A DNA stretch of 32,472 nt from an uncultured Eubacteriales bacterium (GTDB lineage: Bacteria > Bacillota > Clostridia > Oscillospirales > Oscillospiraceae). Under the pieces are notes generated by a model that saw only the letters and a list, made by a program, of their open reading frames with translations, was not told the DNA's origin and made no database searches. The stretch is from assembly GCA_900319275.1 (NCBI GenBank), contig ONNS01000029.1, positions 1 to 32,472 on the forward strand, read 5' to 3'. The position numbers and the translations under genes were made by a program. Shown piece by piece: positions 1-32,472 of the stretch (positions within the stretch are counted from its first letter, which is position 1; each line of letters opens with the position of its first letter).

Positions 1-27
1 TTTGCGAATTTATACATTTGCGTGCGC

Positions 28-47
28 GGGAGGGGCAAGCCCCTCCC
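28..47. repeat. short GC-rich palindrome
   Basis: GGGAGGGG and CCCCTCCC (8 bp arms) flank a CAAG loop. It lies downstream of the minus-strand glycosyltransferase gene, whose stop is at 105-107, but no T-run follows in that direction, so it is a poor intrinsic terminator. It resembles the GC-rich palindromic repeats scattered through Oscillospirales intergenic DNA. Nothing else is recognisable in bases 1-104. Confidence 0.5.
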
Positions 48-104
48 CTACGGCAGAACCATAATTTGTGCAGCTAATCCGCATTTTGCAACAGCCCCTT
101 AGTG

Positions 105-1901
105 TTAAAATGGCCAGGTCGGCAGCCACTTCATATAGGACGTGGCATTGGCGTTGTTGACGATCTTGCCGCTGAGTGCGGGATAGAACACGACGAACAG
201 CACCACGGAGATCCCCGTCATGGCCAGCATGATCGGGCGGGCGCGCCGGTCGTTTTCACACAGCAGCGCAAAGACATAGCCCAGACAGAGCGTCAGAAAC
301 ACGGCGCAGGGGAAATAGTGATACTCAAAGGTCGTGCGCGTGATGAACACCCACGGCAGCAGCTGTGCGCCATAGGCCGCCAGCAGAAAGGCCGCCTTCT
401 TATCCCGGCGGGCAACAGCCATGTAGAGCAGCACGAAAAGGCTCATCAGCCCGCCCCAGCACAGCAGCGGATTGACCCAGGCCCCGAAGCTCGAGCGCGT
501 GCCGTCGTCAAAATACTGCAGATAATAGAGGATCGGGCGGATGTCCAGTATCCACTGATACCACTGGGAGGAATAGGGGTGCTCGGCGTGGACGCCGTTG
601 TGATAGGTGAACATGAACACCTGGTTATCCCACACGAGTTTAAAATAGTCCGCGCTGAAGGGCTTGACCCCGGCCGGTGCGGCATAGGGCAGATAGGCCA
701 GCAGATAGACCGCGATCGGCACCAGGACAAAGAACACCAGGCAGAACAGCACGTTCTCAGCAAATTCCTTCCACAGATGTCTGAGAGCCGGTGCCGGGCT
801 GCTCTCCCCTTCCGTCGCCGATACCGGGCGCAGCGCCGTAACAAAGCGGCCGACCCACCAGCACAGCCACAGCACGCCTAGCCCCGCCCCCGCATAGAAG
901 CAGGTCCACTTGCAGGCCGCGCCCAGGGCAAAGCTGACGCCGCTGAGTGCGAGCATCCGCCGCCGTCCGGTCGTGAGAAACTCGTACATGAAGAGGTACA
1001 TCAGCAGCGTGAAAAACACGCCGTAGGTGTCGATCGTGGCAATGCGGGTGTGGGCGAAGTGCATGAAGTCGCTCGCGAGCAGCACAGCCACACAGGCCGG
1101 AACCGTTTTGCCGCCGAAGAGCCGCTTGGCAAAGAGCCAGATCAGCGGGATCATCAGCACGCCGAGGAAGGTGCCGGAAAAGCGCCAGCCGAACGGCGTC
1201 ATGCCGAAGAGAGCGATGCCGACGGACAAAATCAGCTTGCCGAGCGGCGGATGGCTCACCTCGTAGGGGTAGACGCCGCGCAGATGCTCCCAGGCCGTGC
1301 GGGCGTGGTAGATCTCGTCGAAGTAGCTGGAATTCATAAAGGTCTGGCTGTCCGGCACGAGCTGCTGCTCGTCACAGAGCGCCGCAGCCTCGGAGCGGAT
1401 CGGCAGCAGGGCGCCGTTATCATCGAACACGGCGATCTCCAGCAGCTCCGCGCCGCCGCGGCCAACCAGACGCAGCCATTGCACCGGAGATACGGGCGTC
1501 ACGCTCATCGTGACCTCGTTCCATTTGAGAACGGCGACGTGGTTCTGGTCAAAATCGGCGATCTGGATCCAGTTTTCCCCGTCGGCGGAGATCTGGATGT
1601 CGTAGCCGCCCATGCCCAGCCCGCTGTAGAGCAGGATACGCGCCGGGATCGCCGGTTCGGCCAGTTCGACCACGGCGGGCTGCGTCATGTCCTGCGGCGT
1701 CTGCGCCGACGCGGTATTGCCCAGCTTCCAGAAGGCCACAAGGGCATACACGGCCGTCAGCAGCACGATAAACGCACGCTCTCTGCGGTCGGTGCCGCCT
1801 TTTTTCTTCGGCAGCCGGCAGGACCACAGCGGCGGCAGCAGCATGTAGAACACCAGGATCGCCAGAGCCAGCAGGATCGGAAACACATAGGATAGCTTCA
1901 T
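105..1901 (-). CDS. PMT/GT39-type membrane glycosyltransferase with discoidin-like insert
   Basis: A 598-residue integral membrane protein of the dolichyl-phosphate-mannose protein mannosyltransferase (GT39, GT-C fold) family. Such enzymes move a sugar from a polyprenyl-phosphate carrier to acceptors on the outer face of the membrane. TM helices at about 4-25 and 43-61 are followed by a soluble stretch, residues 72-165, with a discoidin/F5-8C-like pattern (YDIQISADGENW, then QWLRLVGRG). The PMT core then starts with the acidic pair in YFDEIYHA (residues 193-200) and the signature SHPPLGK (216-222), with many TM segments to the end. The start at 1901 is chosen because GAGGT lies 5 nt upstream and the encoded TM begins at once; the 42 codons further upstream are repeat-derived. 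The HAD/glpK genes upstream point the same way across a repeat. Acceptor and sugar cannot be told from sequence. Confidence 0.85.
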   Translation of the reverse strand: MKLSYVFPILLALAILVFYMLLPPLWSCRLPKKKGGTDRRERAFIVLLTAVYALVAFWKLGNTASAQTPQDMTQPAVVELAEPAIPARILLYSGLGMGGYDIQISADGENWIQIADFDQNHVAVLKWNEVTMSVTPVSPVQWLRLVGRGGAELLEIAVFDDNGALLPIRSEAAALCDEQQLVPDSQTFMNSSYFDEIYHARTAWEHLRGVYPYEVSHPPLGKLILSVGIALFGMTPFGWRFSGTFLGVLMIPLIWLFAKRLFGGKTVPACVAVLLASDFMHFAHTRIATIDTYGVFFTLLMYLFMYEFLTTGRRRMLALSGVSFALGAACKWTCFYAGAGLGVLWLCWWVGRFVTALRPVSATEGESSPAPALRHLWKEFAENVLFCLVFFVLVPIAVYLLAYLPYAAPAGVKPFSADYFKLVWDNQVFMFTYHNGVHAEHPYSSQWYQWILDIRPILYYLQYFDDGTRSSFGAWVNPLLCWGGLMSLFVLLYMAVARRDKKAAFLLAAYGAQLLPWVFITRTTFEYHYFPCAVFLTLCLGYVFALLCENDRRARPIMLAMTGISVVLFVVFYPALSGKIVNNANATSYMKWLPTWPF

Positions 1902-1947
1902 AAGGGACCTCGAAAAAGGATGTTTACTTCGGTTTGAGTCAGCAAAG

Positions 1948-2109
1948 CCTTCCCCTTGAGGGGAAGGTGGCATTCGGCGTCTCCCGCAAGCCGAATGACG
2001 GATGAGGTGGCCGCGGCAGTGATACAAAGCAGAAAAACAACCGCTGACACCTCATCAGTCACGGCGCGGCCGTAACACGCGCCGCGACAGCTTCCCCTCC
2101 AGGGGAAGC
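1948..2109. repeat. composite palindromic intergenic repeat
   Basis: The gap between the glycosyltransferase and the HAD gene holds a modular repeat. A 20 nt palindrome (CCTTCCCCTTGAGGGGAAGG, 1948-1967) opens it and a second one (arms GCTTCCCC/GGGGAAGC, 2090-2109) closes it. Between them GACGGATGAGGTG (1997-2009) is the near-perfect reverse complement of CACCTCATCAGTC (2048-2060), so the whole unit can fold into one long structure. There is no coding potential. Such units are common between genes in Clostridia and produce false ORF extensions of their neighbours. Confidence 0.75.
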
Positions 2110-2160
2110 CATTCGCCGTTTATCGGGGCTGCCTGAGTTAACCCAACTCTCATATTTACT

Positions 2161-2979
2161 CTATCGAAGGGCGTCGTGCAGTTCCTTGACGCTCGGCAGG
2201 ATCAGATCCGGCTGACGCTCGGCAGCGGCCGCCATCTCGGCGCTCGTCTCGCCGGAGAGTACCAGCACGCTGACGCTGCCGGCGTTCTGGGCTACGGCGA
2301 TATCGGTATACAGCCGGTCGCCCACGGCACAGATCTTATCGTTGGGGATGCCCGTCATCTTCGAGATGACGTCGATCATGTTGCGGTTGGGCTTGCCGAT
2401 ATAGGTTGGCCTGACGCCGCTCGACGCCGTCAGCAGCGCGCAGATACTGCCGCAGTCGGGCTGCACCTCGTCGTTCGGCATCGGGCAGACCCAGTCGGGG
2501 TTGGCGGCGATGAAGGCCGATCCGCGGCGCAGGAAGTGCACCGCGCGGTCCAGCTTCTCATAGACAAGCTCTTTATCGAAGCCCTGCACCACCACGTCGA
2601 CGGTGTCGCAGTCGGTGTGGCCGTTCTCGTCGTTGACAAGGCGGATGCCGTAACTCTGCAGTTCACGGTAGAAGGCCTTTGTTCCGGCGAGATACACGCT
2701 CGCACCGGGATAGTTCTGATTGAGATACAGCCCCGTCGCCATGCCGGAGGTGAAGACGTTCTCGCTCTCGCAGGGGAAGCCCAGGCGGCGCAGGCGCGTG
2801 ATATAGTCGGTCCCGGCGCGCGATGAGTTGTTTGTGAGGTAGATATATTTCTTCCCGAGCCGCGGCAGATCCTCCATCAGCGCAATGGCGCCGTCGTAGA
2901 CCTCGTCCCCGAGATAGAGTGTACCGTCCATGTCGAACAGAAAGAGTTCACAGGCGCGGAGCTTTTCCAGGTTTGTCAT
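2161..2979 (-). CDS. HAD-IIA family phosphatase (NagD-like)
   Basis: A 272-residue cytoplasmic HAD phosphatase of the NagD/AraL/PGP subgroup (class IIA cap). The nucleophile motif is DMDGT at residues 16-20 (first Asp the nucleophile, second the acid/base), the motif II region is LTNNSSRAG, and motif III/IV appears as GKPNRN followed by GDRLYTDI. Length fits the family (about 260-275). The start at 2979 has GGGGAGAGG upstream, lying inside the last glpK codons; glpK stops 5 nt before this start, so the two are translationally coupled. The family covers phosphatases for 2-phosphoglycolate, glycerol-3-phosphate, p-nitrophenyl phosphate and nucleotides. Pairing with glycerol kinase makes a glycerol-3-phosphate or sugar-phosphate house-cleaning role conceivable, but this is inference. 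Confidence 0.88.
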   Translation of the reverse strand: MTNLEKLRACELFLFDMDGTLYLGDEVYDGAIALMEDLPRLGKKYIYLTNNSSRAGTDYITRLRRLGFPCESENVFTSGMATGLYLNQNYPGASVYLAGTKAFYRELQSYGIRLVNDENGHTDCDTVDVVVQGFDKELVYEKLDRAVHFLRRGSAFIAANPDWVCPMPNDEVQPDCGSICALLTASSGVRPTYIGKPNRNMIDVISKMTGIPNDKICAVGDRLYTDIAVAQNAGSVSVLVLSGETSAEMAAAAERQPDLILPSVKELHDALR

Positions 2980-2984
2980 CGTGT

Positions 2985-4478
<1,494 letters not shown>

Positions 4479-4526
4479 GGGCGTATTCTCCTTTTCACTT
4501 TTCTGTATCAAATAAACGATAGAAGC

Positions 4527-4555
4527 AGTATATCAATTTCCAGAAGCGAATACAA
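4527..4555 (-). promoter_or_regulatory. glpK promoter
   Basis: On the minus strand TTGTAT (-35, 4550-4555) and TATACT (-10, 4527-4532) are separated by 17 bp, about 50 bp before the glpK start at 4478. This makes glpK-HAD a unit separate from the ROK-SGNH-DUF624 genes upstream, although read-through is possible because no terminator is evident after the DUF624 gene. Confidence 0.7.
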
Positions 4556-4587
4556 GGCGCTTTGCCGCTTTTTCCCCTGGTTTGCCG

Positions 4588-5232
4588 TTATTCGCCCTCT
4601 GACGGCTGCTTTTCATCCTCCGCGATCGGGCTGTAGCGCTGAAACACCGGCTCGAGCAGGAAGGAGCAGAGCAGCGTCGCTATCCCCGGGCTGAAAAAGA
4701 CCGTTGTGAACCGGTACAGGAACAGCCGCGCGGCCAGCAGCACGACGAGGGCCATGGCGATGCTCCGCGGCATCTGGCCGAGCGCGAGCAGCACCGCGCT
4801 GCGATGGAGCGAGGCAAAGCTGTTTTCAAAGCGCGACAGCAGCGGGAACACCCAGCAGGCGCAGCCGATCGGCACCAGCAGCAATATCTGGAAGGCCAGG
4901 CCGAAGAGGTCCAGGCTCTGCCCGTCGCCGTTCATAGTGAGCGCGCGGCCGCTGAGCCAGAGCGTCAGGCCGAGCAGGCCGCCCCAGAGCAGCGTGGAGA
5001 GGATACCGAGCTTCCATTCCGCCCGGAAGGTACGGAAGAAGCGGCCGAACAGATCGCCCTCGCCGCGGCGGACGCAGTGCACCACACAGTCGTAGAGCGC
5101 GGCTGTCGCCTGTCCGGCAGTCACGACCGGCATACAGCAGACGGCCCACAGCAGGCTCAGCACCACGAGCTCGCCGACATAGCCGAGCGGTCTCCAGAAA
5201 TAGCTGTCGGGATCAAAGATTTTCCGCCACAT
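4588..5232 (-). CDS. DUF624 (YesL-like) membrane protein
   Basis: A 214-residue polytopic protein of the DUF624/YesL family. The family signature is visible: DPDSYFWRPLGYVGEL, then a hydrophobic segment with LLWAVCCMPVVTAGQATAALY, then FFRTFRAEWK. About five TM helices follow and the tail is acidic (AEDEKQPSEGE). Its ATG begins 1 nt after the TGA of the SGNH hydrolase gene, so translation is probably coupled. DUF624 genes commonly sit beside CUT1 sugar ABC importers and glycan-use genes in Firmicutes; the biochemical role is not known. Here it is the last gene of the left arm of the sialic acid locus. Confidence 0.85.
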   Translation of the reverse strand: MWRKIFDPDSYFWRPLGYVGELVVLSLLWAVCCMPVVTAGQATAALYDCVVHCVRRGEGDLFGRFFRTFRAEWKLGILSTLLWGGLLGLTLWLSGRALTMNGDGQSLDLFGLAFQILLLVPIGCACWVFPLLSRFENSFASLHRSAVLLALGQMPRSIAMALVVLLAARLFLYRFTTVFFSPGIATLLCSFLLEPVFQRYSPIAEDEKQPSEGE

Positions 5233-5233
5233 A

Positions 5234-5902
5234 TCACAGCAGCGTCGGCACCAGTTCGCCGAGCTTCCCGGCCAGCTGCCGGTGGCCGCGGCGCGTCAGG
5301 TGCATACAGTCGATATTGTTGAATTCAGCAATCCCCTCGGCGTCGAGGAAGGCGCAGCCGTAGGCCCGGGCGACTCTGGCGTAGTGGGCAGCGAGCTGCC
5401 GGGATTTTTCGACGCAGCCGACACCCATGTGCAGCCCCTCAAAGTGCGGCTCGGCACAGCAGGCCTCCAGCCCCTCACCGATGTGCGGCGGGCAAACCAC
5501 CAGGATATTGGGCCGGTTATTGCGCCAGCAGTTGGTGGCACTGGCCTTTTGCAGCAGCCGCTCGAGCCCCTGAGAGATGCAGAAGGCGTTGCAGCCGAAG
5601 CGCTCCTTGACGTCGTTGGTGCCCAGCATGATGATCAGCAGGTCCACGCGCTCGTGGCTCATCAGCACGGGGAAAATGCTGTCGATCCCGGCCAGGCCCT
5701 CGTACAGCGGGTCGCGAAAGACGGTCGTGCGGCCGGAAAGCCCCTCCTCCAGCACCAGATACTCTTCGCCCAGCGCCTTTTGCAGCAGGCAGGTCCAGCG
5801 CTCGTCCTCGTTGAAGCGATCGCCCCCGTCGGCGCAGTCGGTGGGATCGGCGCAGTAGCCGTGGGTGTTGGAATCGCCGAAGCATACAATATGCTTTTTC
5901 AT
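5234..5902 (-). CDS. SGNH/GDSL-family hydrolase, possible sialate O-acetylesterase
   Basis: A 222-residue cytoplasmic SGNH hydrolase (no signal peptide). All four blocks are present: GDSNTHG with nucleophile Ser11, EGLSGRTT (block II Gly57), LGTND with Asn96 (oxyanion hole), and DCMH with the Asp198/His201 dyad. The GDSNTHGY and GLSGRTT versions are those of arylesterase/carbohydrate esterase-like members. The start has GAGGAGAAG upstream and lies 12 nt after the ROK gene stop. Position between a sugar kinase and DUF624 in a Neu5Ac locus suggests removal of O-acetyl groups from imported sialic acid or another acetylated sugar. The sequence alone does not prove this substrate. Confidence 0.85.
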   Translation of the reverse strand: MKKHIVCFGDSNTHGYCADPTDCADGGDRFNEDERWTCLLQKALGEEYLVLEEGLSGRTTVFRDPLYEGLAGIDSIFPVLMSHERVDLLIIMLGTNDVKERFGCNAFCISQGLERLLQKASATNCWRNNRPNILVVCPPHIGEGLEACCAEPHFEGLHMGVGCVEKSRQLAAHYARVARAYGCAFLDAEGIAEFNNIDCMHLTRRGHRQLAGKLGELVPTLL

Positions 5903-5914
5903 GGTTTCTTCTCC

Positions 5915-7288
5915 TCAGTGAACGGCGGGCAGCGAGGCGGCGACGGCGGACTGGCCGACGCGGCGGAACTTTTCATCGGGCAGGGCCAGACGGATCGGGA
6001 GTTCGGCGTACTCGTCGGCAAGGACCTGTTTGCAGCTCTCGAGCAGCAGCTCGCCGCCCTTGCCGGACATGACGCGGCCGAGCAGCAGCACGGTGCCGAA
6101 GTGATAGAGCTCGTAATACCAGGCCAGTGAGTGGGCCAGATAGCAGCCGATGCTGCGATAGACCTTTGCGGCTCGCTCGTCGCCCTGCTCCATCAGCGCC
6201 TGCACCTTTTTCAGCTTTTCCGCGGGAGAGAGCGCCGCGTCCAGCTCGATCCCGGCGCGCGGGGCGAGCTTGTTGACGCCGTCCTGGCTGAAGTATTTGA
6301 CGCCGCAGCCGATGTCGCCGCTCCATTCGTCTTCCATGGCGGCGGGGTTGGCGTCCACAGGGACGAAGGCCAGCTCGTTGAGCCAGCCGGTGACGCGGCC
6401 CTCGGCGTCCACAAAGCCGCCGGCCTCGCTGGTGCCCATGGCGATGCCGAGAATGTTGTTGCACCCGAGACTGATGGCCCCGGCCAGCGCGGTGACGTCG
6501 CCGTCGTTCACGACCGAGAAGGGAATGTCGCCGAAGGTGTCGCGGATCGCGCGGATATAGATGCTCTTGATCTTGTCGCCGTGCTTTTCCTTGTCGACCG
6601 CGAGGAACAGCGAGGCCATCATCGTGCGATTGTCAATATAAATACCGGCCGACGAGACGCCCACGGCGTCGACGCGCGGCAGGTGCGCGGCAGCAGAGCG
6701 CAGCGCGGACACAATGCCGTCGTAGTGATACTGCGGGTCGCTGTTGGTCTTCGGGAACCACACGACCTCCTCGTCATAGACGCTCTCGCCGTCGATGACG
6801 GCCGAGACCTTGCGGTCGCTGCCGCCGGCGTCAAAGCCGATGCGGCAGCCCTCGGTGTGGCCGCCGATGGCCTCGGGCGCATCCTTTGCCGCGGGCAGGA
6901 CATCCACCGCGACGACCTCGAAGGGATGCTCATAGACGTTGGCCATAAAGTCAAAGTCAAACTCACGCTTGCCGCCCTTGCGGTAGACATCCTTCAGATA
7001 GCGGTACAGCTCCTCGTCGCCCTGGACGTAGATGCGAAAGCCGCCCTTCATCCACAGGAGCGTCTTGACAAGCCGCTCGATGTAATAGTGGTCGGCCTCG
7101 CGCAGCGCCTCGGTGCCGTGGATGAAGGTGTGCACCGCGGCCATCTGGCCGCCGCTGCGCTCCACAGCGATGCCGACGGGCTTTTTCGCGTCGGCCAGAA
7201 AGGACCTTTGAAAGCTCAGGAGAGGGATAAACCCCGGATCAAGCGCGGGACTGTTTTTGACCGTGCATTCAATGCCAAGAAATTGCAT
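5915..7288 (-). CDS. ROK-like sugar kinase with N-terminal extension (presumed amino-sugar kinase)
   Basis: A 457-residue protein whose residues from about 148 resemble the ROK/ASKHA fold: phosphate-1 motif FDAGGSDRK (152-160), VGVSSAGIYIDNR (209-221), VVNDGDVTALAG (259-270; Asp262 or Asp264 may correspond to the ROK catalytic Asp), GIAMGTSEAGG (281-291) and WLNELAF. The ROK zinc motif CxCGxxGCxE is absent. Residues 1-147 form an additional domain not found in ordinary 300-residue ROK kinases. The start at 7288 has GAGGAGGG upstream. It heads a three-gene operon diverging from the AGE epimerase gene. Since NanA plus AGE yields free GlcNAc and NagA needs GlcNAc-6-P, a GlcNAc kinase is required and this is the only candidate in the window. 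The assignment is inference from pathway logic. Confidence 0.72.
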   Translation of the reverse strand: MQFLGIECTVKNSPALDPGFIPLLSFQRSFLADAKKPVGIAVERSGGQMAAVHTFIHGTEALREADHYYIERLVKTLLWMKGGFRIYVQGDEELYRYLKDVYRKGGKREFDFDFMANVYEHPFEVVAVDVLPAAKDAPEAIGGHTEGCRIGFDAGGSDRKVSAVIDGESVYDEEVVWFPKTNSDPQYHYDGIVSALRSAAAHLPRVDAVGVSSAGIYIDNRTMMASLFLAVDKEKHGDKIKSIYIRAIRDTFGDIPFSVVNDGDVTALAGAISLGCNNILGIAMGTSEAGGFVDAEGRVTGWLNELAFVPVDANPAAMEDEWSGDIGCGVKYFSQDGVNKLAPRAGIELDAALSPAEKLKKVQALMEQGDERAAKVYRSIGCYLAHSLAWYYELYHFGTVLLLGRVMSGKGGELLLESCKQVLADEYAELPIRLALPDEKFRRVGQSAVAASLPAVH

Positions 7289-7336
7289 GATGGACCCTCC
7301 TCATGTGGTATTGGTATATGTATACAATCAGAACCG

Positions 7337-7354
7337 TTGTTGACCGCTCAACAA
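7337..7354. promoter_or_regulatory. perfect inverted-repeat operator
   Basis: TTGTTGACCGCTCAACAA is a perfect palindrome with 7 bp arms around 4 bp. It sits immediately downstream of the minus-strand -10 element of the ROK operon, covering about +2 to +20, the usual place for a repressor site. Likely binders are the RpiR-type regulator encoded at 9139, or Rex, whose clostridial consensus TTGTTAAnnnnTTAACAA differs by one base per arm. A related, more compact palindrome overlaps the binding-protein promoter at 10304-10316. Confidence 0.65.
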
Positions 7355-7362
7355 TTGGTATT

Positions 7363-7391
7363 ATTATAGCATAGGAGTACAGCGCTGTCAC
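7363..7391 (-). promoter_or_regulatory. promoter of the ROK-SGNH-DUF624 operon
   Basis: Minus-strand GTGACA (-35, 7386-7391) and TATAAT (-10, 7363-7368) with a 17 bp spacer. Expected transcription start is near 7356, directly before the 7337-7354 operator. The leader to the ATG at 7288 is about 70 nt. Confidence 0.75.
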
Positions 7392-7427
7392 CCCCTTTTT
7401 GAATATGTGTTTCAAACAGATTTCCTG

Positions 7428-7456
7428 TTGAAAATTGCTTTCATCGGTGTTACTAT
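7428..7456 (+). promoter_or_regulatory. promoter of the AGE epimerase gene, with overlapping imperfect inverted repeat
   Basis: TTGAAA (7428-7433) and TACTAT (7451-7456) are 17 bp apart, 75 bp before the ATG at 7531. An imperfect inverted repeat, arms TTTCAAACAG and CTGTTGAAA (7410-7433, one extra A in the left arm), covers the -35 element and may be a second regulator site in this divergent region. Confidence 0.65.
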
Positions 7457-7530
7457 CTAAATAGAAGAGTGGTGAGCGCCGCCTGTGCGCTCGCCCGGCG
7501 GACTGAAGAATATATAGGGAGGTCTTTATC

Positions 7531-8733
7531 ATGGACAGAGAAAAACTGCTGCAGACACAGCAATGGATCCGCGAGGAGCTGGACCGCTGTGTAAACTTCT
7601 GGCTGAAAAACGGCATGGACGAGGTCAACGGCGGCGTCTACACCTGCCTGGACCGCGAGGGCAAGATTTTTTCCACCGACAAGAGCGTCTGGATGCAGGG
7701 GCGCTGCGGCTGGATCTTCGCCTGGCTGTGCCATCTGTACGGCGTAAAGGACGAGTGGCTGGCCGCCTCGAAGAGCTGCCTGGACTTTATGGAGGCCCAC
7801 TGTCTCAACCACGAGGCCGGGGAGAGAATGTACTTCACCGTGACCGCCGACGGCAAGCCCCTGCGCCAGCGCCGGTACTACTTCTCCGAATCCTTCTATG
7901 CCATGGCGAATGCCGAATACTACGGCATCACGGGTGACCGCGCCTGTCTGGAGCGCGCGCGCCGCGCCTATGACACCTATTGGGATCTGGCCCACGGCAT
8001 GCCAGACCCGACCGGTCTCGGCCCCAAGACGATTCCCGAGACGCGCAGCGGCCGCGCCTTTGGCATCCCGATGATCTATCTGAACGTGACAAGCGTGCTG
8101 ATGCGCGTCGACCCCGAGCACCGCGCCCTGTATGAGCAGCGCGCCCAGGAGTGCGTAAACGACATCTTTAAATACCACGTCAAGGACGAGCTCGGCTGTG
8201 TGCTTGAAAACGTCGGTCCCGAGGGCGAGGCCCGCCTGGACGTCACCGAGGGCCGCATCGTCAACCCCGGCCACGATATCGAGGGCGTGTGGTTCCTGCT
8301 CGAGCACGCCAAACGCACCGGCGACAGCGAGCTTGTCGCCAAAGCCGAGACGATCTTCAACCGCGCCATCAACGCCGGCTGGGACAAGGAGTACGGCGGA
8401 CTGCTGTACTTTATCGACTGCCTGGGCCGCCCGCCCGAGGCCTATGAGCACGACATGAAGCTCTGGTGGCCGCACGACGAGATCCTGATCTCCTCGCTGA
8501 TGCTCTACCGCGATACGCGCAAGGAGGAGTATCTCGACTGGTTCTACAAGACGCTCGACTACAGCAAAGAGCATTTCTCTGACCCGGCCTATGGCGAGTG
8601 GTACGGCTATCTGCGCCGGGACGGCAAGCCGACCGAGCCGGCCTGCAAGGGCTCGACCTTCAAGGGCCCCTTCCATCTGCCGCGTATGCTCAGCATGGTC
8701 GACACGATGCTGACGGAGCTGCTGGCCGAGTAA
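7531..8733 (+). CDS. N-acylglucosamine 2-epimerase (ManNAc to GlcNAc)
   Basis: A 400-residue (alpha/alpha)6-barrel protein of the AGE/renin-binding-protein family. It interconverts N-acetylmannosamine and N-acetylglucosamine. Family motifs are WMQGRCGW (54-61), FSESFYAMA (118-126), GIPMIYLNV, NPGHDIEGVW (245-254) and KGPFHLPRM (378-386). The two His residues known to be essential in porcine AGE, His248 and His382, fall at exactly residues 248 and 382 here. Length (about 390-420 in the family) is normal. The ATG follows AGGGAGG in the leader. It takes the place of NanE, the ManNAc-6-P epimerase of the E. coli pathway, as in Bacteroides. Its stop codon lies at the very edge of an inverted-repeat element. 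Confidence 0.93.
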   Translation: MDREKLLQTQQWIREELDRCVNFWLKNGMDEVNGGVYTCLDREGKIFSTDKSVWMQGRCGWIFAWLCHLYGVKDEWLAASKSCLDFMEAHCLNHEAGERMYFTVTADGKPLRQRRYYFSESFYAMANAEYYGITGDRACLERARRAYDTYWDLAHGMPDPTGLGPKTIPETRSGRAFGIPMIYLNVTSVLMRVDPEHRALYEQRAQECVNDIFKYHVKDELGCVLENVGPEGEARLDVTEGRIVNPGHDIEGVWFLLEHAKRTGDSELVAKAETIFNRAINAGWDKEYGGLLYFIDCLGRPPEAYEHDMKLWWPHDEILISSLMLYRDTRKEEYLDWFYKTLDYSKEHFSDPAYGEWYGYLRRDGKPTEPACKGSTFKGPFHLPRMLSMVDTMLTELLAE

Positions 8734-8735
8734 AA

Positions 8736-9084
8736 AGTCAATTGCGAAACTCTGGTTTCGCAATTGGAAACTCGCACTTGCGTCAGAAGAAGCTCGCTGC
8801 GCTCCGTTTCCGTCAAGCTTGACGAAAACTTCGCTCTGCTCCCTCCTTCTTCCTTATCAAAATCAAAGCCTATGCTTTGATTTTGAGAGGAAAACGGAAG
8901 GAACGAATATGCAGCTTTCGCCCTAAAGGCGGAAGCGGAATGGAGTGAGTTTCGTTTGACGACGGCGCGAGGCCTCGCTAAGCTCGGCTTAGGGTGTTTT
9001 TGAAGCGGCAAAGCTGCCTCAAAAACAGATTTGATCTCCTACGGGGTGCTTATCCAAGCTTGCTGGCGACTTTCGCAATTGACT
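8736..9084. mobile_element. MITE-like element with 14 bp terminal inverted repeats
   Basis: AGTCAATTGCGAAA (8736-8749) and its exact reverse complement TTTCGCAATTGACT (9071-9084) bound a 349 bp stretch without a credible gene. TGGCCGAGT occurs on both sides (8723-8731 in the end of the epimerase gene, and 9084-9092), like a target duplication. Inside are successive hairpins: 12 bp arms 8739-8750/8755-8766, a perfect palindrome CGTCAAGCTTGACG, a 13 bp stem around CTAT built on TCAAAATCAAAGC, and a stem with ends TGTTTTTGA/TCAAAAACA (8995-9003/9019-9027). The tail AAAAACAGATTTGATCTC (9021-9038) recurs in the element at 15000-15242. There is no transposase, so any movement would need help in trans. 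Confidence 0.72.
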
Positions 9085-9138
9085 GGCCGAGTTAACGACA
9101 GGAAGAAACAGGACCGCATACCGAAGAAGGAGAGCGAT

Positions 9139-10002
9139 ATGTCAAAACCACCGCAGAACGTTTTTGAAAAAATCGACCAGATGTATTACGAGCTGACCGC
9201 CTCGGAGAAAAAGGCCGCCGATTATGTGCTGGCCCACCGCAGCGAGACGCAGTTTATGTCCATCGCCGAGCTCGCCGAAGAGAGCGGCGTGGCCGAGGCC
9301 ACGGTCTCGCGCTTCTGCCGCCGGCTTGGCTATGGGGGCTATAACGTCTTCAAGCTCGCCATCGCCAACGCCTCGGCCACGCACAGCGAGGTCTCCTCGA
9401 CGCTCTCGGGCCAGATCGAGGAGAGCGACAGCTTTGAGGATATGTGTGCAAAACTCTTCTCGGCCGACCGCGACGCCATGGCGCAGACGCTCACCCTGCT
9501 TCGTCCGGAGCGCATCCGTGAGGCCGTCGACCTGCTGTCCGCTGCGGATAAGGTGATCTGCATGGGCCAGGGCGGCTCGATGCTGATGGCGGAGGAGGCC
9601 GCCAATCTTTTCTCCATGGTCAGCGGCAAATTCTTTGCCGTGCAGGATTCACACTCCCAGGTCATCGCCGCGTCGAATGCCGGCGAGGCGGACGTGCTGC
9701 TGTTCTTCTCCTATTCCGGGGCGACCCGCGACATGATGGAGACCCTGCGCATGGCCCGGGAGCGCGGTGCGAGCGTGATCCTGGTGACGCGCTTTGCCAA
9801 ATCGCCCGGTGCGGCGCTCGCAAAGGTCGTGCTGCCGGTGGGCTCGAACGAAAGTCCGCTGCAGATCGGCTCGGTGTCGGCGAAGATCGCACAGCTGTTT
9901 TTGATGGACGTGCTCTTTTCCGAATACTGCCGCCGGGATATCGACGGCTGCATGGAGCGCCGCGAGCGGATCGCCGCCGCGCTGGCCAACAAACATCTAT
10001 AA
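9139..10002 (+). CDS. RpiR-family transcriptional regulator of the sialic acid locus
   Basis: A 287-residue regulator: N-terminal HTH_6 domain (about 1-77; helix-turn-helix around SIAELAEESGVAEATVSRFC) and C-terminal SIS sugar-phosphate-binding domain (about 125-260; VICMGQGGS, FFSYSGATRD, VILVTRF). RpiR proteins sense phosphosugars or sugars; members acting as NanR in several bacteria respond to ManNAc-6-P or Neu5Ac-derived ligands. The start at 9139 is set by AAGGAGAG immediately upstream; the frame stays open 36 codons further, but those run through element-derived sequence. It lies between the epimerase gene and the importer genes and probably controls both arms of the locus through the palindromes at 7337-7354 and 10304-10316. 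The effector is not deducible. Confidence 0.9.
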   Translation: MSKPPQNVFEKIDQMYYELTASEKKAADYVLAHRSETQFMSIAELAEESGVAEATVSRFCRRLGYGGYNVFKLAIANASATHSEVSSTLSGQIEESDSFEDMCAKLFSADRDAMAQTLTLLRPERIREAVDLLSAADKVICMGQGGSMLMAEEAANLFSMVSGKFFAVQDSHSQVIAASNAGEADVLLFFSYSGATRDMMETLRMARERGASVILVTRFAKSPGAALAKVVLPVGSNESPLQIGSVSAKIAQLFLMDVLFSEYCRRDIDGCMERRERIAAALANKHL

Positions 10003-10005
10003 TCT

Positions 10006-10143
10006 CTGCCTCAAGCTGTCGACAAAGTGTCGACAGCTTGAGCGCAAAATGGGAACTTTCCGAAAAAGTTCCCATTTTGCATAGATTGAACGTGAAGAGG
10101 GGATTACCCCTTGCCACAAGGGTTTGTCTACAGTCTGAGGCAG
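10006..10143. repeat. second inverted-repeat element (138 bp, two long hairpins)
   Basis: Left end 10006-10026 and right end 10123-10143 are 21 nt inverted repeats with 18 matches (CTGCCTCAAGCTGTCGACAAA against CTGCCTCAGACTGTAGACAAA). Inside are a 14 bp stem TCAAGCTGTCGACA around AAG (10011-10041) and a 16 bp stem GCAAAATGGGAACTTT around 5 nt (10044-10080). The right end runs into the terminator stem at 10137. The unit starts 4 nt after the regulator's stop codon. It differs in sequence from the elements at 8736 and 15000. Confidence 0.65.
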
Positions 10144-10178
10144 GGCCGCGTCGGGCGGCCCTGCCTCTTTCTTTTTTT
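10137..10178 (+). terminator. intrinsic terminator after the RpiR gene
   Basis: A perfect 13 bp stem, GAGGCAGGGCCGC (10137-10149) with GCGGCCCTGCCTC (10155-10167), 5 nt loop, followed by TTTCTTTTTTT. It separates the epimerase-regulator transcript from the importer operon, which has its own promoter downstream. Confidence 0.9.
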
Positions 10179-10303
10179 GAGCGAGCTGCACGAGAGGTAT
10201 CAAGTCAATACGGCATTATTCACAAATTTGAAGCGACGCTTTTGTTGATAATGTGAATTTTATTTCAAGAAAGCCGCTCTTTGAAATTTTCTTTCACAGA
10301 GTA

Positions 10304-10333
10304 GTTGACATTCAACAAATTCTCGGGTAAAAT
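10304..10333 (+). promoter_or_regulatory. promoter and putative operator of the sialic acid importer operon
   Basis: A near-consensus promoter: TTGACA (10305-10310), 17 bp, TAAAAT (10328-10333). The inverted repeat GTTGA-CAT-TCAAC (10304-10316) overlaps the -35 box and resembles the arms of the 7337-7354 operator, with a 3 bp instead of 4 bp centre. Upstream, the palindrome AAGCG-A-CGCTT (10231-10241) within TTTGAAGCGACGCTTTTG is loosely cre-like (CcpA) but off-consensus. The leader to the ATG at 10416 is about 75 nt. Confidence 0.75.
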
Positions 10334-10415
10334 CAACTTGAAATTGTGGAGTTCCGCGCAGAGAAGCACGCGGAGCTTCATGAAACTGTAGTAATACATT
10401 AAAGGAGGAACAACA

Positions 10416-11705
10416 ATGAAAAAGCTTCTTGCCATGATCCTGGTCGTCTGCCTGGCCCTGACCCTGGCTCCGATCGCCTTCGCGGCGGACGAAGAAATCA
10501 CGCTGTGGACCTATCCCATCGGCAAATGGGGCGACGAGGCCGCTGTTAAAGAGCTGACCGACGCCTTCACGGCCGACACCGGCATCAAGGTCAAGGTCGA
10601 GTACCTGGCCTATGCCGACGGTGACGACAAAGTCAACACCGCCATCTCCGTCAAGAAAACGCCCGACCTCATCATGGAAGGCCCCGAGCGTCTGGTCGCC
10701 AACTGGGGCGCCAACGGCCATATGGTCGACCTGGCCGACATGCTCGACGAACAGGACAAAGCCGAGATCCTCTCCGGCGCTCTGACCCCCTGCATCACCG
10801 CCGACGGCGTTATGTATGAATATCCTCTGTGCATGACCGCCCACTGCATGGCCATCAACAAGACTGCCTTTGAAGAGGCCGACGCGCTGCAGTATGTCGA
10901 TCTCGAGAACCACACCTGGAGCACCGAGAACTTCAAGAAGGCCGTTGCCGCTCTCTACAGCCACTTTGGCGAGACAGTCGGCGCTGTCTACTGCGCCGGT
11001 CAGGGCGGTGACCAGGGCACCCGCGCTCTGATCAACAACCTCTATGGCGGCAAGTTCACCAACGCCGAGCACACCCAGGTCACGTGGGACGATCCCAACA
11101 ACATCAAGGCCATGGCCGAGCTGCTCGAGCTCGAGGGCATCGAGTATGACGCCTCTCTGGCCGGCGGTGACGAGATCGCCAAGTTCTATCAGGGCGCGCT
11201 GAAGATGGCTTTCTGCTGGAACTCCGTCCAGCAGGCCAATCCCAACGCGGCCGGCACCGGCGAGGGTCTGACCGTCACCGGCGACGAGATCGCCTACATG
11301 CACTTCCCGACCGAGAGCGGCGAGCCCGCTGAGCTCTGCGGCGGCATCTGGGGCTTCGGCATCTTCAACAATGGCAACGACGCCAAGATCGAAGCTGCCA
11401 AGACCTTCATCAAGTGGATGTGCGACAGCGAGCACACCAAGGACGCCGTCCTGACCTCCGGCTTCTTCAGCGCCCGCACCGCAGCTGAGGGCACGGATCT
11501 CTCCGCTCTGTTCGACAGCGAGCTCATGAACGAGTATTCCGCTCTGATGCTCCCGCACCTGGGTGACTACTACAACGTTATCAAAGGCTGGGCCGCCATC
11601 CGTACCGAGTGGTGGAACATGCTGCAGGAGATCGGCCACGGCGCTGATATCGCCGAGACTGTCGCCGCTCACCAGGCTACCGCCAATGCGGCCGCCGCTG
11701 CCTGA
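10416..11705 (+). CDS. sugar ABC transporter substrate-binding protein (presumed sialic acid)
   Basis: A 429-residue extracellular solute-binding protein of the family-1 (CUT1, MalE/UgpB-like) fold. A signal peptide (KK, hydrophobic core, then APIAFA before ADEE, residues 1-23) is followed by a mature N-terminus ITLWTYPIGKWGDE typical of the family, with later landmarks TPDLIMEGPE and GGIWGFGIF. There is no lipobox: the only Cys in the signal region (Cys12) has no L-[AS]-[GA]-C context. This is unusual for a monoderm, whose binding proteins are normally lipidated, and differs from the PotD-like protein in this window. AAAGGAGG precedes the ATG. Neu5Ac as ligand is inferred from position beside NanA, the YhcH-like protein and the epimerase. 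A stem-loop follows the stop. Confidence 0.85.
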   Translation: MKKLLAMILVVCLALTLAPIAFAADEEITLWTYPIGKWGDEAAVKELTDAFTADTGIKVKVEYLAYADGDDKVNTAISVKKTPDLIMEGPERLVANWGANGHMVDLADMLDEQDKAEILSGALTPCITADGVMYEYPLCMTAHCMAINKTAFEEADALQYVDLENHTWSTENFKKAVAALYSHFGETVGAVYCAGQGGDQGTRALINNLYGGKFTNAEHTQVTWDDPNNIKAMAELLELEGIEYDASLAGGDEIAKFYQGALKMAFCWNSVQQANPNAAGTGEGLTVTGDEIAYMHFPTESGEPAELCGGIWGFGIFNNGNDAKIEAAKTFIKWMCDSEHTKDAVLTSGFFSARTAAEGTDLSALFDSELMNEYSALMLPHLGDYYNVIKGWAAIRTEWWNMLQEIGHGADIAETVAAHQATANAAAAA

Positions 11706-11741
11706 GCATTTCAGCAGAAATAACTTGAACCTTTAGGGTGC

Positions 11742-11773
11742 GCGCCCTCCCTGCGCCAGCGCAGGGAGGGCGC
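11742..11773 (+). terminator. intercistronic stem-loop (attenuator/mRNA-protecting)
   Basis: A GC-rich 15 bp inverted repeat (GCGCCCTCCCTGCGC and complement) with a minimal CA loop lies between the binding protein and the first permease gene. Only TTCTGATT follows, so termination would be partial. Such hairpins typically stabilise the upstream mRNA and lower permease expression relative to the binding protein. Confidence 0.7.
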
Positions 11774-11816
11774 TTCTGATTCCACTTTGAATTCCTGCGT
11801 GAAAGGATGATGAGAT

Positions 11817-12725
11817 TTGAATAAGAAACAAGGGTTGAGCCGTGCGCTTCAGCGCCGCGAGGATGTGGCCGGCTACCTGTTCATGGCTCCCAGCCTGCTT
11901 TTCTTTATTGGCTTTGTCATTATTCCCATGTTCATCTGTGTGGGCATGAGTCTGACCGATGCCACACTGCACAACGCGGCCCCCACGCGCTTTGTGGGAC
12001 TGAAAAACTTCATTGCCATGTGGACGGACAAAACCTTCCTCGGCGCGCTCAAGAACACCTTCCTGATCGTGGTCGTCTCCGTCCCCGTGACCTGCCTGTT
12101 CTCGCTGTGGGTGGCATCGGCCACCTACAAGATGCACAATGTGCCTCTGTCGCTGTTTCGCGTGATCTTCTACCTGCCCGTGGTCACCGGCTCGGTCGCT
12201 GTCACGGTCGTTTGGAAATGGATCTTCGATAACTACAGCGGTATTCTCAACACGGTGCTGAAGACCTCGGGCATGATTCAAAAGAACATCAACTGGCTGG
12301 GCACGCCCGGTCTTGCTATCTGGTGCATTATTCTGATCCTGCTGACGACCTCGGTCGGCCAGCCGATCGTGCTGTACATCTCGGCGCTCGGCAACGTGGA
12401 TCAGTCGCTGGTCGAGGCGGCCGAGGTGGACGGAGCCAACAACATGCAGGTCTTCTGGCGGATCAAGTGGCCGCAGATCATGCCCACCACGCTGTATATC
12501 GTCGTCATCACCACCATCAACTCCTTCCAGTGCTTCGCGCTGATCCAACTGCTGACGCAGGGCGGCTCAGATACGAACACGGTCATGTACTACATCTATT
12601 ACACGGCCTTTAAGATGACCGAGCAGGCCGGCCACTTCGGCTATGCCAACGCCATGGGCGTGATCCTCGCCATCTTTATCGGCATCCTGTCAGCGATCCA
12701 GTTCAAACTGGGCAGCGAAAAGTAA
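11817..12725 (+). CDS. sugar ABC transporter permease, MalF/UgpA type
   Basis: A 302-residue membrane protein with six predicted TM helices and the EAA loop LVEAAEVDGANNMQVFWRIKWP near residue 200, which contacts the ATPase. The start is TTG at 11817, preceded by AAGGA 9 nt upstream; no ATG lies in a suitable place in frame. A five-codon open frame (ATGATG..TAA, 11807-11824) overlaps this start and could influence initiation. It is the partner of the MalG-type permease 15 nt downstream. No ATPase gene is present, so a shared MsmK-type ATPase encoded elsewhere is expected, as is usual for CUT1 importers in Firmicutes. Confidence 0.92.
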   Translation: MNKKQGLSRALQRREDVAGYLFMAPSLLFFIGFVIIPMFICVGMSLTDATLHNAAPTRFVGLKNFIAMWTDKTFLGALKNTFLIVVVSVPVTCLFSLWVASATYKMHNVPLSLFRVIFYLPVVTGSVAVTVVWKWIFDNYSGILNTVLKTSGMIQKNINWLGTPGLAIWCIILILLTTSVGQPIVLYISALGNVDQSLVEAAEVDGANNMQVFWRIKWPQIMPTTLYIVVITTINSFQCFALIQLLTQGGSDTNTVMYYIYYTAFKMTEQAGHFGYANAMGVILAIFIGILSAIQFKLGSEK

Positions 12726-12740
12726 GGAGGGGCGATCGCA

Positions 12741-13625
12741 ATGAAAATCAAAAACGGCAGTTCGCTGGGCTATCGTATTTTCTCCTGGGTCATGCTGATC
12801 CTGCTGGCCCTGTTCTTCCTCTTCCCGCTCTACTGGATCGTCACCGGCGCTTTCAAGCCCGCCACCGACATCTATGCCCGCAAGCCCGTCATGTGGCCCA
12901 GCGAATGGGTCATGAAAAACTGGCAGAACCTGTTTGCCAAGCGCACGGCGCCGCTCTTCCACATCTTCGGCGTCGACGGGCCGACCGGCCCCGCGGCCTT
13001 CCGCTGGCTCATCAACACCGTGTTCATGGCTGTCATGGCCATGCTGCTGACCTGTGCCACGGCCGCCATGTCCGGCTATTCTCTGGCAAAGAAGCGCTTT
13101 CGCGGACGTGTGCTGGTGTTCTCGCTGATCATTGCCGCCATGGCCCTGCCCAAGCAGGTCGTGCTGATCCCACTGTTGAAAGAGATGTCCGTCCTGAAGC
13201 TGATGAACAGCATCTGGGCCGTCATCCTGCCGACGGTCGGCTGGCCCTTCGGCGTGTTCCTCATCAAGCAGTTTGCCGAGAGCATCCCCGGCGAGATCCT
13301 TGAGGCCGCCCGCATCGACGGTGCCAGCGAGATGAAGACCTTTACCACGGTCGTCTTCCCGATGATTAAGCCCGGCATCGGCGCCCTCGCGATCTTCACA
13401 TTCATCAATTCCTGGAACGACTACTTCCTGCAGTTGATCATGCTCTCGAGCAAAGAAAACTACACGATCTCTCTCGGTATCGCCACGCTGCAGGCCGAGA
13501 CATCGGTCGATATGGGTCTTCTGATGGCCGGCGCCGCGCTGGCCTCAATCCCGATCATCATCGTGTTCCTGATTTTCCAGAAATACTTCACCAAGGGCAT
13601 CACGATGGGTGCCGTGAAAGGATAA
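12741..13625 (+). CDS. sugar ABC transporter permease, MalG/UgpE type
   Basis: A 294-residue six-TM permease. The EAA motif reads EILEAARIDGASEMKTFTTV and is followed by FPMIKPGIGALAIFTFINSWNDYF, the standard CUT1 MalG signature. AAGGAGGGG precedes the ATG. It lies 15 nt after the MalF-type gene and 4 nt before the YhcH-like gene, so importer and catabolic genes are one transcript. It forms the heterodimeric channel of the presumed Neu5Ac importer. Confidence 0.93.
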   Translation: MKIKNGSSLGYRIFSWVMLILLALFFLFPLYWIVTGAFKPATDIYARKPVMWPSEWVMKNWQNLFAKRTAPLFHIFGVDGPTGPAAFRWLINTVFMAVMAMLLTCATAAMSGYSLAKKRFRGRVLVFSLIIAAMALPKQVVLIPLLKEMSVLKLMNSIWAVILPTVGWPFGVFLIKQFAESIPGEILEAARIDGASEMKTFTTVVFPMIKPGIGALAIFTFINSWNDYFLQLIMLSSKENYTISLGIATLQAETSVDMGLLMAGAALASIPIIIVFLIFQKYFTKGITMGAVKG

Positions 13626-13629
13626 GTCC

Positions 13630-14079
13630 ATGATTGTTGCTGATATCCGGGATGCCGCGCTCTACCGCGGCATCCACCCCCGGCTCGACCGGGTTCTCGG
13701 GATGCTGGACGCGGCGAACCTCGCCGCGATCGGCACCGACGTGCTGAAAATCGAGGGCGACGAGATCTTCGCGCAGCGCTTCCATCTGCAGACCGTCCCC
13801 TTTGACGAGACCTTTTTCGAAGCCCACGCGCGCTATGCCGACGTGCAGCTTGTCGTCGAGGGCTGCGAGCAGATGGACATTGCCCCGGCCTATACGCTCG
13901 AGCAGTACGAGCACCGCGGTGATTTCTATGCCCTGCGCGGTGAAAAGAAGCAGTCCATCGTGCTGACGCCCGGTCAGTTTGCCATCTTCCTGCCCGGCGA
14001 CGCGCACCGGCTGAAAATCGCCGTCGGCGAGCCGGCCCCCGTCACGCGCATATTGTTCAAAGTTCTTATGAATGAATAA
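13630..14079 (+). CDS. YhcH/YjgK/YiaL (DUF386) family protein, NanQ-like
   Basis: A 149-residue cytosolic beta-sandwich protein of the DUF386 family. Characteristic motifs are FFEAHARYADVQLVVEG (the Glu/His metal-ligand region) and FLPGDAHR, with the second His ligand. E. coli YhcH (NanQ) lies in the nan operon and has been assigned interconversion of sialic acid anomers, supplying the open or alpha form that NanA uses. The start lies 4 nt after the permease stop with GAAAGGAT upstream. Location between importer and nanA strongly supports the same role. Its TAA lies within the nanA ribosome binding region. Confidence 0.88.
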   Translation: MIVADIRDAALYRGIHPRLDRVLGMLDAANLAAIGTDVLKIEGDEIFAQRFHLQTVPFDETFFEAHARYADVQLVVEGCEQMDIAPAYTLEQYEHRGDFYALRGEKKQSIVLTPGQFAIFLPGDAHRLKIAVGEPAPVTRILFKVLMNE

Positions 14080-14089
14080 GGAGAAAGAA

Positions 14090-14998
14090 ATGAAGGATCT
14101 TTCCAAGTTCCAGGGAATATTCCCTGCTTTCTATGCCTGCTACGATGAAGAAGGCAACATTTCCCCCGCACGTGTCCGCGCGCTGACCGAGTATTTCATC
14201 ACGAAGGGCGTCAAGGGCCTGTATGTCGGCGGCTCCTCGGGCGAGTGCATCTATCAATCGGTGGCCGAGCGCAAGCTGCTGCTTGAGAACGTTATGGATG
14301 TGGCAAAAGGAACGCTCACGATCATCGCCCATGTGGCCTGCAACAACACCGCCGACAGCCGCGAGCTCGCGGCCCACGCCGAGAGCCTGGGCGTCGACGC
14401 GATCGCGGCCATCCCGCCGATCTATTTCCATCTGCCGCCCTACGGCATGGCCAAATACTGGAACGACATCTCGGACGCCGCCCCGAACACTGACTTCATC
14501 ATCTACAACATCCCGCAGCTTGCCGGCGTAGCGCTCTCGAGCGCTGTGCTCCGGGAGATGCTGAAGAACCCGCGCGTCATCGGCGTGAAGAACTCCTCGA
14601 TGCCCGTGCAGGATATCCAGCTGTGGCGGGATGAGGGCGCGATCGCCTTCAACGGCCCCGACGAGCAGCTGCTCTCCGGTCTTGCGGCCGGGGCGATCGG
14701 CGGCATCGGCGGCACCTACGGCGCCATGCCCGAGTTGTATCTGAAGATCTTCGACTGCTTCCAGAAGGGCGACATGGCCCTGGGCCGTGAGATTCAGGAT
14801 ACCTGCTGCCACATCATCTACAAGATGTGCTCCTGCAAGGGCAACATGTACGCCGTGATCAAGGAGATCCTGCGTCTCAACGGCGGCCCGGATATCGGCA
14901 GCGTGCGCCTGCCGCTGAGCCCCCTGTTTGAGGAGGACAAGCCCATCGTGGCCTCGTGCGCCGAGGACATCCGCGCGGCCATCGCCAGATTCTGCTAA
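14090..14998 (+). CDS. nanA: N-acetylneuraminate lyase
   Basis: A 302-residue class I (Schiff base) aldolase of the DHDPS/NanA family that splits Neu5Ac into ManNAc and pyruvate. Seen motifs: carboxylate-binding GGSSGE (47-52), IIAHVACNNT, IYNIPQLAG with Tyr139, and VIGVKNSS with the Schiff-base Lys167 (E. coli Tyr137 and Lys165). The YNIPxLxG motif and the spacing favour NanA over dihydrodipicolinate synthase. The start at 14090 is chosen because AAGGAG lies 6 nt upstream; an ATG at 14072 would overlap the previous gene and lacks a site. Its stop codon is adjacent to the inverted-repeat element at 15000. Confidence 0.93.
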   Translation: MKDLSKFQGIFPAFYACYDEEGNISPARVRALTEYFITKGVKGLYVGGSSGECIYQSVAERKLLLENVMDVAKGTLTIIAHVACNNTADSRELAAHAESLGVDAIAAIPPIYFHLPPYGMAKYWNDISDAAPNTDFIIYNIPQLAGVALSSAVLREMLKNPRVIGVKNSSMPVQDIQLWRDEGAIAFNGPDEQLLSGLAAGAIGGIGGTYGAMPELYLKIFDCFQKGDMALGREIQDTCCHIIYKMCSCKGNMYAVIKEILRLNGGPDIGSVRLPLSPLFEEDKPIVASCAEDIRAAIARFC

Positions 14999-14999
14999 A

Positions 15000-15242
15000 T
15001 AATTATTCAGTCCTTTACAGGACTGAATAATTAGAGAGGAGACACCCTGCTGCGCGCACTTGGCTTGCGGGGGACGCCTCGCACACTTGCAGGGTGAGGA
15101 GAGTTTTTTCCGAGGCACATGTCCTCGGAAAAAACAGATTTGAATCTCTTTTCCCGTTGCGACGGGAAAATCAGAGGCGTTCCCCCTCTGAACTCCCCCT
15201 AATCACGCTACTACTGAACATGTACCTGCTGACTATTATTAG
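15000..15242. mobile_element. third hairpin-rich element between nanA and nagA
   Basis: A non-coding block of about 243 bp flanked by GCTAAA on both sides (14994-14999, containing the nanA stop, and 15243-15248). It opens with a 13 bp stem, AATTATTCAGTCC/GGACTGAATAATT (15001-15032). Then come CACCCTGC/GCAGGGTG (15043-15050/15089-15096), a 13 bp stem GTTTTTTCCGAGG/CCTCGGAAAAAAC (15103-15135), TTTTCCCGT/ACGGGAAAA and CAGAGG/CCTCTG. The tail AAAAACAGATTTGAATCTC (15130-15148) is shared with the 8736-9084 element. The right end TATTATTAG only roughly mirrors the left end. Mobility is inferred from architecture and flanking duplication. Confidence 0.6.
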
Positions 15243-15263
15243 GCTAAAGAAAAGAGGGCGGAT

Positions 15264-16391
15264 ATGCTCTATAAGAATGCGAATCTGTTCTATAACGGGA
15301 CATTTATCCCCGGCAGCTTTGCGGTCGAGGCCGGCCGTTTTACCGATGTCCGGCCTGACCCCCGGCCGCAGGCCGAGGGCGTCGATCTCGGGCAGTGTCG
15401 CGTGATCCCCGGGCTCGTGGACATCCACACCCACGGCAACAGCGGCGCCGATTTTTCCGACGGCAGTCTCGAGGGGCTGGAGACCATGGCCCGCTATCTT
15501 GCGAAAAACGGCGTGACCTCGTTTGCGCCGACCTCGATGACGCTGCCCTACGAGACGCTCTCCAAAGCCTTTGCCACGGGCCGCGCGCTCGCGGACGACA
15601 GACCCGCCGACTGCGCGCGCGTCATGGGCATCAACATGGAGGGCCCCTTCTTCTCGGAAAAGAAAAAGGGGGCACAGAACGGCGCCTATCTCCGCGCGCC
15701 GGACCTTGCGGCCTTCCGGAAACTCTATGACGGCTGCGGCGGCCTGCTGCGCATCGTGGACGTCGCGCCGGAACTCGACGGGGCCGAGGCGTTTGCCCGC
15801 GAGGCAAGCAAATTCTGCACGGTCTCGGCCGCGCACACCGACGCCGACTATGAGGCGGCCTGCCGGATGTTTGACGCTGGCGCGCGCCACGTGACGCACC
15901 TGTTCAACGCCATGCCGCCGCTCCATCACCGCAAGCCGGGGGTGATCGGCGCAGCCTCGGAACGGCCTGAGGTCGTAGCCGAGTTGATCTGCGACGGGCT
16001 GCACATCCACCCGAGCGTGATCCGCGCCGCCTTTATGCTGTTCCCGGGCCGGATCTGCATCATCTCCGACTCGCTGCGCTGCTGCGGCATGCCCGAGGGC
16101 GAATATGAGCTCGGCGGGCAGCAGGTGTACTTAAAGGGGCGTCTCGCCACGCTCGCCGACGGGACGATCGCGGGCTCGGCCTCGAACCTGTACGACTGCC
16201 TGCTCGTGACGATCGGCTGCGGCATCGCGCCGGAGACGGCCATCCTCTCGTCCACGCTGCTCCCCGCCAGGGAGCTCGGCCGCGACGATGAGATCGGCTC
16301 GATCGAGGATGGAAAGTTTGCCGACTTTATTGTCTGCGGCGAGAACTTCGAGCGACGGGCGGTCTATCTCGGCGGAGAAAAAATCGAATAA
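15264..16391 (+). CDS. nagA: N-acetylglucosamine-6-phosphate deacetylase
   Basis: A 375-residue amidohydrolase that converts GlcNAc-6-P to GlcN-6-P and acetate. Metal and catalytic signatures are all present: DIHTHG (His55/His57), NMEGPF (Glu126), SAAHTDAD (His191), THLFNAM (His212), DGLHIHP, and ISDSL with catalytic Asp269. Length is normal. The ATG at 15264 has a moderate site (AGAGGGCGG). It is separated from nanA by the hairpin element but no clear terminator, so it may be co-transcribed. A strong intrinsic terminator follows. It is the last step of the locus present here; NagB is not in the window. Confidence 0.95.
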   Translation: MLYKNANLFYNGTFIPGSFAVEAGRFTDVRPDPRPQAEGVDLGQCRVIPGLVDIHTHGNSGADFSDGSLEGLETMARYLAKNGVTSFAPTSMTLPYETLSKAFATGRALADDRPADCARVMGINMEGPFFSEKKKGAQNGAYLRAPDLAAFRKLYDGCGGLLRIVDVAPELDGAEAFAREASKFCTVSAAHTDADYEAACRMFDAGARHVTHLFNAMPPLHHRKPGVIGAASERPEVVAELICDGLHIHPSVIRAAFMLFPGRICIISDSLRCCGMPEGEYELGGQQVYLKGRLATLADGTIAGSASNLYDCLLVTIGCGIAPETAILSSTLLPARELGRDDEIGSIEDGKFADFIVCGENFERRAVYLGGEKIE

Positions 16392-16404
16392 ACAACCGTT
16401 GAAT

Positions 16405-16438
16405 GCCCGGGGACCGTATGCCGGTTCCCGGGCTTTTT
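16405..16438 (+). terminator. intrinsic terminator after nagA
   Basis: Stem GCCCGGG (16405-16411) with CCCGGGC (16427-16433), extended inward by GACCG/CGGTT, loop about 5 nt, then TTTTTC. It ends the sialic acid operon. Confidence 0.9.
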
Positions 16439-16460
16439 CTTGCTCTTTCACAGTATCCGC

Positions 16461-16489
16461 TTGCGTCCGTTGCGGCAATGAAGTATACT
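16461..16489 (+). promoter_or_regulatory. promoter of the plsC-SDR operon
   Basis: TTGCGT (16461-16466), 17 bp, TATACT (16484-16489), 35 bp before the acyltransferase ATG. Confidence 0.65.
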
Positions 16490-16524
16490 ATAAAGGTAAA
16501 AGAAATAATAACGAGGTGTTCTCC

Positions 16525-17328
16525 ATGCTATTTGACACTTTGATTGCCTTGGCGATCGTCACAACGCTGATTTACGGTGTGGCCGTTTCCGGCGCGTCGT
16601 TTGTGGCCCTGCTGCTGGTGCTGCTGGGCTCCTTTGCGCTGTACAACGCCATCTTCGTGCTGATCGTCTTTTTCACCGGCGTATTTCTGCCTGATACCTA
16701 TCCGGTGGCCAAAATAAACCGCTGGGCCTATACCTGCGCCGTACTGGTCGGGCAGTGGATGTGCGGATGGTGCGGTGTGAAGCCGCGCTTCACCGGCGAA
16801 GAAAAGCTGCCCGAGGGACGCTTTCTGTATGTGTGCAACCACCGCTCGATCTTTGACCCGCTGACAGTCTTCGGCTGGCTCGGCGCACACGAGATCAGTT
16901 TTGTCGCCAAGCCCTCGCTTTTCACCTTTCCGCCGATGTCCCACCTGCTGCACGCCGGCGGCCACATGGCCATCGACCGGGAGAACGCCCGCGCGGCCAT
17001 GACGACGATCCAGACGGCTGTCGACTATCTGAAAAACGACATGTGCAGCATCGGCATCTACCCCGAGGGCACGCGCAGCCACACCGCCGAGCCGCTCCCC
17101 TTCCGCGCGGGCGCCTTTAAAATCGCACAGAAGGCCCACGTCCCGGTCGTCGTGGCGGCGGTGCGCGGCAGCGAGCACGCTGTGCGCGGCCTCTTCCTGC
17201 ACCGGCGCGTCATGCAGACCGACATCTTAGAGGTCATCGACGCCGACACCGTCAAGTCCATGTCCACGAGAGAGCTCTCCGAGCGCTGCGAGGCCGAGAT
17301 CCGCGAGAAACTCAAGGAGGCGCTATGA
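16525..17328 (+). CDS. PlsC-like 1-acyl-sn-glycerol-3-phosphate acyltransferase
   Basis: A 267-residue membrane-associated acyltransferase. Two N-terminal hydrophobic segments (about 1-60) precede the PlsC domain: block I NHRSIFDP (the H-x4-D catalytic pair), GHMAIDRENA, block III YPEGTRS and block IV VPVVVAAV. The family acylates lysophosphatidic acid to phosphatidic acid at the membrane. The ATG at 16525 has GAGGTG 6 nt upstream; upstream in-frame sequence runs back through the terminator and is not coding. Its TGA overlaps the ATG of the SDR gene (ATGA), so the pair is translationally coupled. Confidence 0.9.
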   Translation: MLFDTLIALAIVTTLIYGVAVSGASFVALLLVLLGSFALYNAIFVLIVFFTGVFLPDTYPVAKINRWAYTCAVLVGQWMCGWCGVKPRFTGEEKLPEGRFLYVCNHRSIFDPLTVFGWLGAHEISFVAKPSLFTFPPMSHLLHAGGHMAIDRENARAAMTTIQTAVDYLKNDMCSIGIYPEGTRSHTAEPLPFRAGAFKIAQKAHVPVVVAAVRGSEHAVRGLFLHRRVMQTDILEVIDADTVKSMSTRELSERCEAEIREKLKEAL

Positions 17329-18062
17329 GACAGAAGGTCGCCCTTGTCACAGGCTCGTCGCGCGGGATCGGCGCCGCGATCGCCGCGGAGCTCGCCCGCG
17401 CGGGCTATGCCGTGTGCATCAACTGCATCGAGCGCGTGGATCTGGCCGAGGCCCTGGCCGCAAAGCTGCGCGCCGAGGGCTGCACAGCCATGGTCCACCG
17501 CGCCGACGTTTCCGACCGCGAGGCGGTTTTCGCCATGGTGCGGCACATTGAGGATACACTCGGCCCTGTAGACCTGCTGGTATCGAACGCCGGCATCGCC
17601 GAACAGCGGCAGTTCCAGGACATAGAGCCGGCCTTCTGGCAGCGGCTGTTCGATGTGAATGTCAACGGCGGTTTTCACTGCGCCCAGGCCGTTCTGCCCC
17701 ACATGCTGCACGAGCACGCGGGCTGTATGATCTTCGTCAGCTCGATCTGGGGCCGACACGGCGCAAGCTGCGAGGTCGCCTACGCGAGCACCAAGCACGC
17801 GATCATCGGGCTCTCCCGCTCGCTGGCGGCGGAGCTCGCCCCCAGCGGCATCCGCGTCAACTGCGTGGCCCCCGGCGTCATCGACACCGATATGGTCCAG
17901 GTGCTCGGGCAGGAGACGCTCGACGCGCTCGCGCGGGACGTGATCCCGATGGAGCGCCTCGGCCGCCCGGAGGAGATCGCGCACGCCGTGCGCTTTCTGG
18001 CCGACGAAGCCAGCTATACCACCGGCCAGGTGCTGATGTGCGACGGCGGATTTTTCATTTGA
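17325..18062 (+). CDS. short-chain dehydrogenase/reductase, FabG-like
   Basis: A 245-residue classical SDR with NAD(P)-binding TGSSRGIG (residues 9-16), NAG (near 88), the catalytic Ser in FVSSIWG, YASTK with the Tyr/Lys pair, and the C-terminal pattern APGVIDTDM and TGQVLMCDGG. This is the profile of 3-oxoacyl-ACP reductases (FabG). Overlap with a PlsC-type gene fits a role in fatty acid or lipid synthesis, but isolated FabG-like SDRs often act on other substrates. Confidence 0.88.
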   Translation: MRQKVALVTGSSRGIGAAIAAELARAGYAVCINCIERVDLAEALAAKLRAEGCTAMVHRADVSDREAVFAMVRHIEDTLGPVDLLVSNAGIAEQRQFQDIEPAFWQRLFDVNVNGGFHCAQAVLPHMLHEHAGCMIFVSSIWGRHGASCEVAYASTKHAIIGLSRSLAAELAPSGIRVNCVAPGVIDTDMVQVLGQETLDALARDVIPMERLGRPEEIAHAVRFLADEASYTTGQVLMCDGGFFI

Positions 18063-18168
18063 TACGATTATTGGTTTTTTTATTGTGAGACTAACCCGTG
18101 CAGTGCTTGAAGCGCGCTGCGGCGGAAGAATATTCTGTTCCGTTTCCTGTTTTTCGGCCAATTAAGCC

Positions 18169-18197
18169 TTGAATCCTTGCATTTGGTGTGCTATACT
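18169..18197 (+). promoter_or_regulatory. rex promoter
   Basis: TTGAAT (18169-18174), 17 bp, TATACT (18192-18197), about 72 bp before the rex start. No convincing Rex operator (TTGTTAAnnnnTTAACAA or TTGTGAAnnnnTTCACAA) is seen here, so autoregulation is not evident. Confidence 0.7.
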
Positions 18198-18269
18198 GAA
18201 CAATAGCGGAAGGATTATCCACAATTTGAACGTTTTTTCTGTTTTTTCATAAAAAAGGAGCGATTGTTT

Positions 18270-18923
18270 TTGAAACACAGCAAGGTTTCCAACAACGTCA
18301 TCCGTCGCCTCCCGCGCTATCTGCGCAAGCTGGACGAGCTGAGTGAATCCGGCGTCAACCGTATTTCTTCCTTTGACCTTGGCCAGCAGCTGGGACTGAC
18401 GCCCTCTCAGATCCGGCAGGATTTCAGCCGTTTCGGTGAGTTTGGGCAGCAGGGCTACGGCTACAGCGTGCCCGCACTGCGCGAGCATATCGCGGGAATC
18501 CTCGGCATGGACCGCGGCTACCGAGCGGTGTTGATCGGTGTCGGCCACATCGGCCACGCGCTGATCGACAATTTCTGCTTCAGTGACTGGGGCGTCAAGC
18601 TCTCCGCCGCCTTCGATGTAAAACCTGAGCTGATCGGTTCGAGCTTCAACGGCACCGCTGTCCGCTCGATGGACGAGCTGGAAAGCTATCTCTCCGAAAA
18701 CCCGGTCGACATCGCCGTGCTGACAGTCCCGAAGGACGCGGCCCTGCCGGTGACCGAGCGTCTGATCGCCTCCGGCATCAACGCGATCTGGAATTTCACC
18801 AATGTCGAGCTGACAGGTCCCGACAGTGACGTTCTGGTCGAGAATATCCACTTCTCCGACAGTCTGCTGAGCCTGAGCTATTATGTTTCCGAGCGCCGGG
18901 ACGAGCAGCAGGCCGACAAATAA
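18270..18923 (+). CDS. rex: redox-sensing transcriptional repressor Rex
   Basis: A 217-residue Rex protein: N-terminal winged helix (RRLPRYLRKLDEL, then SSFDLGQQLGLTPSQIRQDFS) and a Rossmann domain with GVGHIGHALID, SAAFDVKPELIG and the C-terminal helix used in domain swapping. Rex senses the NADH/NAD+ ratio and represses fermentation and NADH-dependent genes until NADH rises. The start is taken as TTG at 18270, 9 nt after AAAAGGAG; a TTG at 18264 is in frame but only 3 nt from the site. The N-terminus MKHSKVSNNVIRRLPRYL then matches the family length. Confidence 0.96.
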   Translation: MKHSKVSNNVIRRLPRYLRKLDELSESGVNRISSFDLGQQLGLTPSQIRQDFSRFGEFGQQGYGYSVPALREHIAGILGMDRGYRAVLIGVGHIGHALIDNFCFSDWGVKLSAAFDVKPELIGSSFNGTAVRSMDELESYLSENPVDIAVLTVPKDAALPVTERLIASGINAIWNFTNVELTGPDSDVLVENIHFSDSLLSLSYYVSERRDEQQADK

Positions 18924-18949
18924 GCCAATTAACCCTTCCTTTCATAAAA

Positions 18950-19000
18950 TGATCGCCGGTGCGGTTTGAAAAACCTGCCGGCGATCACGTTTTTATTTTT
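18950..19000. terminator. terminator between rex and the MATE gene
   Basis: TGATCGCCGG (18950-18959) pairs with CCGGCGATCA (18978-18987), extended by GGTTT/AAACC around GAA. TTTTTATTTTTT follows on the plus strand. The convergent MATE gene stops at 19001, so the hairpin may serve both, though only the plus side has a strong T-run. Confidence 0.85.
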
Positions 19001-20386
19001 TCAGTGGTGTACCTTCTTCAGCCGGTACATCGTAAACCAGCCGGGAGCGGTTTTCAATTGGTCTTCAAGTTTTCGCATCGCCCGGACATAGAGGAAGATC
19101 AGCACGGCGTCGGCGAAGATCCAGGCCGTGGGGTTGGCATAGCAGACGGCGTCGAAGCCGAAGCGGCCGACAAAGCCGAAGGCCACGAGCACGCGGGCCA
19201 CGAGCTCGAACACGCCGGCCAGCATGGCCTGGCGGGAAAAGCCCATACCCTGCAGGCCGTTGCGGAAGATATAGATGACGGCGAGAGCCGGGTAGAAAAT
19301 GCTCTGAATGATCAGATACTGTTCGACCATGCGCAGAATGGCGATCTCACCGTCGTCGATGAACAGCGTGGCGATCGTCGTGCCGAAGAAGGCGTTCACC
19401 AGCAGCGCGATCGCACAGTAGGTGCCGTCGAGCAGGCACATGTCGGCGATGCCCCGGCGAATGCGCGCGGGCTGAGCTGCGCCGAGATTCTGCCCACAGT
19501 AGGTGGCCATGCCCATGCCGCTCGTATCGAGCGGCGCCTGCACGATATTGTGGACGCGCGAGGCTGCGGACACGGCGGCAACCGCCGAGGCGCCGAGACC
19601 GTTTACCGCGCTCTGCAATATGATCGAGCCGACGGCCGTGATCGAAAACTGCAGCCCCATCGGCACGCCGATCGAGAGGATATACTTGCTGCTGCGCCAG
19701 GAGAAGGCCAGCTCTTCCCTTGTCAGGCAGAGCACCGGCATCTTCTTGTGGATGAAGCGCAGGCACAGCAGGCCGCTGAGCAGCTGCGAGAGCACCGTGG
19801 CCCAGGCCGCACCCTCGACGCCGAAATGCAGCGCCTTCATAAACAGGATATCGAGAACTACGTTCACGGTCACAGCCGCGATCAGAAAATGCAGGGGCGT
19901 TCGGCTGTCGCCGATAGCGCGCAGCACTGCGCTCGTGAGGTTATAGAGGATCGTGGCGCCGGTACCCATAAAGACGATGAAAATATAGGTGTAGGCATCG
20001 TCAAAAATCTCCTCCGGCGTGTTCGTCCAGCGAAGGATGTCGTCGGTCAGGAAGAAGGTCAGCGCGGTGATCGCCGCCGAAAAGCCCACGCCGAGCCAGA
20101 CAAGCTGTCCGCAGCGGCGCTTGAGGCCTTCGATGTCGCCGGCGCCGAAGCTCTGCGATACCGGTATCGCAAAGCCCGAGCAGATGCCGAGCGCAAAGCC
20201 GAGGATCAGAAAGCTCAGTGCGCCGGTGGAGCCGACGGCCGCGAAGGCTTTGACGCCGAGGATGCGGCCGACCAGGATCGAGTCGGCCAGGTTATAAAAC
20301 TGCTGGAACAGATTCCCCACGAGCAGCGGCGCGCAGAACGCCAGAATGCGCTTGAGGGGAGAGCCAGTCGTCATGTCGTTTGCCAT
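19001..20386 (-). CDS. MATE-family cation/drug antiporter
   Basis: A 461-residue, 12-TM exporter of the multi-antimicrobial extrusion family (DinF/NorM-like), which uses Na+ or H+ gradients to expel cationic compounds. The start TTGSPLKRILAFCAPLLVGNLFQQFYNLADS is the classic N-terminal MATE signature in Clostridia, and the second half repeats it (GVPMGLQFSITAVGSIILQSAVN). The start at 20386 has AAAGGAG 10 nt upstream; an in-frame ATG at 20374 is an alternative. It stands alone, opposite to rex and the zinc-ribbon gene. Confidence 0.93.
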   Translation of the reverse strand: MANDMTTGSPLKRILAFCAPLLVGNLFQQFYNLADSILVGRILGVKAFAAVGSTGALSFLILGFALGICSGFAIPVSQSFGAGDIEGLKRRCGQLVWLGVGFSAAITALTFFLTDDILRWTNTPEEIFDDAYTYIFIVFMGTGATILYNLTSAVLRAIGDSRTPLHFLIAAVTVNVVLDILFMKALHFGVEGAAWATVLSQLLSGLLCLRFIHKKMPVLCLTREELAFSWRSSKYILSIGVPMGLQFSITAVGSIILQSAVNGLGASAVAAVSAASRVHNIVQAPLDTSGMGMATYCGQNLGAAQPARIRRGIADMCLLDGTYCAIALLVNAFFGTTIATLFIDDGEIAILRMVEQYLIIQSIFYPALAVIYIFRNGLQGMGFSRQAMLAGVFELVARVLVAFGFVGRFGFDAVCYANPTAWIFADAVLIFLYVRAMRKLEDQLKTAPGWFTMYRLKKVHH

Positions 20387-20405
20387 AGATAAGAATCTCC
20401 TTTCC

Positions 20406-20467
20406 CACAGGATATCGGATCGTCCTGTGCGGAGCCATTATTCTAATCTTTTCTGCGGGAATTGCAA
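20406..20467 (-). promoter_or_regulatory. MATE gene promoter and leader inverted repeat
   Basis: Minus-strand TTGCAA (20462-20467) and TAGAAT (20440-20445) are 16 bp apart. Between the promoter and the ATG lies CACAGGA-10 nt-TCCTGTG (20406-20429), a perfect 7 bp inverted repeat that could bind a local repressor or fold in the mRNA leader. Confidence 0.5.
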
Positions 20468-20596
20468 GAGGGAGAATCACCAAATCTGTTAGGCAAAAAT
20501 AATAATTGAAACATTGCATTTTCGTACAAACAGTACAAATACAAGCCATTACTGAAGAATTCTTAAGTGTTTATTGTATCCTTGGCAAGAAAATGC

Positions 20597-20625
20597 TTGC
20601 AAAGCGGACGCGGATGCGCTACGAT
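20597..20625 (+). promoter_or_regulatory. promoter of the zinc-ribbon gene
   Basis: TTGCAA (20597-20602), 17 bp, TACGAT (20620-20625), 55 bp before the ATG at 20681. Confidence 0.5.
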
Positions 20626-20680
20626 GGATCAGGAACAAAGGAAGCCCTGTTTTTTCAATGAAAGAAAGGAGTTTTCAGTC

Positions 20681-20923
20681 ATGAAATGTCCCAAATGCGG
20701 CAAGGAAATGACCCTGGACGACCACCGCAAGTACCCGATCTATATGTGCTACAGCTGCGGCCACGTCACCGCTTTCAACGAAAACGACGAGGAAGCCGCG
20801 CAGCCGCGCAACTTCTCTTATATCAAGACCCTCGATGAAGAAGCGCTCGCCGCCTACATGGCCAAGGGCCTGGACCTGGACGAGGAAAAACTGCTCCGCT
20901 GGCTGAAGGACACAGCCGTATAA
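20681..20923 (+). CDS. small zinc-ribbon protein, unknown function
   Basis: An 80-residue protein opening with CPKCG (residues 3-7) and CYSCG (near 23-27), two CxxC knuckles that should bind one zinc as a ribbon. Acidic linker (NENDEEA) follows, then a helical C-terminal part (TLDEEALAAYMAKGLDLDEEKLLRWLKD). The start at 20681 has AAAGGAG upstream, while an in-frame ATG 38 codons earlier lies over the promoter and lacks a site. It is monocistronic, with a repeat block behind it. The function is not known; such small ribbon proteins are frequent in Clostridia. Confidence 0.8.
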   Translation: MKCPKCGKEMTLDDHRKYPIYMCYSCGHVTAFNENDEEAAQPRNFSYIKTLDEEALAAYMAKGLDLDEEKLLRWLKDTAV

Positions 20924-20949
20924 GGACGGATCATACGATTTAAGCCTGA

Positions 20950-21124
20950 CTTGTCCCCACCGCAAGGCGAGGGGAGCGCTGGCGCGGCAGCGCCTGAGAC
21001 TTGGCTCGCCCCCGAGCGCAGCGAGAAGGGGAGAGCTGGCGCGATAGCGCCTGAGAGGGGTAAATCGCCGGACGGCGGCCCCTCTCCGTCACTTCGTGAC
21101 ACCTCTCCCCGCTGCGGGGAGAGG
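20950..21124. repeat. palindromic GC-rich intergenic repeat block
   Basis: The gap before rsmI holds two 22 nt direct repeats differing at two positions (20978-20999 and 21035-21056, core CTGGCGCG and AGCGCCTGAGA), 57 bp apart. Two hairpins follow: GTCAC-TTC-GTGAC (21088-21100) and CCTCTCCCCGC-T-GCGGGGAGAGG (21102-21124). It is non-coding; open frames across it in several frames are artefacts of the repeat. Confidence 0.75.
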
Positions 21125-21176
21125 CAAGGGCTATGGCGAAGACCACTGGCCCAATTTTATGACTTAGAGGTACACC

Positions 21177-22049
21177 ATGGAACAGCTCACCGGAAAGCTT
21201 TATATTGTGGCAACGCCGATCGGGAACGCGAAGGATATGTCCCCGCGCGGCATACAGATCCTGACGGACGCGGACATCATCGCTGCGGAGGACACGCGGC
21301 GCTCGATGGTGCTGCTCAACCTCCTCGGGATCAAGAACAAGCTTGTATCCAACCACAAATTCAACGAGTACGGCAAGGCCAAGTATTTTGTGGGGGAAAT
21401 GCTCGCGGGCAAATCGGTCGCCGTGATCACCGACGCCGGAACCCCCTGCATCTCCGACCCAGGCAATGAGCTGATCCGCGCCGCCATTGAAAGCGGTATC
21501 CCGGTCATCGGCGTGCCGGGCTGCTGCGCGGCTGTCACGGCGCTGTCGGTGTCGGGCTTTGATCTGTCGAGCTTTCTGTTCTACGGCTTCTTCCCGCGCG
21601 AAAACGCCGACCGCCGCCGCCTTCTGGAGGAGATGCGCCGTGCCGACACGAAGACCTTCTCCTTTTACGAGAGCCCCAAGCGCATCATGGATCTGCTGGA
21701 CTTCTTCATTGACGAGGAGGTCGGCTGCCGGCTGTGCCTGTGCAACGATCTGACCAAGGTGCACGAGCGCGCCTACCGCGGCAGCGCCGCCGAGGTCAAA
21801 GAGGAACTGCTGGCGCGCGGCAACTGGGACAAGGGTGAGTATGCGCTCTCCGTCGAGCTCAACGAGGACTATCGCTTCCGCAAGGCAGAGCACACCGTGA
21901 CGGCCGAGGCCATGCTGGTCGACGCGATGCTGCAGGGAGACTTGAACGCGAAGGACGCCGTCGCCGCCGTGCTGAACGATCCCAACAACTCCTACAGCAA
22001 GAACGAGCTCAAGGCCGCCGCGCTGAATCTGAAGAAACTATTTGCGTAA
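21177..22049 (+). CDS. rsmI: 16S rRNA 2'-O-ribose C1402 methyltransferase
   Basis: A 290-residue SAM-dependent methyltransferase of the tetrapyrrole-methylase fold (YraL/RsmI), which 2'-O-methylates C1402 in the decoding centre of 16S rRNA. Seen motifs: YIVATPIGNAKDMSPRG at the start, AEDTRRS, ITDAGTPCISDPG, VIGVPGCCAAVTAL and YESPKRI. Length is typical (about 280-290). The ATG has AGAGGT upstream. It stands alone between the repeat block and the structured RNA. A weak hairpin (GCAGAT/ATCTGC, near 22053-22074) follows the stop. Confidence 0.95.
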   Translation: MEQLTGKLYIVATPIGNAKDMSPRGIQILTDADIIAAEDTRRSMVLLNLLGIKNKLVSNHKFNEYGKAKYFVGEMLAGKSVAVITDAGTPCISDPGNELIRAAIESGIPVIGVPGCCAAVTALSVSGFDLSSFLFYGFFPRENADRRRLLEEMRRADTKTFSFYESPKRIMDLLDFFIDEEVGCRLCLCNDLTKVHERAYRGSAAEVKEELLARGNWDKGEYALSVELNEDYRFRKAEHTVTAEAMLVDAMLQGDLNAKDAVAAVLNDPNNSYSKNELKAAALNLKKLFA

Positions 22050-22129
22050 TTCCGCAGATTTGCCGAATATCTGCCGCTTTCCGGGCTGTTTTTCAGTGGT
22101 ATTGCGAGCGGGTATTCCATTTTCTTTTG

Positions 22130-22158
22130 TTGACTTTTCAATAGAATCTTGTTAGAAT
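22130..22158 (+). promoter_or_regulatory. strong promoter of the structured RNA / pot operon
   Basis: TTGACT (22130-22135), 17 bp, TAGAAT (22153-22158). The predicted start near 22165 is about 390 nt upstream of the potA ATG, so the transcript begins with a very long non-coding region. Confidence 0.78.
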
Positions 22159-22164
22159 AAGTCG

Positions 22165-22410
22165 TCTCAATTGGATTAGAGTTGGGGCGAAGGGGTCACA
22201 CCACTTCGCCCTGTCCAAAGCAAGATGCGACCGCCGAGGGACTTCTTCCCGAGGCCAAGGCCATACGGACAGCCGGGTCGAATGCCGATGGGCCGCGCGT
22301 GCGGCGGCAACTGCGGTTGCCTTATTGATTGAGTTAAAAGCTCAAGTTTTATAAGTTGGTTACTATAAACCAGTGCCGCAAGGCATACAGCTTGTGAAAT
22401 GGTCAATAAG
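22165..22410 (+). ncRNA. highly structured RNA upstream of potA (class unidentified; raiA-type RNA or riboswitch leader possible)
   Basis: Non-coding, dense in helices. GGGCGAAG/CTTCGCCC (22185-22192/22204-22211); TGTCC/GGACA (22212-22216/22267-22271) enclosing small hairpins GGGA/TCCC and GGC-CAAG-GCC; GCCGC-GCGT-GCGGC (22292-22305); GGCAAC-TGCG-GTTGCC (22306-22321). An 8 bp stem CTTATTGA/TCAATAAG (22321-22328/22403-22410) closes three hairpins: TTGAG/CTCAA, TGGTT/AACCA, and TGCC-GCAA-GGCA with a GNRA tetraloop. It lacks the core motifs of RNase P RNA, tmRNA, SRP RNA and the riboswitch classes I can recall. Size and a dedicated promoter and terminator would suit a stand-alone Firmicutes ncRNA such as raiA; the terminator abutting potA would equally suit a riboswitch. 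I cannot decide without a covariance search. Confidence 0.65.
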
Positions 22411-22506
22411 AGTTGGTAAAGATATCTTTGCTTTCAACGCTCTTGAAAAAACCAGTTGGGATTTATTTATTCCCGGGTCTGTCCGGGAAAAATACGTTCT
22501 TTCCAG

Positions 22507-22539
22507 GTGATGTATGCAGTGCGCATGCATCACTTTTTT
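22507..22539 (+). terminator. intrinsic terminator just before the potA ribosome binding site
   Basis: GTGATGTATGC (22507-22517) pairs with GCATGCATCAC (22523-22533; one G-U pair), followed by six T. The potA GAGG site starts 7 nt later (22547). Either it ends a small RNA or it is an attenuator. A second hairpin, TTCCCGG/CCGGGAA, lies upstream near 22470-22488. Confidence 0.88.
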
Positions 22540-22556
22540 CGTTTCCGAGGTGCGGT

Positions 22557-23717
22557 ATGAAAAAGATCATTGAGCTGAAAAACGTGTGCAAATCTTTTGA
22601 CGGCGAGCTGGTGCTCGACCACATCAACCTGGATATTTACGACAACGAATTTCTGACGCTGCTCGGCCCCTCGGGCTGCGGCAAGACCACCACGCTGCGT
22701 CTGATCGGCGGCTTTGAGACCGCGGATGAGGGCGACATCGTCTTCATGGGCGAGACCATCAATCACGTGCCGCCCCATAAGCGCAACGTGAACACCGTCT
22801 TTCAGCGCTATGCCCTGTTCCCGCACCTGAATGTGTTTGAAAATGTGGCTTTCCCGCTGCGCGAGCAGCATGTGCCGAAAGCCGAGATCGTCTCCCGCGT
22901 GGAAGAGATGCTCAAGCTTGTGGCGCTCACGGGCTTTGAAAAGCGCTCGGTCACGAGTCTCTCGGGCGGACAGCAGCAGCGTGTGGCCATCGCCCGCGCA
23001 CTGATCAGCCATCCGAAGGTGCTGCTGCTCGACGAGCCGCTCGCCGCCCTCGATCTGAAGCTGCGCAAGGATATGCAGAAGGAGCTCAAGACCATCCAGA
23101 AGGCCACCGGCATCACCTTCGTGTTCGTCACGCACGATCAGGAGGAAGCCCTCTCGATGTCCGACACCGTCGTCGTCATGTCCAACGGCCGCATTCAGCA
23201 GATCGGCACGCCGATCGATATTTATAACGAGCCGAAGAACGCCTTTGTGGCCGACTTCATCGGCGAGAGCAATATTCTCGACGGCGTCATGCTTGCCGAC
23301 AGAAAGGTTCGCTTCTCGGGCCACACCTTCACCTGCGTGGACAGCGGCTTTGAGGTAAAGGAGCCGGTCGACGTTGTGATCCGGCCTGAGGACGTGGACA
23401 TTGTCCCCGAGGAGCGCGGCATGCTGCGCGGCACCGTCACCTCGGTGACCTTCCTCGGCGTCCATTACGAGATCATTGTGGATATCGGCGGCTTCAAGTG
23501 GATGATCCAGACCACCGATTTTGTCGACGTGGACGAGCACATCGGTCTCTATATTGAGCCAGACGCCATCCACATCATGAAGAAATCCGAATACTCCGGC
23601 ATGTTCGGCGACTACTCCTCCTACTCCGACGAGATGGACGAGATCGGCGAGATCGACAGCGAGGAAATCGTCGAGGCTGAGCTCCGTGCGGAGGCAGAAA
23701 GCGAGAGCGACACATGA
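22557..23717 (+). CDS. potA: spermidine/putrescine ABC transporter ATP-binding protein
   Basis: A 386-residue ATPase of the polyamine importer. Walker A GPSGCGKT (37-44), Q-loop [10 protein letters not shown], signature LSGGQQQ (135-141), Walker B VLLLDEP (155-161), then a C-terminal TOBE region ([15 protein letters not shown]). The last 35 residues form an acidic tail rich in Asp/Glu/Ser, longer than in E. coli PotA. The start at 22557 is supported by GAGG 6 nt upstream and the family N-terminus [13 protein letters not shown]; the open frame extends back through the terminator and is not real coding. Its TGA overlaps the potB ATG. Confidence 0.95.
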
Positions 23718-24595
23718 AAACAAGCCTCTCTGTCAAGGGGCAGCGCTCGCTGATCCAGCGCATCGCGCTCGCGCCCTATTCGGTGTGGGCCGTGCTGTTC
23801 ATCCTGGTGCCGCTGGTTTTTGTGGCGTATTACGCCTTCACCGATCAGAATTACGCCTTCACTACCGACAACATCACGCGCTTCTTCACGGCGACCTCGC
23901 AGGTCGCGGACGGCGACACCGTGCGCGAGGTACACACTTATCTGCTGATCTTTGGCCGCTCGCTGAAGCTGGCTGTGATATCGACCCTGATCTGCCTGCT
24001 GCTGGGTTACCCCTTTGCCTATCTGATCGCAAAGGCCAGCCCCCGCACGCAGAGCCTGCTGATCACTGTGATCATGATCCCGATGTGGATGAACTTCCTG
24101 ATCCGCACCTATGCGTGGATGACGATTCTGCAGGACACCGGCATCTTAAACAGCTTCCTGCGGTTCTTTGGCATCAAGCCGCTGCACATCATCGGCACTG
24201 AGGGGGCTGTTGTCATCGGCATGGTGTACGACTATCTGCCGTACATGATCCTGCCGATCTACTCGGTGATGGCCAAGATGGACGAGCGGCTGATCGAGGC
24301 CGCCTATGACCTCGGCTGCGACGGTGCCGGTGTGCTGCGCCGCGTGATCTGGCCGCTGAGCCTGCCCGGCGTGATCTCCGGCATCGAGATGGTACTGATT
24401 CCCTCGATCTCCACCTTCTATATCTCGCAAAAGCTCGGCAACGGTAAATTCTATCTGATCGGCGACGCGATCGAGAGCCAGTACACCGCCAACAACCTGC
24501 ATTTTGCCGCCGCGATCGCCTTTGTGCTGATGATCGTGCTGCTGATCGGCATGGCGATCCTGCAGCGCGGCGCCAACCGGCGCGCCGCCGCGTAA
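23714..24595 (+). CDS. potB: spermidine/putrescine ABC transporter permease
   Basis: A 293-residue six-TM permease starting in the ATGA overlap with potA. After the first TM it has the PotB-type periplasmic stretch and [27 protein letters not shown], then [18 protein letters not shown], a signature of polyamine PotB/PotH permeases. The EAA loop is [22 protein letters not shown]. It pairs with PotC to form the membrane channel. Confidence 0.94.
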
Positions 24596-24608
24596 GGGAG
24601 GGGCTCAC

Positions 24609-25445
24609 ATGAAAATGAAACCGATCGCCAAGGTATATACCGCGCTGCTGATGCTCTTTCTGTTCGCGCCGATCGCGATTCTGATCGTCTTTTCGTTCAA
24701 CAGTGCGAAAAGTCTGTCGGTGTTCTCGGGCTTTTCGCTGCACTGGTATCAGGAGCTGCTGCGCGACAGCGAGACGCTCGATGCTGTCCGCAACACGCTG
24801 GTGCTGGCCGTCAGCGCCAGTGTGATCTCGACGCTGATGGGCACGGCCGCCGCCGTGGGCATCTACCGCCTGCGCAGCCGCTACCTGCGCGCCGCACTGG
24901 ACACCGTCACCAACATTCCGATGATCAACCCCGATATCATCACCGGTATCTCATTGATGCTGATGTTTGTGTTTGTCGGCAGATTCTTCGGCGCCGCGAC
25001 CAGCCTGAACTTCGGCACGATGCTGATTTCGCACATCACCTTCTGCCTGCCCTATGTCATCCTGCAGGTGCTGCCCAAGCTGCAGCAGATGGATCACGCC
25101 CTGCCCGAGGCCGCGATGGATCTCGGCTGCACCCCGCTGAAGGCCTTCTTCAAGGTCGAGGTGCCCGAGATCATGCCCGGCATCGTCACCGGGTTGATCA
25201 TGGCCTTCACGCTCTCGCTCGATGACTTCGTCATCAGCTACTTCACCAGCGGCAACGGCTTCCAGACCCTGCCGATCCGCATTTACAACATGACAAAAAA
25301 GACCGTGACGCCGAAGATGTACGCTCTGGCGACGCTGATCTTCTTTGTAATACTGGCCATGCTGCTCATCACCAATCTGATGGACGCCAACACGGCCACC
25401 GACGTGCAGGACGCCAAGCGCCGTCGTAATACTGGTACCCAATAA
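24609..25445 (+). CDS. potC: spermidine/putrescine ABC transporter permease
   Basis: A 278-residue six-TM permease. Landmarks: FSFNSAKSLSVFSGFSLHWY near the N-terminus, IPMINPDIITGISL, EAA loop LPEAAMDLGCTPLKAFFKVEVP and FTLSLDDFVISYFTSG, all typical of PotC/PotI. GGGAGGGG precedes the ATG, 13 nt after potB. About 100 bp, without a clear terminator, separates it from potD. Confidence 0.94.
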   Translation: MKMKPIAKVYTALLMLFLFAPIAILIVFSFNSAKSLSVFSGFSLHWYQELLRDSETLDAVRNTLVLAVSASVISTLMGTAAAVGIYRLRSRYLRAALDTVTNIPMINPDIITGISLMLMFVFVGRFFGAATSLNFGTMLISHITFCLPYVILQVLPKLQQMDHALPEAAMDLGCTPLKAFFKVEVPEIMPGIVTGLIMAFTLSLDDFVISYFTSGNGFQTLPIRIYNMTKKTVTPKMYALATLIFFVILAMLLITNLMDANTATDVQDAKRRRNTGTQ

Positions 25446-25546
25446 AAACAAGACATTCTTTGCCTTTTTTCTATCGGTTTTCAGTATATGTCCGGCAACG
25501 GCGCCCACTGAAATCCCCGCTTACTATTATTACAGGAGGAAAACCC

Positions 25547-26665
25547 ATGAAAAAGAAACTGCTCGCCCTGCTTGCGGCAGCTGCGATGCTGCTCTCCCTC
25601 GCCGTGCTGACCGGCTGCGGCTCGTCAAACGAGACGCTGACGCTCAACGTCTACAACTGGGGCGAATATATTTCCGACGGCTCCGAAGGCTCGCTCGACA
25701 CCGTGAAAGCCTTCGAGGAATACTACCAGAAGGAATTTGGCAAGAAGGTCCGCGTCAATTACACCACCTACGCCAGCAACGAGGACATGTATGCCAAGCT
25801 CTCGAGCGGCGCTGTCAGCTACGACGTCATTATCCCCTCGGACTATATGATCGCCCGTATGCGCGACGAAAACATGCTGCTGCCGCTGAACTTTGACAAC
25901 ATCCCCAACTACCAGTATATCAACGAGAGCTTCCGCAATCTCTACTATGACCCCGACAACCAGTACACGGTGCCCTACACCTATGGCATCGTGGGCGTGA
26001 TCTATAACGCCGCCGCTGTCGATGAAGCGGACGTCGGCGACTGGGATCTGATGTGGAACAGCAAGTACGCCGGACAGATCCTGCAGTTCAACAACTCCCG
26101 CGACGCTTTCGGCACGGCCATGTACAAGCTCGACCTCGACGTGAATACGACCGACCATGCCGTCTGGGATCAGGCGCTCGCCGAGCTGCAGACCCAGAAG
26201 CCCCTGGTGCAGAGCTACGTGATGGACGAGATCTACAACATGATGGAGAGCGGTGAGGCCGCTGTCGGCGCCTACTACGCGGGCGACTACTTCACGATGC
26301 TCGACGCCGAGGCCGATGGCGTGGATCTGTGCTTCTACTACCCCGAGCGCACCAACTACTATGTCGATGCGATGTGCATCCCGAACTGCTGCCAGCAGAA
26401 GGATCTGGCCGAGTGCTTCATCAACTTCATGCTCTCCGCCGAGCCCGCGATCGCCAATGCTGAGTACACCTACTACGCCTCCCCGAACTCCCTCGTCTAC
26501 GAGGACGCGGGCTATCAGGAGGATCTCGGCGAGGAGACCATGGCCATCCTCTATCCGGGCATCGAAAACTTCTCCGAGCTCTACAACACCTACGCCTACC
26601 AGAATCTCGACAACGAGACGCTGAGCTATATCACCACGCTGTGGGAGACGCTGAAAATCGGCTGA
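25547..26665 (+). CDS. potD: spermidine/putrescine-binding lipoprotein
   Basis: A 372-residue polyamine-binding protein. Signal peptide with lipobox LTGC (Cys near residue 24) anchors it to the membrane. Mature landmarks are NVYNWGEYI, NYTTYASNEDMYAKL, YDVIIPSDYMIARM and VPYTYGIVGVIYN, closely following E. coli PotD. GGAGG lies just upstream of the ATG at 25547; the 29 upstream in-frame codons are not supported. It completes potABCD and is followed by a terminator. Confidence 0.95.
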   Translation: MKKKLLALLAAAAMLLSLAVLTGCGSSNETLTLNVYNWGEYISDGSEGSLDTVKAFEEYYQKEFGKKVRVNYTTYASNEDMYAKLSSGAVSYDVIIPSDYMIARMRDENMLLPLNFDNIPNYQYINESFRNLYYDPDNQYTVPYTYGIVGVIYNAAAVDEADVGDWDLMWNSKYAGQILQFNNSRDAFGTAMYKLDLDVNTTDHAVWDQALAELQTQKPLVQSYVMDEIYNMMESGEAAVGAYYAGDYFTMLDAEADGVDLCFYYPERTNYYVDAMCIPNCCQQKDLAECFINFMLSAEPAIANAEYTYYASPNSLVYEDAGYQEDLGEETMAILYPGIENFSELYNTYAYQNLDNETLSYITTLWETLKIG

Positions 26666-26681
26666 TCAATTCAATATCCAA

Positions 26682-26720
26682 GCCCCCCGCCGAATTGATC
26701 GGCGGGGGGCATTCTGTCTT
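26682..26720 (+). terminator. terminator after potD
   Basis: A perfect 10 bp stem GCCCCCCGCC/GGCGGGGGGC (26682-26691/26701-26710) with a 9 nt loop, then ATTCTGTCTT. The T-rich tail is weak but the stem is very stable. Confidence 0.75.
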
Positions 26721-26747
26721 CCCTGATCCATACAGCATGGAAAACAC

Positions 26748-26776
26748 TTGCAATCGTTCCCTTTCTGTGATAGCAT
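26748..26776 (+). promoter_or_regulatory. promoter of the Wzz-like gene
   Basis: TTGCAA (26748-26753), 17 bp, TAGCAT (26771-26776), about 42 bp before the ATG at 26818. Confidence 0.6.
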
Positions 26777-26817
26777 AAATATGTTTTATGACATGTATTT
26801 ATCCAAAGGAGCAGCTT

Positions 26818-28341
26818 ATGATGAATTCTCATCCTTCCAAGTCCATCGTTCCGCGCGATGAACTTGCATACAATGTCAAGGATCTGCTGGTCTATTGCTT
26901 CCAGCACTGGCGCAGCGCGCTCATACTGATGCTGGTTGGCGGTTTGCTGTTTGGTCTGCTTCACGGTATATCCGCCTACCGTGAGGAGCTCTATAACCGC
27001 GAGCTGCTGTCGCACAACTATGATGAGTACCTCTCCATGGCCGACAACGGCGAGGCGCTGAGCGACGACGAGTATAACCACCTCGATTACCTGCGCCGGG
27101 TCGCTGCCATCCAGGCGATCGATCGCAAGAGCGCGCAAATCTCTGACTATGTGGATCACTCCCTTCTGATGCGGATCGACCCCGAGGCCGTTGCAACAGC
27201 CACCGCAACCATCGTCATCCTGCCGACCGATGCCGACGACCTGACCGCTGTCGGGAATCTGCTGTCAGCCTACCGCAGCGCTCTGCTCAACGGCGCCTAT
27301 CTCGACGAGCTGGCCGACTCGCTCTCCACGAAGGGCGAATACCTGCGTGAGTTGATCTCCGTCTCCATCAACGGGGAGATCAAAGCGACGGACAATGACA
27401 ATATCCGCGACCGCATTCGCCGCTGGAACGACTATCAGTTCCCGTTCACCGACGACTACACAAGGGGAAAACTCAATGTACCCTCCTCGGTGCTTGAACT
27501 GCGCGCCATCGCCGCCGAGCCGGACCTGGCTGAGCAGCTGATGGACGCCATGCTCTCCGAGATGACCGCGCTGCAATCCCAGTTCCGTCTGTCTGTGGCA
27601 CCGCACACGCTCTCGACGCTCAACCGCACGATCGGCGTCGTCAACGACAGTGCGCTGATGGACACACAATTGGAGCAGCGGCTTCGTCTTTACGATCTGC
27701 CGTCTCTCCGCAATGCCTATTTCTCCAGGCTCTTGTCTATGAATATCCCGACTGTCTCGGGCGGCAGCGCACAGTCCGCGGCGCTCAAGGACGGCGTCAA
27801 ATCGGCTGTCATCGGAGCCGTGGCACTGTTTATCCTCTACGGTCTGCTGCTCTGCCTGCGCTATCTCTTCTCCGAGCGTCCGCTGACCGAGATCCGTTTC
27901 CAGCAGCACTACCGCCTTCTCCTTCTTGCGGCATTCCGCTCGGCCCCGTCCGCTGTCTACCGCCGGCGCGGACCCTTTGACCGCTGGCTGCGCCGCACCG
28001 ACCGTATGCTGGTGGAGGAGAGCGAGAGCGGTGCTGTCTATGATCTGGCTGCCGGCAACCTGCAGCTCTATGGCGGCGAGCTCCACACGGTGCTGATCTC
28101 CGGTGCCGCCTCTACAGCCGATAAACAGGCCCTGGCCGATGCGCTGGGCGAGCGTCTGAGCGGCGTGAAGTTCGTGCCCGTATCCGACCTGGTTGATATC
28201 CGTGAGCGGATGAAGCTTGCCGATGCAGACGCAGTGATCTTCTTCGAGAGCTTTGACGCCACCCGCTTCCCCACTCTCAGCGACGAGCTCCGGCTGACCG
28301 AGCGTGCCGCCGTCCGTCCGATCGGCTGCGTTCTTCAATAA
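26818..28341 (+). CDS. Wzz/PCP-like membrane protein with degenerate BY-kinase-like C-terminal domain
   Basis: A 507-residue protein. TM1 spans about 34-51, TM2 about 328-351, with a mostly helical extracellular region of some 275 residues between them, the layout of polysaccharide co-polymerases (Wzz/YveK/CpsC). Unlike simple CpsC it continues for 155 cytoplasmic residues. The last 90 look like a degraded P-loop domain: HTVLISGAASTADKQALADAL (residues 423-443) aligns with the Walker A region of CpsD-type tyrosine kinases but lacks GK[ST], and LADADAVIFFESFDATR with PIGCVLQ at the end resembles the kinase's ADAVILVV and GVVLN segments. No Tyr cluster is present. AAAGGAG precedes the ATG at 26818. 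No polysaccharide synthesis genes lie beside it. The kinase relationship is by eye. Confidence 0.6.
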   Translation: MMNSHPSKSIVPRDELAYNVKDLLVYCFQHWRSALILMLVGGLLFGLLHGISAYREELYNRELLSHNYDEYLSMADNGEALSDDEYNHLDYLRRVAAIQAIDRKSAQISDYVDHSLLMRIDPEAVATATATIVILPTDADDLTAVGNLLSAYRSALLNGAYLDELADSLSTKGEYLRELISVSINGEIKATDNDNIRDRIRRWNDYQFPFTDDYTRGKLNVPSSVLELRAIAAEPDLAEQLMDAMLSEMTALQSQFRLSVAPHTLSTLNRTIGVVNDSALMDTQLEQRLRLYDLPSLRNAYFSRLLSMNIPTVSGGSAQSAALKDGVKSAVIGAVALFILYGLLLCLRYLFSERPLTEIRFQQHYRLLLLAAFRSAPSAVYRRRGPFDRWLRRTDRMLVEESESGAVYDLAAGNLQLYGGELHTVLISGAASTADKQALADALGERLSGVKFVPVSDLVDIRERMKLADADAVIFFESFDATRFPTLSDELRLTERAAVRPIGCVLQ

Positions 28342-28375
28342 CACTCCTATTTGATACGGGGATAGTATGATATAG

Positions 28376-28409
28376 AAAAGCCCGAAGCGGGAAAGCTTCG
28401 GGCTTTTTT
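28376..28409. terminator. bidirectional terminator
   Basis: AAAA-GCCCGAAGC (stem 28380-28388) with GCTTCGGGC (28395-28403) then TTTTTT. The A-tract on the left gives a T-tract on the minus strand, so it can end both the Wzz-like gene and the convergent surface operon whose last gene stops at 28423. Confidence 0.92.
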
Positions 28410-28422
28410 ATATCAACCTACA

Positions 28423-29088
28423 TCAGGGCGCATCCGTCAGAATGATCCGCGCACGCGCGCTCGTGATCACGCTTCCGTCAAGCAGATTAAAGACCGCCTG
28501 AATGTACCAGCCGTTGAGTTCAAGAGGCACATGGTGCAGTGACATCGTAAAGGAATAGATGTTCTCTACCACAACGCCGGGGAACTCGTCCATGGCGTTC
28601 TCGAGAGGCACGATCCGCTCGCCCTCGGTGGGCTCGGGATTTTCGCACAGCTGCCAGTGGGTTGAGGCACAGCCGGACGCCATGGCGACGAAGGTCGCTT
28701 TGCCGTTGGTGAGGATCTCCTCATCGGTCGGCTGCTTGATGACCGCCGAATTGGGGTCAAGCGTCGGGGCCGGGCGGGCCGTCGGCCGCGGCGTGGGTTC
28801 CGGGGTAGGCTCGGGCGTCGGTTCCGGTGTCGGCTCGGGCGTCGGCTCCGGGGTAGGCTCGGGCGTCGGCTCCGGCGTGGGTTCCGGTGTCGGCTCGGGC
28901 GTCGGTTCGGGGGTAGGCTCGGGGGTCAGTTCGGGGGTAGGCTCGGGGGTAGGCTCCGGCGTAGGCTCGGGAGTCGGCTCGGCTGTAAAGTACTCCCACC
29001 TCTCCGGCAGGGGCTCCAGTTTTGCGTCGCAAGCCGCCAGCGTCAGTATCATCAAAAGTACCACAGCCGCGGCGAATACTCTCTTCAT
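28423..29088 (-). CDS. lipoprotein with EPTP repeats and Ig-like C-terminal domain
   Basis: A 221-residue lipoprotein: signal peptide with lipobox LAAC (Cys20), a short spacer, then sixteen tandem 4-residue repeats (15 EPTP, one ELTP) and RPTARPAPT. The stiff proline-rich stalk likely spans the cell wall. The C-terminal 100 residues ([21 protein letters not shown], later [15 protein letters not shown] and SARARIIL) have the alternating strand pattern of an Ig-like domain, with two Cys that might pair. GGAGG lies upstream of the ATG. It is the last gene of a four-gene operon. No ligand or function is known. Confidence 0.8.
28790..28981. repeat. 12 bp minisatellite (16 units) inside the EPTP lipoprotein gene
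   Basis: Sixteen units of the form GGNGTNGGNTCN encode the EPTP repeats. Units differ at synonymous positions, and pairs of neighbours recur in the same order, suggesting duplication of larger blocks. Copy number could change by slippage without a frame shift. The opposite strand reads as a false GSGV-repeat protein. Confidence 0.92.
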
Positions 29089-29110
29089 GGTTGCCTCCAG
29101 TCCTCGTATG

Positions 29111-30124
29111 TTACAGCAACTTTTTCAATCCCGGTATCAGCTTCAAAATCCAGGTGACGATCAGGGAAACGAGAAATACCGCCAGGCACAGCCCCAGGAC
29201 AGCCGGCGCCCCGCCGTACCGATAGGGGTCAAAGCCCAGCACCACCAGCACCGCCTTCAGCGCCGCCATGTGCAGCAGATAGGTCCCAAAGGTCAGCCGA
29301 TCCAGACCTTCCAGAAAGCGAGAGCCGCGGGGGTCAATATTGCCCACCAGGGCAAACAGGCCAACCGACTGCATCAGCACCGGCAGAAACGCATAATTGT
29401 TCAGCAGCTTCTTGAGCGGTGCGATCGCATAGAGATAGGCCGCGTAACCGCCGACACCAAGCAGAGCCGTGCCGAGCAGAAACAGCAGCGCCGCGACGGC
29501 GGGATGGATCCTCAGACTGCCGCTGTGGAGCGCCCAGCCCAGGAAAAAGTACAGCGGATAGACCGTATAGGTGCAGATATAGAAGGCCGCCTTTGTGCCC
29601 GTCAGTGTGTTGATCAGCGGAAGCACACACAGAAACAGCGTGTACACGGCCAGCAGATAGCGGATCTCTTTATCCTCGGCATAGGCCGCAACCGGGCGAT
29701 AGGCCGGCAGCAGCAGATACAGCGCGATCATCAGATACAGATACCACAGATGGGACCAGCCTCCACCGGTATATACCTTCAGCAGCGCCTCCAGCGGCGG
29801 CGTTGTGCTGCCGACCAGATAGCGGTCAAACAGATAAAACAGCACCGAGCAGAGCAGCAGCGCCAGCAGCATCCGCATGACATATTTTTTGAAGACCTTG
29901 CCGATCGTGATCTCGCGCTCCGGATCCAGGAGCAGCGCCCCGGAGACCATCACAAACACCGGCACCGCCCACATCATGCAGCTGCGCACCGTCATACCGA
30001 GCAGCATCGGGGTAGAGCCCTCGCCGTAGCTGCCGATGCTGCCGTAAAAGCTGTGCAGTACAACAACGCCGAGGCAGCCCAGCACCCGCAGCCAGGACAA
30101 ATAGGGATAGCGTTCCTGTCGCAT
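29111..30124 (-). CDS. acyltransferase-3 family membrane protein
   Basis: A 337-residue protein with about ten TM helices, of the acyltransferase 3 (OafA/WecH/YiaH) family that transfers acyl, usually acetyl, groups to surface glycans. The N-terminus is typical: [19 protein letters not shown], with the family Arg and His, followed by [13 protein letters not shown] and [16 protein letters not shown]. The start at 30124 has GAGGGAGG upstream overlapping the preceding stop, 13 nt away. The operon context suggests modification of a surface polymer or of the extracellular partners. Confidence 0.9.
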
Positions 30125-30137
30125 CGTCCATCCTCCC

Positions 30138-30860
30138 TCAGTAGAACAGTCCGTCGGTGAGGCAGCCCTCATTGGGGTCCATGCCCTCTTCTTCCTCGTC
30201 GAGGGCTTCTATCGGGCGTATCGCCGGCTTGGGTGTCGGTGTGGGTGCGGCGTTCGGATCTGCCGTTTCCCCGGCGTTGATCCCGGAAGCGGTACCCGGC
30301 AGCAGCGCGGAGAGATCGACCTCCGCTTTGCCAAACATGGAGATCGTAGCGTGCTCGGCCCCTTTGGTGGATACCTGCTGCCTTGTCGAGAGCGACTGAT
30401 AGCTCAGATAGCCCACGCCCTCTTCCAGCAGCAGCGTTCCCTCGCTCATATCGTCCATCGGAAACTTCGACAGTTCAAAATAGCGCCCGTCGGACAGCAC
30501 CACCAGCATGCGGTATTCCGGCTGCAGCACGGGGCTCTTCTCACCCCGGTCGTCCAGAACCGCGGTATTGGCCTCGCTCACAGCATCATTCGCCGTCGCA
30601 GCCGTGTGCGGATAATAGATATCGATCCAGGTGCCGCTTCGCAGCACATAATCCCGCACCAGCAGGTTCTTCTTGTAGCCCGTATTGGCGCTGATCTCGC
30701 ACAGGGAGAGCGCAATAACGTCCCAACCGGTGCCGTTTCTCAGGCGCAGATGCGTCTCACGGCCGGCAGCAGGAGCAGTTCCCTGCGGCGCGGCACAGCC
30801 GCCGAGTGAGAGGAGGATCAGCAAGGACAGCAGCAGCGATAAAACTCTTTGCCTGTTCAT
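30138..30860 (-). CDS. lipoprotein of unknown function
   Basis: A 240-residue lipoprotein with lipobox LGGC near residue 22. The central part (HLRLRNGTGWDVIALSLCEIS, then SGTWIDIYYP, MLVVLSDGRYFELSKFPM) is beta-rich and I do not recognise a named family. A proline-rich linker (AAPTPTPKP) and a highly acidic end (ALDEEEEGMDPNEG) follow. The ATG at 30860 overlaps the TGA of the transglutaminase-like gene by one base; a GTG at 30863 lies nearer to AAGGAGG and is an equally good start. It belongs to the surface operon. Confidence 0.75.
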   Translation of the reverse strand: MNRQRVLSLLLSLLILLSLGGCAAPQGTAPAAGRETHLRLRNGTGWDVIALSLCEISANTGYKKNLLVRDYVLRSGTWIDIYYPHTAATANDAVSEANTAVLDDRGEKSPVLQPEYRMLVVLSDGRYFELSKFPMDDMSEGTLLLEEGVGYLSYQSLSTRQQVSTKGAEHATISMFGKAEVDLSALLPGTASGINAGETADPNAAPTPTPKPAIRPIEALDEEEEGMDPNEGCLTDGLFY

Positions 30861-32209
30861 CACTCGTGCATTTCCTCCTTGATGTTGTACCTCCAGGTGC
30901 CGCTCTGGCCGTAAGTGATCATAAAGCCGTTGTTGCCCGTCTCGTTTGTGAAGTCGGGGTCAAACACATACGTAGTTTCGTCGATATCGATTTCAACCCA
31001 GGAGTGCGGCCCGTAATTCACTCCGGCGCTCTGATCGCCGACCGGTACAAAGCCGCTGATCTGACGGGCGTCATAGCCCAGCAGGCGCGCCATCTCGCAG
31101 AAGGTGGCGGCCATCACATAGCAGTTGCCCTTGCCCTTGTCGAAGCCGAAGTCGGCAAAGGCGATAATGCCCTCGTCAGGTTTGCGCGGCATGGTCTGAT
31201 CGTGGCGATCATAGGTCAGTCCGGCGGACCAGCGGAAAGCGGCCTCGAGATCCCAGCCGATCTCGTCGAGGACAGCCGCGGCCTTATTGTAGCCCTTATG
31301 GAACTGCTCGCGCAGCTCGAGATAGAGCGCCTCGTCATAATCCTCCCGCGCGATCTCGTCCTTTGTCATGCCTGTCGTGACGAAATACTCCAGCGCGGCC
31401 ACATCGTCGTCCGCAAAGCGTTCGGCGAGCGCGGGATACTGCTGCATGTAATAGGCATAGTCATAAACCGCCGAAAAGTCCGTATTCTTATAGACTGTGA
31501 CGGGCACTGTGATCGACTCGGTGCCGGTCGCCGGCAGTCCGGCGGAGCGTCCGACATAGATATAGTGCATATAATAGCTCTTCAGGTCGTTCTTATACTG
31601 CGCGCGCAGATCCCGGTTCTGGGCGCGGTAGGCGCGCACATTGAAATTCTCGCAGGCCTGATGGCCGAGCTTCATGCCGTAGTTGACAAAGTGGCGCAGG
31701 ATCGCCACATCGTCGGCCCCGTAGAGCGTGATCAGCTCGGGATGCGCTGATGTATAATAACTGTAATTATACACCGGTGCATAGTCGATCCCGTCGAGCG
31801 TTGTGCGGATATCGAGCAGCGATTCTGCGCCGAGACCCAGTCTCCCTTCGGACGAGCCGGAGAAAATAAAATGCAGATAGTAGCGGCGCAGCTCCTCCCC
31901 GTACATCTCGCGCAGATCGGAGTAACGGTTGCGATAGGCGTTCACATTGAAGGATGAGATCGCCTGATCGCCCCTTTCCATGCCGTACTCGACAAAATAG
32001 GCGAGCACTGCGTCGCCGTTCTCGCCAAAAGCACTGACAAGCTCGGGGCGCGTCCGTGTATAGTAGCTGTAATCATATACCAAAGCATAGTCTACACCGT
32101 CATAGACCGTTGTTTTCCCGCCGGCCGCCGCGGCCGTCGGGGCAGCGGCCCCCACCAGGGCAAGCATGACAACTGCCAGCAGAACGGATAAAACCCGGTT
32201 GTGCTTCAT
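30860..32209 (-). CDS. secreted transglutaminase-like protein with three N-terminal YY-x-P repeats
   Basis: A 449-residue exported protein (signal peptide 1-29, AAAAG cleavage region, no lipobox). Three repeats of about 95 residues follow (near 35-128, 138-228, 239-300). Each opens with DYALVYDYSYY-like sequence, a PEL/PAL element and YFVEYGM; the first two continue with FNVNAYRNRYSDLR and YYLHFIFSG, while the third is shorter. The C-terminal domain has the transglutaminase/protease core: GKGNCYVMA (Cys363), GPHSWVEI (His402) and FDPDF (Asp417), a complete Cys-His-Asp triad. Such domains cleave or crosslink peptides; in Clostridia they are often cell wall associated. GGAGG lies before the ATG. 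First gene of the operon running to 28423. Confidence 0.85.
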   Translation of the reverse strand: MKHNRVLSVLLAVVMLALVGAAAPTAAAAGGKTTVYDGVDYALVYDYSYYTRTRPELVSAFGENGDAVLAYFVEYGMERGDQAISSFNVNAYRNRYSDLREMYGEELRRYYLHFIFSGSSEGRLGLGAESLLDIRTTLDGIDYAPVYNYSYYTSAHPELITLYGADDVAILRHFVNYGMKLGHQACENFNVRAYRAQNRDLRAQYKNDLKSYYMHYIYVGRSAGLPATGTESITVPVTVYKNTDFSAVYDYAYYMQQYPALAERFADDDVAALEYFVTTGMTKDEIAREDYDEALYLELREQFHKGYNKAAAVLDEIGWDLEAAFRWSAGLTYDRHDQTMPRKPDEGIIAFADFGFDKGKGNCYVMAATFCEMARLLGYDARQISGFVPVGDQSAGVNYGPHSWVEIDIDETTYVFDPDFTNETGNNGFMITYGQSGTWRYNIKEEMHE

Positions 32210-32266
32210 GATTTCCTCCAGTGATGAATACTGTCCTTCCGCAGAAAACCGATGGTCTTCCTCTTG

Positions 32267-32294
32267 GTTATAACAATCGGTTACAAACTGTTAA
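32267..32294 (-). promoter_or_regulatory. promoter of the surface operon
   Basis: Minus-strand TTAACA (32289-32294), 16 bp, TATAAC (32267-32272), 58 bp before the ATG at 32209. Confidence 0.5.
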
Positions 32295-32380
32295 AAAAGG
32301 TACAGAAATAATATTACCACCCGTTGCGGTTTCTGTCAACAAAGCATGCGCGCTTTCCCCTCTTTTTTTGCCGAAGTGAA

Positions 32381-32462
32381 TTCCCAAAGTAAATTCCACA
32401 GTGGAAAATAAAATGGAATTTAGTTTGGGAAGGGAAATGCGGTAGAATTTAGTCTGGGAAGG
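32381..32462. repeat. iteron-like inverted and direct repeats at the window edge
   Basis: TTCCCAAAGTAAATTCCA (32381-32398) is the reverse complement, with one mismatch, of TGGAATTTAGTTTGGGAA (32414-32431). A third, direct copy follows: GAATTTAGTTTGGGAAGG (32416-32433) recurs as GAATTTAGTCTGGGAAGG (32445-32462), 29 bp apart. The array may continue past the window. Candidate roles are regulator binding sites for a gene to the right or an element end. Confidence 0.7.
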
Positions 32463-32472
32463 AGGTATCCCA

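What the first reader, a model, noticed from the sequence alone, without database searches (positions are those of the whole stretch)
22130..22556. Structured RNA with its own promoter and a terminator touching potA: possible polyamine riboswitch or abundant ncRNA
A near-consensus promoter is followed by about 250 nt of closely packed helices (including an 8 bp closing stem around three hairpins, one with a GCAA tetraloop) and a classic terminator ending 7 nt before the potA ribosome binding site. None of the known RNA classes I can recall fits by core motifs. In front of a complete potABCD operon this could be a metabolite- or polyamine-sensing leader; it could equally be a stand-alone RNA of the raiA type that merely precedes pot.
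Basis: partly seen in the sequence, partly recalled or inferred. Interest (0 to 1): 0.75.

Follow-up and report, generated by a model that had tools for sequence, protein, structure and literature searches.

The report
Large leader RNA of polyamine genes
A large, strongly conserved RNA sits in front of genes that make or import polyamines in many Firmicutes and carries what looks like a terminator switch, so it is probably an unrecognised polyamine-sensing riboswitch.

Summary
A promoter-like site (22130-22158) is followed by a ~375-nt structured RNA and a terminator ending 7 nt before the potA ribosome binding site. Rfam knows one fragment: SpF59_sRNA, 54 nt, at 22228-22288. The conserved RNA is several times larger: an alignment of 71 homologues supports nine helices (P2-P10), several of them covarying. 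It precedes polyamine genes almost without exception: 147 of 151 assessable loci (142 of 146 without repeats): speD, potA, Orn/Lys/Arg decarboxylase, or a carboxy(nor)spermidine dehydrogenase-like gene. In 398 sampled genomes of the phylum all 25 convincing hits do. The 3' strand of helices P9/P7 is complementary to the terminator's 5' arm, and this complementarity covaries across loci (z = -8.5, 0 of 10,000 permutations), as an antiterminator would. Best reading: a cis-acting, transcription-attenuating leader, probably a spermidine/polyamine riboswitch that shuts off synthesis or uptake. Ligand binding and switching direction are not shown, and folding energies favour the terminated form. It is not the published spermidine riboswitch (a SAM-I variant). 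The papers searched do not describe it as a polyamine leader. By inference, pneumococcal F59/srn235, whose Tn-seq mutants are strongly attenuated in lung, is its terminated form.

The parts
22130..22158 (+). Promoter-like TTGACT-17-TAGAAT with extended -10 TG; start predicted near 22165
   Evidence: 1 found, 0.8 expected; a promoter of at least 10/12 lies in 109 of 155 homologous loci versus 3.8 expected
22171..22218 (+). P1: variable 5' hairpin UUGGA...UCCAA with inner GGGCGAAG/CUUCGCCC
   Evidence: read by eye; similar 5' hairpins seen by eye in other loci; not part of A1 and not scored by covariation
22228..22280 (+). P2 (CGACC/GGUCG), P3 (22233-22255) and near-invariant AAGGCCAUACGGACAGCC (22257-22274); most of the Rfam SpF59 match (22228-22288)
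   Evidence: P2 outer pair UA30/GC22/CG11 and P3 covary
22281..22289 (+). Conserved single strand AAUGCCGAU
22292..22305 (+). Extra hairpin GCCGC/GCGGC, an insert found in only some rows
22306..22321 (+). P4 hairpin GGCAAC/GUUGCC
   Evidence: covaries in A1
22322..22409 (+). P5 (UUAUUGAU 22322-22329 / GUCAAUAA 22402-22409) enclosing P6, P7, P8 and P9
   Evidence: P5 98.4% paired, nearly invariant
22330..22344 (+). P6 hairpin UGAG/CUCA
   Evidence: 97.4% paired, 3 of 4 pairs with changes on both sides
22347..22399 (+). P7 (UUUUAUAAGUU 22347-22357 / AGCUUGUGAAA 22389-22399), with P8 (GGUU/AACC 22358-22371) and P9 (GUGCC/GGCAU 22373-22386, GCAA loop) on top
   Evidence: P7 96.5% paired, one-sided changes only, not found by RNAalifold; P9 poorly aligned, 60-80% paired
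22410..22442 (+). P10 hairpin; with ACUUGUGAAA-NGGUCAAUAAGAGU it forms the 3' module (22390-22443) kept where the 5' domain is lost
22383..22394 (+). Antiterminator strand 1: GCAUAC (22383-22388) + GCUUG (22390-22394)
   Evidence: pairs with 22512-22517 and 22504-22508 (pairs checked); covariation in other loci
22504..22517 (+). Antiterminator strand 2 = 5' arm of the terminator: CAGGU (22504-22508), GUAUGC (22512-22517)
22505..22539 (+). Intrinsic terminator hairpin and T tract
   Evidence: strong terminator in 90 of 155 loci versus 0.0 in shuffles
22557..23717 (+). potA, polyamine ABC transporter ATPase
   Evidence: TIGR01187 366.9 bits (cut-off 355.6), NF043075 555.5 (550)
23714..26665 (+). 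potB (23714-24595), potC (24609-25445), potD (25460-26665)
   Evidence: best NCBIfam matches are spermidine/putrescine permeases and PotD, all below curated cut-offs

Best explanation
This is the 5' leader of the potABCD mRNA: a cis-acting transcription-attenuation element that most likely senses intracellular polyamine, probably spermidine. Shown from sequence: a promoter-like site; nine conserved helices (P2-P10); a terminator directly before the gene; an alternative pairing between the 3' strand of P9/P7 (GCAUACAGCUUG) and the terminator's 5' arm; and near-exclusive linkage of homologues to genes for polyamine synthesis or uptake. Inferred: when polyamine is plentiful it stabilises the P2-P10 fold. 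That locks ACUUGUG in P7, so the terminator forms and the operon is off. When polyamine is scarce, that strand pairs with the terminator arm and RNA polymerase reads through. The 3' module (P7 end, P5 3' strand, P10) is the minimal switch, and the 5' domain (P2-P6) is an added part that some lineages lack. My estimates: cis-acting leader 0.9; terminator/antiterminator switch 0.8; polyamine is the signal 0.75; direct RNA binding 0.6; off-switch 0.6.
For: (1) Gene linkage: 147 of 151 assessable loci found by RNA sequence alone have speD (50), potA (38), an OKR decarboxylase (36) or a CASDH-like gene (23) downstream; 142 of 146 with identical repeats removed. Representatives were confirmed by Pfam/NCBIfam. 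In the 398-genome phylum sample 25 of 25 convincing matches of R1/R2 do (the window is one of them), including 7 that RF02440 had missed. (2) Structure: 58 pairs, 92.5% of cells paired versus 36-44% when slid; 267 cells changed on both sides versus 86.7 +- 9.5 shuffled, 0 of 500. (3) Switch: own duplex of P9/P7 strand with terminator arm -12.96 versus -11.02 +- 0.23 kcal/mol permuted, z -8.5, 0 of 10,000, n = 80; eight other segments z -2.6 to +3.1. Of 14 loci with ACUUGUAAA, 10 have UUAC(A/G) in the terminator arm, against 2 of 94 loci with ACUUGUGAA. (4) The window's genome (97.7% complete) has no match to AdoMet decarboxylase, so uptake is a sensible single target. (5) 9 changes of linked gene type on the RNA tree.
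Against: A single copy in every genome with a match at E <= 0.001 (in the big scans only 6-35 candidates per genome were scored), unusual for a riboswitch and typical of stand-alone RNAs (recalled). Computed energies favour P7 over the antiterminator by a median of 6.35 kcal/mol before the terminator's 3' arm is made; only 19 of 80 loci lie within 2, and free folding gave the antiterminator in 13 of 80. For the window the gap is 6.8 at 22517 and 10.0 at full length. So the ligand-free default may be 'off', and the direction is open. The antiterminator signal falls to z -2.0 (270 of 10,000) for the variable 18 nt alone and -3.3 (7 of 10,000) for ACUUGUGAA alone; one control segment reached -2.6 (56 of 10,000), another +3.1. 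The window's own locus was not among the 80 (it is absent from the terminator rows). 24 of 132 loci gave no terminator by my first criteria. In one search the number of pairs with a change on both sides (21) is matched by one slid control (22). Four loci precede other genes. L043 has lost the 5' strand of P7. No ligand binding was tested.
Confidence: 0.6

Rival explanations
1. Cis-acting attenuator, but the signal is read by a protein (an RNA-binding antiterminator or terminator protein) or is another metabolite of the pathway (decarboxylated SAM, arginine, putrescine, agmatine) or Mg2+, rather than directly bound spermidine.
For: Gene linkage and the antiterminator do not identify the sensor. 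Predicted energies suggest a strong default fold that something must alter. The RNA's size leaves room for a protein site.
Against: Long near-invariant sequences across classes of Bacillota resemble a ligand pocket more than a short protein site (judgement). Spermidine, or an uptake or precursor step leading to it, is what the four gene types share (pathway knowledge).
Confidence: 0.25
2. A stand-alone trans-acting small RNA, as annotated in pneumococcus (F59/srn235/SN20/srf-13), that only happens to lie before polyamine genes.
For: Promoter and terminator of its own; single copy; listed as a putative sRNA or ncRNA of about 327 nt in pneumococcus (PMC12323649; srf-13 in PMC6212727); lung fitness 0.05 in Tn-seq (PMC3395615).
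Against: Linkage to four unrelated polyamine gene types through 9 changes of type on the tree; terminator arm complementary to the RNA itself. The pneumococcal Tn-seq phenotype could equally be an effect on SP0916 (speA) just downstream.
Confidence: 0.1
3. Leader-peptide (ribosome-dependent) attenuation.
For: 36 of 155 leaders contain an SD-preceded ORF of at least 10 codons.
Against: 119 of 155 have none by this test, whereas the RNA helices are conserved.
Confidence: 0.03

Closest known systems
Rfam RF02440 SpF59_sRNA (ldcC RNA), pneumococcal F59/srn235/SN20/Spd_sr49 and, by inference, srf-13
   Same: The window matches this family over 22228-22288 (61.3 bits). The pneumococcal RNA is listed as ~327 nt and lies between SP0915 and SP0916; SP0916 is now called arginine decarboxylase speA.
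   Different: Rfam models only 54 nt (P2, P3 and the core) and calls it an sRNA. The conserved element in the window is ~216 nt (P2-P10, 22228-22443) plus terminator, before polyamine genes across Bacillota. No pneumococcal sequence was compared here directly.
Spermidine riboswitch of Salvail et al. 2023 (SAM-I variant, PMC10853860, passages read)
   Same: Precedes polyamine genes (speD, speE, speB, ldcC) and uses a terminator with an antiterminator; shown there to be an off-switch.
   Different: No SAM-riboswitch match in the leader at E up to 1 or in the window at gathering thresholds; larger (recalled); also precedes potA and CASDH-like genes.
odc1 and potE motifs (Brewer et al. 2021, PMC8632094, passages read)
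   Same: Candidate structured RNAs linked to polyamine genes.
   Different: odc1 is described there with a pseudoknot near the 5' terminus and lies before a presumed ornithine decarboxylase; potE lies some 200 nt from its gene. No model of either was compared here unless held in Rfam.
raiA RNA and other large stand-alone ncRNAs (recalled)
   Same: Large, single-copy, conserved, in Firmicutes.
   Different: No Rfam match to any family but SpF59; tied to polyamine genes; terminator arm covaries with the RNA.

Membership tests
SpF59_sRNA (RF02440) | Covariance-model score above the gathering score | tested here: met
   61.3 versus 37.2 bits, model positions 1-54
SpF59_sRNA (RF02440) | Acts as a stand-alone (trans) sRNA | not testable with these tools
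   Comparative evidence favours cis action
Spermidine riboswitch (SAM-I variant) | SAM-I aptamer fold | tested here: not met
   No SAM-family match at E up to 1 in 21900-22700
Spermidine riboswitch (SAM-I variant) | Upstream of polyamine genes | tested here: met
   147 of 151 assessable loci
Spermidine riboswitch (SAM-I variant) | Selective spermidine binding | not testable with these tools
   Needs in-line probing
Riboswitch in general | Conserved structured aptamer upstream of genes of related function | tested here: met
Riboswitch in general | Expression platform with mutually exclusive structures | tested here: met
   Terminator and covarying complementary strand; but energies favour P7
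Riboswitch in general | Direct metabolite binding changes gene expression | not testable with these tools
raiA RNA | Match to its Rfam model | tested here: not met
   No match to any Rfam family but RF02440; that raiA is in the library is recalled
odc1 motif | Consensus fold of the motif | not tested
   No model at hand; only passages were read

The most novel reading that the evidence does not exclude
This is a second, structurally independent and much more widespread class of polyamine riboswitch, and among the largest known. It has a minimal 3' switching module and a detachable ~120-nt 5' domain, and it controls whichever polyamine operon its host depends on (synthesis via speD, SpeA/LdcC or carboxyspermidine, or uptake via pot). 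The pneumococcal virulence 'sRNA' F59/srf-13 is its terminated leader.
Probability: 0.55. Interest if true: 0.9.

Novelty: new variant of a known kind. Interest (0 to 1): 0.8.

Why it matters
Polyamines are abundant cations bound to RNA, yet the one spermidine riboswitch class found in the papers searched is a rare SAM-I variant, whose authors write that it seems certain additional classes remain to be discovered (PMC10853860, passage). A leader found in 25 of 398 sampled genomes of the phylum would give many gut bacteria, bacilli, lactococci and, by inference, pneumococci a shared polyamine feedback device. It would turn an unexplained pneumococcal virulence sRNA into a probable cis-regulator of speA. 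It would also make a long-suspected class directly testable with defined mutants.

Tried and rejected
Known RNA class: rejected except SpF59. Stand-alone RNA only: disfavoured. Leader peptide: 119 of 155 leaders have no SD-preceded ORF of 10 codons. Second copies: none above chance in the own genome (second match E 1.22, 12.6 bits). RNAalifold on a loosely trimmed alignment gave few helices, and on A1 38 pairs without P7. The P7 reading is mine, from single sequences; it rests mainly on near-invariance and one-sided changes, plus by-eye compensated forms in L211 and L186. P1 and the linker were not modelled.

Rows dropped before counts: 148 of 162 loci passed the search for both ends; 7 were then dropped for length and the rest dereplicated to 110. 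The 71 rows of A1 were chosen by hand from those, leaving out long or degenerate rows. For A2 I gave 45 of 57 prepared 3' modules. In one search, 80 of 108 terminator loci remained after dereplication and an arm-length limit; the window's locus was not among the 108.

In one search my ORF picking gave wrong frames for some loci, so gene classes were taken from protein signature strings; these are not proof for each locus. Ten further representatives were scanned: nine matched the expected kind of protein, some below curated cut-offs, and one, a 65-aa fragment (L145), matched nothing. One R2 match (L212, E 9.9e-4) has no polyamine gene signature downstream, overlaps an ORF on the other strand, and was set aside as chance. 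Five locus pairs have identical sequence over 600 nt (L003/L105, L009/L139, L027/L071, L036/L084, L038/L039); without the repeats the linkage is 142 of 146. An earlier count gave 150 of 162 with a hit, 7 too short and 5 none, before the signatures and the length rule were changed.

Full report
WHAT IS THERE. The window region 22130-22556 carries a promoter-like site (TTGACT-17-TAGAAT with an extended TG; the only one found in 2.5 kb, but 0.8 is expected by chance), a ~375-nt stretch and a 13-pair terminator with a T tract ending at 22539. Seven nt later comes the ribosome binding site of potA (ATG 22557). The RNA folds far better than shuffles (z -6.1). potABCD is complete: PotA passes curated NCBIfam cut-offs for polyamine transporter ATPases, while PotB, PotC and PotD have their best matches to spermidine/putrescine transporter models, below cut-off. 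The upstream gene is a 16S rRNA 2'-O-methyltransferase (rsmI; TIGR00096 above cut-off).

RFAM. One family matches: RF02440 SpF59_sRNA, 61.3 bits against 37.2, at 22228-22288. Nothing else in Rfam reaches E = 1 in 21900-22700. SpF59 is, by its name, pneumococcal F59 = srn235 = SN20, in the gap between SP0915 and SP0916 (PMC3395615 table, passage). It is also listed as srn235/F59/Spd_sr49, 327 nt (PMC12323649, passage). An "ncRNA of unknown function", srf-13, lies at D39V 826260-826587 (PMC6212727, passage); that srf-13 is the same RNA is my inference from position and length. SP0916, formerly called lysine decarboxylase, is arginine decarboxylase speA (PMC7990898, passage). Tn-seq lung fitness of srn235/SN20 mutants was 0.05 (PMC3395615).

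SIZE AND STRUCTURE. Homologues show conservation far beyond Rfam's 54 nt. I aligned 71 of them (A1; chosen by hand from 110 dereplicated candidates) and proposed nine helices P2-P10 inside A1, plus a variable 5' hairpin P1 read by eye outside it. On A1, 58 pairs give 92.5% paired cells (87.1% in column shuffles, 36-44% when slid by 1-3 columns) and 267 cells with changes on both sides (86.7 +- 9.5 shuffled, 0 of 500; 39-114 when slid). The number of pairs with such a change (21) exceeds every shuffle but not every slid control (13-22). P2's closing pair alone is U-A 30, G-C 22, C-G 11. P3, P4 and P6 covary well. P5, P7 and P10 are nearly invariant or change on one side only, so they are supported mainly by conservation. 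P9 is poorly aligned (60-80% paired). RNAalifold on its own finds 38 pairs and not P7.

DISTRIBUTION. RF02440 finds 33 of 150 genomes of the family and 18 of 398 of the phylum. In a phylum sample of 398 genomes, a model of the whole RNA (R1) finds 24 and a model of the 3' module (R2) finds 26, of which one (L212) looks like chance. Every genome with a match at E <= 0.001 has one; the own genome's only other match has E 1.22.

GENES DOWNSTREAM. Of 162 loci found by the RNA alone, 11 have under 700 nt downstream. Of the other 151, 147 show a polyamine gene signature within 1.5 kb on the same strand: speD 50, potA 38, Orn/Lys/Arg decarboxylase 36, carboxy(nor)spermidine dehydrogenase-like 23. Without repeats it is 142 of 146 (speD 48, potA 36, decarboxylase 36, dehydrogenase-like 22, none 4). 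The four exceptions are L020, L089 and L123 (alike in core sequence; the L020 gene is an M28-peptidase protein) and L065 (RNA cut short, amidohydrolase). Classes rest on signature strings; representatives were checked with Pfam/NCBIfam. The dehydrogenases match the carboxynorspermidine synthase model at about half its cut-off (381-422 of 800 bits), and Lactococcus PotA is just under the potA cut-off (343.2 of 355.6). In the phylum sample, 24 of the 25 convincing hits were classed (speD 10, CASDH-like 7, decarboxylase 6, potA 1, the last being the window). The 25th (L173) failed there because my script looked at the wrong place; the same site, locus L005, has a decarboxylase. On a quick tree of the 71 RNAs the gene type changes 9 times; branch supports were not examined.

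SWITCH. Within 230 nt after P10 a strong terminator is found in 90 of 155 loci (0.0 in shuffles), and a good promoter upstream in 109 of 155 (3.8 expected) (these loci include close relatives). The terminator's 5' arm is complementary to the 3' strand of P9 plus ACUUGUG of P7. In 80 dereplicated loci the own duplex is -12.96 kcal/mol against -11.02 +- 0.23 when arms are swapped between loci (z -8.5, 0 of 10,000). Eight other segments gave z from -2.6 to +3.1, the terminator 3' arm -1.9, the variable 18 nt alone -2.0, and ACUUGUGAA alone -3.3. A clear compensatory change: of 14 loci with ACUUGUAAA, 10 have UUAC(A/G) in the arm, against 2 of 94 loci with ACUUGUGAA. Lactococcus has changed both sides (ACGCUUG with CAGGUGU in L137, by eye). 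The window was not in these duplex tests; in it GCAUAC (22383-22388) can pair with GUAUGC (22512-22517) and GCUUG (22390-22394) with CAGGU (22504-22508).

LIMITS OF THE SWITCH. Computed energies before the terminator's 3' arm exists favour the aptamer fold by a median of 6.35 kcal/mol; only 19 of 80 loci are within 2, and free folding gives the antiterminator in 13 of 80. In the window the gap is 6.8 (-133.9 against -127.1), and at full length 10.0 (-149.9 against -139.9). Secondary-structure energies therefore do not show that the ligand-free RNA reads through. The off-switch direction rests on feedback logic.

MINIMAL MODULE. In L185, L186 and L188 the 5' domain is missing or unrecognisable by eye, but the 3' module (ACUUGUGAA, the CAAUAAGAG-like stretch and P10) remains, followed by speD. 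L185 and L188 have a promoter-like sequence just upstream by eye, and L185 has a terminator. A distant decarboxylase-linked member (L211, R2 36.7 bits) keeps the module with a compensated P7, read by eye. So the 3' module is probably the core of the switch.

WHY ONE COPY. The window's genome (97.7% complete) has no match to AdoMet decarboxylase and only two weak matches to the Orn/Lys/Arg decarboxylase family (79 and 22.8 bits), so polyamine uptake may be the only system to control. For other genomes this was not tested.

NOVELTY. Ten full-text searches found no description of this RNA as a polyamine leader. Term searches in the main text of two recent ncRNA surveys found polyamine-linked motifs of other kinds in PMC8632094 (passages) and none of the terms in PMC11109978. 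The 2017 Weinberg survey was not held, supplements were not read, and most subscription papers are not in the library, so prior description elsewhere is possible. The published spermidine riboswitch (PMC10853860, passages) is a SAM-I variant and is different.

VERDICT. A real, conserved, cis-acting attenuator of polyamine genes (high confidence), probably a polyamine riboswitch (moderate confidence), with the existing SpF59 "sRNA" model covering a fragment of it.

Noticed in passing
L020:1845-3053, and downstream of the RNA in L089 and L123: A few RNAs with core GGCUACACGGACGGCC and extra stems precede a lipoprotein-like gene (M28 peptidase in L020) instead of a polyamine gene; a possible new regulon member or a rearrangement.
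   Followed up: partly
L065:2163-2400: RNA that seems cut off after P9 (no match to the 3'-module model R2) and is followed by an amidohydrolase gene: looks like a decayed copy.
   Followed up: partly
L043:1399-1562: The 5' strand of P7 is missing although relatives of the same family (L038, L039, L041) keep it, with the same downstream gene type.
   Followed up: no
all genomes with a match to RF02440, R1 or R2 at E <= 0.001: One copy per genome, unusual for a riboswitch.
   Followed up: partly
window genome G000: No AdoMet decarboxylase (speD) match found, suggesting dependence on imported polyamine.
   Followed up: yes
L145 and L107: The RNA also occurs in records labelled Synergistaceae and Spirochaetes: lateral transfer or misbinning.
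   Followed up: no
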